A stretch of 64,000 nt of DNA. Source: Brevundimonas sp. GTDB taxonomy: Bacteria; Pseudomonadota; Alphaproteobacteria; Caulobacterales; Caulobacteraceae. Below are positions 1 to 64,000 of this stretch, one piece after another; the stretch's first letter is position 1, and every line of letters starts with the position of its first letter. Under the pieces are notes generated by a model that ran no database searches, was not told the DNA's origin, and saw only the letters and a list, made by a program, of their open reading frames with translations. Location: NCBI RefSeq assembly GCF_027484365.1, contig NZ_JAIXTC010000002.1:1-64000 (forward strand). The letters run 5' to 3'. The position numbers and the translations under genes are program-made.

Positions 1-108
1 GCCCAGCTCAGCTCCATCGCCCGGCAGCTCAACGAACGACCCAGAAAGACCTTGCTCTATCGGACACCAGCGGAGACCTTCGCCGAGTGTGTTGCAGCGA
101 TCAGTTGA
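1..108 (+). pseudogene. IS30-family transposase, C-terminal end only
   Basis: The window opens inside a reading frame that ends at a TGA at 106-108. Its 35 residues (key stretch LNERPRKTL, then YRTPAE) match the C-terminal end of IS30-type DDE transposases, where the last acidic residue lies just upstream. The rest of the gene, if present, is outside the window, so whether the element is intact cannot be told. More insertion-sequence debris lies about 1 kb to the right, so this edge looks like an insertion hot spot. Confidence 0.75.
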
Positions 109-280
109 GCCCACCACCCGTTGTGGAGATTCAGCTTGGTCGAGTTTCAACATGAGGTGACCGACGCCGCCGCACCGTCGGCAAAGCCGCAGCTGCGAGC
201 AGCGCGGGCACGATCGTAAAAGTGCCGACGAACGTGACTGACTGGCTCATGGATCCAACGAGGGTCCAGGGCCGGAACGT

Positions 281-607
281 CTACTGCGGCACAACCGTCA
301 CATTGCAACGAATGTCATTCCAGGCCGAGGTCTGGCCTCGGCTGTAGAAAGTCCCAGTCCTGTTTGGCTGGACGATACAGGATGCTGACGATGTGCATGC
401 AACAACCTGCCCGGTGGATCCAGAACCAGCATTATAGGTAAAGCTGTATTCGGTTGCACGAACGGCCCTTGAAGAGTTCTGGTTAGTGAACTGACAGCCG
501 ACTGCACTCCCACGCACGACCCGTCCCTCATGATAGGATTGTTGCACAAACCCGGCAGACATTATTGCTGTTGCCATCGCCAGCGATGTCAAGACTATGG
601 GCCTCAT
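281..607 (-). CDS. small exported protein of unknown function
   Basis: A 108-residue frame. The ATG at 607 is preferred over upstream in-frame starts because GGGAGAAGAG sits just before it and the protein then begins with a signal peptide (MRPIVLTSLAMA, hydrophobic core, small residues near 18-22). The mature part is small and polar, rich in Ser, Thr, Asn and Gly, with four cysteines near residues 38, 75, 81 and 100 that could form disulfides in the periplasm or outside. I recognise no family. It lies between IS30 and IS3 remnants, so it may be cargo or a leftover of an accessory region. Existence is well supported by start and signal peptide; function is unknown. Confidence 0.6.
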   Translation of the reverse strand: MRPIVLTSLAMATAIMSAGFVQQSYHEGRVVRGSAVGCQFTNQNSSRAVRATEYSFTYNAGSGSTGQVVACTSSASCIVQPNRTGTFYSRGQTSAWNDIRCNVTVVPQ

Positions 608-1079
608 AACTCTTCTCCCAGATGCGTCATCTCTGAAACGGGCTGCACGCCGAAACCGGCATCGTCGCGATTTCGATCCAGGCTTAGCCACAAGCTTGCG
701 CCATCGCCAGTGGTGACCCACCCCAATGGGCAGCGTCCCGCGGACCCATAAGCCGCGCTCACGATCCTCGGCGGCCGTCAGAGCCGCATCATCCCCACGG
801 TCGTCCAAGGCCAAGTTCGATCACACGTCCACCCCAGAGATCGACTGTCAGCCCGGCCGCACCTGAACGGCCAACCGAACCAGCTACGAGCGCGTGACCG
901 CCCTCTGCCGCAACGCGTCCGGGGTAGAGATCAACTCCGCGATGGTGGTGCTTCGGGCGGCGTTGGTCCGGGATCGGTTCAACCGGCAGAGGGCGATCTG
1001 CCGATCCTGACGGCGGTCTTTCGGATTGGATCTTCAGGTGTCCGCTCGAAGGGCAGCTTTACGGATTGACGGCGAGGAC
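608..1079. other. stretch without a recognisable gene
   Basis: About 470 bases in which I can support no gene. Short open frames exist on both strands but lack start signals and resemble nothing I know. The region sits between an exported protein gene and an IS3 remnant and is probably decayed mobile or accessory DNA. Confidence 0.4.
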
Positions 1080-1432
1080 CGCCTTCGACCCATAGCAGCC
1101 ATCGTCAATGTCTGTTCGCGGGTATGACGTGTCGGCTCGGAAGCGGCCGTTGAAGGCTTCAATGAAGGCATTGTCGGTCGGCTTGCCGGGCCTCCGGAAC
1201 GTCCATGCCGTCAAGCCTGGCCGTCCACTTTTAGAAGGTCGGCGAGCTCAGACCGTGTTTCCTGCACAGATCCACCACCGGAACACCGGCCTTCTGCCCG
1301 CGCAAGATCCCGATGATCTGTTTCTGGCTGGCGCATGCGCCAGCCTTGAATTCGTGAGCCGTGATCGCTTCATTCTGTCCGTCCATTCGAGGAGCGGACT
1401 CTAGCTATTGCTGGAGGAGTTTCAGGGGGTCA
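1080..1432 (-). mobile_element. decayed IS3-family element (orfA start joined to orfB end)
   Basis: On the minus strand the element starts at 1432 with the IS3-like tip TGACCCCCTGAAAC. An orfA-like frame follows, containing QIIGIL, DLCRKHG and then SSPTF-stop-KW: the usual FYKW tyrosine codon has become TAA. About 50 bases later the sequence jumps to the end of orfB, with PGKPTDNAFIEAFNGRFR at about 1140-1195, the region around the catalytic glutamate of the integrase core. Everything between is deleted. It cannot encode an active transposase. The terminal tip lies two bases from the stop codon of the neighbouring exported protein gene. Confidence 0.8.
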
Positions 1433-1434
1433 CT

Positions 1435-1878
1435 TCAGTCTGCTTGAATAGATCCACATCCCTCCCTCAATCCTTGTCCAGACATGATCCTGTCCCCCCG
1501 ACGTTCCACCTCCGCCCGGACGACCGGGATACAGGCCTTGATTTGGGGTATGATCGTCTCAACCAATAGCGACACCGTTAGGTCACCATTGCCGCTCTCG
1601 CGTCCGATCATGGCCACCATTTTCGTCCCGAAGGCGTCGACCTGAGCCGTGTACGACGACTCGATGGCGTCCATACGGGTCTTTAGCAGATCTCTCTGGA
1701 TACGCCCATCGGCGGCGGGATCCACCGCGTAAACGGCGTTTTGCATATCCCTTCTCATGGATTCAATGATGCGATCGAAGGCGACCCACTCTGCCCATTG
1801 TGCGTCCGTTTGCGTAGAATGGACCACGGCGGGGTTGGAGCCAGAAAGGGCAGCGGCGAACATGAGGGCGGCGATCAT
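1435..1878 (-). CDS. small exported protein of unknown function
   Basis: A 147-residue protein. The ATG at 1878 is chosen because GGGAG lies five bases upstream and the product then begins with a signal peptide (MIAALMFAAALSG, cleavage probably near residues 15-20). The mature part is mostly helical, with regular charged residues (WAEWVAFDRIIESMRRDM and on), and ends with a two-cysteine segment. No family recognised. The stop codon lies two bases from an IS3 tip, so the native C-terminus may have been altered by the insertion. Periplasmic location is inferred from the signal peptide only. Confidence 0.55.
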   Translation of the reverse strand: MIAALMFAAALSGSNPAVVHSTQTDAQWAEWVAFDRIIESMRRDMQNAVYAVDPAADGRIQRDLLKTRMDAIESSYTAQVDAFGTKMVAMIGRESGNGDLTVSLLVETIIPQIKACIPVVRAEVERRGDRIMSGQGLREGCGSIQAD

Positions 1879-2183
1879 CTGAACTCCCGGGCAAACCCGG
1901 TGCGAAGTGTTCCGCCAAACGGGCCTCCGGCACAAGCCCATTGCCCTCGGTCATGAAATCGCCCCCGGTCTCGCCCCGGGCCGTGCCTGGCCGATACCGC
2001 CCGCATGGACCTGTCACAGGCGGACCGTGCAGAGGTGGCGAGACGGCTGGGGGCGGTCAGTCGAGGGTCCTGAGGCCGGTTGCGGTAATGTCCGCTGACC
2101 ACCCATAGTGGACAATCCTCGCGCCCGCTTTCGGCCGTCTCGACGTGCGCCCGACTCGAGCGGCCGGACCAGCAAAACTCTGA
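1879..2183. other. intergenic stretch, nothing identified
   Basis: Roughly 300 bases between the exported protein gene and the 3' end of the ABC ATPase gene. A 22-codon frame on the plus strand at 2005 looks like a fragment but has no recognisable relatives. This is where a permease gene would be expected, if the ABC ATPase had its partner downstream; there is none. Confidence 0.4.
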
Positions 2184-3158
2184 TCAGTCCTTCGTGGGAC
2201 TGACCGCGTTCGCATCGTTGTAGGTCAGGGCCAGGAAAACGTCCTCCAGGTCCGGATCCTCGGTGGTGATGTCGGAGATGGTGATCCCGGCCGCGCGCAC
2301 GGCGGCCAGCACATGCTCGACCGACGACTGGCCCTTCTTGTAGCTGATCGAGAAGGCGCCGTTGGCCCGCGCCACCACATCGAACCCGGCCACGACCGGC
2401 ACCCCGTCCAGCGGATGCTCGGGCGTCACCACGACGTTCCTCGTATCCAGCCGGCGCAGCAGCTGCGGCGTCGGTTCGCAGGCCACGACCTCGCCCCGGT
2501 TCATGATGGCGATGGTGTCACACAGCTCCTGCGCCTCCTCCAGATAGTGGGTGGTCAGAAGGATGGTCACCCCCTCGGCATTGATGCGCCGGACATACTC
2601 CCACAGCTGGCGCCGCAGCTCGACGTCCACCCCCGCCGTGGGTTCGTCGAGAATCAGGATCGGCGGATTGTGGACCAGGGCCTTGGCCACCATCAGGCGG
2701 CGCTTCATCCCGCCCGACAGGGCCCGTACATAGGCATTGGCCTTGTCCGACAGGCCGAGCGCGGCCAGCAGTTCGTCCGAGCGCCGCTCCGACTTCGGCA
2801 CGCCATAGAATCCGGCCTGGACCTCCAGGGCCTCGCGCGGGGTGAAGAAGACGTCGGCCACGATCTCCTGCGGCACCACGCCCAGGGCGGCGCGCGCGTC
2901 CCTCGGCCGTTCATCGATGTCGCGGCCCCAGATGGCGGCCGTCCCGCCGGTCTTGTTGACGATCCCCGCCAGGATGTTGATCAGGGTCGACTTGCCCGCC
3001 CCGTTCGGACCCAGCAGGCCGAACATCGACCCCCTCGGAATGACCAGGTCGACCCCGCGCAGGGCGATCTTCGGAGGCGACTTCTTCGAACCCGCATAGG
3101 TCTTTTCCAGCCCGTGCACCTCGATGGCGTTGACGGGCAGGGCTTCGTTATTGGTCAT
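2184..3158 (-). CDS. ABC transporter ATP-binding protein (ABC-2/drug-export type)
   Basis: A complete 324-residue cytoplasmic ATPase that would power an ABC-2 type exporter. Visible motifs are Walker A GPNGAGKST (50-58), signature LSGGMKRR (147-154), Walker B ILILDEP (168-173) and the H-loop histidine at 204 in LLTTHYLEEAQ. The extra C-terminal 90 residues are typical of the YadG/NodI/DrrA group. The permease that normally accompanies such ATPases is absent: downstream is insertion-sequence debris and upstream a divergent zinc-finger gene. Either the permease is encoded elsewhere or it was lost. The substrate cannot be deduced. Confidence 0.9.
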   Translation of the reverse strand: MTNNEALPVNAIEVHGLEKTYAGSKKSPPKIALRGVDLVIPRGSMFGLLGPNGAGKSTLINILAGIVNKTGGTAAIWGRDIDERPRDARAALGVVPQEIVADVFFTPREALEVQAGFYGVPKSERRSDELLAALGLSDKANAYVRALSGGMKRRLMVAKALVHNPPILILDEPTAGVDVELRRQLWEYVRRINAEGVTILLTTHYLEEAQELCDTIAIMNRGEVVACEPTPQLLRRLDTRNVVVTPEHPLDGVPVVAGFDVVARANGAFSISYKKGQSSVEHVLAAVRAAGITISDITTEDPDLEDVFLALTYNDANAVSPTKD

Positions 3159-3233
3159 TCGGGGCTTTCGGCGTGTCGCTGCGCCGTCTAACTAGGCGTC
3201 GCACCCTCTCGCGCCAAGACCACGGACCGATCA

Positions 3234-3470
3234 ATGCCGCCGCGCCACCCCGATCAACTCGTCCTCCCGCCCGAGGAAATCACGGTCTCCACCAAACGCG
3301 TGGCCTGCGACGGCGGCGGCGTGCTGGGCCACCCCCTGGTCTATCTCGACATGGGCGGCGATGATTTCATCGAGTGCGGCTACTGCGACCGTCGCTTCGT
3401 CCTCGCGGCCGATCATCACGCCGAGAGCGACTACCTCGATCCCGCCGCCCGGCCGCCGGAAGCGCACTAG
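3234..3470 (+). CDS. CHCC-type zinc-finger domain protein
   Basis: A 78-residue protein with the zf-CHCC pattern: Cys25, His33 (within GHP), Cys48 and Cys51 (CGYC). The same fold occurs in the NDUFS6 subunit of mitochondrial complex I. Free-standing bacterial versions are common in alphaproteobacteria; their exact role is not settled. It is transcribed divergently from the ABC ATPase gene, with 75 bases between the two starts. The four ligands and the length fit the family well. Confidence 0.85.
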   Translation: MPPRHPDQLVLPPEEITVSTKRVACDGGGVLGHPLVYLDMGGDDFIECGYCDRRFVLAADHHAESDYLDPAARPPEAH

Positions 3471-3574
3471 ACACGCGCACGGACCTCCGCGGAGCGGGCC
3501 TGTCGGCTTTTGTCGGAAGAGCGCCGTTTTCAGAACGGCGTCATCCTGATAAACCGGCCACCGGAGGACAGCTC

Positions 3575-4111
3575 ATGATGATCCGCAATCTGTTGCTCGC
3601 GTCGGTCCTGGCGCTCGGAGCCTGCACCCAGGCGGCCGCTCCGGAAGACGCCCCGGACACGGCTCCGGCCGCCGCCGCCACTCCGGACTCGCCCGGCAAC
3701 GAACTGCCGGTCGCCGCAGACCTCCTGGCCGGCGCGCCCCTGTCCGGTCGGTGGGAAGATGTCGGCGACGGCGCGACCGTGGGCGTGCTGTTCACCTCTC
3801 CGGACTACGCCGATACCCTCGCGATCGGCTGCAACACCGGCACGGGCGAGGCCTATATCAACTGGACCATCCAGAACCCTGCCGAGGACGGAGAGGTCCG
3901 GCTCTACACCGGGGCGAAGACCGAGACCTTCGCCGCCACCGGTTCGAACGCCGGCGCCGCCATCCGCACCATTGACGTCTCCGGCTCCGACCCGCGGCTG
4001 GCCGTCCTGAAGACGACCCAGGCGAAGTTCGCGGTCCAGGCCTCGGGCGAGGCCATCGTCCTGCCCTGGGATCCGTCGATCGCCCGGGTGCTGAACGAAT
4101 GCGCAGGCTGA
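3575..4111 (+). CDS. putative lipoprotein
   Basis: A 178-residue protein. The ATG at 3575 is preferred because GGAGG lies seven bases upstream and translation then starts with a lipoprotein signal peptide: MMIRNLLLASVLAL followed by the lipobox LGAC with Cys17 as the lipidated residue. An Ala/Pro/Asp-rich linker follows (about 18-45), then a compact domain rich in Gly, Thr and Asp (WEDVGDGATVGVLFTSPDY and on). I recognise no enzyme motif. Expected in the inner leaflet of the outer membrane or on the inner membrane. The frame is open further upstream, but that part has no start signal. Confidence 0.75.
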   Translation: MMIRNLLLASVLALGACTQAAAPEDAPDTAPAAAATPDSPGNELPVAADLLAGAPLSGRWEDVGDGATVGVLFTSPDYADTLAIGCNTGTGEAYINWTIQNPAEDGEVRLYTGAKTETFAATGSNAGAAIRTIDVSGSDPRLAVLKTTQAKFAVQASGEAIVLPWDPSIARVLNECAG

Positions 4112-4175
4112 CGGGCCAGGTCTGATCCTCACCATGGACAGAACCGCATAGAGGGTCGTCCCGGTCGATCAGGGT

Positions 4176-6386
4176 TCAGGCCCAGGCGAGATCCAGATGA
4201 TCCCTGTGTATCCCGGCGGCCGGATCGCCGGGGACCATCTCCGACGTCGGCATAATGCCTTGCAGATCGTTCACCGCAGGCTGCGGCAGGTCGGCCGGCA
4301 GGGGCGCGAACAGGACGTCGTCGACCGGCGAGATCCACCCGATGCTCACGTCCGGATCGGCCGGCGGCACGAAAGCATCGTGGTCCTTGCTGGCGAGGAA
4401 CAGCCACAGGTCGGCCGGCTCGTGGACCGGCCCGTCGATTTCGCCCGGCAGGACCTGGGCATCGTGGAGTCCCTTGGCGTCGACGGGGTCGACGGGGCTC
4501 CCGACATAGCCGCCATACCGGATGCCGCCGAGCCACGAAGCGGCAGTCAGGGCGATGTGCTCGGCGCTCTCCGAGAAGCCGATCACGACGGAGGCGCGGG
4601 TGGCGCCGGAACTCAACTGGTTGACCCAGGCGGCGACGCCGGCCGGCTCGCCCTCCCGGTTCAGGCAGAAGCGGTACAGTTGTTCCACGAAGGCCTGGTT
4701 CGACAGGGCGCCGTAGCGGGCCTGGAACTCCGCCGATCCGACGAAGGCCGCCGCGATCTGCGTCAGGCTCATGCCGCCCTCATACAGGGCGACCCAGCCC
4801 GCCAGACCCGACGGGTCAGGCAGGCGGTCCAGCGTGGCGTCGTACAGCCGCGCGATGACCTGGGCCTCGGCGTCGGGGATCCACAGGCCCGCGGCCAGGG
4901 TCGCGGCCGTGCGTAGCTGGTTCTCGGCGCTCTCGGAGAAGCCGACGACCACCTGGCCCCGGCTCATGCCGCCGTTCAGCGCGTTCACCCAGTTGGCCAC
5001 GCCCGCCGGATCGCCGGTCCGGCCCAGGGCGAAGACGTAGAGTTGCTCGACGAATTGCTGATTGTTCAGCGCTCCGAACCGGCCCTGGAACTCGGCCGAG
5101 GCGACGAAACGACTGGCCAGAGCCTGGAGCCCAAGGGTTCCGAGCGCGGCGACATTGGCCTCCAGCCCCGCCTGATCCGGCGTCCGGTTCAGCGCCGCAC
5201 TATACAACCGCATCACCTGCGCAGAGGCGCTCGTCGCGTCAAAGGTCAGGACCCCGTCGACGAAGCGGGCCTCCTCGATGGAGACCAGGGTGTCCGCGCC
5301 CTCGCCGTTGCCGGACACCGTCGTGGAGCTGGCCGCGTACTGGCGTCGCAAGCCGGAATAGAGGGCCGCGTCGATGCCTGCGCCGCCGTTGAGGAGGTCG
5401 TTGCCGGCGCCGCCGGACAGCCGGTCATTTCCTGCGCCGCCGTCGAGCCTGTCGTTGCCCGCGCCTCCCTCGATCCAGTCAGCGCCGTCGCCACCGGAAA
5501 GGGCGTTGGGTCCCGATCCGCCGATGATGTGATCGTCTCCCGCCGTCTGCTGTCCGATGAACGGCCCCAGGCCGGCATAGCTGGTGGTCGGCGAGAAATA
5601 GGGCGTCACTCCCATGGCCCAGTAGTGGGCGGCTGCCGCGGCGGAGGCCTCCTGCCCGAGCAGTGCGAGCACGGGGCGAGAGGGGAGGATGTTGGTGACC
5701 GCGCCGTTGATGTCCACCGGACTCGGATTTTCCATCAGCATCGAGTCGATGGCGTTCAGGAAAGTCTGGCTCCAGACGCCGCCGCCCGCGTCCCCGCCGA
5801 TGAAGGGGTTTCCATTGGTGACGATGTAGACGTCGGGGTTCACCGCATGCACCGCGCGAGCGATCGCATCCACCAGTGAGATCATTCTCTGCGCGAGCAG
5901 CTGGACTGTCGGTTGGCCGGACTGCTGGCTGAGATGCCAATAGATGCCCACGTCATCCAGAAAGATGGAGTTATAGCCACGCCGGACCAGATCGACCGCC
6001 TGCTCGATGACGATCGCCTGCCAGGCCGGATCCCAGTATCTGACGATACGAGCATCGGGTCGCCCGTCGAGGCTGAAGTCGTAAAGCGGCTGCCCCTGCA
6101 GCCAGGCCGGCGCCGATCCCGTCAAGGCGCCGGTATCGCCTCCGCCACTCGTCCAGGCGGTCTCCCAGTACCGGCGATTGTCATCTGTGACGGCGACGTT
6201 GACATAGCCGCCGACCAGACGGCCCTGCGCCACCAGCGCGCGGACCTCCGTGTCCGTCAGCATGGGGGTGCTGCCTGCACGCGGGAGCGGCGCACCCTCG
6301 GTTATCACCAGATCGTAGGGCGATGCGGAGAGCTGCGAGAAGGTGACTCCCCCGTAGGCGAGGGCGAAGCTGGAAACTCGCGGCAT
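4176..6386 (-). CDS. large RTX protein: glycosidase-like domain, Ca-binding repeats, two DUF4214 domains
   Basis: About 736 residues from the ATG at 6386, chosen for GGGAG seven bases upstream (a start at 6443 is also open). Residues 10-275 look like a TIM-barrel of the spherulin-4/GH114 (endo-alpha-1,4-polygalactosaminidase) kind, with FLDDVGIYW as the likely acidic active-site strand. Residues 282-340 carry about five RTX nonapeptides (GGAGND type) that bind calcium. Two tandem DUF4214 repeats follow at about 388-500 and 512-625, each with a Y-x-x-A/C-L-x-R motif and FxxSxE. There is no N-terminal signal peptide, which fits type I secretion by a C-terminal signal. Likely a secreted or surface-bound polysaccharide-active protein; the glycosidase assignment is tentative. 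No type I exporter genes are in the window. Confidence 0.75.
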
Positions 6387-6506
6387 CTCGACGCTCCCAT
6401 GACCAAACGGCGTTATCCTGTGCCGGGCGACCTCGGGATGCAAGGCGTCATCGGCGCTATCTGGGGGTGTATTTCGTCCTTTCTCAAGTGACGGGACTCC
6501 CGCCCT

Positions 6507-7724
6507 CTAGACCGCCTGCCCCGCCGCCCAGCCCGACGACCACGCCCACTGGAAATTATAGCCGCCCAGCCAGCCCGTGACGTCGACCACCTCGCCGATG
6601 AAATACAGGCCGGGCACGGATTTCGCCGCCATGGTCTGCTGGTCCAGCTGATCGGTCGCCACCCCGCCCAGGGTGACCTCGGCGGTGCGGTAGCCCTCCG
6701 ACCCCACCGGCTTGACGGTCCAGCCGTTCACCGCCGCATCCAGCCGCGCCAGCACCTTGTCCCCGACCTCGGCCAGCTTGCCGTTCGCGCCCTCGCGCGC
6801 GGTCAGCACCTCGGCCAGCCGGCGCGGGACGATATGGCCGAGCGCCGTGTGCACCGCCTGTTTGCCGCCGTTCTCGGCCTTGGCCGCCTTCAGCCGCCCC
6901 AGCACGTCGACGCCGGGTGCCATCTTCACCGTGATCGCCTCCCCTTCGCGCCAGTAGGAGCTGATCTGCAGGATGGCCGGCCCCGACAGCCCCCGGTGCG
7001 TGAACAGCATGGCCTCATTGAACGTGGGCCTACCACCCTGTGGGCTACTTGAGGCCGGGTTGGAGGTGACCGAAACATCCACCGCCACCCCCGCCAGCGG
7101 CGTCGTCTGTTCCAGCAGCCCCGCCTCGAAGGTCAGGGGCACCAGCGCCGGCCGCGTCTCCGTCACCCGTAGCCCCATCGACCGCGCGAGGTCATAGCCC
7201 CACCCCGTCGCCCCCATCTTGGGGATCGACTTCCCGCCCGAGGCCACCACCAGCGAGCCGCATTTCACCGCCCCCCCGTCCGACAGGCTCAGGGCGAACC
7301 CCTCCCCCTCGCGCGTCACCGAGGCCACGCCGGTGTTCAGCCTCAGCACCGCCCCCGCCTCCCGCATCGCCCCGGTCAGCATCGCCACGATCTGTTTGGC
7401 CGAGTCGTCGCAGAACAGCTGGCCCAGGGTCTTCTCGTGCCAGGCGATGCCCGCCCGATCCACCCGCTGAACAAAGTCCGCCACCGTGAATCGCCCGAGC
7501 GCCGAGGCCGCGAACCGCGGGTTCTCCCCCAGGAAGTTCGCCACCGTCGTCCCGGTGTTGGTGAAGTTGCACCGCCCCCCGCCACTGATGCGGATCTTCT
7601 CGCCCGGCGCCCGCGCGTGGTCGAGGACCAGCACCCGCCGTCCCCGCCGCCCGGCCTCGGCCGCGCACATCATCCCGGCAGCGCCCGCGCCGACCACCAC
7701 CACGTCGAAAGTCTCTGATCTCAT
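6507..7724 (-). CDS. BaiN/HI0933-type NAD(P)/FAD-dependent oxidoreductase
   Basis: A 405-residue flavoprotein. The N-terminus has the dinucleotide-binding motif VVVGAGAAGMMCA (about 9-21), then GEKIRISGGGRCNFTN, a hallmark of the HI0933/YhiN/BaiN family. The C-terminus has GLYFIGEVVDVTGWLGGYNFQWAW, the second FAD contact region, typical of the family. Relatives include the BaiN bile-acid reductase, but the physiological substrate in most bacteria is unknown. Length and motifs are complete. It stands alone: its 5' side faces the repeat/Fic region and its 3' side the RTX gene, both about 100 bases away or more. Confidence 0.9.
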   Translation of the reverse strand: MRSETFDVVVVGAGAAGMMCAAEAGRRGRRVLVLDHARAPGEKIRISGGGRCNFTNTGTTVANFLGENPRFAASALGRFTVADFVQRVDRAGIAWHEKTLGQLFCDDSAKQIVAMLTGAMREAGAVLRLNTGVASVTREGEGFALSLSDGGAVKCGSLVVASGGKSIPKMGATGWGYDLARSMGLRVTETRPALVPLTFEAGLLEQTTPLAGVAVDVSVTSNPASSSPQGGRPTFNEAMLFTHRGLSGPAILQISSYWREGEAITVKMAPGVDVLGRLKAAKAENGGKQAVHTALGHIVPRRLAEVLTAREGANGKLAEVGDKVLARLDAAVNGWTVKPVGSEGYRTAEVTLGGVATDQLDQQTMAAKSVPGLYFIGEVVDVTGWLGGYNFQWAWSSGWAAGQAV

Positions 7725-7884
7725 GGTTCAGCCCCTTACAGCATCCGGATGCGCGGCCGCACGGGCGGACTCGCTCCCCTGCCTGTGCACAAACCAGAAC
7801 AAACCACGAACATCCCCTTGCCTCCGCCCCGTCCCCGGTGTTCAACCACCCCCGGGTCGGCCCCCATCCCCGAGGCGTTTCCAG

Positions 7885-8130
7885 ATGACATCCCCCACTT
7901 CCGGCCCCACCCCCGACCCCCGCCCCGTCGCCCCCGACCTGGAGCGGCTCCTCGCCCCCCTGCGCGGTCTCGACCTGACCAGCGCCGACGGCCGCTGCGG
8001 CATCAAGACCCTCCTGGCCGAGATCGAGCGCCTGTCCCCCGGCGTCATCCTGCAACAGGCGGCGGGCATCCAGCTCCGGCGTCTGGGCTGCGTCACCCTC
8101 GCCGACCACCGCGACCGTGCCGCGGGCTGA
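7885..8130 (+). CDS. small protein carrying repeat copy 1, unknown
   Basis: An 81-residue open frame. Its C-terminal 55 residues (GLDLTSADGRCGIKTLLAEIE and on, to ADHRDR) are almost identical to those of the frame at 9101-9316; the first 25 residues are Pro-rich and differ. The start signal is weak here. It ends four bases before the convergent stop of the Fic gene. I do not recognise the family. It may be a real small protein, a cut-down paralogue or simply an open frame across a DNA repeat. Confidence 0.35.
   Translation: MTSPTSGPTPDPRPVAPDLERLLAPLRGLDLTSADGRCGIKTLLAEIERLSPGVILQQAAGIQLRRLGCVTLADHRDRAAG
7953..8121 (+). repeat. 169-bp direct repeat, copy 1
   Basis: Identical to 9136-9304 except for three single-base substitutions that I can count by aligning the two by eye. 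The two copies are in the same orientation and bracket the Fic/antitoxin pair. A third, decayed copy lies at about 9579-9682. Confidence 0.9.
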
Positions 8131-8134
8131 AACG

Positions 8135-8728
8135 CTACAGCAGGCTGCGGATCACCCGGGTCAGGGGCGCCTCGTCGCCATTGAACGCGGCGATCATGGC
8201 CTCGAGATACTGCTGTCGATCGATCCGGCCCACGCCGATGGCATGCCCCGCCCGTTCGGCCAGCAGCACCAGAAATGCTTTCTGGGCCCTGCCATTCCCT
8301 TCCCGAAACGGGTGGATGACGTTTAGTTCGGACAGGACATGCGCCGCCCCCGCTGCGAAGGCGTCGGCATCCAGTCCGCGCAGATGATCGGCCCGCGCCA
8401 GATTGGCGAACAGGATCTCCATCTGCCGCCCGATCTGCTCGGGATAGCAGAACGTGCTCGCGTCCTTGGTGATGCGGACCGTCCGGTCCTTGCCCGCCCA
8501 GCGATAGACCGGCCCGAACAGATGCCGATGGATGGCGCGATAGTGTCGGGCGTCCAGCGCGCCGTCAGGCAGGGGCTGGGTCGATCGAAAGGTGACGACG
8601 GCCGCCTCGAACTGATCCAGTTCGGCCTGGCCCCTCAGCCCGTTGCGGTTCTTCAGAACCGCCGTTCCCCTGTAGCAATAAGGATCGTCGTCGGCTGCAT
8701 ACAGGGGTTCAAAGGGCGCGTCGGACAG
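8135..8728 (-). CDS. Fic domain protein (probable AMP-transferase toxin), non-canonical start
   Basis: The frame encodes a full Fic domain: an N-terminal stretch typical of the family (DPYCYRGTAVLKNRNGL), HLFGPVYRWAGKDRTVRI, then the complete active motif HPFREGNGRAQ (about residues 139-149), whose His deprotonates the target hydroxyl while the Gly-rich part holds the nucleotide phosphates. There is no ATG, GTG or TTG before the internal ATG at 8422, which would cut off half the domain. The frame is open right back to the TAG of the upstream antitoxin gene, and that TAG is in the same frame. CTG at 8728, three codons after it, is the most plausible start and gives 197 residues beginning LSDAPFEP, the expected family length. 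Fic toxins AMPylate host proteins such as gyrase in known class I pairs; the target here is unknown. Confidence 0.8.
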   Translation of the reverse strand: MSDAPFEPLYAADDDPYCYRGTAVLKNRNGLRGQAELDQFEAAVVTFRSTQPLPDGALDARHYRAIHRHLFGPVYRWAGKDRTVRITKDASTFCYPEQIGRQMEILFANLARADHLRGLDADAFAAGAAHVLSELNVIHPFREGNGRAQKAFLVLLAERAGHAIGVGRIDRQQYLEAMIAAFNGDEAPLTRVIRSLL

Positions 8729-8734
8729 GGGCGC

Positions 8735-9085
8735 CTACTTTTTGAACGCCGCGACAATCGCGCCCAGCTGCTGCGCCGGGGTCATTCCCGACGCCTCGAC
8801 GTCCCGCAACACCCTTCGCGACGCCGCGTTCAGCGCCACGCCCTCGATCCCGTTCAGCCGCACGGCCGTATCCCGCCCCAGCGTCAGTGTCTCGCGCACC
8901 TTGCCGTTCGCCTGATGGACGGTCAGCACTCCGCCCTGACGCGCCAGCGCCCGCTTCGCCGCCGCCACGGCCTCGGCCCGGGTCGGGAAGAACGAGCCGC
9001 CTGTCGCCCCCTCGCGCACCGCCCACCGGCCGTCGACTTTCGCGACGGCGACGGACCCGGAATGGCGCGTTGAGCTTTTTGGCAT
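8735..9085 (-). CDS. DUF2188 protein with VbhA-like antitoxin tail
   Basis: A 116-residue protein from the ATG at 9085. Residues 5-65 match DUF2188 (VDGRWAVREGA, then FFPTRAEAVAAAKRALARQGG, then NGKVRE). Residues 73-116 resemble the C-terminal part of VbhA-type Fic antitoxins: IEGVALNAASRRVLRDVEASG followed by a helix. The Glu-Gly of IEG is where VbhA-like proteins insert the inhibitory glutamate into the Fic site, but the Ser/Thr usually four residues before it is a Leu, so the motif is imperfect. Its TAG is directly followed, in the same frame, by the Fic gene, which fits an antitoxin-first operon. The antitoxin role is inferred from similarity and position. Confidence 0.6.
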   Translation of the reverse strand: MPKSSTRHSGSVAVAKVDGRWAVREGATGGSFFPTRAEAVAAAKRALARQGGVLTVHQANGKVRETLTLGRDTAVRLNGIEGVALNAASRRVLRDVEASGMTPAQQLGAIVAAFKK

Positions 9086-9100
9086 GATCGGGAGTCTATC

Positions 9101-9316
9101 ATGGAACAGGACAGCGCCAAGACGCTGCGTCCGCCCGCCCCCCTGCGCGGTCTCGACCTGACCAGCGCCGACGGCCGCTGCGGCATCAAGACCCTCCTGG
9201 CCGAGATCGAGCGCCTCTCCCCCGGCGTCATCCTGCAACAGGCGGCGGGCATCCAGATCCGGCGTCCGGGCTGCGTCACCCTCGCCGACCACCGCGACCG
9301 TGCCCAGGCGTCCTAA
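9101..9316 (+). CDS. small protein carrying repeat copy 2, unknown
   Basis: A 71-residue frame whose ATG is preceded at six bases by GGGAG, a better start signal than the copy-1 frame has. From residue 12 on it is nearly identical to the frame at 7885-8130 (GLDLTSADGRCGIKTLLAEIE, VILQQAAGIQ). It is divergent from the antitoxin gene, with only 15 bases between the two start codons, so the two would share a regulatory region. No known family. Its reading frame is also recognisable in the decayed third repeat, which weakly favours protein coding. Confidence 0.45.
   Translation: MEQDSAKTLRPPAPLRGLDLTSADGRCGIKTLLAEIERLSPGVILQQAAGIQIRRPGCVTLADHRDRAQAS
9136..9304 (+). repeat. 169-bp direct repeat, copy 2
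   Basis: Same length and orientation as 7953-8121 with three substitutions. It starts inside the small frame 9101-9316 and ends just before that frame's stop. With copy 1 it brackets the Fic/antitoxin operon. Confidence 0.9.
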
Positions 9317-9332
9317 GGGCGAAGAGCGGATC

Positions 9333-9566
9333 ATGTACCTGCGCCAGTCCCATTTCCGGGAGGAGGCGGGCGGCGGCCCCCTCCATGCGATGGTCCAGTG
9401 GGACGACGGCCTCAACGGCCGCGAGGCCTTCCTCAACCCCGGCCACTACCCCCCGTTCGAGGGCCCCGGCGCCGGGTTCCGCCTGATCCGCCACAAGAAG
9501 GGGTCCTATAGTTTCATCGAGCGGGTCGCGGACAAGGGCGGGGCGGCGTGGCGGGGGGAGGGGTGA
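9333..9566 (+). CDS. small hypothetical protein
   Basis: A 77-residue frame from ATG at 9333 (a GTG at 9300 would add 11 residues and overlap the previous frame). The sequence is not the arginine/proline-rich kind expected of a chance frame in this GC-rich DNA: it has mixed composition with aromatic residues (MYLRQSHFREEAGG, AMVQWDDGLNGREAFLNPGHYPPFEG, GSYSFIERVAD). No family recognised. It lies between repeat copies 2 and 3. Confidence 0.4.
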   Translation: MYLRQSHFREEAGGGPLHAMVQWDDGLNGREAFLNPGHYPPFEGPGAGFRLIRHKKGSYSFIERVADKGGAAWRGEG

Positions 9567-9578
9567 TCGGGGGCGGGG

Positions 9579-9682
9579 GCCACTACGGCGTTCGGGGCCT
9601 CCTGGTCGGGATCGAGTGCCTCTTCCCGGGCGCCATCCTGCAACAAGCGGTGGGGATCCAGCTCAGACGGCTGGGATGCGAG
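9579..9682 (+). repeat. decayed third copy of the 169-bp repeat
   Basis: About 104 bases align with the middle of the repeat, around the segment encoding ILQQA-GIQLRRLGC, but with some twenty substitutions scattered over all codon positions. It marks the left edge of the AT-richer island that follows. Confidence 0.7.
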
Positions 9683-9783
9683 CTCCGAGGGTTGAACCAA
9701 TCTATGGCAACCTCTACCGTGGCGAAGCTTGAGCTTGACTGATCAACCATGGGTGGATTTAGGTCGTTCGTGTTCAGAGAGGC

Positions 9784-11256
9784 GTGACCAGTACGATGTT
9801 TACGATCCTCCATTTGTCGGACCTACATCGGTCACCCGATGAACCGGTCGACAATGTCTCTCTCCTGGCATCCCTCGTGAACGATCTAGATCGAGCGAGA
9901 AGGGAGACGCCGCCTTGCCCGCCGCCTGACGCAATCATTGTGAGCGGTGATATCATTCAAGGGGCCAGAATTGCCCAGAAGGGCTGGGCGACCGCCGTCC
10001 GAGAGCAATATGACGTGGCGGAAGCCTTCCTCGGCTCCTTGGCGGACACTTTTTTGGACGGTGACCGCAGTCGGCTGATCCTAATCCCCGGCAATCATGA
10101 TGTGTGCTGGAATACCGCTTTTGAAGCGATGGAGGAGGTTCACTACGATCCCGCAAATCAAACAATCCGAAGTCAGCTCAACTCGCCAGAAAGTACCTAT
10201 AGGTGGGATTGGTCCAAGCTGAAACTCTACAGAATTCAAGACTTAAAACGGTATGATCAACGGCTGGGGGCGTATTGGTCATTTGTTGAGCGCTTCTACG
10301 CCGGAGCTAACCTTGCTCACTCAATTGATCCGAACCGAGGCTATCAGCTTTTTGAGCTCAACGAAGGACGCATTGTGGTGGCGGCTTTCGATTCAACCCA
10401 CCAAAATGACTGCTACGCTTATGCGGGGGCATTCTCGCCGAGCGCTGCGGGTAGTGCATTTCTTAAGTTGCGAGACCTGACAAGGTCGGCCGATCTGAAA
10501 ATCGCAGTCTGGCATCACAGCGTCCAAGGACCGCCAAACAGTAACGATTATATGGACGTCGGGCAGGTCCACGCATTAGTGGGGCACGGGTTCCAGCTAG
10601 GCTTGCATGGCCATCAGCACATCGCGGCTGAGGCAGCCTACTATGTCCATCGCGCAGAAGCGCAGAAGATGGCCGTGATTAGCGCAGGAAGTCTCTGCGC
10701 AGGTTCACGCGAACTGCCGCGTGGTGTTAATCGCCAGTACAACGTCATTGTGGTGGATGACGACCACGCAAGCGCTCGCCTGCATGTCCGCGAAATGGGT
10801 GAAGGTGCTCACTTCGCGTCCAAGCGGAGTGGAGCCTTCTTAGAGGGTTTCATTCGGGTGGATTGGCAGCCACCTCTCGATTTGGCCGGGAGGCCTGTTG
10901 ACGTGGCGGAGGATTCCGAACGCCGCGCCGTGGACGAGGCCGAGAACGCGTTGAACAGTGGCGATCCTTTGGGGGCGCTTAGGGTGCTTGAGACCGTTGC
11001 GCTGCTGCCCGCCTCCTACGCCCGCGCACTGGCGTTGCGCGCTGCTGTAGCTCTCGATGATCACGATGCCGTAGCAAGGATTATCGATAGCCCCGCTAGT
11101 GTTACAGAGGCAGTTCAGCTCGTAAGTTCATTTGAACGGCTTGGTAGATTGCCAGAAGCGTTGCTTCTTCTTGAAAATTTGCCTGACATAGACATTTCAA
11201 CAAAACGCGCACTTCAAGATCGCATCGAGATCAAGCTTCGGATCAAAACAACATGA
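9784..11256 (+). CDS. calcineurin-like metallophosphoesterase with helical C-terminal region
   Basis: About 490 residues from GTG at 9784 (ATG at 9796 is the alternative). The N-terminal two thirds is a complete binuclear metallophosphoesterase: DLH (Asp13, His15), GD (Asp56), GNHD (Asn104-Asp106), a metal His at 244/245 (WHH) and GHQH (276-279). Residues from about 365 on form paired helices resembling TPR-type repeats (ENALNSGDPLGALRVLE, SFERLGRLPEALLLLE). Cytoplasmic; no signal peptide. The stop overlaps the next gene's start as ATGA, so the two are translationally coupled. Base composition is visibly AT-richer than the flanks and the codons are atypical, indicating horizontal transfer. 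The substrate could be nucleic acid, a nucleotide or a phosphoprotein; nothing decides. Possibly part of a defence system (inference). Confidence 0.85.
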   Translation: MTSTMFTILHLSDLHRSPDEPVDNVSLLASLVNDLDRARRETPPCPPPDAIIVSGDIIQGARIAQKGWATAVREQYDVAEAFLGSLADTFLDGDRSRLILIPGNHDVCWNTAFEAMEEVHYDPANQTIRSQLNSPESTYRWDWSKLKLYRIQDLKRYDQRLGAYWSFVERFYAGANLAHSIDPNRGYQLFELNEGRIVVAAFDSTHQNDCYAYAGAFSPSAAGSAFLKLRDLTRSADLKIAVWHHSVQGPPNSNDYMDVGQVHALVGHGFQLGLHGHQHIAAEAAYYVHRAEAQKMAVISAGSLCAGSRELPRGVNRQYNVIVVDDDHASARLHVREMGEGAHFASKRSGAFLEGFIRVDWQPPLDLAGRPVDVAEDSERRAVDEAENALNSGDPLGALRVLETVALLPASYARALALRAAVALDDHDAVARIIDSPASVTEAVQLVSSFERLGRLPEALLLLENLPDIDISTKRALQDRIEIKLRIKTT

Positions 11257-13625
11257 CCAACACGGAATTGATCCCATTCAAAGTCGAGACGCAACGCGTG
11301 CTCGAATTATTCGCAACGCAAATATATCACTCTCCGCTAGCCCTACTACGGGAGAATACTCAGAACGCTTTTGATGCAATTCGACTAAGATTACACGACG
11401 GCCAAGACTTCAAACCCAAGATAGATATAACGATTTCTCCGACTGAAATTGTTGTAGAAGACAACGGCCTCGGTATGACCGAGGAAGATCTTAAGCAGCA
11501 TTTCTGGCAAGCTGGCAGCAGCAGCAAAAATACGGCAGAGGCGCGCGCTGCAGGCGTTGTAGGAACCTTCGGTATCGGTGCCATGGCGAGTTTCGGCATA
11601 GCTGATGCCGTGACGGTGGAGACTGAGAGTGCGCTCAACGGCGAGCGGCGTAGAAGTCATGCTGAGAAGGCCAAACTGTCTCTAACGGAGAACTGTGTTG
11701 AGCTCGCAGACGAGTTGCCGACGGGCTTTCCAGGAACCCGTGTCGTGGCGCACGTACGCGCAGGCGAAACAGTCAATGTTCAGCAGGCTCGGGATTATAT
11801 CTCGGATTTCGTCGCCTTGGTCGATCTCCCGGTACTGATCAATGGCGAGCTTGTAAGTCAGAAGCCTATTGAGTCGGCGGTTCCGGTCGTCCCGGAGACT
11901 TGGCGTCTCGCGGAGGACGGTCGCGCAATTGGGCAGCATCTCGTGGCGAATGTGCTTTTTGTACTTTCGAACAACGCGGAGATTTGGCTGAAACTCACGG
12001 AGATGACTTGGCAAGGCGCGCCGCTCACGGGACAGATCGTCTTACGTAGCGGAACAAATGCGCTGCGCACCTTTCGAAGTGGCTTTGGATTAGCGACTGT
12101 ATCCGTGAACTCCGCGTATCAATTTGGCGGTGTTGTCGATCTATTGAACCTTCAGCCGACTGCAGGACGTGAGGCCATCACGGTGGATGGCGTGCAAATG
12201 CTCCAGTCAATCATGGTTGATATTGATCGATTTACATCCGAAGTTCTTAGCAATCGAGAAGAGTGCGACTCTAGTACGCCTTTTATGAGCTGGGTATCGC
12301 GCCATGGCCGGGTGGACCTAATGGGGCGCCTGAAGGCTACCATCACACCTGGGGATCGCATTTCTCTTGCAGAGCTTCAAATTAGGACCGCGCAGACTCC
12401 CATACTTTATTATCAGGGAACAGATCAGGGTATTGTTAAACAACACGCTACCGATGAGCGACCCGTTCTTGTGTTAGCGCGTGGGAACCCGCGCCGACAA
12501 TGTGAACAACTCTACATACAGTCGTTTGTGAAAACGGCATCAATATCTGACAAGCCGATAGCCAATAAAAAGAAGCCGTTTAAAGACCTTTCCACCGCAG
12601 AGAGTGCGCTGGCTTGGCGGCTCGAAACAATTTTGGACGCCGACTATTTTGTAAAGGCCAAAGTGGCTTTTGCCAGCATCACTCATAACCTTCCCATCTT
12701 GGCCGAGAAGAACGGAAATCAAATACAGGTTATTTTGGATCCCGAATCTCAGTCAGTCCGGATGCTACTTGAAGTTTATGATAGAGATTTTGCCGTATTT
12801 GGCGGGCTAGCAAAAGATTTTGTCAGGAATATCGTATTTCAACGCATAGCTGATTATGTCCCGAGTAGTACAAGACAGGGGGCAGAGGCATTTCTTTCGG
12901 CAATCCGAAAAACGAGGGAATTGTTTGAATACGGCGATCTTGATTTGGGAAGTCTGCCGCAGATTTGGGAAGACCAAGAGCAAGGCCGGATCACGTTGGA
13001 TGAAGCGGTTCAACGCTCACGTATCGCAGCGCGGACAAATGTCCAGTTCATCGACGCCGGGACGGCTGTGCGCGCCAGCCAAGTTGTAGGAGATGTAATC
13101 GAGAATGAACACGCTCTACAGATAGCAGAGGGTGGCAGTACGGTAGAATCTTCTCACTCTGTCGATTTTGAATCTGCGCCAGCCATAACTCGTGTCGAGA
13201 AGGAAACGAGTGCCAAGCTTCTCATAATCGATGACAGCGAGCCTGCTTTGCGAGGTTATCGATGCTTCCTTGCGTTGTCAGATCGAGCCAGAGAGGAAAT
13301 GGGCGAGTTCTTTTTGCAGCCCCATAAAACATCGATTGTTTGGGGTGGGCAAAAGACGCTCTTCATATTTCTCCATCACTCAGGTGAGTTTGGACTTTAC
13401 TATGATCTCCAAACGCGTGAAGCGATCGACGCTAATGCGGGTGGCGGACCCTTTCCAACAGCGACTATCGTCCTCAAGAACGCGATCTATATCCCGATCC
13501 CCGACGCTATTCGCGACAGTTTCGTTCCGATCCAAGGTGAACGAAAGCGGTTCGAAGTTCGGGCCGATATCATCCGAACAGAATCGTCCGAGACGAGGGG
13601 GCGGTTAAGCGGGCCCGCCGCCTAG
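11253..13625 (+). CDS. Hsp90-like (GHKL) ATPase, partner of the phosphoesterase
   Basis: A 790-residue protein. The N-terminal domain has all Bergerat-fold motifs in HtpG-like form: LLRENTQNAFDAIR (Glu34, Asn38, Asp41), VEDNGLGM (Asp70), and GTFGIGAMASFGIAD (104-118), closest in style to the HtpG G-x-FG-x-G loop. A middle region to about residue 370 is compatible with an S5-like/Hsp90 middle domain. The remaining 400 residues, ending in a beta-rich segment (TSIVWGGQKTLFIFLHHSG, then AIYIPIPDAIRDSF), match nothing I know. It is too long and divergent to be HtpG itself. Coupled by ATGA overlap to the phosphoesterase gene. AT-rich like its partner until the last ten codons, where the composition becomes GC-rich; its stop shares CTAG with polA. 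Confidence 0.8.
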   Translation: MTNTELIPFKVETQRVLELFATQIYHSPLALLRENTQNAFDAIRLRLHDGQDFKPKIDITISPTEIVVEDNGLGMTEEDLKQHFWQAGSSSKNTAEARAAGVVGTFGIGAMASFGIADAVTVETESALNGERRRSHAEKAKLSLTENCVELADELPTGFPGTRVVAHVRAGETVNVQQARDYISDFVALVDLPVLINGELVSQKPIESAVPVVPETWRLAEDGRAIGQHLVANVLFVLSNNAEIWLKLTEMTWQGAPLTGQIVLRSGTNALRTFRSGFGLATVSVNSAYQFGGVVDLLNLQPTAGREAITVDGVQMLQSIMVDIDRFTSEVLSNREECDSSTPFMSWVSRHGRVDLMGRLKATITPGDRISLAELQIRTAQTPILYYQGTDQGIVKQHATDERPVLVLARGNPRRQCEQLYIQSFVKTASISDKPIANKKKPFKDLSTAESALAWRLETILDADYFVKAKVAFASITHNLPILAEKNGNQIQVILDPESQSVRMLLEVYDRDFAVFGGLAKDFVRNIVFQRIADYVPSSTRQGAEAFLSAIRKTRELFEYGDLDLGSLPQIWEDQEQGRITLDEAVQRSRIAARTNVQFIDAGTAVRASQVVGDVIENEHALQIAEGGSTVESSHSVDFESAPAITRVEKETSAKLLIIDDSEPALRGYRCFLALSDRAREEMGEFFLQPHKTSIVWGGQKTLFIFLHHSGEFGLYYDLQTREAIDANAGGGPFPTATIVLKNAIYIPIPDAIRDSFVPIQGERKRFEVRADIIRTESSETRGRLSGPAA

Positions 13626-16555
13626 TGCGCCTCATCCCAGTTCTTCGCCGCTCTCGCCTCCACCACCAGCGGCACCGACAGCGCCACGGCGGGTTCCGCC
13701 GCCCCCTCCATGACCCGGCGGATGACGGGGATGGCGGTCTCGGCCAGGGCGTCCGGGCATTCGAAGACCAGTTCGTCGTGGACCTGGAGCAGCATCTTGA
13801 CCTCCGACAGTCCGGCCGCCTCCAGCGCTGAGGGCATGCGGATCATGGCGCGGCGGATGATGTCGGCGGCGGCGCCCTGGATCGGGGCGTTGATGGCGGC
13901 GCGCTCGCCGAACTGGCGTTCGGCGCCCGATTTGGAATGGATGGCCGGGATGTGGATGCGGCGGCCGAAGACGGTGGAGACGAACCCCGCCTGGCGGACC
14001 TCGGCCTTGGTCGCGTCCATATAGTCGCGGATGCCGGGGAAGCGTTCGAAATAGGTCTTGATATAGGCGCCGGCCTCGCCCTGGTCGATGTTCAGCTGGG
14101 CGGCCAGGCCGAAGGCCGAGATGCCGTAGACGATGCCGAAGTTGATGGCCTTGGCGCGGCGGCGGGTCTCGGGGTCCATCTGGTCGACGGGGACGCCGAA
14201 CATCTCCGACGCCGTGGCCGTGTGGATGTCGATCCCGGCCTTGAAGGCGCGTTTCAGCTCGGGGATGTCGCCGATATGGGCCAGCAGCCGCAGCTCGATC
14301 TGGGAATAGTCGGCGCTGATCAGGACGTGGCCGTCGCGGGCGATGAAGGCTTGGCGGATCTGGCGGCCCGTCTCGGTGCGGATCGGGATGTTCTGCAGAT
14401 TGGGGTCGGAGGAGGCGAGGCGCCCCGTCGTCGCCGCCGCCAGCTGGTAACTGGTGTGGACCCGGTCGGTGGCCTCGTCCATCGCCGCGACAAGCGCGTC
14501 CGTATAGGTGCCCTTGAGCTTGGACAGCTGGCGCCAGTCGAGGATGGCGCGGGGCAGGGGGTGGGTCTCGGCGAGGGTTTCGAGGGTGGCGGCGCCGGTC
14601 TCCCACTGGCCCGAGGCGGTCTTCTTGCCGCCGGGCAGGTTGAGCTCGCCGAACAGCAGTTCGCCTATCTGTTTGGGACTCGAGATCGCGAAGGGGCGGC
14701 CGGCGATCTCGTGGGCCTGGGTCTCCAGCTCGGCCATGCGCAGCCCGAACTCCGACGACAGGCGGCGCAGGCGGGCGGGGTCGACGCGGATGCCCTCCAG
14801 CTCCATGTCGGCGAGGACCGCGGGCAGGGGCCGTTCCAGGGTCTCATAGACGGTGGCCAACCCTTCCGCCGCCAGCCGGGGTTTGAGCAGGCGCCACAGT
14901 CTCAGGGTTACGTCCGCGTCCTCGGCGGCGTAGGCGGTCGCCGGTTTCAGCGCGACATGTTTGAAGGATTTCTGGGACTTGCCTGTGCCGGCGACCGATT
15001 TGAACGGGATCGGGTCGTGGCCCAGATGGAGCCTCGACAGCTCATCCATCCCGTGTCCGTGCAGCCCGCCCTCCAGGACGTAGGAGATCAGCATGGTGTC
15101 GTCGGTCGGGGCGACGCGGATGCCCCTGCGGGCCATGACGGCCAGGTCGTATTTGCCGTTCTGGGTGACCTTCAGGACGGAGGGGTCCTCCAGCAGGGTC
15201 TTCAGTCGCGCCAGAACCGTGGCCTTGTCGAGCTGGTTCAGGGGCTCGCGCGTCTCGACCGCATCTCCGAAGTCCAGTCCGCCCCCGCCCGCCACCGGCT
15301 CATGCTCATGCGTCAGCGGAATATAGCAGGCGTCGTTCGGCCCGATCGCCAGGCTGACCCCGCACAGCCCTGCATGCGTCGCCGACAGGGCGTCCGTCTC
15401 GGTATCGAACCCGACCACCCCCGCCTCGCTCGCCCGCGCCAGGAAGGCGTCGAGCGCCTCCAGCGCCTGGATGCAGAGGTAGGCGTCGTGGTCGACCGCC
15501 TGTTTCTCGATCCCCTCCGGAATCGCCTGCGGCGCATAGCGGGGCGAGATGACCGGGGCGGTCAGGGGTGCGGGGCGGGGCGGGGCGAAGGCCGAGCCGT
15601 CGTGTCCCTCCAGCCGGCCGTCGCCGACCCGACGCAGCAGCGAGCGGAACTCCATCGTCTCGAGGAAGTCGGCCAGGATCGCCGGATCGGGATCGCGGAC
15701 CCTGAAGTCGTCGATCGGCTCGGGCGCGGGGGCGTCGCAGGTCAGGCGGACCAGCTGGCGGCTGAGCAGGATCTGATCGCGGAAATTGATCAGGGTCTCG
15801 CGCCGCTTCGGCTGTTTGATCTCGCCCGCCCGTTCCAGAAGCGTGTCGAGGTCGCCGTACTCGTCCAGCAGCTGGGCCGCCGTCTTCGGGCCGATGCCGG
15901 GGGCGCCGGGGACGTTGTCGACGCTGTCGCCGATCAGGGCCTGGAGGTCGATCATCTTGTCCGGCGTGACGCCGAACTTCTCCATCACCGCCTCCTCGGC
16001 CAGACGGCGATCCTTCATCGGGTCCCACATGACGACCGAGGGACCGATCAGTTGCATCAGGTCCTTGTCGGACGAGACGATGACGCACTCCCCGCCCGCG
16101 TCCCGCACCTTGCAGGCATAGGTGGCGATCAGGTCGTCGGCCTCATAGCCTGGCAGTTCAACGCAGTGGACGCCGAACGCCGCCGTCGCCTGCCGCACCA
16201 GCGGGAACTGGGGAACCAGATCCTCGGGCGCCGGCGGACGATGGGCCTTGTACTGGTCGTAGAGGTCGTTGCGGAACGTCTTCTCCGAGTGATCGAAGAT
16301 GGCCGCCAGGTGGGTCGGGCCGTCGGCGCCCTTCATGTCCTTCAACAGCTTCCACAGCATGTTGCAGTAGCCCTGGACCGCGCCCACCGGCAGGCCGTCG
16401 GACTTGCGCGTCAGCGGCGGCAGGGCGTGGTAGGCGCGGAAGATGTAGGCCGAAGCGTCGATCAGCCACAGCCGGACGGGAGGGCCGTCCTGGGTCAGGG
16501 GTTGATCGGTCTGCGGGGCGTCGGCGGCTTCGGGCGCGAGGTCGGCATCGGACAT
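13622..16555 (-). CDS. polA: DNA polymerase I
   Basis: 977 residues from the ATG at 16555, giving the expected MSDADLAP opening (an ATG at 16567 and open frame beyond are less likely). It has all three domains: the 5'-3' nuclease (WLIDASAYIFRAYHALPP, then GYEADDLIATYA, SSDKDLMQLI and DNVPGAPGIGPKTA), a 3'-5' exonuclease with its catalytic acids preserved (VVGFDTETDALS), and the polymerase with motif A DYSQIELRLLAHIG, motif B RRRAKAINFGIVYG and motif C QVHDELVFE. It fills gaps and removes RNA primers in replication and repair. It converges on the phosphoesterase/ATPase island with no spacer at all: the two stop codons overlap on CTAG. Confidence 0.97.
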   Translation of the reverse strand: MSDADLAPEAADAPQTDQPLTQDGPPVRLWLIDASAYIFRAYHALPPLTRKSDGLPVGAVQGYCNMLWKLLKDMKGADGPTHLAAIFDHSEKTFRNDLYDQYKAHRPPAPEDLVPQFPLVRQATAAFGVHCVELPGYEADDLIATYACKVRDAGGECVIVSSDKDLMQLIGPSVVMWDPMKDRRLAEEAVMEKFGVTPDKMIDLQALIGDSVDNVPGAPGIGPKTAAQLLDEYGDLDTLLERAGEIKQPKRRETLINFRDQILLSRQLVRLTCDAPAPEPIDDFRVRDPDPAILADFLETMEFRSLLRRVGDGRLEGHDGSAFAPPRPAPLTAPVISPRYAPQAIPEGIEKQAVDHDAYLCIQALEALDAFLARASEAGVVGFDTETDALSATHAGLCGVSLAIGPNDACYIPLTHEHEPVAGGGGLDFGDAVETREPLNQLDKATVLARLKTLLEDPSVLKVTQNGKYDLAVMARRGIRVAPTDDTMLISYVLEGGLHGHGMDELSRLHLGHDPIPFKSVAGTGKSQKSFKHVALKPATAYAAEDADVTLRLWRLLKPRLAAEGLATVYETLERPLPAVLADMELEGIRVDPARLRRLSSEFGLRMAELETQAHEIAGRPFAISSPKQIGELLFGELNLPGGKKTASGQWETGAATLETLAETHPLPRAILDWRQLSKLKGTYTDALVAAMDEATDRVHTSYQLAAATTGRLASSDPNLQNIPIRTETGRQIRQAFIARDGHVLISADYSQIELRLLAHIGDIPELKRAFKAGIDIHTATASEMFGVPVDQMDPETRRRAKAINFGIVYGISAFGLAAQLNIDQGEAGAYIKTYFERFPGIRDYMDATKAEVRQAGFVSTVFGRRIHIPAIHSKSGAERQFGERAAINAPIQGAAADIIRRAMIRMPSALEAAGLSEVKMLLQVHDELVFECPDALAETAIPVIRRVMEGAAEPAVALSVPLVVEARAAKNWDEAH

Positions 16556-16678
16556 GGCGGCGAACATAGGCGGCGCGGCCGGGCTCGTCACGATCGGAAA
16601 CCGCCTGATGTGTGAAGCTTGACCGCAGGGTCGCGATGCCGTCGGTTGAGCAGAACCGGGACGTCGGGGAGCGAGGTC

Positions 16679-17113
16679 ATGAAGGTCAAGGGTTTCGTAT
16701 CGGTCGCGCTGGCCTATCCGGCCGCTGCGGCAGTCGGGGCGGCTGTCGTTGCAGTGGAGTTCGGCGCCTTCGCGTTCACAGAGGGGGCCTCGACCGGCAT
16801 GGCCGAGTTCGGATACGGCGGGGAAATGCTGGTGGTCGCCTGGCTCTATGCGTTCATCGTCTTTCTGCTCGGCCTGTTGATCGTCGGAACACCGGTCTGG
16901 CTGCTGATGGCGCGCCTCAAGCGCAATCAACGCCTTGACGCGACGGTGTGCGGGGCCGTGCTCGCCGGCCTCGCGGGATTTGTGATCATGCAGATGTTCA
17001 GCGGGGTGGTCTGGAGCTGGACCCCCCTGGCCTATGCGGCAGCGCTGGCGCTACCCGGCGCCGCGGCCGGCTGGACCCTCCACCGCGTCGCCTACGGCAG
17101 GCGCTCCGCCTAG
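16679..17113 (+). CDS. small integral membrane protein, unknown
   Basis: 144 residues from the ATG at 16679, preceded by GGGGAGCGAGG. It has four predicted membrane spans: about residues 8-30, 48-70, 84-105 and 112-132. No catalytic motif and no family recognised. Transcribed divergently from polA, about 120 bases away, and convergent with the lipoprotein gene, whose stop it overlaps by four bases. Confidence 0.7.
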   Translation: MKVKGFVSVALAYPAAAAVGAAVVAVEFGAFAFTEGASTGMAEFGYGGEMLVVAWLYAFIVFLLGLLIVGTPVWLLMARLKRNQRLDATVCGAVLAGLAGFVIMQMFSGVVWSWTPLAYAAALALPGAAAGWTLHRVAYGRRSA

Positions 17114-17715
17114 AACTCCCGCCAGCTGTCGCCGGGGTCGCGTTCGCCGGGCCGGGCGGATTGCTGGCCCCAGGTGACCATCATCAGCAGTTTGTGACTG
17201 CGTATCCGGTACTCCCCGATCATGGGCGAGACGGCTCCGAGAGGCGCGCCTGTGCGGGCGTCGTAGACGAAGCCCGAGAACTCGGCGACCCCGACCCGGT
17301 CCCTGCGGCTGTAGAGGCTGAGCTCGGGGATCGAAACGACGTTGAGGTTCTCGTTGATCGGCAGGGCCAGCGGCGGGAGGCCCACCACGCGGCGCATCTG
17401 TTCCAGCGACAGGGCACCGGCGCGCAGCTCGAACACGGCGTCGGCCTGGCCCTTGTCATCGGCCAGGGCGAACCCCGATTCCGACAGGGCCGAGCGGACC
17501 GCCGAGGTGGCATAGGTCGAGCCCTCGCCCTGCATGTATCGGTTCTCGACGAAGACCCGTGAACCCGGCGGGATCGGCAGCCGCAATCCGTCCACCGCGA
17601 TGTCGGCGGCGCGGGCCATCAGCAGCTGTTCGGTCGCGGTGCGGCCGGGATTGGTTTCGGAGGTCGATGCGCAGCCGGCAAGCAGGACCGCGACGCCCAG
17701 GTGGGCGAGGCGCAC
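17110..17715 (-). CDS. lipoprotein, probably DUF6655 family
   Basis: 201 residues. It begins with a lipoprotein signal peptide (MRLAHLGVAVLLAGC, lipobox LAGC, Cys15), followed by a domain starting RTATEQLLMARAADIAV that I associate with the DUF6655 lipoproteins of alphaproteobacteria. Further on, YSRRDRVGVAEFSGFVYDARTG suggests a beta-rich fold. Its start lies two bases after the stop of the glyoxalase gene, so the two form an operon. Role unknown; anchored in the envelope by inference. Confidence 0.7.
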   Translation of the reverse strand: MRLAHLGVAVLLAGCASTSETNPGRTATEQLLMARAADIAVDGLRLPIPPGSRVFVENRYMQGEGSTYATSAVRSALSESGFALADDKGQADAVFELRAGALSLEQMRRVVGLPPLALPINENLNVVSIPELSLYSRRDRVGVAEFSGFVYDARTGAPLGAVSPMIGEYRIRSHKLLMMVTWGQQSARPGERDPGDSWREF

Positions 17716-17717
17716 GC

Positions 17718-18158
17718 CTACCAGGTCCCGGTGTTGGGCATCAACAGCCAGGGCTCGGCGGGAGGGAGTGGCGTCCCTTCCTGCAGCAGTTCGATCGAGA
17801 TGCCGTCCGGCGAACGGACGAACGCCATATTGCCGTCGCGGGGCGGGCGGTTGATGACCACGCCCGAGTCCATCAGGCGCTGGCAGGTCGCATAGATGTC
17901 ATCGACCCTGTAGGCGAGGTGGCCGAAATTCCGGCCTCCCGTGTAGACTTCCGGGTCCCAGTTCCAGGTCAGCTCGACTTCGGGCGACCGCTCGGCGGCC
18001 GAGCGATCCCTGTCCTTCGGCGCGGCCAGGAAGACGAGCGTGAATCGCCCCTTCTCGTTCTCGATGCGGCGCACCTCCTCAAGGCCCAGCTGGGTGGTCC
18101 AGAAATGCAGGGAGGCGTCCAGGTCGGCGACCCGGACCATGGTGTGCAGATAGCGCAT
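17718..18158 (-). CDS. gloA: glyoxalase I (lactoylglutathione lyase), VOC superfamily
   Basis: 146 residues, two beta-alpha-beta-beta-beta modules of the vicinal-oxygen-chelate fold. Candidate metal ligands lie where GloA has them: His5 (RYLHTMVRV), a Glu in EVELTWNWD, a His in FGHLAYRVDD and a Glu in GISIELLQ. The enzyme would isomerise the glutathione hemithioacetal of methylglyoxal to lactoylglutathione. NWDPEVY and GRNFGHLA are typical of true glyoxalase I rather than other VOC enzymes. First gene of a two-gene operon with the DUF6655-like lipoprotein. Confidence 0.88.
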   Translation of the reverse strand: MRYLHTMVRVADLDASLHFWTTQLGLEEVRRIENEKGRFTLVFLAAPKDRDRSAAERSPEVELTWNWDPEVYTGGRNFGHLAYRVDDIYATCQRLMDSGVVINRPPRDGNMAFVRSPDGISIELLQEGTPLPPAEPWLLMPNTGTW

Positions 18159-18317
18159 AAGAACACTTCAGGCTGCGGGAGGGAGAGTGCCGGCTTCTAG
18201 TCTGGAATCGTCAGCTTCCAAAGGCCGGAAAACCGCACTAAGCGTGGCGGCTCAACGTCCGTGCGCGAATTGTCGCAGGACGCACCGTCGGCCAGGGGGC
18301 GGCGGACAGTCAGGGAT

Positions 18318-20315
18318 ATGCATCGCTCCATGGGATCGATCACTCGCGCCAATGCCGCGCGCAACGCCGTTAAGGGCTCCGTCGCCAAGCCGAACACCAC
18401 CAAGGGCCAGCAGGTCGGAGACATCAGTCTCGGCGAACGGCTCAAGTACGGCTTCGACAAGTCGATGTCAGGCGGTGCCATGGCGCTTGTCGGCTGGCTC
18501 GGTCTGGTCACTCTGATCACGATCCTCTTCGCCGCCACGGTCCTGACCCTGACCCGTTGGGGGCCGGATGGCGGCTGGAGCTTTATCGAGTCTCTTTGGC
18601 AGTCGTTGATGCGCACCACGGACGCCGGGACGGTGGCTGGTGACGCGGGCTGGGCCTTCCGCGGCCTGAACCTGTTCGTCACCGCCATGGGAATTCTGGT
18701 GTTCTCCGCGTTGATTTCGGTCATCTCGGCCGGACTGGATTCCAAGATCGAAGAGGCCCGCAAGGGCCGTTCGCGCGTGCTGGAGAGTGACCACACCATC
18801 ATCCTGAACTGGTCAGCCTCGATCTTCGACATCATCTCCGAACTGGTCATCGCCAATGAGAGCCGGAAGAATCCGCGCATCGTCATCATGGCCAACAAGG
18901 ACAAGGTCGAGATGGAGGACGAGATCGCCGACAAGGTCGAGGATCTCAAGAACACCCAGATCATCTGCCGTTCGGGTGATCCGACCGACCTGTTCGACCT
19001 GTCCATCGTCAATCCCCAGGCCTGCCGGTCGATCATCGTCGTGTCGCCCGAAGGCGTCGACGATCCAGACAGCCAGGTCATCAAGACGGTCCTGGCCCTG
19101 ACCAACGATCCGAAGCGCCGCGAGGCCCGCTATCTGATCGCCGCCGAACTGCGCGATGCGAAGAACGCCGAGGTCGCCCGCATCGTCGGCGGCGACGAGG
19201 TCCAGCTGGTGCTCGCCGATGATCTGATCTCGCGCATCGTGGTCCAGTCCAGCCGTCAGGCCGGCCTCTCTGCGGTCTATTCGGAGCTGCTCGATTTCGA
19301 CGGCTGCGAAATCTACACCACCGAGCTGGAGGAACTGGTCGGGGTGACCTACGGCGACGCGGTCATGGGCTACGAGGACTCGGCCCTGATCGGCATCCGC
19401 TATCCCGATGGCCGTGTGCGCATGAACCCGCCGATGGACGAAACCATCGTCGCAGGGTCGCGCGCGATCATCATCGCGGAGGACGACGCCTCCATCAAAA
19501 TGACCCCCTTGCCGGACGCCGCCGTCGACGCCTCGGCGATCCGCAAGCCCAAGGTTGTTCGGCGCAAGGCCGAACGCACCCTGATCATCGGCTGGAACCG
19601 TCGTGGGCCGATGATCGCCTATGAGCTGTCGAAATACGTGCGCCCCGGATCGGTCCTGACGGTGGCCGGCGACACACCCGGTTTCGCCGAGGAGATCGCC
19701 TCCTTGCCGCTCGGCTCGACCAATATGAAGGTCACGGCGAGAACGATCGACACCAGCCATTCCGCCTCGATCGAGGCGCTGGACCCGGTCTCCTACGACT
19801 CCATCATGGTGCTGGGCTATTCCGACACGATGGAGGCCCAGTCTGCGGATACGCGCACCCTGATCACCCTGCTGCATCTGCGGAAACTCTCCGAGCGGCT
19901 GGGCACCCACATCAGCGTGGTCTCGGAGATGATCGACATCCGCAACCGCGAGCTGGCCGAAGTCACCCGCGCCGACGATTTCGTCGTGTCCAACAAGCTG
20001 GTCAGCCTGATGCTGGCCCAGGCGTCGGAGAACGAATATCTATCCTCGATCTTCGATGACCTGCTGGATGAGGATGGTTCGGAAATCTACATGCGTCCGA
20101 TCGGCGACTATGTGGACCTGTCCGGCCCGGTGACCTTCTACACGATCGCCGAGGCGGCCCGGCAGCGCGGCGAGACCGCCATCGGCTATCGTCGCAAGCG
20201 CGAAAGCGAGGATGGCGACGGCCGCAACATGGGCGGGGTCGTGGTCAATCCGTCCAAGTCCGAGGCTCTGGACTACCTGCCGGAAGACCGCATCATCGTC
20301 CTCGCCGAAGGCTGA
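18318..20315 (+). CDS. CASTOR/POLLUX-like ion channel with RCK domains
   Basis: About 665 residues from ATG at 18318 (18330 is equally possible; neither has a good ribosome site). Two strong membrane segments flank a pore-like stretch (first near residues 52-78, second near 120-142), followed by two RCK/TrkA-N-like halves: ILNWSASIFDIISELVIANESR and, after a basic linker, LIIGWNRRGPMIAYELSKYV. This matches the bacterial relatives of the plant channels CASTOR and POLLUX, which conduct cations. In the inner membrane with large cytoplasmic regulatory domains. The ion and ligand are not evident. Transcribed away from gloA. Confidence 0.85.
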   Translation: MHRSMGSITRANAARNAVKGSVAKPNTTKGQQVGDISLGERLKYGFDKSMSGGAMALVGWLGLVTLITILFAATVLTLTRWGPDGGWSFIESLWQSLMRTTDAGTVAGDAGWAFRGLNLFVTAMGILVFSALISVISAGLDSKIEEARKGRSRVLESDHTIILNWSASIFDIISELVIANESRKNPRIVIMANKDKVEMEDEIADKVEDLKNTQIICRSGDPTDLFDLSIVNPQACRSIIVVSPEGVDDPDSQVIKTVLALTNDPKRREARYLIAAELRDAKNAEVARIVGGDEVQLVLADDLISRIVVQSSRQAGLSAVYSELLDFDGCEIYTTELEELVGVTYGDAVMGYEDSALIGIRYPDGRVRMNPPMDETIVAGSRAIIIAEDDASIKMTPLPDAAVDASAIRKPKVVRRKAERTLIIGWNRRGPMIAYELSKYVRPGSVLTVAGDTPGFAEEIASLPLGSTNMKVTARTIDTSHSASIEALDPVSYDSIMVLGYSDTMEAQSADTRTLITLLHLRKLSERLGTHISVVSEMIDIRNRELAEVTRADDFVVSNKLVSLMLAQASENEYLSSIFDDLLDEDGSEIYMRPIGDYVDLSGPVTFYTIAEAARQRGETAIGYRRKRESEDGDGRNMGGVVVNPSKSEALDYLPEDRIIVLAEG

Positions 20316-20411
20316 TCGCGGCGGCCGGGGCGGGCTGCGACACACCGCCCCGGTTGGCGCGTTCTGACGCAGGCGCCATCTCTACCCCCCGACTTGAACC
20401 GGAGAACGCCG

Positions 20412-20738
20412 TTGCCCCTGTTGATGTGCCCCAACGACAATGCCCAGATGCAGACCCTGGACCGCAATGGCGTTCAGTTCGACATGTGCCCGACATGTCG
20501 CGGGGTCTGGCTGGATCGCGGCGAACTCGAGAAGCTGATGGAGGGCGCTGTCGCTTCGGCCGCTCCGGCGCAGCCGGCCTACGCCCCGCCACCCCAGCAG
20601 AGCGCGCCCCAGCAGCACACACCCTGGGGCCAGGCTCCGCAGCAGCCCCAGTACCGCGAGCAGCCGCGATATCGCGATGACGACGACTACCGCTACAAAA
20701 AGAAGAAGCGCGACAGCATCTTCGACATCTTCGACTGA
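20412..20738 (+). CDS. TFIIB-type zinc-ribbon protein
   Basis: About 108 residues from the TTG at 20412, chosen because GGAG lies seven bases before it (ATG at 20424 is the alternative). Two CxxC-like knuckles, LMCPNDN and FDMCPTCRGVWLDRGELEKLM, form a zf-TFIIB domain; WLDRGELE is its signature. The C-terminal half is Gln/Pro-rich and ends in an acidic-basic tail (YRDDDDYRYKKKKR). Common as stand-alone proteins of unknown function. Downstream of the channel gene by about 95 bases on the same strand. Confidence 0.85.
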   Translation: MPLLMCPNDNAQMQTLDRNGVQFDMCPTCRGVWLDRGELEKLMEGAVASAAPAQPAYAPPPQQSAPQQHTPWGQAPQQPQYREQPRYRDDDDYRYKKKKRDSIFDIFD

Positions 20739-20815
20739 CCGGGTTGAGGCCGCGCGCGGCCGTGTCGCACGTTGGCCAAAAGAAGCAGACCCGGTCAGGG
20801 GCTGGACTCCTGAAG

Positions 20816-22528
20816 TCAGGCCGCCAGCCCGGCGGCCCTCATCAGTCCTTTCAGCGGCGCGATGCTTTCCGGCGCGGCGGTCAAGGCCGCCCGGGCTTCG
20901 GGCGCGCGGAAAATCTTGATCGCCTCGGCCTTGGCTCGATCGGCGGCTGGCCCCAGAGGCGCGGTCTCACCCGCCGCAAGCCTCAGCAGGGCCGAGAGCT
21001 TCTGGGGAACGGTGACGGGCGCGCGGGCCAGCTGGGCGGTGAGCTTCGCTTCGGCCTCCACCACCCCGCCGACGTTGCCGATGGCGGTCAGGATCTGCGC
21101 GGTGTCGTGTTCCGACAGGGCGGCGGCGACGACCGACCGATTCAGCTGGGCGAGGACCTGAAGCTTCTTCGAAGCCGTCGGGGCGCTGATGCGCATCTCG
21201 CTTTCGAAACGCAGCGAGGTCACGCAAGCGGCCAGCCAACGAGCGGCGGAACGTTTGTTGGCGGCGCCGGTGACGTTCTCACACAGGCGCGTCAGCTGTT
21301 CGGCCTCGCACAGGACCGTCTCGCACGGCACGACATAGGCCTGGACGAAATCGGCGGTGACCAGGCTCTTCGACCTTTCGGTGAAGGCGCTCTGGACCTC
21401 CTCCAGCGTCAGCAGTCGTCCTGCCGTCGCGGTCAGCGACATGGCGAGGGCGCGCAGGATATCGATCTCGCCTGAGGCATCGGCCGGCCGCAGTCGGCGG
21501 GGTCCCATCAGTTCGCGCAGCACCATACGGGCCAGGGAGGCGGCGAGGATCGGGTATTCGCCGGCCTCGATCCGCGCGCCCAGCCGGGCCGCCGGACCGT
21601 CGACGGACGGGATCAGCAGGGCCATGCGTGGATCATGGCGGATCAGCAGGTCGATCTCGCGCGGCGCGACCATCCTCACCACCGCGGCCAGATTACCGCC
21701 CTGGTCCAGCGCCGGCCCGAGAATTTCCGCAAGGGTCGTCCGCGCGCCCAGCTGTTCGCACAGGATCTGTTCGATCGCGACCATCACCATGGCGCGCGGC
21801 GCGCCTTCGGCCGGCGCCCGGTCGGCCAGGTCCATGAGTCGGTCAAGACGTGGCCGCGCCCCCCGGACGCCCGCCAGGGCCCCGGCCAAGACGCCCCCCA
21901 TGATGAAGGATCGATCGGGCGCGCCGGCCAGTTTCTGGGCCACATCGGCCAGCGACCGGTTCGCCAGGTCGGGGAAGCTCCCCTTTCGTCCGGCGCTGAC
22001 GACCCGTTCCATCGCCTGGTCGACGAGCTTCTGGTACTGGCGAATCAGCTCGTGCGAGGCCTGACCGGTGGCCTGGCTTTCGGGGATGGCGACCTTCTGG
22101 ATCGCGTGCTGCAACTCGACGCCGGAGGCTTCCAATCGCTCGACCAGGTCCGGCCGGTGCAGAAGCTCGAAGACAGTAATCCCGTTCCGTCCCAGCCAGT
22201 CTTCGAGCACGCGCCCGATCAGCTCGCGGGCGTGCGGGGCGTAAAGATCCTGGGGGCCGAGGCAGGTCGGACGATCCTCGGCCGAATTGACCAGCCGCTT
22301 CTTCGGCGCTTCCGGCGCCCCCTTGGTCAGGACGGTGACGCTGTTGAACACCATCGTGTCCGGATCCAGGGTCTCCTTGGTGACCCGCACGGCCACGGCG
22401 TGCTTGTCGCGCAGGACTTCCTCGGCGGTGTCGACGGCGTGCTTGCGCTCTTCCGTCGCCAGCATCAGCGACCACGGCGCGGGCGCTGTCTTGCGGACAT
22501 AGAGCTCGTAGTGGACGGGTCCGGCCAT
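20816..22528 (-). CDS. conserved hypothetical helical protein
   Basis: 570 residues from the ATG at 22528 (a GTG at 22633 would add a poorly coding 35-residue leader). The first 75 residues form a small mixed domain (HYELYVRKTAPAPWSLMLATEER). The remainder is almost entirely helical, Ala/Leu-rich, with repeated paired helices that could be an alpha-solenoid. No signal peptide, no membrane span, no enzyme motif seen. Divergent from chvI, with about 190 bases between the starts. I recognise no family. Confidence 0.7.
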   Translation of the reverse strand: MAGPVHYELYVRKTAPAPWSLMLATEERKHAVDTAEEVLRDKHAVAVRVTKETLDPDTMVFNSVTVLTKGAPEAPKKRLVNSAEDRPTCLGPQDLYAPHARELIGRVLEDWLGRNGITVFELLHRPDLVERLEASGVELQHAIQKVAIPESQATGQASHELIRQYQKLVDQAMERVVSAGRKGSFPDLANRSLADVAQKLAGAPDRSFIMGGVLAGALAGVRGARPRLDRLMDLADRAPAEGAPRAMVMVAIEQILCEQLGARTTLAEILGPALDQGGNLAAVVRMVAPREIDLLIRHDPRMALLIPSVDGPAARLGARIEAGEYPILAASLARMVLRELMGPRRLRPADASGEIDILRALAMSLTATAGRLLTLEEVQSAFTERSKSLVTADFVQAYVVPCETVLCEAEQLTRLCENVTGAANKRSAARWLAACVTSLRFESEMRISAPTASKKLQVLAQLNRSVVAAALSEHDTAQILTAIGNVGGVVEAEAKLTAQLARAPVTVPQKLSALLRLAAGETAPLGPAADRAKAEAIKIFRAPEARAALTAAPESIAPLKGLMRAAGLAA

Positions 22529-22716
22529 GGCGTCGCTTTCTGCGGTCGTGAAGCCGAGACTAGGCGCAAAGGCTTTAAGGTCCCGTTTCGCGAACGAAAT
22601 CTGGTCAGCGCCGGACTGTGGCCGTAAAGTCACCGCGATCGCGGGCGAACGGTTACGCTTGCCGTGCGTTCAGACGCTCCCGACTTCGGTCAGGATCAGA
22701 CGAGGAGACCTTCATA

Positions 22717-23421
22717 GTGGCCAACATCACCCTGGTGGACGACGACGAGAACATCGTCGCTTCCGTGTCGCTGGCTCTCGAGAGCCATGGCCACAAGGTG
22801 GTCGCCTATCACGACGGCGCCACCGGCCTTGAAGCGCTGGAGGCCTCGCCGCCCGATCTGGCCATCCTCGACGTCAAGATGCCCCGGATGGACGGCATGG
22901 AGGTGCTGCGCCGCCTGCGCCAGACGTCCCAGATCCCGGTCATCATGCTGACTTCGAAAGACGAGGAGATCGACGAGATCCTCGGCTTCAACCTCGGCGC
23001 AGACGACTATATCCACAAGCCGTTCTCGCAGCGTCTGCTGATCGAGCGGGTCAAGGCCCTGCTGCGCCGCTCGGGCGGCGACGGCGGCGAGCCCGAGCCC
23101 TCGGCCGAGATCTCGGGCAAGGCCATCCGCCGCGGCAAGCTGGTCATGGACCCGGCCCGCCACGAGAGCACCTGGGACGGCAAGCCGGTCAAGCTGACCG
23201 TCACCGAGTTCCTGCTGCTTCAGGCCCTCGCCCAGCGCCCCGGGTTCGTGAAGAGCCGCGACAACCTGATGGACGCCGCCTACGACGACCAAGTCTATGT
23301 CGACGACCGCACCATCGACAGCCACGTCAAGCGCATGCGCAAGAAGTTCCGGGTCGTCGACAACGAGTTTGACGCGATCGAGACCCTGTATGGCGTCGGT
23401 TATCGATACCGCGAGAGCTGA
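22717..23421 (+). CDS. chvI: ChvI two-component response regulator
   Basis: 234 residues from the GTG at 22717, which has GAGGAG nine bases upstream and starts [14 protein letters not shown] as in other ChvI proteins. The receiver domain has the acidic pocket DDD (8-10), the phosphoacceptor Asp52 ([13 protein letters not shown]) and the conserved Lys in HKPFS. The OmpR-type winged helix ends [14 protein letters not shown] and YGVGYRYRE. ChvI is the essential or near-essential envelope/acid-stress regulator of alphaproteobacteria. It overlaps chvG by 32 bases and leads the chvI-chvG-hprK-EIIA-HPr cluster. Confidence 0.95.
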
Positions 23422-25015
23422 TCCTCCGGAATCGTCCGAGGAGTTGCCGCTGCGCCGCCGCCTGATCCGCTTCGGCGGGTCGAGGCTCGGCGGGCTGATC
23501 CTCGTCCTGAATCTCATCAGCCTGCTGATTCTGCTCGGCGGGGCCCTGGCGCTCAACGAATGGCGCACGGGTCTCGTCCAGGCGCGTCAGGAATCCCTGC
23601 TTGGCCAGGCCGAGCTCCTGTCCAAGGTGCTGAGCGACAAAGAATACACGCGGGGCGAGCCTATCCCCGAGCTGAACCCTGACCAGGCGGCCAAGGTCCT
23701 GATCGATCGCTTCGTTCCGGAGGGCCAGCGCGCCCGCATCTTCGACCGCGACGGGGTGCTGCTGGTCGACAGTTTCGACGTTTCCGACACCATCGACGGC
23801 GAACCTCTGCCGCCGGCTCGCCCGGCCGGAACCCCCGCGCCGCCGGACACGGGGGCGGACAAGGCGGCGACCACGCTCGAGAACGCCAATGTCGCCCTTG
23901 AGGACGAAATTCTCGCCGCCCTCGCCGGTGATCCGCAGACCACGGTCCGGCGCTCGGAGAGCGGCGAGAGGGTGGTGTCCGTCTCCCTGCCCATCCGCCA
24001 TGTCCAGCAGGTCCTGGGAGTCCTGACGCTGGAGGCCAATGACGTCGACCAGATCCTGGACGCCCAGCGTCGCGCCCTGATCCCCTTCGCCCTGGTCGCC
24101 CTGGCCGTGAACCTGCTGGCCTCGCTGCTTCTGCACCTGTTCGTCGCCCGACCCGTCATGCGGCTGTCGGCGGCGGCGGATCAGGTCCGGCTGCAACGCG
24201 CCCGCGCCATCTCCCTGCCGGATCTGGAAGACCGCCGCGACGAGATCGGCGACCTCGCCCGGTCGCTGGAATCCATGACCGACACCCTGTCGACCCGGAT
24301 GGACGCCATCGAGCGGTTCGCCGCCGATGTGTCCCACGAGATCAAGAACCCCCTGACCTCGATCCGCTCGGCGCTGGAGACCCTGGATCTGGTTCAGGAC
24401 CAGGACAAGCGCGATCGCCTGACCGCCGTCCTGCAACAGGACGTGCGTCGTCTGGATCGGCTGATCACCGACATCTCCAACGCCTCGCGCCTCGATGCGG
24501 AGCTGTCGCGGGACCGGCCGCGCCCCGTCGACCTGTCCGCCCTCCTGACCGATATCGTCGGGGTCTATGAGACCACCTCCAAGCCGGGCGAGGCGCCGGT
24601 GGCGTTGGACATCGCGCTTGATGCCCCGGCGCGGGTCATGGGCCGCGACGGGCCTCTGGGGCAGGTCTTCCGCAACCTGATCGACAATGCCCGTTCATTC
24701 AGCCCCGCCGGCGCCTCGGTCCGCGTCAGCGTCATCCGCGACGACCTAGACGCCCTGCCTCTGCATGTGCGGGTCGAGGATGACGGCCCCGGCATCCCGG
24801 CCGACAACCTCGAGACGGTGTTCGAGCGCTTCTATACCTCCCGGCCCCGGGGCGCGGCCTTCGGGTCCAACTCCGGCCTCGGCCTGTCGATCGTGCGCCA
24901 GATCGTCGAGGCGCATGGCGGCCGGGTCACGGCCACAAACCGGCTGGACGCTTCGGGCGCGGTCGAGGGCGCGCGGTTCGAGGTGGCCCTCCCTGCCGCC
25001 GGCCGCAGGGCTTGA
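23390..25015 (+). CDS. chvG: ChvG sensor histidine kinase
   Basis: 541 residues from the ATG at 23390, inside the end of chvI. First membrane span about 35-56, a long periplasmic sensor region, a second span at about 225-247 ([19 protein letters not shown]), HAMP, then the H-box with its phosphorylated His in [12 protein letters not shown] and an ATPase domain with N-box [15 protein letters not shown] and [16 protein letters not shown]. It phosphorylates ChvI. In many alphaproteobacteria its periplasmic domain is held off by ExoR; no exoR is seen here. Stop and hprK start overlap as TTGA. Confidence 0.95.
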
Positions 25016-25434
25016 ACCCGCCCATCCATGCGACGTCGGTCGCCCGGCCCGGTCCGGGCGGCTGGCGCGGCGTCCTGCTGCGGGGCCCGTCCGGATCGGG
25101 GAAGAGCGACATGGCCCTGCGCCTGATCGACGCGGGCTGGCGTCTCGTCGCCGACGATTACAGCCATGTATGGGCCTCCGGCGATGTCCTCCATGCCTGC
25201 GCCCCGGACCGGATCGCCGGACGGATCGAAGCGCGGGGGCTGGGGCTCGTGGATGTAGCGACACGGCCTGTGGTGCGGGTTTCCCTTCTGGTCGACTGCG
25301 TGCAGGCCACGCCTGAACGACTGCCCGAACCGGTGTTCGAGACCGTGGCGGGGGTGCGACTGCCGCGTCTGGTTCTGGACATCCGGCCGGCCTCAGCGGT
25401 CCGGACTCTGGCCCTCGCGATCGACCGGCTTTAA
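25012..25434 (+). CDS. hprK: HPr kinase, short alphaproteobacterial form
   Basis: 140 residues starting at TTG 25012, overlapping the chvG stop. It has the P-loop GPSGSGKS (25-32) and the following LVADDYS strand; it corresponds to the catalytic C-terminal part of HPr kinase/phosphorylase and lacks the N-terminal domain of Firmicutes enzymes, as is usual in this class. It would phosphorylate HPr on the regulatory serine. Its place between chvG and the PTS genes is conserved in alphaproteobacteria and suggests coupling of the PTS to envelope signalling. Confidence 0.92.
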   Translation: MNPPIHATSVARPGPGGWRGVLLRGPSGSGKSDMALRLIDAGWRLVADDYSHVWASGDVLHACAPDRIAGRIEARGLGLVDVATRPVVRVSLLVDCVQATPERLPEPVFETVAGVRLPRLVLDIRPASAVRTLALAIDRL

Positions 25435-25543
25435 TCCCGCACCGGTTTGGCCTATCTAGGCCCGCTTGGGCTGGAGCGGGGGCTTCCGGGCCACGGCATA
25501 GGGGATACCCAGCGTTGCAGACGCTTTCCAGGATCGGCACGGC

Positions 25544-25948
25544 ATGATCGGCCTCGTGATCGTCACCCACGGTGGCCTCGCGTCCGAATTCCTGTCCGCC
25601 ATGGAGCATGTGGTCGGCCCCCAGCGCGGGGTCGCGGCCATCTGTATCGGGCCCGAGGATGACATGGAGCGGCGCCGTCGTGACATCGTCGACGCCGCCG
25701 CCGCCGTCGACGACGGCTCGGGCGTCATCCTTCTGACCGACATGTTCGGCGGCACGCCGTCGAACCTCGCCATCTCGGTGATGGAGCAGACCCATGCCGA
25801 GGTCATCGCGGGGTTGAACCTGCCCATGCTGATCAAATTGGCCAGCGTGCGCGGACGCGAAACGCTTGAGACCTGCGTCGCCCACGCCCAGGACGCAGGC
25901 CGCAAATACATCTCCGTGGCCTCCTGGGTCCTGGCGGGCGAGAAATAG
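25544..25948 (+). CDS. PTS EIIA component, mannose family
   Basis: 134 residues of the EIIA-Man fold. His9 in IVTHGGLA is the phosphorylated residue, and LLTDMFGGTPSN is the family's second signature. No EIIB or EIIC transport components are in the window, which fits a regulatory rather than sugar-transporting phosphorelay in these bacteria. It accepts phosphate from HPr, encoded 14 bases downstream. Confidence 0.93.
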   Translation: MIGLVIVTHGGLASEFLSAMEHVVGPQRGVAAICIGPEDDMERRRRDIVDAAAAVDDGSGVILLTDMFGGTPSNLAISVMEQTHAEVIAGLNLPMLIKLASVRGRETLETCVAHAQDAGRKYISVASWVLAGEK

Positions 25949-25962
25949 CCTTGGGCGAGACG

Positions 25963-26238
25963 ATGCCGACCGCGAAGGCGACCGCGAACATCTGCAACAC
26001 CCGGGGGCTCCATGCCCGGGCCTCCGCCAAATTCGTCAAGCTGGCGTCCAGCTTCGAGGCCGAGATCCATGTGACCCGCGACGGCGTCACCGTCGACGCC
26101 CGCTCGATCATGGGTCTTCTGATGCTCGGCGCCGGGAACGGTTGCTCGATCGAGATCACCGCCGAAGGCTCCGACGCCCGGGAGGCTATCGACGCCCTCG
26201 GCGACCTGGTCGCCCGCAAGTTCGACGAGGACAGCTGA
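25963..26238 (+). CDS. HPr phosphocarrier protein
   Basis: 91 residues from the ATG at 25963 (a TTG at 25951 would add four residues). His17 in RGLHARASAKF is the site phosphorylated by enzyme I and Ser48 in ARSIMGLL the site used by HPr kinase, both present. It carries phosphate to the adjacent EIIA-Man. Last gene of the cluster starting at chvI; enzyme I itself is not in the window. Confidence 0.94.
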   Translation: MPTAKATANICNTRGLHARASAKFVKLASSFEAEIHVTRDGVTVDARSIMGLLMLGAGNGCSIEITAEGSDAREAIDALGDLVARKFDEDS

Positions 26239-26263
26239 CCTGTCGGGGGCGGGCCTGGCCCGT

Positions 26264-27223
26264 TCAGTCCGATGTCGGGCCCTGCTTCGCCCCGATGTGG
26301 GCGATCCCCAGCCTCTCCGCGATCCTGACCTGACGATCCCGTTCCCGTGCGGCCTGTCTCTGCGCTTCGGTCCGGGTGTCATGGCATCGCGCGCAGCAGA
26401 CGCCCTCGACATAGAGGGGCGACGTCCGGCCCTCCGGGCTGACCGGCATCCGGCAGCCCCGGCAGAGGGTGTGCGTCCCCTCGGCCAGTCCGGGCCCGAC
26501 CGCGACCCGTTCGTCGAAGACGAAGCATTCGCCGTTCCACAGGCTTTCGGCCTCCGGCACCGTCTCCAGATAGCGCAGGATCCCGCCCTGCAGATGGAAG
26601 ACGTCGGTCACCCCTTCCGACTTCAGGAAGGCCGTCGACTTCTCGCAGCGGATGCCGCCGGTGCAGTACATGGCCACCTTCGGCGGGTTCGGCCCCATCT
26701 CCCGTTTCCGGGCGAGCAGGGCCCGCCCTTCGGTCCGGAACCACTCCGGAAAATCGCGGAACGACCGCGTGTTCGGCTGCACCGCCCCGGCAAAGGCCCC
26801 GACCTCGCCCTCGTAGTCGTTACGCGTGTCGATCACGATCGTGTCCGGATCGGCGATCAGGGCGTTCCAGTCCTCGGGCGCAACATAGGTCCCGGCGTTC
26901 ATGGCCGGCTCCAGGTCGGGCAGGCCCAGGGTGACTATCTCGGGCTTCACCCGGACCTTCAGCCGATGGAACGGCATCCGTTCGGCGGAGGAATATTTGA
27001 CGTCGGTCCCGGCGAAGCCGGGCAGGGCGGTCAGGCTGGCGATCACCCGCGCGATCGCCCCGGCCGGACCCGCGATGGTCCCGTTCACGCCCTCGCAGGC
27101 CACCAGCAGGGTGCCGCGCACGTCCTCGCCACAGAGATCCTCCAGGAGATCTCGCAGGGCAGCGGGATCGGCCACCGAAGCGAACCGGTAAAGGGCCGCG
27201 ACGCGCAAAGCTGAGTCACTCAT
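26264..27223 (-). CDS. trhO: tRNA uridine(34) hydroxylase TrhO (rhodanese-like)
   Basis: 319 residues from the ATG at 27223 ([17 protein letters not shown]). The N-terminal acylphosphatase-like domain is followed by a rhodanese domain with the catalytic Cys in [16 protein letters not shown], and a C-terminal Cys-rich segment ([20 protein letters not shown]). This is the YceA/TrhO family, which hydroxylates U34 of certain tRNAs on the way to 5-methoxyuridine-type modifications. A tRNA-Ala gene lies just upstream on the same strand. Confidence 0.92.
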
Positions 27224-27274
27224 GGCTGAAATCCTGACCGCCAGTCCTGCGAAGCGCGTCAGCGCGAAGCAGGA

Positions 27275-27350
<76 letters not shown>

Positions 27351-27502
27351 GTTTTCCGGGTGACAGGCGAGGGCGGGACATAGGCGGGCGCGAGGCGCGG
27401 TGTCAATCTCTGCGGTATCGGCGCCTGCGACCACGCAAAACCTTGGCCTTCCGCGGTCCGACGGCTAGAACCGACCTTCCCCCTCTTTCAGGAGTTCCCC
27501 GA

Positions 27503-27808
27503 ATGGGCGAAGCGATCGTCTGGCTCATCAACGCCATCATCAGCCTGATGACCTGGTTCATCATCGGCTCGGCGATCCTCAGCTGGCTGTTCGCCTTCGA
27601 TGTGATCAACCACCGCAATCGCTTCGTGAACCAGCTGGCCGGATTCCTCGACGCGGTCACGCGGCCCCTGATGGAGCCGTTCCGGCGGATCATCCCGCCC
27701 CTGGGGGGCATCGACATCTCGCCGATCGTCGTGTTGCTGCTGCTGAACTTCGCCCGGATCGCCTTCAACAACATGGCCGCCGGGCCGATTATCGCCGTCC
27801 TCGGCTAG
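27503..27808 (+). CDS. YggT family membrane protein
   Basis: 101 residues from the ATG at 27503, with CAGGAG eight bases upstream. Two hydrophobic segments (about 6-30 and 72-95) flank the family motif around AVTRPLMEPFRRIIPPLGGIDISPIVVLLLL, in which the basic Arg and the GGIDISP turn are characteristic. YggT proteins sit in the inner membrane and have been linked to osmotic shock and, in related organisms, to cell-division placement; the role here is unproven. An inverted repeat follows the stop. Confidence 0.9.
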   Translation: MGEAIVWLINAIISLMTWFIIGSAILSWLFAFDVINHRNRFVNQLAGFLDAVTRPLMEPFRRIIPPLGGIDISPIVVLLLLNFARIAFNNMAAGPIIAVLG

Positions 27809-27814
27809 AGCCGG

Positions 27815-27844
27815 ATCCGGAAAATTGTGCGCGGTTTTCCGGAT
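27815..27844. terminator. perfect 10-bp inverted repeat after yggT
   Basis: ATCCGGAAAA and TTTTCCGGAT form an exact inverted repeat around a 10-base loop, just after the yggT stop. Because the arms end in A and T runs it could act as a terminator in either direction, although the T run lies inside the stem rather than after it. Confidence 0.5.
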
Positions 27845-27974
27845 GGGTCCGGCGTCCGCATGACGCCAGGGCCGTGGCGCAGGCGCCGCACTGCGACATT
27901 CCAGCCTTGCGCCGCGCCCGGACGCTCTTAAGGTGCGGTCGCCCGGGCGAGACGCCGCTTCTGACCACGACTTC

Positions 27975-28856
27975 ATGACCTCCACGATCAAAACAGTCGC
28001 CGTGATCGGCGCCGGGCAGATGGGCGTCGGCATCGCCCACGCCGTGGCCCTGGGCGGATATCAGGTGCGGCTGTACGACCTGGTCGCCGACCGTCTGCCC
28101 CTGGCGATCGGCGTGATCGGCGCCTCCCTGGCCCGCCAGGTCGAGCGCGGGACGGTCACCCGGGCCCAGGCCGATGCGGCCCTCGCCAATATCTCCGGGG
28201 TGGAGACCCTGGCCGAGGCCGGCAAGGCCGATCTGGTCATCGAGGCCGCCGTCGAGGACGAGGCGATCAAGAAGGCCGTGTTCGCCGAACTGGTCCCGCA
28301 TCTCGGCGCCAACACCGTTCTGGCCTCCAACACCTCCTCCATCTCGATCACCCGTCTGGCGTCCGCCACCGACCGGCCCGACCGGTTCATCGGCCTGCAT
28401 TTCATGAAGCCGGCGCCGGTGATGAAACTGGTGGAGATCATCCGCGGCATCGCCACCTCGGCCGCCACCTACGACGCCGCCGTCGCCTTCGCCGAGAGCC
28501 TGGGCAAGACCACGACCAATGCCGAGGACTTCCCCGCCTTCATCGTCAACCGCATCCTGGTGCCGATGATCAACGAGGCGATCTATGTCCTCTATGAAGG
28601 CGTCGGCAACGTCGCCTCGATCGACAAGGCGCTCAAGCTGGGCGCCAACCACCCGATGGGGCCGCTGGAGCTGGCCGACTTCATGGGTCTGGACGTCGTC
28701 CTGGCCATCATGAATGTGCTGTACGAAGGCCTGGCTGACAGCAAATACCGGCCCTGTCCCCTGCTGGTGAAATATGTCGAGGCCGGCTGGCTGGGGCGCA
28801 AGTCCGGCCGCGGCTTCTACGACTATTCCGGCGACGCGCCGGTCCCGACCCGCTGA
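27975..28856 (+). CDS. 3-hydroxybutyryl-CoA dehydrogenase
   Basis: 293 residues from the ATG at 27975. It has the NAD-binding GAGQMGVGIAHAVA motif at about 11-24, then VIEAAVEDEAIKK, the catalytic region ASNTSSISI followed by GLHFMKPAPVMKLVEII, whose His is the active base, and NRILVPMINEAIY in the C-terminal helical domain. It oxidises (S)-3-hydroxybutyryl-CoA or similar short chains with NAD(P). The length suits the stand-alone HbdA/PaaH form. Its stop overlaps the next gene as TGATG. Confidence 0.93.
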   Translation: MTSTIKTVAVIGAGQMGVGIAHAVALGGYQVRLYDLVADRLPLAIGVIGASLARQVERGTVTRAQADAALANISGVETLAEAGKADLVIEAAVEDEAIKKAVFAELVPHLGANTVLASNTSSISITRLASATDRPDRFIGLHFMKPAPVMKLVEIIRGIATSAATYDAAVAFAESLGKTTTNAEDFPAFIVNRILVPMINEAIYVLYEGVGNVASIDKALKLGANHPMGPLELADFMGLDVVLAIMNVLYEGLADSKYRPCPLLVKYVEAGWLGRKSGRGFYDYSGDAPVPTR

Positions 28857-29413
28857 TGGCCCGTTTCGACACCCCCGCCGACCTGCCGGGCCAGGCGCCG
28901 GTCATCTGGCGCCGGACCCGGGCGGCGATCCCGCTCGCAGCCCTGGCCGGCGTCCTGTGGCCGCCACTGGTCCTCACCCTGCTGATCTGGCCTCCGCAGA
29001 ACTGGATTCCGGGCCAGGACATCGACTGGCGTCTGACAGTTCTGGTGATCGGCATGATCGCCGTCCCCGTGGGCCTGTGGTCGATCCGGCGCGAGCGCGA
29101 CCGTCGGGGCCGCCCGGCCTCGCGTCTCGGCGTCGTGTGGCGCTTCATGCTGTATGGCGGCCTGCTGGCCGCTGCCGCCCAGACGGTGCTGGCCCTGGCC
29201 ATGATGGTCTATGGCATGATCCAGTCGGGCAGCGTCGGCCAGGGCGTCGGCGCGACCGAGACCACCCTGCTGATCTACGGCGTTGCCGGCCTGCCGGTCG
29301 CGATCCTGGTCGGGGTCAGCTATGCCCTCTGGGCGGGCCTTTGCGCCGCCTTTATCGCCTTCATCCCCGCGCCGGAGAAGGTGAAGGACCGGCTGGGCGT
29401 GCTCGGCGGCTGA
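28856..29413 (+). CDS. integral membrane protein, unknown
   Basis: 185 residues with four likely membrane spans: about 28-48, 60-78, 97-120 and 137-168. A basic loop (RRERDRRGRPASR) after the second span suggests that part is cytoplasmic. The start overlaps the dehydrogenase stop by one base, so the two are co-translated. No family recognised. Confidence 0.75.
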   Translation: MARFDTPADLPGQAPVIWRRTRAAIPLAALAGVLWPPLVLTLLIWPPQNWIPGQDIDWRLTVLVIGMIAVPVGLWSIRRERDRRGRPASRLGVVWRFMLYGGLLAAAAQTVLALAMMVYGMIQSGSVGQGVGATETTLLIYGVAGLPVAILVGVSYALWAGLCAAFIAFIPAPEKVKDRLGVLGG

Positions 29414-29496
29414 TCCGAGGCTGAGCGGGCGGTTTACGCCCGGCGGCTTTGCGCTAGAGTTCGTTCCATCGTCTGCTTTGGGGGAAGCGCAGGGCC

Positions 29497-30735
29497 ATGT
29501 CCGAAGTCGAAATTCAGCCTCAGACGGCTGCCGTAGGCTTGGCGCCGACCGGGTCGAAAGACCGCATCTTCCAGCTGGACGTCCTGCGCGGCTGGGCGAT
29601 CCTCGGGATCCTGGCCGTCAACGCCATCGCCTTCGCCTGGCCTTTCCAGGTCATGATGTCCGAGGCGCCGCCTCCGGGCGCGACCGGCCGGGCCGATCTG
29701 ATCGGCGTGTGGGTGACCGACGTCTTCTTCCACGACAAGTTCCGCACCCTCTTCACCATGCTCTTCGGCGTGTCGATCTTTCTGGTCGGCGGCGAGAAGA
29801 ACGACGAATCGCGTGGCTCCCTGCTCTGGCGTCGCCTGCTGTGGCTGGGCCTGTTCGGTCTGCTGCACGGCGTCGTGCTCTGGTACGGCGATATCCTGCT
29901 CCACTACGCCTACTGCGGCCTCCTGATGATGATGATGCGCTCCTGGAGCGCCCGGCGGCTGCTGTGGATCGGCGGCGGTGTGACCCTGTTGTGGGCCGTC
30001 GTCGCTGCGGTCGCCTCCTGGGGTATGGCCAATCTGCCGGCCGAGGTCGCCGCCCAGATGGAGGCCGCCCGCCCGGTCGCGAGCCCCGAAGCCATCGCCG
30101 AGGCCGTGGCCCTCTACCGGTCCGGCTGGCCGGCCGGTCTCATGGAGAACATCGAGGTCTGGGCGACCTTCCAGCTGATGGCCAGCCCGTTCCTGATTCC
30201 GGTGACTGTGCCGCTGATGATGCTGGGTCTGGGCCTGTTCAAGTCAGGCTATCTGATCGGTCGTGCACCCCTGTGGACCTACGCCCTCGTCATCCTGATC
30301 GGCGGCGCCAATCTGGCGGCCTTCGCCGTCTGGGGCTGGCAGGACACAATGGCCGGGGAGGGCGATCCGACCCGTGGCCTGGCGGGGGCCGCGAGCGGCG
30401 CGGCCTTCCTGATCACCCTCTTCTACGTCAGCGTGCTGATCCTTCTGGTGCGTTTCGGTCTCAGGCCGCTGGTCGCCTGGCTGGCGCCGGTCGGCCGGAT
30501 GGCCTTCACCAACTACCTGACCCAGACCCTCATCATGGTCACCCTCTACTACGGGCCGTGGGGGCCGATGTGGATGGGCCAGCACGGTCCGGCCCAGATG
30601 TGGGCGGTGGTCGGCGCGGTCTGGGCGGCCCAAATCGTCTGGTCGCCGCTGTGGCTGTCGGTCTTCTCGATGGGGCCGCTCGAATGGATCTGGCGCTGCC
30701 TGACCTATGGACGGATGGTGCCGCTGAGGAAGTAG
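29497..30735 (+). CDS. DUF418 (YeiB-like) membrane protein
   Basis: 412 residues. The opening LDVLRGWAILGILAVNA is the signature of the DUF418/YeiB group, related in topology to acyltransferase-3 proteins. Several membrane spans follow, with FRTLFTMLFGVSIFLVG and, near the end, VGRMAFTNYLTQTLI and GPLEWIWRCLTYG, the hallmark of the DUF418 C-terminal domain. Function of the family is unclear, perhaps transport or envelope modification. Followed by a long inverted repeat. Confidence 0.88.
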   Translation: MSEVEIQPQTAAVGLAPTGSKDRIFQLDVLRGWAILGILAVNAIAFAWPFQVMMSEAPPPGATGRADLIGVWVTDVFFHDKFRTLFTMLFGVSIFLVGGEKNDESRGSLLWRRLLWLGLFGLLHGVVLWYGDILLHYAYCGLLMMMMRSWSARRLLWIGGGVTLLWAVVAAVASWGMANLPAEVAAQMEAARPVASPEAIAEAVALYRSGWPAGLMENIEVWATFQLMASPFLIPVTVPLMMLGLGLFKSGYLIGRAPLWTYALVILIGGANLAAFAVWGWQDTMAGEGDPTRGLAGAASGAAFLITLFYVSVLILLVRFGLRPLVAWLAPVGRMAFTNYLTQTLIMVTLYYGPWGPMWMGQHGPAQMWAVVGAVWAAQIVWSPLWLSVFSMGPLEWIWRCLTYGRMVPLRK

Positions 30736-30860
30736 GGCAGTGGCGAGTGAGGAGTGACGAATGGCGAGGTCCGCTCCGGACCATCGCGCGTCCCCGGTCA
30801 CCCCGGGCGTTGGAAGAGCGCCTTGAACTCGCCACTCGCCACTCGCCACTCGTCACTCTA
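30736..30860. repeat. long imperfect inverted repeat with GTGGCGAGT units
   Basis: The left arm (about 30736-30768) has GTGGCGAGT-type units running into GAGTGACGAATGGCGAG; the right arm (about 30828-30859) holds three tandem CGCCACT units and ends CGTCACTC, the reverse complement of the left arm with a few mismatches. The loop is about 60 bases. It fills the gap between the DUF418 gene and hisS, so it could form a transcribed hairpin upstream of hisS. Confidence 0.75.
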
Positions 30861-30871
30861 GAACGCCGTCC

Positions 30872-32374
30872 ATGACCGACGCCCCCTCCGCTGCCGAAGC
30901 CCCCGAACCCATTCGTCCCGAAGCCCGAGGCCCCCGGGGCTTCGCCGACCGGCGCGGAGCCGAGGTCGCCCAGGAACGCCGGATCGTGCGCCAGGTGTCC
31001 GAGGTCTATGAGCGTTGGGGCTTCGAGCCGCTGGAGACCGGCGCCTTCGAATACGCCGACGCGCTCGGTAAATTCCTGCCCGACGCCGACCGTCCGAACG
31101 AGGGCGTCTTCGCCCTTCAGGATGACGACGACCAGTGGATGGCCCTGCGTTACGACCTGACCGCCCCGCTCGCCCGGTTCGCGGCCCAGTCGTGGGAGAC
31201 CCTGCCCAAACCCTATCGCCGCTATGCCTTCGGCCCCGTCTGGCGCAACGAGAAGCCCGGCCCGGGCCGGTTCCGCGAGTTCGTCCAGTGCGACGCCGAC
31301 ACCGTCGGTTCGGACCGCCCGGAAGCCGACGCCGAGATCATCGCCATGGCCTGCGAGGGCCTGCAGGCGGCGGGTCTGGCCGAGGGCCAGGCCGTGGTCC
31401 GCGTCTCCAACCGCAAACTGTTCGACGGCCTGTTCGAGGCCGGCGGGATCACCGACCCGATCCAGCGCCTGACCGCCCTGCGCGCCATCGACAAGTTCGA
31501 CCGCCTCGGCTGGGAGGGCGTGGCCGCCCTGCTGGGCGAGGGCCGTCTCGATGAAAGCGGCGACTATACAAAGGGTGCCAATCTGCCCCTGGGCCTCGCC
31601 GCGACCATCGAGGCCTTCCTGGGCTCGGCCTCGGAAGGCACGCGGACCGAGACCCTGGACGCCATCGCCCGATCCGGCGCGCTCGGCGCGGCGGGCGAAG
31701 CCGCCCTTGAGGAACTGGCCGGCATCGACCGCGCCCTGACCGCCATGCGGGTGGATCAGACCACAGTCCGCTTCGACCCGACCATCGTGCGCGGTCTGGA
31801 ATACTATACCGGCGCCGTCTTCGAGGCCGAGCTTCTGCTCGACACCGCCGACGACAGGGGCCGTCCGGTCCGTTTCGGCTCGATCGGCGGCGGCGGACGC
31901 TACGACGACCTCGTGGCCCGGTTCACCGGACAGTCGACGCCCGCGACCGGCTTTTCGTTCGGCGTCTCGCGGCTGGCGTCTGCGCTGCGGGCCGCGGGCC
32001 GGGCGGGCGAGGTCGCGCGCGGCCCCGTGGTCGTGATCGTCTTCTCCCAGGACGACATGCAATCCTATCTCGACGCAGTGTCCGAGTTGCGGGCCGCGGG
32101 GATCGCCGCCGAACTCTATCTCGGTCGGGCGGGGATGAAGGCCCAGATGAAATACGCCGACCGGCGCAATGCTCCGGCAGTCGTCCTGCTGGGCGGCGAC
32201 GAGATCGCCGCGGGTCAGGTGACGATCAAGGACCTCGACGCCGGTCGCGCGGCGGCGGCGGGTCTGGCCGACAACGAGGCCTGGAAGGCCGAGCGCCCCG
32301 GCCAGCAGACGGTCCCCCGCAGAGACCTCGTGCGAGCCATTCGCACCATTATCGAAGCTTCTTCGAGAATGTAG
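30872..32374 (+). CDS. hisS: histidine-tRNA ligase
   Basis: 500 residues from the ATG at 30872. Class II motif 2 (GPVWRNEKPGPGRFREFVQCDADTVG), the histidine-binding segment RGLEYYTG, and motif 3 GIGGGGRYDDLV followed by GFSFGVSRL are all present, and the C-terminal anticodon-binding domain ends at the stop. It charges tRNA-His with histidine. Slightly longer than average, in the long alphaproteobacterial group. It lies behind an inverted repeat that could influence its expression. Confidence 0.95.
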   Translation: MTDAPSAAEAPEPIRPEARGPRGFADRRGAEVAQERRIVRQVSEVYERWGFEPLETGAFEYADALGKFLPDADRPNEGVFALQDDDDQWMALRYDLTAPLARFAAQSWETLPKPYRRYAFGPVWRNEKPGPGRFREFVQCDADTVGSDRPEADAEIIAMACEGLQAAGLAEGQAVVRVSNRKLFDGLFEAGGITDPIQRLTALRAIDKFDRLGWEGVAALLGEGRLDESGDYTKGANLPLGLAATIEAFLGSASEGTRTETLDAIARSGALGAAGEAALEELAGIDRALTAMRVDQTTVRFDPTIVRGLEYYTGAVFEAELLLDTADDRGRPVRFGSIGGGGRYDDLVARFTGQSTPATGFSFGVSRLASALRAAGRAGEVARGPVVVIVFSQDDMQSYLDAVSELRAAGIAAELYLGRAGMKAQMKYADRRNAPAVVLLGGDEIAAGQVTIKDLDAGRAAAAGLADNEAWKAERPGQQTVPRRDLVRAIRTIIEASSRM

Positions 32375-32464
32375 GTCGCCTGCGGATGTGTTATCGATGT
32401 TCAGTCATGAAACCGTCTGTTTTCGCCTTTGGTTTGATTGACTTGAACCGGCCCGAAGCGTCAT

Positions 32465-32600
32465 TTGCACTCACTCGAACGGCGCGGCGCTGACAAGGCG
32501 CAGCCGCAGTTCGGAGGCGTTTCGGGGAGGAAACGTCCGCTCCTCAGAGAGCGTGAAAGCCCGCTGCGATGTATCCCCCGCAGCGGGCTTTTTCACGTCT
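32465..32600 (+). ncRNA. possible small RNA ending in a strong terminator
   Basis: No gene fits the 380 bases between hisS and the M13 peptidase gene. On the plus strand three consecutive hairpins can be drawn: CGAAC...GTTCG closing a GCGGC/GCCGC stem (about 32476-32512), CGTTTC/GAAACG (about 32519-32536), and GCTC/GAGC, followed directly by the terminator at 32556-32593. A TTGACT at 32439 could be a -35 box; no clear -10 is seen. The downstream gene is on the other strand, so this would be a stand-alone transcript. No known RNA family recognised. Confidence 0.4.
32556..32593 (+). terminator. rho-independent terminator
   Basis: AAAGCCCGCTGCG and CGCAGCGGGCTTTTT form a GC-rich stem of about 12 bp with a short loop and a T tail. 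It would end transcription from the possible small RNA or from hisS. Confidence 0.8.
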
Positions 32601-32615
32601 GGAGACCATCCCTGG

Positions 32616-32656
32616 AGCGCTATCGCTCGACGCGCGGCGTCTCGCTGCTTGAGCGC
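32616..32656. repeat. hairpin-like repeat, copy A
   Basis: GCGCTATCGCTCG, a variable middle, then TCGCTGCTTGAGCGC. The same elements in the same order occur at 51085-51124. Both copies lie just after a terminator at the end of a gene-free stretch, so this is a short interspersed element of this genome. Confidence 0.6.
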
Positions 32657-32674
32657 AATCTTCCGCGCAAAGAT

Positions 32675-32704
32675 AAAGGCCGGAGCGGTCAGCCCCGGCC
32701 TTTT
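32675..32704. terminator. bidirectional terminator after the M13 peptidase gene
   Basis: AAAGGCCGG and CCGGCCTTTT enclose a short loop. It has an A run on one side and a T run on the other, so it can terminate transcripts from either direction; it lies about 50 bases past the stop of the minus-strand M13 gene. Confidence 0.7.
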
Positions 32705-32752
32705 GGTCATATTGGCGATTCTGATCGCCGCCCTTGGTCGGTTTGACGTCGC

Positions 32753-34873
32753 CTACCAGATGCGGACCCGCTCTTCCGGCGTCAGATAGTAGCGCGTGCC
32801 CGGCTGGACATCGAAGGCCTCGTACCAGGCGTCGACATTGCGCAGCGGGCCGATCACGCGGAACTCGGACGGCGAGTGCGAATCGGTGGCGATCTGGTTC
32901 TTCAGGGCGTCGTCGCGATATTTCGCCTGCCAGACCTGGGCCCAGCCGAGGAAGAAGCGCTGGTCGCCGGTGAATCCGTCGAGGACCGGGGCCTCGGCGC
33001 CGTTCAACGACAGGTGATAGGCCTCCAGGCCCACGGCCACGCCCGAGGCGTCGCCGATGTTCTCGCCCATGGTCAGGCCGGGGTTGATGAAATGGCCGGC
33101 GATCGGCTCATAGCTGCCGTACTGGGCGCCCAGACGGGTGGTCAGGGCATTGAACGCAGCCGCGTCCGCCGGCGTCCACCAGTCGCGCAGCACGCCCTGG
33201 CCGTCGGACTTCCGGCCCTGGTCGTCGAAGCCGTGACCGATCTCGTGACCGATGACGCCGCCGATGCCGCCGTAGTTGACGGCCGGGTCCGCGTCCGGAT
33301 CGAAGAAGGGCGGCTGCAGGATCGCGGCCGGAAAGACGATCTCGTTATTCGTGGAGTTGTAATAGGCGTTCACGGTCTGGGGCGTCATGCCCCACTCGGT
33401 CTTGTCGACCGGCGCATTCAGGCGGGCCAGGTCATACTCCCAGCGGAAGCGGCTGGCCCGTTCGCCATTGCCGAACAGGTCGTCGGCGCGGACCTCCAGA
33501 TCCGAATAGTCACGCCAGCGGTCCGGATAGGCGATCTTGACGGTGAAGGCCGCGAGCTTGGCCTGGGCCGCCGCCTTGGTCTCCGGACTCATCCAGCTGT
33601 AGCCCTCGATGCGGTGGCTCAGGGCGACCCGCAGGTTGGCGACCAGCTGTTCCATCTGGGCCTTGGATTCGGCCGGGAAATACTCGGCGACATACTGGCG
33701 GCCGACGGCTTCGCCGAGGACCCCGTCAGCGAAGCTGATGCCCCGCTTGTCGCGGCTGCGTTGTTCCAGGGCGCCGGACAGTTCCCGCGACCGGAATTCC
33801 CACTGGGCGTCCGAGAAGCGCTGCGACAGGCGCGGCGCGGCCCGATCGACGGTCTGGAACGCCTGCCAGGCCTGCAGGGTCGCGACCGGCGTCTCGGCGT
33901 AGATGGCTGCGATCTTCGGCAGGGCGGTGTTCTGACGCACGATCAGGCGCGGAATGTCGCCCAGACGCGCAGCCCCGAAATAGCCAGCCCAGTCGAAGCC
34001 CGGCGCGTCTGCGGCGAGGCGCTCGATCGTGTATTCGTTATAGGTCCGGTCGCGGTCGCGGCTCTCGGCGGGCGTCCAGTGGGCTTCCGCGATCGCGGTC
34101 TCCATGGCCACGATCGCGGCGGCGTTTCCGGCCGGATCGTCCCAGCCGATCATCTCCAGCATCCGGGCCACATAGGCCTGATACTTCACCTTCTTTTCGG
34201 CGAAGAGCGGCGACAGATAGTAGTCGCGGTTGGGCAGGCCGAGCCCCGACTGGCTGGTCGAGACGACATAGCGGTCGGGGTTCTTCTGGTCGGTGGTGAT
34301 TCCGGTCCCGAAGAAGGAGGCGCCCAGGCCGCCGATCGCGCCGCCCATATAGGCCGCCATGGCCTCATGCGTTGAGGCGGCGCGGATGGCCGTCAGGTAG
34401 GGTTGCAGCGGCTGGGCGTCCAGCGCCTCGATCCGGGCCGTGTCCATATAGCTGCGATAGGCGTCGGCGATCTTCTGCTCGTCGGTGCCCGGCTGCAGGT
34501 CGGTGCGGGCGACCAGCGTCTCGATCATCGCCTTGACCCGGTTGTCCGACAGCTCGCGCAACAGGCCGAAGGAGATGCCGTAGCTGGAGCGGTCGGCCGG
34601 AATGATCGTGCGGGCCAGGGCCGCGCCATTGGCGAAACTATTGAAATTGTCTCCCGGCAGCACCGACCGGTCCATGCCGGCGGTGTCGAAACCCCAGGTT
34701 CCGTAGTGCGGCGTTTCCGTGCTGCGATAGCCGGTGAACGGCGCGTCGCCGTCCTGGAAGATCGACTGAACCGTGCAGGCCTCGTCGATGCATCCGTGGT
34801 CATGGTCCTGGGCGGAGGCGGCGGCAGGCAGCAGGAGCGCGCCGAGCGCAGCGCCGACAAGCAGAGACTTCAT
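32753..34873 (-). CDS. M13 family zinc metallopeptidase, exported
   Basis: 706 residues from the ATG at 34873, with AGGA eight bases upstream. A signal peptide (MKSLLVGAALGALLLPAAASAQ) is followed by a His-rich start. The peptidase core has NAYYN, then GHEIGH containing the HExxH zinc site, with FDDQGRKSDGQG, and ENIGDASG containing the third zinc ligand Glu. This is the neprilysin/PepO family, which cleaves peptides on the amino side of hydrophobic residues; expected in the periplasm. It is divergent from the antiporter gene. Confidence 0.93.
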   Translation of the reverse strand: MKSLLVGAALGALLLPAAASAQDHDHGCIDEACTVQSIFQDGDAPFTGYRSTETPHYGTWGFDTAGMDRSVLPGDNFNSFANGAALARTIIPADRSSYGISFGLLRELSDNRVKAMIETLVARTDLQPGTDEQKIADAYRSYMDTARIEALDAQPLQPYLTAIRAASTHEAMAAYMGGAIGGLGASFFGTGITTDQKNPDRYVVSTSQSGLGLPNRDYYLSPLFAEKKVKYQAYVARMLEMIGWDDPAGNAAAIVAMETAIAEAHWTPAESRDRDRTYNEYTIERLAADAPGFDWAGYFGAARLGDIPRLIVRQNTALPKIAAIYAETPVATLQAWQAFQTVDRAAPRLSQRFSDAQWEFRSRELSGALEQRSRDKRGISFADGVLGEAVGRQYVAEYFPAESKAQMEQLVANLRVALSHRIEGYSWMSPETKAAAQAKLAAFTVKIAYPDRWRDYSDLEVRADDLFGNGERASRFRWEYDLARLNAPVDKTEWGMTPQTVNAYYNSTNNEIVFPAAILQPPFFDPDADPAVNYGGIGGVIGHEIGHGFDDQGRKSDGQGVLRDWWTPADAAAFNALTTRLGAQYGSYEPIAGHFINPGLTMGENIGDASGVAVGLEAYHLSLNGAEAPVLDGFTGDQRFFLGWAQVWQAKYRDDALKNQIATDSHSPSEFRVIGPLRNVDAWYEAFDVQPGTRYYLTPEERVRIW

Positions 34874-35038
34874 GGGGATTTCCTGGGGTTCCGGATCGTC
34901 GCCGCGCAGGTGTCGCGGGTTCGGCACGGACCCTACGCCGGGTCCGCCCGGTGTCGCCTTAAAAAAAGTTCATGAATCCCGGCTCGGCGCTCGCCACGGG
35001 ACGGCTTTAGGGTGACGATCATCCAGCAAGGAGATCGA

Positions 35039-36868
35039 ATGGCGGGCGGACACGGCGGCGGCGACTACAAGGACCTGGTGGTCTTCCTCGCGGCCGCGGG
35101 TGTGGTCGTGCCCCTGTTCAATCGCTGGAAGATCAGTCCCGTTCTGGGCTTCCTGGCGGCCGGGGTGCTGCTGGGACCGGACGGGCTCGGCCGTTTCGCG
35201 CCTGTCGTCCCCTGGCTCGGGTGGTTCACCATCGACGACGCCGACCAGCTGGCCCAGCTGTCGGAGCTGGGGGTGGCCTTCCTTCTGTTCATGATCGGGC
35301 TCGAACTGTCCTGGGAGCGCCTGAAGGCGATGCGCAAGCTCGTCTTCGGCTTCGGCATGATGCAGGTCGTCCTCTGTGCTGCCGTTCTGGCGGGCGCCTT
35401 CATGCTGCTGGGCCAGCCGTTGGCCGGCGCGGCGGTCCTCGGCATGGGACTGGCCCTGTCGTCGACGGCGGTGGTTCTGCCGGTCATGGCCGAACGGGGA
35501 CGGATGCGCGGCGTGGTCGGCCGCGCCACCTTCGCCGGCCTGCTGGCCCAGGATCTCGCCGTCGCGCCCATCCTGATCACGGTTACGGTGCTGACGACCC
35601 TGTCGGCGGCCGGAGGCGATCTGTCGCCCGCCGTCCTCGGCCCGGCCCTGCTGACGCTGGCGCCCGCAGCCATCGGCCTCGCCCTGATCGTCCTCGTGGG
35701 CCGTCTGGGCCTGCGCCCCCTGTTCCGGTCGGTTGCGAAGAGCCGGACCAAGTCCGGCGGCGGCAGTCAGGAGCTGTTCGTCGCCCTCTGTCTGCTGGTC
35801 GTCGTCGGCGCCGGTGTCGCCGCCCAGGCGTCCGGCCTGTCGATGAGCCTCGGGGCCCTGATTGCGGGCATCCTTCTGGCCGAGACCGAGTATCGCCGCG
35901 AGATCGAGATCAATATCGAACCCTTCAAGGGCCTGCTGCTGGGCGTCTTCTTCGTCGGCGTCGGAATCGGTCTGGACCTCGACGTCGTAGCGGCCGAGCC
36001 GGTTCTGGTCTTCGGCCTCGCCCTCGGCGTCATCGCCATCAAGGCGGTTCTGATCTTCGGTCTGGCGCGGGCCTGGGGGCTGTCCGCCCGCGCAGCCATC
36101 GAGACCGCTCTCGTGCTCGGTCCAGCCGGGGAGTTCGCCTTCGTCATCGTCAACACAAGTCTTGTGGACGGCGTGGCGACGCCGGCCTTCACCCAGGCCG
36201 TGCTGGTCGCCGCGACCATCAGCATGTTCGCCGTGCCCCTGGCCGCCATGCTGGGCCAGCGGCTGGCGAAGTCCGCTCCGACCTCGCCGGCGCCCGCGGT
36301 CGCGTCCGGCGCCGAGCCCGATGCGAAGGCCGCCTCGGTCCTGATCGTCGGCTTCGGCCGGGTGGGGCGTCTCGTCGCCGAGATGCTGGCCGAGCATGGA
36401 CAGGACTTCATCGCCGTGGACACCGACCCCTCAACCGTCGCCGCTGGCCGACGCGACGGCCATGACGTGTCCTACGGCGATGCGGCGCGACCGGAGATGC
36501 TGTCCCTGTGCGGCATCGGGACGATCAAGGCCCTCGTCGTCACCATGGACGCCCCGACGAAGGTGGACGAGGTGGTCATCGCCGCCCGCGCCCTGCGCGA
36601 CGATCTGGTCGTTATCGCCCGCGCCCGCGACGATCGGCATGCCGCCCGCCTTTACGGGCTCGGCGTCACCGACGCCGTGCCGGAAACGACCGAGGCCAGC
36701 CTTCAACTGGCCGAGAACACCCTGGTCGATCTCGGCGTGCCGATGGGTCTGGTGCTCGCCTCGATCCACGAGCGGCGCGACAAGTATCGGGCGGTGTTTC
36801 AGGCGGCCATCCCAGAGGACCGACGCCACCGCAAGACCAGGGCGCTTCGGGCCAACCCGAAGCCTTAA
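35039..36868 (+). CDS. Kef-type monovalent cation:proton antiporter (CPA2) with TrkA-N domain
   Basis: 609 residues from the ATG at 35039, with AAGGAG six bases upstream. Residues 1-400 hold about twelve membrane spans with CPA2 features (GFLAAGVLLGPDGLGRF, ALSSTAVVLPVM, AQDLAVAPI). From about 430 a Rossmann-type TrkA-N domain begins with VLIVGFGRVGRLVAEMLAEHG. KefB/KefC-like systems release potassium in exchange for protons, often gated by glutathione adducts. No KefF/KefG ancillary gene is nearby. Substrate ion inferred from family. Confidence 0.92.
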   Translation: MAGGHGGGDYKDLVVFLAAAGVVVPLFNRWKISPVLGFLAAGVLLGPDGLGRFAPVVPWLGWFTIDDADQLAQLSELGVAFLLFMIGLELSWERLKAMRKLVFGFGMMQVVLCAAVLAGAFMLLGQPLAGAAVLGMGLALSSTAVVLPVMAERGRMRGVVGRATFAGLLAQDLAVAPILITVTVLTTLSAAGGDLSPAVLGPALLTLAPAAIGLALIVLVGRLGLRPLFRSVAKSRTKSGGGSQELFVALCLLVVVGAGVAAQASGLSMSLGALIAGILLAETEYRREIEINIEPFKGLLLGVFFVGVGIGLDLDVVAAEPVLVFGLALGVIAIKAVLIFGLARAWGLSARAAIETALVLGPAGEFAFVIVNTSLVDGVATPAFTQAVLVAATISMFAVPLAAMLGQRLAKSAPTSPAPAVASGAEPDAKAASVLIVGFGRVGRLVAEMLAEHGQDFIAVDTDPSTVAAGRRDGHDVSYGDAARPEMLSLCGIGTIKALVVTMDAPTKVDEVVIAARALRDDLVVIARARDDRHAARLYGLGVTDAVPETTEASLQLAENTLVDLGVPMGLVLASIHERRDKYRAVFQAAIPEDRRHRKTRALRANPKP

Positions 36869-37058
36869 CCAGAAACACGACCCATTTTGGTCATCGTTCC
36901 GTGATGAAAGCCCGGGTTCCCCCCGGGGCCCGGCGTTCTGCGGGTCGCTTGCTCGCGTCCGCAATCATCGGCGTGACCGATCCAGTCACTGCCCCTTCTG
37001 TCCATCTGTTTCGCGGATCCCCCCGCCGTGAAGCGTCAGCTACAGAGTATTCGTGTTC

Positions 37059-37709
37059 ATGCGTGAGTCCGCGTCGACCGCCACCCTTTCCGCCACCGAA
37101 GCCCAGCCCCGGCTGAACCGCCGCCAGGCCGCCAAGGTGCGTACGCGCCAGAAGGTGCTCGACGCCGCTCGCGGTCTCTTCGCTGAACGGGGCTACGAGC
37201 CCGCCACGATCCGCGACATCGCCAAGGGCGCCGGCATGTCCACCGGCGCCGTGTTCGCCAACTTCCAGGACAAGGCCGAACTGTTCGAGGCTGTCCTCAC
37301 CGAGGACATGGCCGGTCTGGCCGAGGTCATGCTGAACGGCGCCGGCGACGGCTCCACGCGTGATCGCCTCGTGAACGCCCTGACCGCCGGATATCACGGA
37401 TCGATCGACCAGCTGCCGCTGTTCCAGGCCATCGTCGCCCGCTCGTGGTTCCAGCCCGTTGCGGCCGAGACCCGCCAGCGCGCTGCGACGCAAGGCCTGA
37501 CCGACGTCATTTCCGACATCCTGCGCGCCGGCATAGGCGCCGGCGAGATCCGTCAGGACGCCGACATCGCCCTTCTGACCGAACTGACCTGGGACGCCTA
37601 TCTGTCGAACTACCGTCGCGCCGCCTACGACGGCTGGACCGTGGACCAGCTGGCGGACCACATCGGCCGCCAGGTCGACACCCTGCTGGCCGGCGTCAGC
37701 ACGAAGTAA
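37059..37709 (+). CDS. TetR/AcrR family transcriptional regulator
   Basis: 216 residues from the ATG at 37059 (GTG at 37053 also possible). The N-terminal helix-turn-helix is clear: VLDAARGLFAERGYEPATIRDIAKGAGMSTGAVFANFQDKAELF (about 32-75). The C-terminal helical domain would bind a ligand. It converges on the Rieske oxygenase gene, 15 bases between stops, and could regulate it, though no operator was identified. Confidence 0.92.
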   Translation: MRESASTATLSATEAQPRLNRRQAAKVRTRQKVLDAARGLFAERGYEPATIRDIAKGAGMSTGAVFANFQDKAELFEAVLTEDMAGLAEVMLNGAGDGSTRDRLVNALTAGYHGSIDQLPLFQAIVARSWFQPVAAETRQRAATQGLTDVISDILRAGIGAGEIRQDADIALLTELTWDAYLSNYRRAAYDGWTVDQLADHIGRQVDTLLAGVSTK

Positions 37710-37724
37710 CTGTCCGGGAGAGGC

Positions 37725-38837
37725 TCAGCTCTTCCACTTCAGAACCGCCGGCTTGACCGGGTTTGAAAAGCCGCGCCCCTCAGCGCGGCTTTTCTGCCAT
37801 TCGCGCTTGAGCTGCTGATACCATTTCGCCTGTTTGTCGGCGTCGTCGATCCAGATCAGGGCCGGATCGTAGCGCAGTCCTTCGTTCTGCAGGTTCACCA
37901 TCCCGCCGTCCTGTTTCAGGAAGGCCACGACCCCCATACGCAGGAAGGGTCTGGCGAGACCGAAGACCCAGTGGTCCGACCAGAAGATCTGGGTGATCCG
38001 CGTTTTCGTCGCGGTGACCGGCGTCAGACAGGTCAGGGCCAGGACCTGCTTCTCCCCCACCTGGATACGTTCCCAGCGATAGCCCGGGAGGCGGAAGGTG
38101 ATCTCGGTCGCGGGCGTCCCGCCCAGGATCCTGTAGGCGCGGGAGTTCGACGACGGCGCGTGCCTCACCATGGCGAAGCCCAGCTCACGCGGCTCGAACG
38201 CCTTCGACTTCTCGTGCATCGACTGTTCGGAGCGCCACCACCACTGCTGGTGCACAAAGGGGCCGTGGGCGGGGTCCATCAGTCCGACCACGGCGTGGTC
38301 GATATGGCTGTCGAAATCCATCCATTCGACCAGTTTCGCGTCGCCGCCGACGACGCCCGGGAAGGTCGGGGGCGGATGGTCGGGCTCGGCGTCCGAGCGC
38401 GGGTCGGAGCGGACGAAGACGAACACCATTCCCTGGCTCTCGACCACCGGATAGGACCGCACCCGGACCCGCTCGACCTCGAACGGCTGTTCGTCGACGA
38501 GCGAGGGAATGGCGGCGCAGACCCCGTCAGTGCGGAAACGCCAGCCGTGGTAGCAGCACTCCACCGTCTCGGGCTCGCCCGGCTTCTGCACCAGCCGCCC
38601 GGCCGACAGGGGGGCGGCGCGGTGCGGACAGATGTCGCGCATGGCATAGACCTGGCCGTCGCGACGGCGTCCGATCAGAACCGGCTCGCCCAGCAGTTCG
38701 TAGCGCTTCAGCGAGGCCTCGCCGACGTCGCGCGACAGGGCGGCGAAATACCAGGTGTCGAGCACGAAGCCCTGGCCGAACGCGGCGGGCGGGGCCTTGG
38801 CTTCAGGTGAATTCATCAGACTGTCGGCTGGGGTCAT
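37725..38837 (-). CDS. Rieske 2Fe-2S oxygenase
   Basis: 370 residues from the ATG at 38837 (38816 is possible). The Rieske cluster ligands are Cys70/His72 (CPHRAAPLS) and Cys94/His97 (CCYHGWRF). A mononuclear-iron site is suggested by HIDHAVVGLMDPAHGPFVH around residue 180. It resembles the oxygenase component of the vanillate-demethylase/PaO-like group rather than aromatic dioxygenases with small subunits; no reductase or ferredoxin gene is adjacent. Substrate unknown. Its C-terminal coding sequence contains a perfect 12-bp hairpin (37765-37794). Confidence 0.88.
   Translation of the reverse strand: MTPADSLMNSPEAKAPPAAFGQGFVLDTWYFAALSRDVGEASLKRYELLGEPVLIGRRRDGQVYAMRDICPHRAAPLSAGRLVQKPGEPETVECCYHGWRFRTDGVCAAIPSLVDEQPFEVERVRVRSYPVVESQGMVFVFVRSDPRSDAEPDHPPPTFPGVVGGDAKLVEWMDFDSHIDHAVVGLMDPAHGPFVHQQWWWRSEQSMHEKSKAFEPRELGFAMVRHAPSSNSRAYRILGGTPATEITFRLPGYRWERIQVGEKQVLALTCLTPVTATKTRITQIFWSDHWVFGLARPFLRMGVVAFLKQDGGMVNLQNEGLRYDPALIWIDDADKQAKWYQQLKREWQKSRAEGRGFSNPVKPAVLKWKS
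37765..37794 (+). terminator. perfect hairpin embedded in the end of the Rieske gene
   Basis: GAAAAGCCGCGC and GCGCGGCTTTTC pair perfectly around the loop CCCTCA. Read on the plus strand it sits about 55 bases after the TetR stop and ends in TTTT, so it can terminate TetR transcription while encoding KSRAEGRGFS of the oxygenase on the other strand. Confidence 0.65.
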
Positions 38838-38979
38838 GCGCGGATGATAGAGGCTGGTATCGCTTTCGTCATTGTCCGAGGAAATTCGTCGGGGCAGGTT
38901 GCGTCCTGCATCCGTTCGCACGACCTGTGACGACAAGGGACCAGAACGCCGGACGGGCCGGCCCAGGGAAACGCATTTC

Positions 38980-39939
38980 ATGAACAGCCAGATCCTCACC
39001 GGCCTCGTCGCCGCCCTCGGCCTCATGGCCAATTTCGCCCTCGTCGGCCCGGCGAGCGCCCAGGACGGCCATGCCGCCCATGCCGCAGACCACGGCCATC
39101 ATCACGCCGACTTCGAATCGACCCGCATGCACGTCCGTGTGGACGGCGAGGCCGGGCCCGGCGTGCGTGACATCATCCTGATCCCGGGCCTGAGCTCCTC
39201 CCCGGAGGTGTGGCAGGGCACGGTCGATCACCTGGGCAGCGGCTGGCGCGTCCACCGCATCCACATCCAGGGCTTCGCCGGTGCACCGGCCGAAGGCAAT
39301 GCCGAAGGTCCGGTCGCCGCCCCCGTGGCCGAGGAGATCGCCCGTTACATCGCTGAACAGAACCTCGATCATCCCGTCGTCGTCGGCCACTCCATGGGCG
39401 GCACCATCGGGATGATGCTGGCCGCGCGTCATCCGGATGCGGTCGGCAAGCTGATGGTCGTCGACATGGTGCCGTTCATGGGGGCGATGTTCGGCGCCCC
39501 CGGCACGGACCCGACGGCCGAGAGCGTCGCTCCGATCGCCGATCAGATCTACGCCGGCATGAACGCCGCCTCGGACGAACAGTATCAGTCGATGGCCGCG
39601 GCCAGCGTGTCCGGCATGGTCAATACCGATGCGGCTCGGGCGGCGATCCTGGAGGATACGGCGTCCAGCGATCGCCGCGTCTCGGCCAATGCCTATCGCG
39701 AGCTGCTCGTGACCGATCTCCGGCCAGAGCTGGCGCGGATCAAGGCGCCGACCGAGGTGCTCTATATCAAGTTCAACGTCCCAGGCATGACCGCCGAGGT
39801 CACCGACATGATCTACCAGGGCTCTTTCGCCACCCTGCCGGGCGCGGAGCTGAGGCGGATCGACGACAGCGCCCACTTCATCTTCCTGGACCAGCCCGAG
39901 GCCTTCAACGCCCGACTGGACGCTTTCCTGGCCGAATGA
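38980..39939 (+). CDS. exported alpha/beta hydrolase
   Basis: 319 residues from the ATG at 38980. A signal peptide (to about residue 28, GPASAQDG) is followed by a His-rich linker (HAAHAADHGHHHADF). The hydrolase core has the oxyanion strand IILIPGLSSSPEVW and the nucleophile elbow GHSMGG; an Asp and the His in DSAHFIFLDQPEAF complete the triad. The His-rich linker could bind metal. Substrate unknown. It overlaps the methyltransferase gene by ATGA. Confidence 0.88.
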   Translation: MNSQILTGLVAALGLMANFALVGPASAQDGHAAHAADHGHHHADFESTRMHVRVDGEAGPGVRDIILIPGLSSSPEVWQGTVDHLGSGWRVHRIHIQGFAGAPAEGNAEGPVAAPVAEEIARYIAEQNLDHPVVVGHSMGGTIGMMLAARHPDAVGKLMVVDMVPFMGAMFGAPGTDPTAESVAPIADQIYAGMNAASDEQYQSMAAASVSGMVNTDAARAAILEDTASSDRRVSANAYRELLVTDLRPELARIKAPTEVLYIKFNVPGMTAEVTDMIYQGSFATLPGAELRRIDDSAHFIFLDQPEAFNARLDAFLAE

Positions 39940-40559
39940 CCGACCCGGCTGCTCCGGGCGTCCTGGAGGCCGCGGCTGATATCGTCGCCCTCTACGATCG
40001 GCGGTCCAGCGACTGGATCGCCGATCGGGGCCAGGTCCTGACCGAGGCCGACCGGACCTGGATCGACCGGTTTACGGCCCGGCTGTCTCCCGGCGATTCC
40101 GTGCTGGACGTCGGCAGCGGCTCGGGGCGGCCGATGGCGGCTGCGCTTCTGGAGCGAGGTTTCCGCGTCACCGGCGTCGATTCCTCGGCGCGGCTGGTGG
40201 CCCATGCGGCCTCGGACCTGCCGGCTGGCCGGTTCGTCCAGGCCGATATGCGCGCCCTCGACCTCGGCGAGACCTTCGCCGGCGTCCTGGCCTGGCACAG
40301 CCTGTTCCATCTCTCGCCCGGGGATCAGCGCATCGCCCTGTCGCGCCTGCTGGCCCATGCCGCCCCGCGTGCGACGATCCTGTTCTCGTCCGGCCCGCGC
40401 GAGGGCGATGCCGTCGGCGTCTGGCGGGGAGAGCCCCTCTATCACGGCAGTCTCGACCCCGGGGAGTATGAGACCCGACTCACCGCGCAGGGGTTTCAGG
40501 TTGAATCCGGTGTCTGGTCGGACGACGGCTCGGCCTGGCTCGCGCATCGCCATGGATGA
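39936..40559 (+). CDS. SAM-dependent methyltransferase
   Basis: 207 residues. The class I methyltransferase motif I is VLDVGSGSGRPMAAALLERG (about 50-70), followed by VTGVDSS and the motif near LAWHSLFHLSPGDQ. Translationally coupled to the hydrolase gene. The target small molecule or macromolecule cannot be named. Confidence 0.88.
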   Translation: MTDPAAPGVLEAAADIVALYDRRSSDWIADRGQVLTEADRTWIDRFTARLSPGDSVLDVGSGSGRPMAAALLERGFRVTGVDSSARLVAHAASDLPAGRFVQADMRALDLGETFAGVLAWHSLFHLSPGDQRIALSRLLAHAAPRATILFSSGPREGDAVGVWRGEPLYHGSLDPGEYETRLTAQGFQVESGVWSDDGSAWLAHRHG

Positions 40560-40709
40560 TCGTTAAGGCCCGCGCCATCGTTTCGGCCGAATGGCCCATC
40601 ACGCTGACGTGAAGTCTTCACGCGCCGTTCACCACAAAGGCGTTTTGGTGAGCGACGTTTTGGTGCACGCGACGAACGGCTATGACGGCCGGGGCTTCTG
40701 AGGATATCG

Positions 40710-42809
40710 ATGGCCGGTCCGGGTTTCGGAAACAGAGGTGGCGGCGGCGCGGCGAAGCCCGCACGCACGCGACTGCAACAGGTCCTCTACTGGGGCTCGG
40801 TGCTGGCCGTCTGGGGCCTTATCTTCCTGGTGGTCTTCTTCGCCGTGTTCGCGCGCGGCCTGCCCGACACCTCGGCCCTCTATGATGTCGATCGCCAGCC
40901 CTCGATCACCTATCTGGATCGCAACGGAGCCCTGATCGCCACGCGGGGCTCCCAGCAGGCCCCGCCGGCCGATCTCGAGGCCCTGCCCGACTATGTTCCG
41001 GCCGCCTTCATCGCCATCGAGGACCAGCGCTTCTACTGGCACCCCGGGTTCGACCCCATCGGCATGACCCGGGCCATGGCCGCGAACATGCGCGCCGGGC
41101 GGATCGTCCAGGGCGGTTCGACCCTGACCCAGCAGCTGGCCAAGAACCTGTTCCTGACTCCGGACCAGAACCTGCGCCGCAAGGTGCAGGAGCTGATGCT
41201 GGCCGTCTGGCTGGAGATGAAATTCTCCAAGCAGGAGATCCTCGCCCTCTATCTGAACCGCGTCTATTTCGGCGCGGGGGCTTACGGGATCGAGGCGGCG
41301 TCGCAACGCTATTTCGACAAGTCGGCCCAGGATCTGACCGTCGGCGAGGCGGCCCTTCTGGCCGGCCTGCTGAAGGCGCCCTCACGCTATTCGCCGGTAT
41401 CGGAACATGAACGCGCCGCTGCCCGGGCCACTGTGGTGCTGGACGAGATGGAAGAATCCGGCGTCATCACGCCCGAACAGCGCGCCGCAGCCGTGCTGGA
41501 GCCGGTCCGCGTCTCGCGCACCCTGGCGACCCAGCACGCCCAGTATTTCATCGACTGGCTCGACAAGGAGATCCGCGGTCTGGTCGGCCAGCCGACCGAG
41601 GACATGGTCGTCGAGACGACCCTGGATCTGACCCTGCAGACGGCGGCCGAGCGCAACGTCCGTCGCATCCTGGACCGCGACGCCGGACGCGGGGTGGAAC
41701 AGGCCGCGCTTGTGGCCCTGGACGGCGACGGCCGTGTGCGGGCCATGATCGGCGGCGCCTCCTATGCCGACAGCCAGTTCAACCGCGCCGTGGACGCCCG
41801 CCGTCAGGCCGGCTCGGCCTTCAAGCCCTTCGTCTATCTGGCGGCCATGGAGGCCGGCTACACGCCCGAGACCCCCGTGGTCGACGAGCCGATCCGGATC
41901 GGCAACTGGAGCCCGCGCAACTACTCCGGGACCTTCTCCGGCGAGATGACCCTGGCCCAGGCCGTGGCCCAGTCGACCAACACCGTCGCGGCCTATGTCG
42001 CTGATCAGATCGGTCGTGACAGCGTCGCCCGCGCCGCGCGCCGGCTTGGCATTTCCTCGCGCATCGGTCTGGAGCCGGCCATGGCCCTGGGGGCGGTGGA
42101 GGTCTCGCCGATCGACATGGCTACGGCCTATGACGCCTTCGCCAACGGCGGCCGCCGGGTCGAGGCCTATGGCATCAGCCGCATCCGCACGCCCCAGGGT
42201 CGGGTCATCTACCAGCGCGGCGCCCGCGACGCGGCCTCGGGTCAGGCGATCAACAACCCGTCCCTCTACTATATGAACCAGATGCTGCGGGGCGTGGTCA
42301 CCGGAGGCACGGCGCGCAGCGCGGCCATCGCCGGTCGCGACATCGCCGGCAAGACCGGAACGACCTCGGACTACAAGGACGCCTGGTTCGTCGGCTACAC
42401 GGGCGGTTTCGTCACCGCCGTATGGGTCGGCAAGGACGACAATACCGCTATGCGCGGCGTCACCGGCGGCGCGGCCCCGGCGGCGATCTGGAAGGGGTTC
42501 ATGGAGGCGGCCCTGCCGCGCCTGAACGTCCAGCCGATCCCCAACGGTCCGCCCATGCCTGAAGGCTGGGTCGCGCCCGATCCGATCGGCGACCTGATCG
42601 GCGATGCTGAAGATCCCTACGGCGACTCCACCGTCCTGCCCGACGGGGTCGATCCGAACCAGGGCCAGCCCTATCAACCGAACCCGCCCGCCGAACAGCT
42701 GCGTCGCGACGCCATCCCCACGGACCGCCCGCGCCGCGATGACCCGCCGGACCAGAATCCCGAACCGGCCGCACAGCCGGAGAAGGAAAGCGATCCGCTG
42801 TTCTTCTAG
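40710..42809 (+). CDS. class A penicillin-binding protein (PBP1-type)
   Basis: 699 residues from the ATG at 40710, with AGGA five bases upstream. One N-terminal membrane span (about 24-47). The GT51 glycosyltransferase has the catalytic Glu in AIEDQRFYWHPGFDP and QGGSTLTQQLAKNLF. The transpeptidase has SAFK (the active Ser), STN and KTGTT. The tail of about 90 residues is rich in Pro, Asp and Gln and probably disordered. It polymerises and cross-links peptidoglycan in the periplasm. Confidence 0.95.
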   Translation: MAGPGFGNRGGGGAAKPARTRLQQVLYWGSVLAVWGLIFLVVFFAVFARGLPDTSALYDVDRQPSITYLDRNGALIATRGSQQAPPADLEALPDYVPAAFIAIEDQRFYWHPGFDPIGMTRAMAANMRAGRIVQGGSTLTQQLAKNLFLTPDQNLRRKVQELMLAVWLEMKFSKQEILALYLNRVYFGAGAYGIEAASQRYFDKSAQDLTVGEAALLAGLLKAPSRYSPVSEHERAAARATVVLDEMEESGVITPEQRAAAVLEPVRVSRTLATQHAQYFIDWLDKEIRGLVGQPTEDMVVETTLDLTLQTAAERNVRRILDRDAGRGVEQAALVALDGDGRVRAMIGGASYADSQFNRAVDARRQAGSAFKPFVYLAAMEAGYTPETPVVDEPIRIGNWSPRNYSGTFSGEMTLAQAVAQSTNTVAAYVADQIGRDSVARAARRLGISSRIGLEPAMALGAVEVSPIDMATAYDAFANGGRRVEAYGISRIRTPQGRVIYQRGARDAASGQAINNPSLYYMNQMLRGVVTGGTARSAAIAGRDIAGKTGTTSDYKDAWFVGYTGGFVTAVWVGKDDNTAMRGVTGGAAPAAIWKGFMEAALPRLNVQPIPNGPPMPEGWVAPDPIGDLIGDAEDPYGDSTVLPDGVDPNQGQPYQPNPPAEQLRRDAIPTDRPRRDDPPDQNPEPAAQPEKESDPLFF

Positions 42810-42818
42810 CGCCGCCGC

Positions 42819-43544
42819 CTAGCGGCCGACGGCATGCAGCGCCGCGCCGTGGTCCCTGAGCCAGGCGCGGAACGCCCGGTGGTCGCCGACCAGCCGTTTC
42901 ACCACCGACCAGTAGGCCGGGCTGTGGTCGGCGTGGACCAGGTGCGCAACCTCGTGGGCGGCGAGGTAGTCCAGCACCTCTGGCGGGGCCATGATCACGC
43001 GCCAAGAATAGCGGATCGAGCGGGACATCGGGCTGCATGACCCCCAGCGCGACGCCGGGTCATTGATGGTCAGGGTCACCGGCCGCTGGCCGAGAGCCCG
43101 AAGGTGGACATCGGTTCGGGCCTGAAGCGTGTCTCTGGCCATCCTCTTGAGCAGGTTGACCACCCGGCGGGCGAAGGCCTCGCCCTCGCCGCCTGAAACG
43201 ATGCGAAGGCCGTCAGGCCCTTCGACCAGTCTGGCCGCGCCCGCTCCGCCGGTGGCTTCGAGGCGGACGGTACCGCCGCGATAGGGAATGACTGCGCCGG
43301 GTTCGATCGCCTTGCCGCCGGGTCGCGCCGCCAGTCGCTCGGCGATCCAGGCCGACCGGGAGTGGGCGAAAGCGACCGCATCGACCAGCCGCCGCTCCGA
43401 TGGCGCGATGGCCACAGCCTCACCCTTCCGCGTATCGATGCGGATCGAGATGCGCCGCGCGCGCGGATTGACGCTCAGACGTAGGGCGTGGCCGCACTCA
43501 AGCGGCAGTCGCTGACCGGTCTGGTACGGCGCAGAGCTTTTCAT
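42819..43544 (-). CDS. YgjP/SprT-like zinc metallopeptidase (DUF45)
   Basis: 241 residues. The C-terminal part has RWGSCS and the zinc motif HEVAHLVHADHSPAYW (HExxH with a third His), typical of the YgjP-type M48-related family. No signal peptide or membrane span, so cytoplasmic. Its start lies inside the 3' end of the PHA depolymerase gene (47 bases overlap), implying co-transcription. Biological role of the family is not established. Confidence 0.88.
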   Translation of the reverse strand: MKSSAPYQTGQRLPLECGHALRLSVNPRARRISIRIDTRKGEAVAIAPSERRLVDAVAFAHSRSAWIAERLAARPGGKAIEPGAVIPYRGGTVRLEATGGAGAARLVEGPDGLRIVSGGEGEAFARRVVNLLKRMARDTLQARTDVHLRALGQRPVTLTINDPASRWGSCSPMSRSIRYSWRVIMAPPEVLDYLAAHEVAHLVHADHSPAYWSVVKRLVGDHRAFRAWLRDHGAALHAVGR

Positions 43545-44778
43545 TGGCGGCGATGAAGTCCCGGGTGCGGGGGTAGATGTCCTCGCGGAACCGCCGCCCG
43601 TTGAAGACGCCGTAGTGGCCGACGCCCGGCTGGACGTAAAGCACCCGTCGGTCGTCCGGGATGTTGGTGCAGATCGTATGCGCCGCCTGGGTCTGGCCGA
43701 CGCCCGAGATATCGTCCTTCTCGCCCTCGACGGTCATCAGGCCGATGTCGGTGATCTTCGTCAGGTCGACCTTTTCGCCGTGATGCTCGAGCAGGCCACG
43801 CGGCAGCAGGTGCGACTGGAAGACGATATCGATGGTCTGGAGATAGAATTCCTCGGTCAGGTCGAGGACCGACAGATACTCGTCGTAGAATTCCTCGTGC
43901 TTCTCCACCCCGTCCCCGTCGCCCGCGACGAGGTGACGGAAATACTCGTGGTGGGCGTCCTTGTGCCTCTGCTCGTTCATCGACATGAAGCTGTAGAGCT
44001 GGACGAAGCCCGGATAGACCTCGCGGCCGAACCCCGGATAGGGCCATGGCACGGTGTGGATCATGTTCGACTGGAACCAGGCGAAGGGTCTGGCTTCCGC
44101 CAGCTGGTTCGTCACCGTCGGTGACAGACGCGCATCGATCGGCGAGCCCATGAAGGTCATGGAGGCCGGGCGGTTCGGATCGTTCTCGGCGGCCATCACG
44201 GCGGCAGCGGCCAGCACCGGCGGACCCGGCTGGCAGACGCCGACGACGTGGGCGCGCGGGCCGATCTGGGCCAGCATGGTGCGGACGTGATCGATGTAGT
44301 CGTAGAAGTCGAAACGACCTTCCAGCATCGGCACCTGACGGGCGTTGACCCAGTCGGTGACATAGACGTCGTGGTCCTGAAGGAAGGTCTCCACGGTTCC
44401 GCGCAGCAGGGTGGCGTAGTGGCCGGACAGGGGGGCGACGATCAGGACGCTGGGCGCCGCGACCGGCTTTTTGGCCCGCTTCAGGTCACCGACGTTGCGG
44501 GCGAATCGCACCAGCCGGACCCAGGGGCTCTGCCAGATGACCTGTTCGGTCGTGCGCACCGGCTGGTTGTTGATGGTCACGACCTCGAGACCCCAGGCGG
44601 GCTTGCCGTAGCGGCGCGTGACGCTCTCGAACAGCTCGGCCGAGGCGTAGGCTGTCCGACCGATGGCCGTCTGCGACGCCGGATTGAAGGGCGAGGTCCA
44701 GAACTTCCGGGCGAACTGCGCCCCGATCCGGAAAGGCTGCGCCGATTGATAGGCGAGCTCGTGAAGTGCGTAGAGCAT
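43498..44778 (-). CDS. phaZ: intracellular polyhydroxyalkanoate depolymerase
   Basis: 426 residues from the ATG at 44778, with AGGA five bases upstream. It starts MLYALHELAYQSAQPFR, as in PhaZ1-type depolymerases. The active-site elbow is VVGVCQPGPPVLAA, where the nucleophile is a Cys in place of the Ser found in extracellular enzymes; TFMGSPIDARLSPT and DDISGVGQT follow, and the catalytic His lies near VGHYGVFNGRRFREDIYP. It mobilises stored polyhydroxybutyrate granules. No PHA synthase gene is in the window. Confidence 0.93.
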   Translation of the reverse strand: MLYALHELAYQSAQPFRIGAQFARKFWTSPFNPASQTAIGRTAYASAELFESVTRRYGKPAWGLEVVTINNQPVRTTEQVIWQSPWVRLVRFARNVGDLKRAKKPVAAPSVLIVAPLSGHYATLLRGTVETFLQDHDVYVTDWVNARQVPMLEGRFDFYDYIDHVRTMLAQIGPRAHVVGVCQPGPPVLAAAAVMAAENDPNRPASMTFMGSPIDARLSPTVTNQLAEARPFAWFQSNMIHTVPWPYPGFGREVYPGFVQLYSFMSMNEQRHKDAHHEYFRHLVAGDGDGVEKHEEFYDEYLSVLDLTEEFYLQTIDIVFQSHLLPRGLLEHHGEKVDLTKITDIGLMTVEGEKDDISGVGQTQAAHTICTNIPDDRRVLYVQPGVGHYGVFNGRRFREDIYPRTRDFIAANEKLCAVPDRSATAA

Positions 44779-44884
44779 GAAATCCTGTGATCGGCCCCGC
44801 CGAAGCGGCGATGCCATCATAGAACGCGCTGCACTGCAAAAGGATTTATTTTCCTCCCCCGAGCGAAGCGCAGGGGGAGGACTG

Positions 44885-45511
44885 TCAGCCTCGCGCCATC
44901 ACCCGTTTGATCAGCTGGGCCGAGCGCTCGGGCCCCAGATCGTGGCCCAGGGCCGAGCGGAACTGGCCGTCCGGCCCCATCAGATAGACGGTCAGCGAGT
45001 GGTTCATCGTGTAGTCCTCGCCGTCCCCGACCTTCTGGAAATAGGCGCGGTAAACCCTGGCGGCGTCAGCGACCTGCTGTTGCGTCCCGGTCAGGCCGAT
45101 CACGCCGGGCGGAAAACCGTCGGACGACAGATAGTCTTTCAGGGCCTGCGGGGTGTCGCGCTCCGGATCGATCGAGACGAAGACGATCTGCAGATTGTCG
45201 GCGTCGGCGCCCAGCAGGGTCCGCGTGGCCTCCAGCGAGGTCAGGGTCGTCGGGCAGAAGTCCGGGCAGTAGGTGAAGCCGAAGAAGACCAGGCTCCATT
45301 TGCCGTCCAGAAGCGTCTGGTCGACCGCCGCGCCGTCCTGGTTGACCAGCTGGAACGGGCCGCCGACGGACGGTTGACCGGTCGCGGTCCCCTCCGTGAC
45401 CGCCTCGGCCCGCTCACGGCCTGACACGACCACCACGGTCACGGTGGCCAGGGCGGCCGCGATGGCGACGCAGGCCCCGGCGAACAGCAGGATGGAACGG
45501 CGTGGCATCAT
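44885..45511 (-). CDS. senC: SCO1/SenC/PrrC copper chaperone
   Basis: 208 residues. An N-terminal membrane anchor (about 7-30) precedes a thioredoxin-like periplasmic domain with the copper ligands CPDFC, FVSIDPERDTP, and the distal His in DYTMNHSLTVYLM. SenC helps load copper into cytochrome c oxidase. It is divergent from regB, 46 bases apart, an arrangement conserved in alphaproteobacteria, where SenC and RegBA respond together to redox state. Confidence 0.93.
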   Translation of the reverse strand: MMPRRSILLFAGACVAIAAALATVTVVVVSGRERAEAVTEGTATGQPSVGGPFQLVNQDGAAVDQTLLDGKWSLVFFGFTYCPDFCPTTLTSLEATRTLLGADADNLQIVFVSIDPERDTPQALKDYLSSDGFPPGVIGLTGTQQQVADAARVYRAYFQKVGDGEDYTMNHSLTVYLMGPDGQFRSALGHDLGPERSAQLIKRVMARG

Positions 45512-45557
45512 GTCTCTCCGGGCCGACAGCGGGGCGTGACCGGTCTATAGACAAGGT

Positions 45558-47042
45558 GTGAGCCAGAACGAAGTCCGCCCCGCCCCGCACGACGCCGCCG
45601 ACGTCATGTCGCAATTCCCGCCCCCGACGCCGAGTTGGGCAAGTCTGCCGCGTCGCAGCCGGGGGCTGTCGCTCAGGACCCTGATCATCCTGCGCTGGCT
45701 GGCCATCGTCGGCCAGACCGCCACCCTGATCGTGCTCGACACGATGTTCCACTTCCCGCTGCCGCGGTGGCAGTGCCTGCTGGTCATCCTGGCCAGTGTG
45801 ATCGTCAACCTGCTGGCCATGGGTCGCTTGCAGCGGGTCGACAGCCGCCTGCCGGACGGGCGCCAGACCGCTATCCATCTGGGGTTCGACATTCTTCAGC
45901 TCTCGGCCCTGCTGGCCTTCACCGGCGGGCTCGCCAACCCCTTCTGCCTTCTGCTCGTCGCCCCGGTGACGGTGGCGGCGGCCTCCCTGCCGGGGCGTCA
46001 GGCCCTGGCGCTGGGGCTCATGGTCCTGATATCGACCACGGCCCTGTTCTTCTGGTCCATGCCCCTGCCGTGGCAGCACGGAACCGACATCGCCCTGCCG
46101 GTCCTCTACCGCTTCGGCATCGGCCTGGCTCTCACCACCGGAGTGGTCTTCACCGCCGCCTATGCCTGGCGCGTCGCCGCCGACGCCGAGAAGCTCGAAC
46201 TGGCCCTGGCCACGACCCAGGATGTCCTGCAGCGCGAACAGAGGCTGGCGGCTCTCGGCGGACTGGCGGCAGCGGCCGCGCACGAACTGGGTACGCCGCT
46301 GGCGACCATCCAGGTGGTCGCCAAGGAGCTGCTTCGCGCCTCGCCGTCCGACGGTCCCATCGCGGAGGACGCACGCCTGATGCTGCAGCAGGCCGAACGC
46401 TGTCGCGAAATCCTGAAACGCCTGTCCCAGCGCCCCGAAGACGGCGATCCCCTCTATACCGAGATCGGGCTGAAGGCCCTTCTGAACGAGGTCGTCGACC
46501 CGCACCTCGGTTTCGATCTGCACATCACCGTCGCCGTCCGCACCCCGGCGGGGATGGAGGAGCCGCACGTGAAGCGGTTGGCCGAGGTGGTTCACGGCCT
46601 GTCCGCCCTGGTCGAGAACGCAGCGGACTTCGCCGCCTCGAGGGTGCGGGTCCAGGCGACAGCGGATCGGGACTGGATCACCATCGAGGTCCTGGACGAC
46701 GGCCCGGGGTTCGCGCCCGACATCCTGCCCCGGCTCGGCGAGCCCTATGTGACCAGCCGCCCGCACGGCAAGTCGCGTCAGGCTCTGGCGGCGCAGCTCG
46801 CTGCCGCGGCCGCCGCCGCGCGACCGGCCCGGCGCGGCAAGACGGCGCCTCCGCCTCCGCCGGAACCTGATATCATCCCGAGCCAGGGCGGAATGGGGCT
46901 CGGCTTCTTCATCGCCCGGACCCTGCTCGAACGGACCGGGGGCAAGGTCCTGGTGGGCCCCGGTGACGGCGCGCCGGGGCCGAACCGGGGCGCCCGCGTC
47001 ACGGTGCGGTGGGATCGTCGTGCGCTGGAGCCGGCCTCGTAG
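45558..47042 (+). CDS. regB: RegB/PrrB/ActS redox sensor kinase
   Basis: 494 residues from GTG at 45558 (ATG at 45606 is possible). Six membrane spans between about 40 and 205 include GGLANPF (123-129), the quinone-sensing motif of RegB. The H-box AAAHELGTPLAT has His242, and Cys282 in QAERCREIL is the redox-box cysteine whose disulfide state tunes kinase activity in RegB. The ATPase domain is interrupted by an Ala/Pro-rich insert (about 410-435). It phosphorylates RegA, encoded downstream. Confidence 0.95.
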   Translation: MSQNEVRPAPHDAADVMSQFPPPTPSWASLPRRSRGLSLRTLIILRWLAIVGQTATLIVLDTMFHFPLPRWQCLLVILASVIVNLLAMGRLQRVDSRLPDGRQTAIHLGFDILQLSALLAFTGGLANPFCLLLVAPVTVAAASLPGRQALALGLMVLISTTALFFWSMPLPWQHGTDIALPVLYRFGIGLALTTGVVFTAAYAWRVAADAEKLELALATTQDVLQREQRLAALGGLAAAAAHELGTPLATIQVVAKELLRASPSDGPIAEDARLMLQQAERCREILKRLSQRPEDGDPLYTEIGLKALLNEVVDPHLGFDLHITVAVRTPAGMEEPHVKRLAEVVHGLSALVENAADFAASRVRVQATADRDWITIEVLDDGPGFAPDILPRLGEPYVTSRPHGKSRQALAAQLAAAAAAARPARRGKTAPPPPPEPDIIPSQGGMGLGFFIARTLLERTGGKVLVGPGDGAPGPNRGARVTVRWDRRALEPAS

Positions 47043-47124
47043 AGGCCGCCGGACCTGCGATCCATCGCCGCACCGCTTGACCGGGCCGACGCACAGGCCG
47101 ACTTGACGATCAGGAGAACCAGCC

Positions 47125-47691
47125 ATGCCGACCACCGCCGCCACTATGGAAGCCCGTATCGCCGAGCTTCAGGACCGCTCCCTGCTGCTGCTCGACGACG
47201 ATCAGGCCTTGCGGACCCGTCTGGGCCGTGCCCTGGAATCGCGTGGCTTCCAGGTGACGACCGCTGGATCGGTGGCCGAGGCGACCGCCGCCCTGAGCGC
47301 CCATCTGCCTGCCTTCGCAGTGCTCGACATGCGTCTGGACGACGGCAACGGCCTGAAGGTGGTCGAGGCCATCCGCGAGCGTCGCGACGACGCCCGTATT
47401 GTCATGCTCACGGGCTACGGCGCGATCGCCACGGCCGTTGCGGCGGTGAAGGCCGGAGCCGTCGACTATCTGTCCAAGCCCGCCGACGCCGATGATGTGG
47501 TCAAGGCTCTGCTGGCCACCGGGGATGCGCCCGAGCCTCCCGAAAACCCGATGAGCGCCGACCGGGTCCGTTGGGAGCATATCCAGCGAGTCTACGAACT
47601 GTGCGATCACAACGTCTCGGAGACCGCGCGTCGCCTCGGCATGCACCGCCGGACCCTGCAGCGGATTCTGGCGAAACGGGCTCCGAGGTAG
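47125..47691 (+). CDS. regA: RegA/PrrA/ActR response regulator
   Basis: 188 residues from the ATG at 47125, with AGGAGA nearby. The receiver has DDD (24-26), phosphoacceptor Asp68 (FAVLDMRLDDGNGL) and the Lys in SKPAD. The Fis-type helix-turn-helix at the end, NVSETARRLGMHRRTLQRILAKR, is nearly invariant in RegA proteins. It controls respiration, carbon and nitrogen genes according to redox state. A palindromic repeat follows immediately. Confidence 0.95.
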   Translation: MPTTAATMEARIAELQDRSLLLLDDDQALRTRLGRALESRGFQVTTAGSVAEATAALSAHLPAFAVLDMRLDDGNGLKVVEAIRERRDDARIVMLTGYGAIATAVAAVKAGAVDYLSKPADADDVVKALLATGDAPEPPENPMSADRVRWEHIQRVYELCDHNVSETARRLGMHRRTLQRILAKRAPR

Positions 47692-47693
47692 CC

Positions 47694-47860
47694 GCCTTCC
47701 TTCTCCCCTTGCGGGAGAAGGTGGCCGAGCGCTGCGAGGCCGGATGAGGGGTTACGCTGACCTCACCGTCCGTCCTTGCCAGCGCGTTCTCCAGTCGACG
47801 GTGTGACCCCTCATCCGTCAGCCTTCGGCTGCCACCTTCTCCCGCAAGGGGAGAAGGCGT
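47694..47860. repeat. large palindromic intergenic repeat
   Basis: Two arms, each itself a hairpin (CCTTCTCCC-CTTGC-GGGAGAAGG), lie in inverted orientation at 47698-47725 and 47829-47858, and the adjoining GGATGAGGGGT and ACCCCTCATCC pair as well. The whole gap between regA and mmcB is this structure. Such elements recur in Caulobacterales genomes between convergent genes; here it ends both transcripts without a T run. Confidence 0.85.
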
Positions 47861-48304
47861 TTACTCCCGCAACGTCCGCATCGCCGCAAGACGTCCGAAG
47901 GCGATCGTCAGGGCCTTCCGCCGCGCGGGTGCCAGGCTCATCACCGGCGCATCCCGCACAACCGCCCCGCCGAATTGATCCGCGACGATCAGGCCCGGCT
48001 CCTCCGGCAGCACCCCTTCCGGAAACTCCGGCGCCACGGCGAAGAAGAAGGCGTCGCAGAAGGGCGCATATTCGGGCCATTTGCGATCGACGCGATAGTC
48101 CTCGATCCCCGACTTCACCTCGACGATGACGATGTCGCCCTTGCGGCCCAGGGCCATGACGTCCGCTCGCCTGCCGTTCGGCAGACAGACCTCCAGCAGC
48201 GGCGCATAGCCCATGTCGGCCAGTAGTCGGGCCGCCCCGCGCGTGACGCCGAGCGTGGTCTCAGGGCGGCTGAAGGCGAGTTCGAGATGAACGGCGGCGG
48301 GCAT
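47861..48304 (-). CDS. mmcB: MmcB family DNA repair protein
   Basis: 147 residues from the ATG at 48304 (MPAAVHLELAFSRPETT). ADVMALGRKGDIVIVEVKSGIEDYRVD matches the PD-(D/E)xK nuclease pattern, with acidic residues and the central EVK. The MmcB family is known from Caulobacter as a DNA-damage repair factor needed for tolerance of mitomycin C. It lies 31 bases after the acetyltransferase gene, probably in the same transcript as thpR. Confidence 0.88.
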   Translation of the reverse strand: MPAAVHLELAFSRPETTLGVTRGAARLLADMGYAPLLEVCLPNGRRADVMALGRKGDIVIVEVKSGIEDYRVDRKWPEYAPFCDAFFFAVAPEFPEGVLPEEPGLIVADQFGGAVVRDAPVMSLAPARRKALTIAFGRLAAMRTLRE

Positions 48305-48335
48305 GCTGCCAATATGTTCCGGTTCCGTTCCGGCT

Positions 48336-48899
48336 TCAAGCGAGGCGTTTGCGGTTCCCTGCCCACTCAGCCTTCGTCTGGCCCCACAGATCGACGCGGA
48401 GCGTTTCAAATGGCGGAGGCAGTCTGCCGGGGCCGCGATTGAGCGAGCCGAGGCGGGCGGCCAGTTGCTGCGATGCGGCGTTGTCCGGGTCGATGGAGTG
48501 GATGACGTCGTCCCAGGCCAGAACGTCGAAGGCGTAGTCCATGCTGGCCACCGCCGCCTCGAGCGCATAGCCCTTGCCCATCGCGTCCCGGTGCAGGCTC
48601 CAGCCCACCTCCGGCCCGGGCCAGCCGTGCGGGTTCCAGGGGCCGATCCGGCCGACCCACCGACCGGTGGATTTCTCGATCACCGAGAAGAAACCCTCGC
48701 CGGTCAGGGCCCAGGCGCCGGCCACGGACATCAGGGCGCGCCAGACCTCGGGCGGAGACTTCGCGCCGCCGATGAAGCGCGTGGTCTCCGCATCGCCCTG
48801 GAAGTCGCACCAGCGATCGAAGTCCTCCATCGCCGGGGGGCGCAGGATCAGGCGTTCGGTCTCGATGGTCGGCCCCATGGACGAGGCCTGGGCAATCAC
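48336..48899 (-). CDS. GNAT family N-acetyltransferase
   Basis: 187 residues from GTG at 48899, overlapping the thpR stop (ATG at 48878 is the alternative). It starts the family way with TERLILRPPAMEDFDRW; GPEVGWSLHRDAMGKGYALEA contains the acetyl-CoA-binding loop (Q/R-x-x-G-x-G/A variant: RDAMGKGYA), and the last third has SIDPDNAASQQLAARLG. Resembles the RimJ/RimL-type branch. Substrate unknown. Confidence 0.9.
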   Translation of the reverse strand: MIAQASSMGPTIETERLILRPPAMEDFDRWCDFQGDAETTRFIGGAKSPPEVWRALMSVAGAWALTGEGFFSVIEKSTGRWVGRIGPWNPHGWPGPEVGWSLHRDAMGKGYALEAAVASMDYAFDVLAWDDVIHSIDPDNAASQQLAARLGSLNRGPGRLPPPFETLRVDLWGQTKAEWAGNRKRLA

Positions 48900-49432
48900 A
48901 GCGGATACTCCCGTTCCAGTTCGTAGTGGCTGCCGTCGTCGCTCAGGGTGCTGGAATACAGGCCGAAACGGTCGATCCGGATCGGCGGCGAATGCAGAAG
49001 GTTATGGTTGGTGATCCAGGCCCCGATCCGGTCGGGATTGGTCTGGGTCTTGAGATAGGCCAGGGTCACGTGTGGACGGTACAGCCGTGGCTCCATCGTC
49101 ACGCCGGCCCTTTCGGCGGCCGACTTGCAGCGGCCGGCCAGCACGTTCAGCCGCTCCGAAGGCTCCAGCCCGGCCCAGAGGGTGTGACTGCGATGCGCAT
49201 CGCCGAAGGCGCCCACCCCCTTCAGCTCGATCTCGAAGGCCCCGCCCGGAATACGGGCCAATTCGGCCGCGAGATCGTCGGCGCGCCGCTCGTCGACATC
49301 GCCATAGAAGGCCAGGGTAATATGGAGGGCCTCGGCGGGACGCCACTTCGCGCCTGGTAGCCCGGTCTGGCGTCGCCCGAGCGTCTCGGCGACCTCGAAG
49401 GGGATGGGTACGGCGGTGAACAGGCGCAACAT
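48896..49432 (-). CDS. thpR: RNA 2',3'-cyclic phosphodiesterase
   Basis: 178 residues of the 2H phosphoesterase fold. The two His motifs are LHITLAFYGD (about 36-45) and PHVTLAYLK (about 119-127). ThpR/LigT opens 2',3'-cyclic phosphates at RNA ends to the 2'-phosphate. Its start is MLRLFTAVPIP as in other members. It overlaps the acetyltransferase gene by four bases. Confidence 0.93.
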   Translation of the reverse strand: MLRLFTAVPIPFEVAETLGRRQTGLPGAKWRPAEALHITLAFYGDVDERRADDLAAELARIPGGAFEIELKGVGAFGDAHRSHTLWAGLEPSERLNVLAGRCKSAAERAGVTMEPRLYRPHVTLAYLKTQTNPDRIGAWITNHNLLHSPPIRIDRFGLYSSTLSDDGSHYELEREYPL

Positions 49433-49581
49433 GCGACCGTTCGTAGCGGCTGGCGACGAAGGCGGGAAGCGGGCGGAACCCCTGCGGCGATCGATCCCTT
49501 GCTAAGAGGGTTCCTGAACCCGATATTTCACACTTCGGCGCGGGGTGTTTCCCGCTGCCTCAACAGGAGAAGACACTCACG

Positions 49582-50331
49582 ATGAGCGACTTCAGAAACG
49601 GCTACTCGACGCCGGCTCCGGCCAAGGCCGACATGGCCGTGGACGCGGGACTGCGCAGCTTCATGCTGGGCGTCTACAACAAGCTCGCCCTCGGCCTCGT
49701 GGTCGCCGGCGCCCTGGCCTATGCCACCGGCAATGTGCCGGCGGTGCAGAATCTGCTGTTCTTCCAGACGGCTGACGGTCGGTACGGCATGACCATCCTG
49801 GGCATGATCGTCCAGTTCCTGCCCCTGGTTCTCCTATTCGGCTCGATGTTCTTCATGAAGAACCCGACGGCCGGTGGCGTGAACACTCTCTACTGGGCCG
49901 TGGTGGCGTCGATCGGTGCCGGGATGGGCATCCTGTTCCTGCGCTACACCGGCGAAAGCCTGGCCTCGACCTTCTTCGTGACGGCCGCCGCCTTCGGTGC
50001 GCTGAGCCTGATCGGCTACACAACGAAGAAGGACCTGACCGCCATGGGCTCGTTCCTGATCATGGGCGTGATCGGCCTGATCATCGCCTCGATCGTGAAC
50101 ATGTTCATGCAGTCGGGCACGATGGCGTTGATCATCTCGGGTCTGGGCGTTCTGATCTTCGCGGGTCTGATCGCCTATGACACCCAGCGTCTGAAGATGA
50201 CCTACTACCAGCTGGGCGGCGATCACGCAGCGATGGGCGTGGCGACCGGTTTCGGCGCCCTGAGCCTGTTCATCAACTTCGTGAACCTGTTCCAGTTCCT
50301 GCTGGCCTTCATGGGCGGCAACCGGAACTAG
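49582..50331 (+). CDS. Bax inhibitor-1/YccA family membrane protein
   Basis: 249 residues with seven likely membrane spans. The conserved core is present: a cytoplasmic N-terminus ending GLRSFMLGVYNKLALGLVVAGALAY, and near the end IAYDTQRLKM, the family's characteristic segment with its Asp, and a last span LSLFINFVNLFQFLLAF. Members conduct or regulate calcium or protons across the membrane; the role here is not proven. Followed by a terminator at 50380-50410. Confidence 0.93.
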   Translation: MSDFRNGYSTPAPAKADMAVDAGLRSFMLGVYNKLALGLVVAGALAYATGNVPAVQNLLFFQTADGRYGMTILGMIVQFLPLVLLFGSMFFMKNPTAGGVNTLYWAVVASIGAGMGILFLRYTGESLASTFFVTAAAFGALSLIGYTTKKDLTAMGSFLIMGVIGLIIASIVNMFMQSGTMALIISGLGVLIFAGLIAYDTQRLKMTYYQLGGDHAAMGVATGFGALSLFINFVNLFQFLLAFMGGNRN

Positions 50332-50379
50332 CCTCAAGTCGCGAGCCTCCGCGAGGCGAGCATGGCAAACAAGACCGGA

Positions 50380-50410
50380 GGGCCTCGGCGGAAACGCCGG
50401 GGCCCTTTCT
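50380..50410 (+). terminator. rho-independent terminator after the BI-1 gene
   Basis: GGGCCTCGGCG and CGCCGGGGCCC pair around a GAAA tetraloop with TTTCT following. It lies about 50 bases past the Bax-inhibitor gene's stop and just before the convergent DUF2794 stop. Confidence 0.85.
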
Positions 50411-50417
50411 CGTGGCC

Positions 50418-50759
50418 CTAGTCCACCACCTGGAATTTCCGGCTGTCGAAGACCCGCAGCACCTGGGCCAGCTCACGTCCCCGTTTCAGCACCACCCCGC
50501 CTTCGCCGATTACCGACCACTGGCCCTGACGCGTCTGCAGGGCGGGGCGTTTCTCGATCCGGTAGGCGGGGGCGTCGCCGGAGCGGCGGAAGACGGCGAA
50601 CTCCGCGGCCTCCCGGCCCCCGACCATGGCGTAGTCGCGCCATTCGGCCTGGGCGACCATCCGTCCGTAGACCCGCAGAATCAGGTCCAGCTCGCGCCGT
50701 TCGAAGAAGACGGACGAAGTCTGGGTGCCGCTGTCACTGGAGCCGGGGTCGAAGGTCAT
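50418..50759 (-). CDS. DUF2794 domain protein
   Basis: 113 residues from the ATG at 50759 (TTG at 50768 would add three). FFERRELDLILRVYGRMVAQAEWRDYAM is characteristic of DUF2794, a small alphaproteobacterial family without known function. No signal peptide. The gene is isolated; a 400-base gene-free region lies upstream. Confidence 0.85.
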   Translation of the reverse strand: MTFDPGSSDSGTQTSSVFFERRELDLILRVYGRMVAQAEWRDYAMVGGREAAEFAVFRRSGDAPAYRIEKRPALQTRQGQWSVIGEGGVVLKRGRELAQVLRVFDSRKFQVVD

Positions 50760-50884
50760 CCCGATCAATCTAGGCGCGGCTCCGTCAAACGCCAGCGGCG
50801 TCCGGATCGATGTGTGAACACCCGATTAGCCACGACACGAAATGGCCCCCTTTCGGTCCTTCGTCGGCCCGGTTGGACAGCGAA

Positions 50885-51052
50885 ACAGTGAACGTCGGCC
50901 TGACGGAGTTCGGTAGCGTCCCGGATCCTGAACAGCCCCCCCAGCCCCCCTGGATGTTGCCGCAGTGGCTTCGCCAGGCCGACGCTTCCTCCAAAGCGAG
51001 ACCCCCGCCCTGCCACCCTCCCCCCTCCGGCACGGCGGGGGTTTTGCTGTGT
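50885..51052 (+). ncRNA. possible structured RNA ending in a terminator
   Basis: No convincing gene covers 50,770-51,170. On the plus strand CGTCGGCCTG (about 50,893) and CAGGCCGACG (about 50,976) are exact inverted repeats, enclosing about 75 bases with a C-rich stretch, and a terminator follows (51,003-51,052). A long rod-like RNA is plausible. I looked for 4.5S, 6S and RNase P signatures and found none. Minus-strand open frames here are short and poorly coded. Confidence 0.35.
51003..51052 (+). terminator. rho-independent terminator
   Basis: ACCCCCGCC and GGCGGGGGT pair around a pyrimidine-rich loop of about 24 bases, followed by TTT. It would end the possible RNA of this gene-free stretch. 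Confidence 0.65.
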
Positions 51053-51084
51053 GGAGCATGGCTCCACACAGCCTTGTTTTTCAG

Positions 51085-51124
51085 GCGCTACCGCTCGCGA
51101 CGCGGTCGCTCGCTGCTTGAGCGC
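51085..51124. repeat. hairpin-like repeat, copy B
   Basis: GCGCTACCGCTCG, a variable middle, then TCGCTGCTTGAGCGC, sharing the layout of 32616-32656. It stands between the terminator above and the stop of the HtrA gene. Confidence 0.6.
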
Positions 51125-51170
51125 GAGAATGGCTCGCCCAGAAAATCGAACGACCGCTCGCCGGTGGGCT

Positions 51171-52517
51171 TCAGTCCGCCGCGGCGAGGACGATCTCGAT
51201 GCTCTCATCGCCGCGCTGGACCTTCAGGGTCGCGCCGGCGCTGGAAGACAGGGCCCGCGCCAGTTCGGAGAAGCTCGATACCGACATGCCGTTGGCGACG
51301 ATGACCAGGTCTCCGGCCCGCAGATCCTGCTGCGCTGCCGCCGATCCGCCCTCGACCGCCACGACCAGCGCGCCCGGGGCGCTGATCCCGTCGGAAGGCT
51401 TCACATCGCGGAAATTGGCGCCGTAGGCCTGGAGCGAGGTCGCCCCGACCTGGACCGGATCGGTCGACAGGACCTCGACGTTCAGCGACGTGGTCGTCTC
51501 GCGCCCGTCGCGCAGATAGACGAGGGTGATCGGCGTGCCCGGAGCGGCGATGCCGACCGTCGCCTGGACAGAGCCGGCGTTGGCCACCGGGCGGTTCTGG
51601 ATGCGGGTGATGATGTCGCCGCGCTGCAGGCCGGCGCGCTCGGCCGGGGAGCCCGGCAGGACGTCCTCGACAATGGCGCCGCGCACGAAGCCGAGGCCCG
51701 CCTCGACCGCACGTTCGGCGGTCAGGGAGCCCAGGGTCGCGCCGATCCGTCCGCGCGTGACCTCGCCGTTGGCGCGCAGCTGTTCGACGACGAACAGCAG
51801 GATCCGGGTCGGGACGGCGAAGGCTATGCCGTCATTGCCGCCGTCGATGCCGCCCGACAGGATCGAGGTGTTGATCCCGATCAGCCGCCCCCGGCTGTCC
51901 AGCAGCGGCCCGCCAGAGTTGCCCGAGTTCACGGCCGCGTCGGTCTGGATATAGTCCTCGACCGCGTCGCCCATGCCGGACCGGCCCAGGCCTGAGATCA
52001 CCCCCATGGTCAGGGTCTGGTCGAGGCCCAGCGGATAGCCGACCGCGAAGGCCAGGTCCCCCGTGCGCAGGGTGTCGGAATCGACCGTCTCCACCTGCGA
52101 CAGGCCGGTGGCGTTGATCTGCAGGACCGCGATGTCGGTCGCCTTGTCCGAGCCGATCAGGGTGGCGTCGAGCAGCCGTCCGTCGGTCATGTCGACGCGG
52201 AATTTCTGGCCGTCCTCGATCACATGGTGGTTGGTGACGATGATGCCGTTGGCGGCGTCGATGATGACGCCAGAGCCGCTGGAGACCGGCGTCGGCTCGG
52301 TCTGGCCGGTGGTGGGTCCCGCCGACATGCCCAGGGTCGTGACCTGGACCACGGCCGGCAGCGATCGCTCCAGCCCGGTCGCGAAGCTGAACACGCCGCG
52401 GCGGGCGTCATAGGGCAGGGGGAAGTTCGGGGCGGTCTGGGCCTGTGCGGCGCCGGCGACGGCGCCCAGCAGGGTGAGGGCGAGGGCCGAACCGGTCAGG
52501 AGGCGAAGGCGCGTCAT
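51171..52517 (-). CDS. HtrA/DegP-type periplasmic serine protease
   Basis: 448 residues. Signal peptide MTRLRLLTGSALALTLLGAVAGAAQA, then a trypsin-like domain with the triad His (VTNHHV), Asp (DKATDIAVL) and Ser (GNSGGPLL), and two PDZ domains (first around GFVRGAIVEDVLPGSPAERAGLQRGD, second near GALVVAVEGGSAAAQQDLRAGD). It degrades or refolds damaged envelope proteins. GGGGAT precedes the start. It follows the histidine kinase gene by 27 bases, so the regulator-kinase-protease operon suggests a stress-response output. Confidence 0.93.
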   Translation of the reverse strand: MTRLRLLTGSALALTLLGAVAGAAQAQTAPNFPLPYDARRGVFSFATGLERSLPAVVQVTTLGMSAGPTTGQTEPTPVSSGSGVIIDAANGIIVTNHHVIEDGQKFRVDMTDGRLLDATLIGSDKATDIAVLQINATGLSQVETVDSDTLRTGDLAFAVGYPLGLDQTLTMGVISGLGRSGMGDAVEDYIQTDAAVNSGNSGGPLLDSRGRLIGINTSILSGGIDGGNDGIAFAVPTRILLFVVEQLRANGEVTRGRIGATLGSLTAERAVEAGLGFVRGAIVEDVLPGSPAERAGLQRGDIITRIQNRPVANAGSVQATVGIAAPGTPITLVYLRDGRETTTSLNVEVLSTDPVQVGATSLQAYGANFRDVKPSDGISAPGALVVAVEGGSAAAQQDLRAGDLVIVANGMSVSSFSELARALSSSAGATLKVQRGDESIEIVLAAAD

Positions 52518-52544
52518 GGTAAATCCCCAGAATGTGAGGCGAGC

Positions 52545-53990
52545 CTAGCGTGAGAACCGCGCCGTGACGATGGCCCCGGGCTTCGCGTCATCAATCGTCA
52601 TCTGGCCCCCGTGGCGACGCAGGATGGCGCGCACGAAGGCCAGTCCCATCCCGTGGCTGTCGGGACTGCGCGGGGCCGTCGACGGCGCGCCCGACATGCC
52701 CGGCCCCTGGTCCGCGACCGAAAGACAGGGCCCGCCGTCGTCGTCCCAGGCGCGGATCGTGACCCGCCCCCCCTCGGGTGAGAACTTCACGGCATTGTCG
52801 ACCAGGTTGGCGACGGCCCGCTGCAGCAGGGAGCGCACGCCCAGGACCGAGACCGGCTCGCCCTCGGCCACGATCTGGATGTCGCGGGCGTCGGCGATCG
52901 GCTGGTAGAGCTCCACTGCCGCCTCGGCCAGAACATCCAGTTGCACGATCTCGAACAGCCAGGCCTCGCCGTCACGCAAGGCCATGGCCTCGTTCATGGC
53001 CCGGGTGATCTCGGCGATGTCGCGCCGCGCCGCCTCGCCCAGCCGCAGCCGTTCGGCGGGCTCCTCGGTCTCCATCAGCCGGTCCAGACGGGCCGAGGCG
53101 CGGGCGAGCGGGGTGCGGAAATCGTGCGCCAGCTGGTCGGCGGAATCGCGCAGCCAGCTCAACAATTCTTCCAGCCGGTCGAGCGTCCGGTTCACCTGGT
53201 TGGACAGCTGGGTCAGTTCCGGCGCCACGGCCACGTCGGGGGCGCGGCGCGAGAAGTCGCCGAGGGCGGCACGGTCCAGGACCGTCGAGACCTCGGCGAT
53301 GGCGCTGGTCAGGCGCTGGCGGGCGAACAGGGCGGCGGTCAGGCCGGACACCAGGATCAGGGCTCCCGTCAGGGCCACGGCCAGGACGGCCCAGCGCCAG
53401 GCGACCCCGGCCGGGTCGACGACCCGTCCGACGATGATCGACAGCGACCCGATCGGCCGCTTGACCACGACCACGTCGACCCCGCGAGAGAGGCACAGCT
53501 GGCCCGCCTCGAGCCGGATCAGATAGACGCCCTCGCCCAATCTCGGCACCCGTGTGGCCCGGGCGGTTTCCAGCGCCAGAAGGCCGGCGGGCTTGCCGAC
53601 CGGCGCCCGGATGAACCGGACCCCGGCGCCGCCCTGTCCGGTGCGACAGGTCTCCTCCAGGGTGGTGACATTGCGTGTCGGTCCGTCCTGGAAGGCGCTG
53701 AGGAAGGCCGACATATAGGCGGCGTCGCCCTCGGTCATGGCCGAGGCGTCCATCGAGGTGTCGGCCGGCAGCTTGGAGGCCATGGCCCCGAAATCCGCGA
53801 GCGCCGACAGGGCCGCCTGCTGGCGCTGGTCCAGCCGGGCCGCCTGACCGGTCACGATCAGGGATCCGGTCAGGGCCAGGGCCGCCAGGACGGCCAGACC
53901 CGAGGCGAGCTGGGTCAGGGTCCGCCGCGCCATCCAGGCCCCCAGACCTTCCGGGCGGACCTTGCTCCAGATCGCCGCCAGCCGTTTCAA
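52545..53990 (-). CDS. sensor histidine kinase
   Basis: 481 residues from a TTG at 53990, four bases after the regulator's stop (ATG at 53933 is an alternative). Two membrane spans (about 27-48 and 210-232) flank a periplasmic sensor region; a HAMP follows, the H-box is DQLAHDFRTPLARA, and the ATPase domain has LVDNAVKFSPEGG, ADQGPGMSG and GMGLAFVRAILRRHGG. An EnvZ/QseC-like kinase. It presumably phosphorylates the regulator encoded just upstream. Signal sensed unknown, but HtrA downstream points to envelope damage. Confidence 0.9.
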   Translation of the reverse strand: MKRLAAIWSKVRPEGLGAWMARRTLTQLASGLAVLAALALTGSLIVTGQAARLDQRQQAALSALADFGAMASKLPADTSMDASAMTEGDAAYMSAFLSAFQDGPTRNVTTLEETCRTGQGGAGVRFIRAPVGKPAGLLALETARATRVPRLGEGVYLIRLEAGQLCLSRGVDVVVVKRPIGSLSIIVGRVVDPAGVAWRWAVLAVALTGALILVSGLTAALFARQRLTSAIAEVSTVLDRAALGDFSRRAPDVAVAPELTQLSNQVNRTLDRLEELLSWLRDSADQLAHDFRTPLARASARLDRLMETEEPAERLRLGEAARRDIAEITRAMNEAMALRDGEAWLFEIVQLDVLAEAAVELYQPIADARDIQIVAEGEPVSVLGVRSLLQRAVANLVDNAVKFSPEGGRVTIRAWDDDGGPCLSVADQGPGMSGAPSTAPRSPDSHGMGLAFVRAILRRHGGQMTIDDAKPGAIVTARFSR

Positions 53991-53994
53991 GCGG

Positions 53995-54807
53995 TCAGGC
54001 CGCGTCCAGGTCGCGGAAGATCAGGCTCTGGCTGCGGGCCGAGACGATCAGGGGATGCAGGTCCTCGCCCAGCTCCGGCGCCTGTTCCTTCAACCGGCGA
54101 CGCAGGGCCGAGATTCGGGCGTCGATGATGTTGACGAAATTGTCGGGCAGGAAGGTCCATTCGACCCAGCACCGGTCCCACAGCATGGTCTTGGTCACCG
54201 GCTGGCCGCGCGCGGTCATCAGCTCCGAGACGATGGCGAACTCGAGCGGCGACAGGTCGATCAACCGCTCGGTCCCCTCGATCATCAGCTTCAGCGTGCG
54301 GGCGCCGGGCGACAGGCGGAACGGGCCGTTGACCAGGTCGGCGTTGGCGGGCCGGGCGCGCCGGGCCACGCGACGCAGCTGGGCCGCGATCCGGGCCAGC
54401 AGCTCCTCGTCGCCGATCGGCTTGGACAGATAGTCGTCGGCCCCGCCCAGCAGGCCCTCGACCCTCTGACGTTCGCCGGTCAGGGCGGTCAGCATCAGGG
54501 CGGGCGCATCGGAGGACGGACCGGACGAGGTACGCAGACGCTTCAGGGTCTCCAGACCGTCCAGCCCCTTGGTCAGCCGGTCGAGAATGAGGATGTCATA
54601 GGCATGGGCGGCGGCGGCGCTCAGCGCCTGTTCGCCGGCATCGACACAGTCCACGGCCTCGAACCCGGCGCGCAACAGCCGGTCAGACACATGTTCGGCC
54701 AGGGCCGGATCGTCCTCGAGCACCAGGGCGCGACGGCCTGCGAAGACCTCCGCCAGGGCCGCGAAGGGATCGGTGTCCGCCGCCTGTTCGATGTCCGTCG
54801 TGCTCAT
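53995..54807 (-). CDS. OmpR-type response regulator
   Basis: 270 residues from the ATG at 54807, with GGGGA six bases upstream. The receiver has EDD (31-33) and phosphoacceptor Asp76 in ILILDRLTKGLDG; the usual Met-Pro after the Asp is replaced by Leu-Thr. The winged helix contains LIDLSPLEFAIVSELMTARGQPVTK and NIIDARISALRRRLKE. First gene of the regulator-kinase-HtrA operon. An N-terminal 22-residue extension precedes the receiver. Confidence 0.9.
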   Translation of the reverse strand: MSTTDIEQAADTDPFAALAEVFAGRRALVLEDDPALAEHVSDRLLRAGFEAVDCVDAGEQALSAAAAHAYDILILDRLTKGLDGLETLKRLRTSSGPSSDAPALMLTALTGERQRVEGLLGGADDYLSKPIGDEELLARIAAQLRRVARRARPANADLVNGPFRLSPGARTLKLMIEGTERLIDLSPLEFAIVSELMTARGQPVTKTMLWDRCWVEWTFLPDNFVNIIDARISALRRRLKEQAPELGEDLHPLIVSARSQSLIFRDLDAA

Positions 54808-54999
54808 GCGTTCGTCCCCGGCCGTGATCCGGTCCGGTATAGTCCGGGCCGGCGCCAGGACAAAACACCCGGCGATCTGATCCTGGGGCGTCCGGCCCGC
54901 CCGCGCCGCTGATCCTTCCTGACGAGGCCCGGCTTGTCGGCCACGGGCGGCATGATAGCGTCGCCGACGGCGCGACCCGGCGCCGGACGGGAAATCGCC

Positions 55000-55455
55000 A
55001 TGACCCTGCTCGCCCTCGCCGCCGCCCTCGCGCTCCAGACCACCACCCCCGCCGACCCGGCCTCGGCCGAGGCGGTCGCCGTTATGGCGCCGGTCAAGGC
55101 CACCTTCGCGGCGATCGCCACGCGTGACGGAACGTTGCTGACCCCTCATTTCGATCCGGAGGCGACCATGATCGTCACGGTCGAGCGGCCCGACGGGAGC
55201 CGTGTCATCCGTCGGCTGACGGCCCAGGAGTTCGCCGGAGGTCTGCGTCCCGGGGCCGAACGGTTCGAGGAGGTCATGCCCGACCCGATCATCGCCATCG
55301 ACGGCGACGTTGCGATGGTCTTCGGCCGCTATCTGTTCAAGGTCGACGGCGCGGTCGTCCACTGCGGCGCCAACCATTTCGATATGGTCCGCAAGGACGG
55401 CGCCTGGACCATCGCCGGCATCACCTGGAGCCAGCGCACGACGGGGTGCGAATAG
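55000..55455 (+). CDS. exported NTF2/SnoaL-like protein
   Basis: 151 residues from the ATG at 55000 (ACGGGAAA upstream). A short signal-like segment (MTLLALAAALALQ) precedes a cone-shaped NTF2-like domain: VMAPVKATFAAIATRDGTLLTPHFDPEATM, and DGDVAMVFGRYLFKVDG ending with VRKDGAWTIAGITWSQ, the usual last strands. No catalytic residues can be assigned. Divergent from the response regulator operon. Confidence 0.8.
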   Translation: MTLLALAAALALQTTTPADPASAEAVAVMAPVKATFAAIATRDGTLLTPHFDPEATMIVTVERPDGSRVIRRLTAQEFAGGLRPGAERFEEVMPDPIIAIDGDVAMVFGRYLFKVDGAVVHCGANHFDMVRKDGAWTIAGITWSQRTTGCE

Positions 55456-55474
55456 GGTCGGCCGGTCGCTGGCC

Positions 55475-56665
55475 CTAGTTCGACGGCGACGGATCCGGAG
55501 TCCATCCCCAGGCGTCCATCATGACCTGGAACAGATAGGTGTTCGGGAAATAGCCGTGAACGCGTTCGGCGCCTGCGCCGATGGCCAGGACGGGAACTTC
55601 CTCGGCGGTATGGGTGGCGTTCACCAGGACATGGTCGAGGCGGACCGTACCTTCCCCGCCGGAGGCCCTCCAGGCGTCATAGCCTTCGAGAAGAGGCGTG
55701 CCGCGCCGTCCGCCGTCCACTTGCAGGCCGAAGGAGTGGTCGGCGGTGAAGAGCAGCAGGGTGTCGTTCAGATCGACCCGACCTTCCACCTCGGCGATCA
55801 GCCTGTCGAAATCCACGACGTTCTGCAGGCCCGCCCGCGGATCGTCCGTGTGGGCGTCCCACTCGACCACGAGGAAATATCCCGTCGGTGAACGCTGAAG
55901 GACGTTGAGCGCCCTCAGGGTCGCCGCGTGGACGTCCATCTCGTCGGCCACGACGATGGGCCGGAGATTCGCGGCCGGAGCCTCGTCAAGCGTGGCGTAG
56001 ATCGGCCGATCATGGGTGTCGCTCAGTGCGTCGAAACCCGTTCCCAGCGCGGCCAGTTGCTCCGCGATTCTCTGGCGACCGGCCCCGAACAGGACGTCGG
56101 CGCCGTCACCGAACCTGGGTGAGAAGGCCTGGACGAAGATCTCGCCCCATTTCGCCCGGTCGTTCACATGGGCGTAGTTGGCCGCCGGGGTTGCGTCGGC
56201 GATCGACTGGGTCGTGATGACGCCGGTGAGCAGACCGCGCTCCTCAGCGTACTCGAGCAGGGTCTTGGTCGCCGCGCCGTCAGTCCGGCCCCGTACGGCG
56301 TCGGGACCCTGGCTGATGACGCCGTTGCGGGTCTTGATGCCCGTCACAATCGCCGACATGCCGTTGGCGGAATCGGAGACGAAATCATCCACCGGTGAGG
56401 TTTCGCTCAGCCCCAGGTGCGGCCATTGCTGGACATGGAGTCGCAGGGGCTCGCCATAGGCCATCAGGCTGGCCGCCGAGAGAACCGGCACGCCCCCGGC
56501 GTCGGCCAGGAACAAGATGACGTTCCGCGCTCTCGGGGGCGCCGGGACTGGCGTGTGGCCGGACGTTGTGGCGACGACCTGTCCGGCGACCGCCATCGCG
56601 GGAAAGATGGACAGGGCCAAAGCGGCCGAAACGGTCACGGCGGTCAGGTAATGGAACGGTCTCAT
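55475..56665 (-). CDS. alkaline phosphatase
   Basis: 396 residues from the ATG at 56665. A signal peptide (to about residue 28) is followed by NVILFLADAGG, where the first metal-binding Asp lies, then VSDSANGMSAIVTG with the nucleophilic Ser of the DSA motif, EWDAHTDD and LLLFTADHSFG for the other metal ligands. PhoA superfamily, periplasmic. The usual GDGMG reads ADAGG, a mild deviation. Regulation not visible; no PHO box sought successfully. Confidence 0.9.
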   Translation of the reverse strand: MRPFHYLTAVTVSAALALSIFPAMAVAGQVVATTSGHTPVPAPPRARNVILFLADAGGVPVLSAASLMAYGEPLRLHVQQWPHLGLSETSPVDDFVSDSANGMSAIVTGIKTRNGVISQGPDAVRGRTDGAATKTLLEYAEERGLLTGVITTQSIADATPAANYAHVNDRAKWGEIFVQAFSPRFGDGADVLFGAGRQRIAEQLAALGTGFDALSDTHDRPIYATLDEAPAANLRPIVVADEMDVHAATLRALNVLQRSPTGYFLVVEWDAHTDDPRAGLQNVVDFDRLIAEVEGRVDLNDTLLLFTADHSFGLQVDGGRRGTPLLEGYDAWRASGGEGTVRLDHVLVNATHTAEEVPVLAIGAGAERVHGYFPNTYLFQVMMDAWGWTPDPSPSN

Positions 56666-56822
56666 GTAAGGTCGGGCCTCGATGCAAAGGCGCATGAGGA
56701 GGCGGACACAGCACCGCGCCCCGTCGATCACGCTCCGGTCGAATACACCGGGGTTCGTGTCAGCTCGGCGACGGTCGGGCCGGGAACACGGCGTCGTGGC
56801 GTCGCAGGCCGGCTTGAGACTC

Positions 56823-58013
56823 CTAGAACGCGCTTTCGCCCGTGATCGCCCGTCCGAGGATCAGCGCATGCACGTCATGCGCCCCCTCATAGGTGTTGAC
56901 CGTCTCCAGATTCATCGCGTGGCGCATGACGTGCAGTTCGCCGGTGATGCCCGCACCGCCGTGCATGTCGCGGGCTTCGCGGGCGATGGCCAGGGCCTTG
57001 CCGCAGTTGTTGCGCTTCATCAGGCTGATGGCCTCGGGCACCCAGGCACCTGTGTCCAGCAGGCGGCCCAGGGCATAGGCGCCCTCGAGGCCGAGGAAGA
57101 TCTCGGTCTGCATGTCGGCCAGCTTCTTCTGCACCAGCTGGCGCGACGACAGCGGCCGCCCGAACAGCATCCGCTCGCCGACATAGTCCCGCGTCGCATG
57201 GAAGCAGAACTCGGCCGCCCCCATTGCACCCCAGCTGATGCCGTAGCGCGCCTTGTTCAGGCAGGAGAAGGGCCCGCGCAGCCCCTTCACCCCGGGCAGC
57301 AGATTGGCCTCGGGCACGAAGACGTCGTTCAGCCCGATGTCGCCGGTGATCGAGGCGCGCAACGACAGCTTGTCGCCGATCTTGCCGGTGGTGAACCCCT
57401 CCATGCCGCGCTCGACGATGAAGCCCCGGATGACACCGTCCAGCTTGGCCCAGACGATGGCGAGGTCGGCGATCGGCGAGTTGGTGATCCAGTACTTCCC
57501 GCCGTTCAGCCTGTAGCCGCCCTCAACCGCCACGGCATTGGTCTTCATCGAGGCCGGGTCCGAACCGCCGTCCGCCTCGGTCAGGCCGAAACAGCCGACC
57601 AGTTCGCCCGCCGCCATCCTCGGAAGGAAGCGAAGTTTCTGCTCCTCATTGCCGAAGGCGTAGATCGGATACATGGCCAGGGACGACTGCACCGACATGG
57701 CGCTGCGATAGCCTGAGTCCACCGCCTCGATCTCGCGCGCGATCAGTCCATAGGCGACGTGGCTGACGCCCGAGCCGCCGTACTGTTCCGGCAACATGGC
57801 GCCGAGGAAGCCCATCTCGCCCATCTCGGTCATGATGGCGCGGTCGAAGACCTCGTCACGGAAGGCGGCGACGACCCGGGGCAACAGGCGTTCGCGGGCA
57901 TAGGTCCGGGCCGCGTCGCGGATGGCGCGCTCGTCCTCGGTCAGACGGCTCTCCATGTCGAACGGGTCGTCCCACTTGAAGGTCTGGGTCACGGGTGCGG
58001 CACCGTCGGCCAT
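56823..58013 (-). CDS. gcdH: glutaryl-CoA dehydrogenase
   Basis: 396 residues of the acyl-CoA dehydrogenase fold. [17 protein letters not shown] binds FAD and substrate, and the catalytic Glu sits in [20 protein letters not shown], the arrangement of glutaryl-CoA dehydrogenase. [17 protein letters not shown] at the start is typical of GcdH. It oxidises and decarboxylates glutaryl-CoA to crotonyl-CoA in lysine/tryptophan breakdown. A CoA-transferase gene that could form glutaryl-CoA is divergent next to it. Confidence 0.92.
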
Positions 58014-58141
58014 GGGATCATCCTCTGAGTGGTCGGACTTCTCACGCGAGACTGACGCGCCGGCCCTGTTTCGAGCGCCGGTTTAGGCCAGAATGCGCGC
58101 GACGGGTAGAGACGAGGCCCATCGCAGGCTAGGCTGAGTGG

Positions 58142-58408
58142 ATGATCCGAGCCCTGAAGACCCTGTTCGTCGATCACCCGCGCGAGGTCGAGGAAAGCTA
58201 CCTCCACCACGCGGCCGTGGCCGCGCGCATGGGGTTGCGGCTGGCGAGGCTGTCGGGCTGCGCCTTCATCCACGGCGTGGTTCCCGGTCTGCACAGGACG
58301 ACCGTGTCCTCGGACATCAAACGGATGGCCGACGAACTGGGCTATCGCGCCGAGATCGCGCGCGAGACCCGGATGCGGGACGCCGGCGCCTTCGACCCGG
58401 GCCTCTAG
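58142..58408 (+). CDS. DUF6356 small protein
   Basis: 88 residues. TLFVDHPREVEESYLHHAAVAARMG and the later HGVVPGLHRTT are typical of DUF6356, a short family of alphaproteobacteria with no assigned function. No signal peptide; mostly helical. Its stop is one base from the start of the CoA-transferase gene, so the two are co-transcribed. Confidence 0.8.
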   Translation: MIRALKTLFVDHPREVEESYLHHAAVAARMGLRLARLSGCAFIHGVVPGLHRTTVSSDIKRMADELGYRAEIARETRMRDAGAFDPGL

Positions 58409-58409
58409 A

Positions 58410-59591
58410 ATGACCGCGCCCCAGGCCCTCGCGGGCGTCCGTGTCCTCGACCTGTCGCGTGTTCTGGCCGGCCCCTGGGCGACCCAGACCCTGGCCGACC
58501 TCGGCGCCGAGGTGATCAAGATCGAACGCCCCGGCGGCGGCGACGACACCCGCGCCTGGGGCCCGCCCTTCACCACGAAGACCGACGGCACGCGCGGCGA
58601 CAGCGCCTATTTCCTGTGCGCCAACCGGGGCAAGAAATCCGTCGAGCTGGACATCGCCTCGCCGGAGGGCGCGGAGGTCATCCGCAAACTGGCCGCGACC
58701 TGCGACGTCGTGGTCGAGAACTTCAAGGTCGGTGGCCTGGCGAAATACGGCCTCGACTACGCCTCCCTGTCTGCGGCCAATCCGCGCCTCGTCTATTGCT
58801 CGATCACCGGCTTCGGCCAGTCGGGCCCGCGCGCCTCCCAGGCCGGCTACGACTATATGATCCAGGCCATGGGCGGGCTGATGAGCGTGACCGGCCAGCC
58901 GGACGGCTCGCCCGGCGCCGAGCCGATGAAGGTCGGGGTCGCCGTGGTCGACCTGGCCACCGGCCTCTACGCCTCGAACGCCATCCTCGCGGCCCTGCTG
59001 CATGCCCGGGCGACCGGTCAGGGCCAGCATGTCGACATCGCCCTGTTCGACGTCCAGGCCGCCATGCTGGCCAACCAGGCGACCAACTATTTCGTCTCCG
59101 GCAAGGCCCCGACCCGGATGGGCAATGCCCACCCCAACCTCGTGCCCTATCAGCCCTTCCCCTGTTCGGACGGGATGGTGGTGATCGCGGTCGGCAATGA
59201 TTCCCAGTTCCGGACCCTGTGCGCGGTGCTCGGCGCCGAGGGTCTGGCGACCGAGCCGCGCTATGCCGCCAACGCCGGACGGATCGAGCACCGGGCCGAA
59301 CTGGTCGCGGCCCTCTCGGCCATCACCTCCAGCTGGACCATGTCGGACCTGATGGCCCGGCTGGAGCCGGCCGGCGTCCCGTGCGGCCCGGTCAACACCA
59401 TCGACCAGGTCTTCGACGAACCCCAGGCGAAACACCGCGGGCTGGAGATCGAGCTGGTGCGTGACGATCTTTCGGCCCCGACGAAGACCGTCGCCTCGCC
59501 GATCCGGCTGTCGGCGACGCCGGTCCGCTATGACGTCGCCCCACCCGCTCTGGGGGCGGACACCGAGGCGGTGCTGGGCGCGCTCGACTAG
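58410..59591 (+). CDS. CaiB/BaiF-type (family III) CoA-transferase
   Basis: 393 residues. VRVLDLSRVLAGPWATQTLADLGAEVIKIERP is the family's start and the nucleophilic Asp lies in VAVVDLATGLYASNAILAAL. Family III enzymes move CoA between carboxylic acids. Beside gcdH the most likely job is making glutaryl-CoA from glutarate with succinyl-CoA (SUGCT-like), but that is inferred from position. A GC-rich hairpin lies between it and odhB. Confidence 0.9.
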   Translation: MTAPQALAGVRVLDLSRVLAGPWATQTLADLGAEVIKIERPGGGDDTRAWGPPFTTKTDGTRGDSAYFLCANRGKKSVELDIASPEGAEVIRKLAATCDVVVENFKVGGLAKYGLDYASLSAANPRLVYCSITGFGQSGPRASQAGYDYMIQAMGGLMSVTGQPDGSPGAEPMKVGVAVVDLATGLYASNAILAALLHARATGQGQHVDIALFDVQAAMLANQATNYFVSGKAPTRMGNAHPNLVPYQPFPCSDGMVVIAVGNDSQFRTLCAVLGAEGLATEPRYAANAGRIEHRAELVAALSAITSSWTMSDLMARLEPAGVPCGPVNTIDQVFDEPQAKHRGLEIELVRDDLSAPTKTVASPIRLSATPVRYDVAPPALGADTEAVLGALD

Positions 59592-59656
59592 GACAAACGA
59601 AAGCGGCGGGGCCGTCGCCGACCCCGCCGTCCATGTCCCGGTCTTGTGAGAACCGC

Positions 59657-61192
59657 TTACAGATCCAGCAGGGCCCGCGCCGGGTCTTCCAGCAGCTGCT
59701 TGACCCGCACGAGGAAGGTCACGGCCTCCTTGCCGTCGACGATGCGGTGGTCGTAGCTCAGGGCGATGTACATCATCGGCCGGATCTCGACCTGGCCGTT
59801 CACCGCCATCGGGCGCTGGACGATGTTGTGCATGCCGAGGATGCCCGACTGGGGCGCGTTCAGGATCGGGGTCGACATCAGCGACCCGTAGGTGCCGCCG
59901 TTGGTGATGGTGAAGGTGCCGCCCTGCAGCTGGTCCAGCGTCAGGTCGCCATCGCGGGCGGCCTTGCCCAGAGCCCCGATGCCCTTCTCGATGCCGGCCA
60001 GCGACAGCACGTCGGCGTCGCGCAGGACCGGCACGACCAGACCCTTCTCGGTGCCGACGGCGACGCCGATGTCATAGTGGTTCTTGTAGATGATGTCGGT
60101 GCCGTCGATCTCGGCATTGACGGCCGGGATCTCCTTCAGGGCCGCGACAACGGCCTTGGTGAAGAAGGACATGAAGCCCAGCTTCACGCCGTGGGCCTTC
60201 TCGAAGGCCTCCTTGTACTGGTTCCGCAGGGCCATGACGTTGGTCATGTCCACCTCATTGAAGGTGGTCAGCTGGGCGGCGGTGTTCTGCGACTCCTTCA
60301 GGCGGCGCGCGATGGTCTGGCGCAGACGGGTCATCTTGACCCGCTCCTCGCGCGGCTGGTCGGCGCGCGGGGCCGCCGGGGCGGCGGCCGCGGGAGCGGG
60401 CGTCGGCGCCGTGAAGGCCTGGGCGGCTGCGGCCGGAGCGGGCGCGGCGGCGGCGGCGAGGGCGTCGCCCTTGGTGATATTGCCCTTCGGACCGGTCGGC
60501 GCGATGGCCTTCGGGTCGAGGTTGTTCTCGGTCACCACGCGCTGGACGGCGGGCGACAGGGTGTCGTTGGGGATCTGGGCCGAGCCCGCATTGGCGCTGG
60601 CGGCCTTGGCAGGCGCGGCGGCCGGAGCGGGGGCCGCAGCGGCGCCCGACCCCGAGATCGAGCCGATGACCTGGCCCGGCGTGACCGTCGCGCCTTCGTC
60701 GACTGCGATGGTCAGGACGCCGTCGGCGGGGGAGACGACCTCAAGGGCGACCTTGTCGGTCTCGATCTCGACCAGGACCTCGTCCTTCTTGACCGTGTCG
60801 CCGCTCTTCCTCGACCATTTGCCGACCGCGCCTTCGGCGACGCTCTCGCCCATGACGGGGATGGTGATGTCGACAGAGGCGGACGCAGCGGCCGGCCCAG
60901 CGGCGGCGGGAGCCGGAGCGGCGGCCGCAGGAGCAGCCGCAGGCTTCGATCCGGCGGCGCCTTCGCTCACGGATCCAAGGACCGCGCCAGGGGTCACGGT
61001 GTCGCCTTCGCCGAACTTGATCTCGCCGAGCGTGCCGTCAGTCGGGGAGACGACTTCCAGCGAGACCTTGTCGGTCTCCAGCTCGACCAGGACCTCGTCC
61101 TTCTTGACCGGGTCGCCGACCTTCTTGCTCCACTTGGCGATGGTCGCCTCGGAGACGGATTCGCCGAGGGCGGGGGTCAGGATGTCGGCCAT
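59657..61192 (-). CDS. odhB: 2-oxoglutarate dehydrogenase E2, dihydrolipoyl succinyltransferase, with two lipoyl domains
   Basis: 511 residues. Two lipoyl domains: 1-78 with lipoyl Lys42 (ETDKVS) and 107-183 with Lys147 (ETDKVA), each followed by an Ala/Pro-rich linker; then a peripheral subunit-binding domain (about 215-250, [29 protein letters not shown]) and the catalytic domain with [35 protein letters not shown] and the His-Asp motif DHRIVDG. E2 of this complex usually has a single lipoyl domain. It lies 82 bases after odhA. Confidence 0.95.
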
Positions 61193-61274
61193 GTGTCGTT
61201 TCCGGTCGTTCGGTCTGGTGTCTGTAAGATAGGCGAGAACGGCGACAGGCGGGAGACCGCCCGTCTCCGCAGGA

Positions 61275-64000
61275 TCAGGCGAGGGCCTCGGACGTGAACT
61301 TCTCGAGTTCCTGCAGGTGCCGGCTCATCAGGCCGGCGGCGGTCGAGGCCGAGGCCGGGCGGCCGACATAGCGGGCGCGCCTGGCCTTGACGTCCATCTT
61401 GTCCAGCGTCAGCTCCAGCCACGGATCGACGAAGGTCCAGCCGCCCATGTTTTTCGGCTCTTCCTGGCACCAGACCAGTTCAGCGTTGGGGAAGCGGGAC
61501 AGCTCGGTCGTCAGCGACTTGATCGGCCACGGATAGAACTGTTCCAGGCGCAGGATGTAGATGTCGTTGACGCCCTTCTTTTCGCGCGCGTCCAGCAGGT
61601 CGTAATAGACCTTGCCCGAGCACAGGATCACGCGGCGGATGTCCTTGTCGCCCTTGATCGTGATGCCCGAGACGTCGGGCCGGGTCTGGGCGTCGTCGTG
61701 CAGGACGCGGTGGAAGGACGACCCCTCGGCCATGTCCTTCAGCGTCGAGACCGCCTTCTTGTGACGCAGCAGCGACTTCGGCGTCATGATGATCAGGGGC
61801 TTGCGGAACGGCCGGTGCATCTGGCGACGCAGGATGTGGAAATAGTTGGCCGGGGTCGTGCAGTTGGCGACCTGCATATTGTCTTCGGCGCACTGCTGCA
61901 GGAACCGCTCGAGGCGGGCCGAGGAGTGTTCCGGACCCTGGCCCTCGTAGCCATGAGGCAGGAGCATGGTCAGGCCGCACATGCGCAGCCATTTGCGCTC
62001 ACCGGACGAGATGAACTGGTCGATGACCACCTGGGCCCCGTTCACGAAGTCGCCGAACTGGGCTTCCCACATCACCAGGGTGTTGGGATCGGACAGTGCG
62101 TAGCCGTATTCGAAGCCGAGCACCGCCTCTTCGGACAGGGCTGAATCGATCACCTCGAAATGCTGCTGGTCGCCGCCAAGGTTGTTCAAGGGGACGTAGC
62201 GGTCCTCGGTGGTCTGGTCGATGATGCCGGAGTGGCGCTGGCTGAAGGTGCCGCGCACCGAATCCTGACCTGACAGACGCACCGGGAAGCCCTCGGACAG
62301 CAGCGAGCCGAAGGCCAGGCTTTCGGCCGTGGCCCAGTCGATGTTCTGGCCGGTGTCGATCGTCTCGCGGCGGGCCTCGATGACCCGCTTCAGCGTCTTG
62401 TGGATGTCGACCTGGTTCGGGACAGTGGTCAGCCGGTGGCCGAGGTCCTTCAGCTTCGCCTCGGGCACGGCCGTGTCGCCGCGGCGGTCCTCGCCCTCGG
62501 GCAGGCCCACCCCCTTCCACTGACCGTCGAGCCAGTCGGCCTTGTCGGCCTTGAAGGTCTTGCCGAGCTCGAACTGTTCGTCCAGCCAGGCTTCGAAACG
62601 CGTCACCTCGGCATCGACCTCGGCCTGGGTCAGGACGCCTTCCTCGACCAGCCGCTTGGCGTAGATCTCGCGCGTCGACGGCAGGGCGCGGATCTTCGAA
62701 TACATGATCGGCTGGGTGAAGGTCGGATCGTCGCCTTCGTTGTGGCCGAAGCGGCGGTAGCAGAACATGTCCACCACCACGTCCTTCTTGAACTTCTGGC
62801 GGAACTCCGTGGCCACCTTGGCGGCGAAGACGACCGCTTCCGGATCGTCGCCGTTGACGTGGAAGATCGGGGCCTGGACCATCAGGGCGACGTCCGAGCA
62901 ATAGGGCGTCGAGCGCGAATTGCGCGGCGAGGTCGTGAAGCCGATCTGGTTGTTGATGACGAAATGCATCGTCCCGCCGGTGCGGTAGCCCTTCAGACCC
63001 ATCAGGGCGAAGCACTCGGCCACCACGCCCTGGCCGGCGAAGGCGGCGTCGCCGTGGATCAACAGCGGCATGACCTTGGAGCGATCCAGCGCCCACTGGC
63101 TTTCCGGCAACCCCTTGTTGGCCTCGCGGATGTCGAACGCCTGTTTGGCGCGCGCCTTTCCGAGCACGACCGGATTGACGATCTCGAGGTGCGACGGGTT
63201 GGCGGTCAGGCTCAGGTGGACGTGGTTGCCGTCGAACTCGCGGTCCGACGAGGCGCCCATATGGTATTTGACGTCGCCCGATCCCTCGATGTCCGAAGGC
63301 ACGGACGAGCCGCCCTGGAACTCGTGGAAAATGGTCTTGTAGGGCTTGCCCATCACGGCCGCGAGCGTGTTCAGACGGCCCCGGTGGGCCATGCCGATGA
63401 CGATCTCGTCGACGCCCAGGGCGCCGCCGCGCTTGATCATCTGCTCAAGCGCCGGGACCATGGCCTCGCCGCCGTCAAGGCCGAACCGCTTGGTGCCCGG
63501 GAAGCGCTTGTGCAGGAAGCGTTCGAAACCCTCGGCTTCGATCAGCTTGTTGAGGATGGCGATCTTGCCTTCCTTGGTGAAGCCGTTCTTCTCGAAGGCG
63601 TCCGGACCCTCGAACCGCTGCTGGAGCCAGGACTTCTCCTCCGGCTCGGCGATATGCATGAACTGGATGCCGATATTGCCGCAGTAGGTGCGCTTCAGGA
63701 CCGCCATCACCTCGCGGATCGTGCCGGTCTCCATGCCGAGCACGCCGTCCAGATAGATCGGACGGTCCATGTCGGCCTCGGTGAAGCCGTAGAACTCGGG
63801 CGTCAGCTCGGGATTGTTGGTCGCCGCCTCGATGCCCAGCGGATCAAGCGTCGCCTGCAGATGGCCGCGCACCCGATAGCTGCGGATGAGCATCAGGACG
63901 CGGATGGAATCGTGGGCGGCGGCGCGGATCTCGGCGGCCGATGCGCCGGCCGGGGCGGGAGAGGCCGCGGCCGCAGGGGCCGCAGCGGCCGGCTTCGCCT
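61275..64000 (-). CDS. odhA: 2-oxoglutarate dehydrogenase E1 (partial, start outside the window)
   Basis: At least 908 residues; the frame is open to the right edge, so the 5' end is missing. An Ala/Pro-rich segment lies near the edge, followed by the E1 core: [69 protein letters not shown] for the thiamine-diphosphate site, and [20 protein letters not shown] in the C-terminal half. It decarboxylates 2-oxoglutarate and passes the succinyl group to the E2 lipoyl arm. Confidence 0.96.

Follow-up and report, generated by a model that had tools for sequence, protein, structure and literature searches.

The evidence supports that two overlapping genes in the window (the whole stretch of DNA analyzed, 64,000 nucleotides), gene A for a metallophosphoesterase (MPPE) and gene B for an Hsp90-like GHKL ATPase, form a coupled, horizontally moved unit. 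This pair probably represents a two-gene, horizontally transferred defense system of undescribed type, in which an Hsp90-type clamp controls a hydrolase effector. Its carriage on mobile elements, its neighbors, one effector exchange and its kinship to the DS-8 and DS-9 metallophosphatases would together point to an anti-phage role.

Table 1. Features of the gene pair and its surroundings, in window coordinates
Feature	Position	Strand	Basis
Stretch missing from relative G022/L136	7709..13632	.	blastn
AT-rich foreign segment	9701..13600, edges approximate	.	lowest-GC window; GC3
Gene A, metallophosphoesterase (MPPE)	9784..11256	+	ORF; 490 aa; Pfam Metallophos
Metal-ligand motif D13-x-H15	9820..9828	+	invariant 58/58
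Metal ligand D56	9949..9951	+	invariant 58/58
N104-H105-D106 (GNHD motif)	10093..10101	+	invariant 58/58
H244-H245 (WHH motif)	10513..10518	+	invariant 58/58
H277-x-H279 (GHQH motif)	10612..10620	+	invariant 58/58
C-terminal helical-hairpin tail of gene A, residues 372-490	10897..11253	+	AF2 helices 374-489
ATGA stop/start overlap, genes A/B	11253..11256	+	ORF coordinates
Gene B, Hsp90-like GHKL ATPase	11253..13625	+	ORF; 790 aa; HATPase_c_3, PRK14083
GHKL N-terminal ATPase domain, ~residues 1-200	11253..11852	+	motif invariance; alignment to HtpG
Hsp90-type middle domain, ~residues 201-430	11853..12542	+	hhalign; R306
C-terminal part of gene B, ~residues 431-790	12543..13622	+	conservation; no family matched

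The sequence-only reading had described two open reading frames overlapping by ATGA and AT-richer than their flanks, and both features were recovered (Table 1). The listed start codon of gene A is GTG; the true one may be the ATG in frame at 9796. The GC content of the pair is 0.530 versus 0.668 for the whole window, the 3,842-nt segment with the lowest GC in the 64 kb begins at 9701 (0.527 versus a median of 0.679), and GC3 is 0.58 in gene A and 0.52 in gene B versus 0.91 in polA. As the GC profile, compared inside the 64-kb window, is uneven, the objection to a foreign origin that a flat profile would raise fails. The Fic pair (~8138-9070) named in the same reading does lie next door, but falls outside the AT-rich block given its host-like GC of 0.675. 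In the relative G022/L136 the flavoprotein gene (window 6507-7724) directly adjoins polA, the blastn matches of window 6516-7708 and 13633-16591 lying ~23 nt apart there.

Gene A belongs to the calcineurin-like metallophosphoesterase superfamily, as its Metallophos match passes the Pfam cut-off (E = 8.7e-12, residues 6-280, 46.3 bits versus 21.5) and the motifs of the binuclear site are present. The full set of metal ligands first recognized by eye is there, invariant in all 58 aligned sequences. Besides Metallophos, Pfam gave no domain at E <= 1 in the 490-aa protein. In the AlphaFold2 model (pLDDT 94.1) the tail consists of helical hairpins (helices 374-489, block pLDDT 91-98), in keeping with its earlier likening to TPRs; since Pfam gave no match to a TPR family at E <= 1, "TPR-like" is a description only. 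Mean identity to the window MPPE is 22% in the tail versus 40% in residues 1-365, and we propose that the tail is a docking module. In NCBIfam the nearest relatives are the DS-9 and DS-8 families, DS9_1 being matched by 58/58 MPPEs and DS8 by 47/58. Since archaeal DNA polymerase II small-subunit models are also matched by 21/58, the link of the MPPE superfamily to defense is not exclusive. Among the structural matches listed, the best-ranked neighbors are YydB, SMPDL3A, Lmo2642, acid sphingomyelinase, Rv0805 and GpdQ. We take YydB to be a Bacillus subtilis protein and its partner YydD to be an ABC/SMC-type ATPase. YydB has been modeled with YydD (PDB 9a6c), whereas the partner here is Hsp90-like. 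ShfP, another calcineurin-like relative, was discounted, being secreted (PMC11188070).

That gene B encodes a 790-residue GHKL ATPase with HtpG-like motifs, as read from the sequence, was borne out by matches to Pfam HATPase_c_3 (E = 2e-10) and to the NCBIfam HSP90 family protein PRK14083 (E = 2.3e-24, residues 8-203). It lies under the curated cut-offs for HtpG (57.3 versus 371 bits) and for the HSP90 family (85.8 versus 455 bits). The Hsp90/HtpG-type GHKL motifs (E/N box, DxGxG, GxxGxG) are present in gene B and in 68/68 ATPases, with E34, N38, D41, D70, G72, G74, K92, G104, G107, G109 and T162 invariant throughout. An hhalign comparison to HtpG (prob 99.5) covers residues 1-409, where R306 in PTAGRE aligns to the arginine of HtpG NVSRE and is likewise kept in 68/68; we take the middle-domain arginine of Hsp90/HtpG type to be catalytic. 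With regard to an HtpG-type C-terminal dimerization domain, the profile alignment ends at 409, and structural alignments of the gene B model (AlphaFold2, pLDDT 88.0) to Hsp90 extend to residue ~540 (rmsd ~8), suggesting that the ~400 C-terminal residues at first judged unplaceable may in part continue the Hsp90 fold. Conservation across residues 641-780 is close to that of the ATPase domain, and W697 and Y716-Y717 are invariant.

The two genes stay together. Our survey took in a genome-contig scan, viral contigs, plasmid and phage tblastn, and genome samples. An MPPE homologue or fragment adjoins the ATPase in 77 of the 80 genome loci counted (the best 80 of 91 confirmed), and an MPPE ORF >440 aa lies beside it in 68 of these 80; the pair is thus a genuine unit. 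Overall, an MPPE ORF >440 aa is kept in 73/87 loci, the longest ORFs overlapping by 4 nt in 37 of the 73. Protein trees of A and B mirror each other (r = 0.909, 0/2000 permutations, 56 loci), showing co-evolution. As far as tested, homologues were not found singly in housekeeping contexts. The three loci outside the 77 are L036, which has no neighboring MPPE and lies at a contig end; L051, where a 68-aa MPPE tail remnant follows a 518-aa ORF and the MPPE is apparently interrupted; and L083, where a PNP_UDP_1 (nucleoside-phosphorylase-domain) protein occupies the MPPE slot. The tail match of the L083 protein is weak (E = 1.9 among 8,643 ORFs), and 0/2000 shuffles reach that score. We read L083 as a natural effector swap, seen at this one locus. 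Searched with the L083 ATPase, viral contigs and 368 other genomes of the class sample yielded no more PNP-type variants; as 80 of 91 loci were taken, further swaps may be hidden among genome loci. Upstream of a distant homologue from the Chloroflexi sample (L169/L170) lies a gene whose motifs are again metallophosphoesterase-like and whose product extends further at the C-terminus.

The pair is rare and moves between unrelated bacteria and archaea. At E 1e-25 none of the 397 other phylum-sample genomes had it, and at 1e-10 it was found in one other of 100 relatives. Identity to the homologue of the same genus is 46% versus 60-62% for those of Methylocystis, Ensifer and cyanobacteria, and this closer match to distant taxa than to its own genus indicates horizontal transfer. 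Together with carriage on mobile elements and the stretch missing in L136, these identities agree with the horizontal acquisition suspected from the sequence. Two plasmids typed as conjugative (L003, L004) carry the pair, as do a Mu-like viral contig with terminases and Gam nearby (L088) and a viral contig with portal and head protease (L086); at L011, TnsA and TniB (Tn7-type transposition genes) and a Mu-type transposase adjoin it. In 22 of 27 viral-contig matches (L091-L112), only parts of the ATPase query were covered, and these were taken as other GHKL proteins and left out. The tight coupling of the two genes, with the effector gene first, and their presence on plasmids and viral contigs would also fit a toxin-antitoxin or plasmid/prophage maintenance module, in which the ATPase neutralizes a toxic MPPE and cells losing the pair die. 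However, the pair is also found on a 5.8-Mb contig (L014) and so is not confined to plasmids, and usual antitoxins are far from an ATPase of 790 residues in which every Hsp90-type catalytic residue is in place. We consider such a module unlikely, and it can overlap with a defense role.

Defense genes occur near the pair more often than near htpG, if modestly so. Neighbors at various loci include Septu, type I RM, AbiD, MTases and ABC-3C. In a test on 20 genomes (the short contig L122 included), where longest-ORF calling gave 118 ORFs for the case loci and 116 for the controls, defense genes were found at 7/20 loci versus 1/20 for htpG controls, whose surroundings are biased to housekeeping genes (p = 0.022). 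Leaving out L035, whose match is a generic ATPase, gave 6 versus 1 (p = 0.046), counting weaker control matches 7 versus 3 (p = 0.14), and adding L056 8 versus 3 (p = 0.08); per protein, 11/118 case and 5/116 control ORFs matched defense families (p = 0.10). Neighbor proteins were chosen by eye for identification (10 case, 8 control, with L035 in addition). The families listed were 25 of 183 and of 56, where model counts overstate, since models of one protein family overlap, and additional case proteins may match defense families beyond those resolved. The excess over htpG is modest and varies with the way of counting, p lying between 0.022 and 0.14 for the pairings given.

Like the sequence-only reading, we found no named system with this pair in the defense libraries and open-access literature searched. 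No NCBIfam model came close to its cut-off for the pair, PADLOC matches were partial and weak (best 7.3e-8 and 8.5e-7), and searches of open-access literature returned no paper describing this pairing. In PMC13092281, metallophosphatase effectors are described as recently found to defend bacteria, their substrates being unknown; DS-9 (metallophosphatase plus HAD phosphatase) and DS-8 (metallophosphatase-NACHT), both DefensePredictor systems, are anti-phage, and the catalytic residues of their metallophosphatases are essential for defense. The pair shares with them a metallophosphatase effector, and theirs are the NCBIfam families nearest to the window MPPE. It differs from DS-9 as there described in having a GHKL/Hsp90-like second gene in place of the HAD phosphatase, and scores 49.4 bits versus the DS9_1 equivalog cut-off of 420. 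DS-8 has a fused NACHT in that account, whereas the window MPPE has none and scores 32.3 versus a cut-off of 790. Calcineurin-type phosphoesterase and PNPase domains figure as alternative effectors of conflict systems in PMC7159879. VcSduA likewise has a GHKL ATPase domain, but fused to its nuclease: it is a GHKL-Shedu with a PD-(D/E)xK nuclease, which its authors hypothesize to be controlled by the GHKL domain (PMC12137116). With HtpG/TRAP1 (bacterial/mitochondrial Hsp90), gene B shares the N-terminal GHKL domain and a middle domain with the conserved arginine; in contrast to them, it is ~100-165 residues longer than most htpG-locus proteins compared, has a conserved C-terminal part and shares an operon with an MPPE. 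Of the carrier genomes, 24/40 contain another Hsp90-like match, weaker than the first. TmtA, which we take to be Tiamat, and MzaB also have a GHKL ATPase domain, the match being weak and to part of the domain only (7e-5; 0.046).

Like the toxin-antitoxin module, two further readings rank below defense. Eukaryotic PP5 combines TPR and phosphatase and dephosphorylates clients on Hsp90. A helical-hairpin tail, a metallophosphatase and an Hsp90-like partner make up the Hsp90-PP5 parts list, so the pair could be a chaperone-phosphatase machine for host proteins, with the tail binding the clamp while the MPPE dephosphorylates clients. PP5-Hsp90 entries appear among the structural matches of the ATPase model, for their Hsp90 part. 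However, PPP-type protein phosphatases are absent among the 50 structural matches listed for the MPPE, no common C-terminal peptide was seen in the 20 of 68 ATPase C-termini compared, and the patchy distribution (0/397; 1 other/100) is ill-suited to housekeeping, all of which makes such a machine quite improbable. The other reading, in which the pair is an SbcCD/Mre11-Rad50-like nuclease complex that processes DNA and has an atypical ATPase, is very unlikely, as the sbcd score is 14.6 versus a cut-off of 77.65 bits, the partner is GHKL/Hsp90 rather than an SMC-type ATPase, and YydB and SMPDL3A are structurally closer to the MPPE.

If the pair is a defense system, gene B would be a dimeric Hsp90-type, ATP-driven clamp acting as sensor and switch, and gene A a binuclear metallophosphoesterase effector docking via its C-terminal helical tail. 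In an uninfected cell the ATP-cycling clamp would keep the effector inactive. A trigger induced by the phage, perhaps one of its proteins bound as a clamp client, would alter the clamp and thereby free or activate the phosphoesterase. The enzyme would then cleave a nucleotide, second messenger or nucleic acid at a phosphodiester bond, stopping the infection. A full Hsp90-like ATP clamp would in that case be a new control module for metallophosphatase effectors. A more tentative and rather doubtful extension is that the clamp is the sensor into which interchangeable heads (phosphoesterase, nucleoside phosphorylase) plug via a common helical tail. Under that scenario the pair would give prokaryotes an equivalent of chaperone-guarded immunity, and phage RIIA proteins might act on such clamps as decoys or antagonists. 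Of the 50 viral matches listed for the fold of the ATPase model, 15 are RIIA proteins by name, with low TM-scores. The pair would make it testable whether prokaryotes use chaperone clamps to sense infection, and whether RIIA proteins, long unexplained and apparently similar in fold, oppose such systems.

The metallophosphoesterase (MPPE) gene and the Hsp90-like ATPase gene form a real, conserved and mobile two-gene system of an undescribed type; the pairing was not found in print, as far as open-access literature was searched. Defence, in which an Hsp90-type clamp would control the phosphoesterase, is the best reading and a reasonably probable one; complex formation, trigger, substrate and outcome of the proposed system are what we infer. 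The sequence-only reading had placed two ATGA-overlapping ORFs in an AT-rich island, and their positions, overlap and domains were confirmed: Metallophos in the first (E = 8.7e-12), HATPase_c_3 in the second (E = 2e-10), whose residues 8-203 match the HSP90 family (E = 2.3e-24). The AT-richness also held, with GC of 0.530 against 0.668 for the whole window and GC3 of 0.578 and 0.520 against 0.911 for polA; the lowest-GC 3,842-nt stretch anywhere in the 64 kb starts at 9701.

A contig collection of genomes was scanned once with a four-sequence ATPase alignment, and the best 80 of 91 loci were used. The ATPase ORF exceeds 740 aa in 78 of these 80. With a profile built from three MPPEs, an MPPE homologue or fragment was found adjoining the ATPase in 77/80; 68 have an MPPE ORF >440 aa and nine a split or cut one. 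Among the unpaired loci, the L036 contig begins 81 nt ahead of the ATPase, and in L051 a 68-aa remnant of an MPPE tail (E = 4.8e-16) survives behind a 518-aa ORF, presumably transposase-like, that matched no family in a Pfam search. Adding two plasmid and five viral loci (87 in all), an MPPE ORF >440 aa is kept in 73/87, overlapping the ATPase by 4 nt in 37/73; viral L089 and L090, with identical ATPases, start at the ATPase and have no upstream gene to score. For 56 loci, the MPPE distance matrix was correlated with that of the ATPase, giving r = 0.909 (best of 2000 permutations, 0.14); L003/L074 (95%) and L069/L070 (90%) are closely related. The L003 MPPE ORF is annotated in its record as three hypothetical proteins, two on the opposite strand.

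Carriers among the best 80 of 91 loci include Pseudomonadota, Bacteroidota, Cyanobacteria, Actinomycetota, Chloroflexi, Acidobacteria, Planctomycetes and others, and two archaeal MAGs (L046, L076) carry the ATPase locus. The pair is rare across the genomes sampled: 2/101 relatives (own genome included), the own genome alone among 398 in phylum searches, the seed genome alone among 295, and 4/301 (seed included). The same-genus homologue (G047, identical to that of Brevundimonas vesicularis, L022) is 46% identical to the window copy, whereas Methylocystis, Ensifer and cyanobacterial homologues reach 60-62%, which shows horizontal transfer.

The pair adjoins polA, their convergent stop codons sharing CTAG. 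The polA loci of 29 relatives (L136-L164) were compared, each with 1.5 kb flanks. In L136 (genome G022, polA 89% identical) the flavoprotein gene sits ~23 nt from polA, so window ~7709-13632 is absent there; L159-L161 have the same neighbour ~370-390 nt from polA, and in the remaining 25/29 nothing on that flank matches the left side of the window. The absent stretch also contains a Fic pair and, around it, three direct repeats, possibly traces of repeated insertion. The Fic pair does neighbour the island, as had been read, but its GC of 0.675 is host-like, unlike the AT-rich pair. The small protein of the Fic pair ends in a segment that resembles a VbhA-type inhibitory helix, and the Fic frame has no usual start codon where it opens at its 5' end.

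Features of the window and of homologous loci
Feature	Location	Strand	Remarks
Flavoprotein gene	window 6507-7724		
178-nt direct repeat, copy 1	window 7944-8121		100% identity
Fic-domain protein	window 8138-9070	-	HPFREGNGRAQ motif; small protein precedes
178-nt direct repeat, copy 2	window 9127-9304		96% identity
178-nt direct repeat, copy 3	window 9532-9709		60% identity; just left of AT-rich block
MPPE gene	window 9784-11256		490 aa
ATPase gene	window 11253-13625		790 aa
MPPE ORF	L003:10523-11995	+	Rhizobium sp. 007 plasmid; intact, 490 aa
Two convergent ATP-binding proteins	L005:5899-9095		Rhizobium leguminosarum plasmid; 522 and 535 aa
PNP_UDP_1 protein	L038:4795-5634	-	Pedobacter sp. BMA; adjoins pair, opposite strand
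PNP_UDP_1 protein	L083:8392-9969	+	Sedimenticola selenatireducens; replaces phosphoesterase upstream of Hsp90-like ATPase

At E <= 1e-20, the flanks of 20 pair loci (118 ORFs) drew hits from 183 PADLOC models and the htpG flanks in the same 20 genomes (116 ORFs) from 56, with many of the models redundant. Near the pair lie Septu with a type I specificity subunit (L067), Septu (L058), type I RM (L007), a C5 MTase (L027), an MTase (L026), AbiD (L071), a Septu-like yet generic ATPase (L035) and ABC-3C (DUF3732; L056); the controls have Hma (L117), a PDC-S02 candidate (L133) and a generic RtcR-like match (L119). Loci with defence genes number 7 against 1 (p = 0.022; 20 each), or 6 against 1 without L035 (p = 0.046); other counts give 7 against 3 (p = 0.14), or 8 against 3 with L056 (p = 0.08). 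Given this spread, enrichment is suggestive, not conclusive. A P. aeruginosa plasmid copy has an ABC-3C system within a few kb, IS21 and an integrase beyond it, and a Fic gene ~11 kb on. L011 has TnsA, a Mu-type transposase, TniB and an Mg-chelatase fragment, which we take to be comM; L067 has a fragment of the same kind. Among the viral loci, terminases and Gam mark L088 as Mu-like; L086 encodes a portal and head protease. The L005 proteins, weakly similar to the ATPase, are flanked by radical SAM and PIN-like genes.

At E <= 0.001, NCBIfam model DS9_1 matches 58/58 MPPEs and DS8 47/58, and 21/58 also match a DNA polymerase II small-subunit model; the window MPPE scores far under both equivalog cut-offs for the known metallophosphatase defence systems DS-8 and DS-9. 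Defence by these is reported in PMC13092281 to require metallophosphatase residues; a figure legend there names HATPase and TPR domains among additional predicted systems, and the pair could be among that paper's untested predictions. When the ATPase model was compared with viral structures, RIIA was the name of 15 among the 50 matches listed, with low TM-scores.

In the remaining unpaired locus, L083, a 525-aa PNP_UDP_1 protein (E = 1.6e-20) lies immediately upstream of the ATPase, their longest ORFs overlapping by 35 nt. An MPPE tail profile, built from residue 366 onward, matches it at residues 408-463, the expected place; shuffling its C-terminal part 2000 times never gave an equal score (0/2000), but among 8,643 ORFs the match has an E-value of only 1.9, and a few unrelated ORFs outscore it. 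The match is at most suggestive of a docking tail common to both proteins. Calcineurin-type phosphoesterases and PNPases are both included among alternative effectors of conflict systems in PMC7159879.
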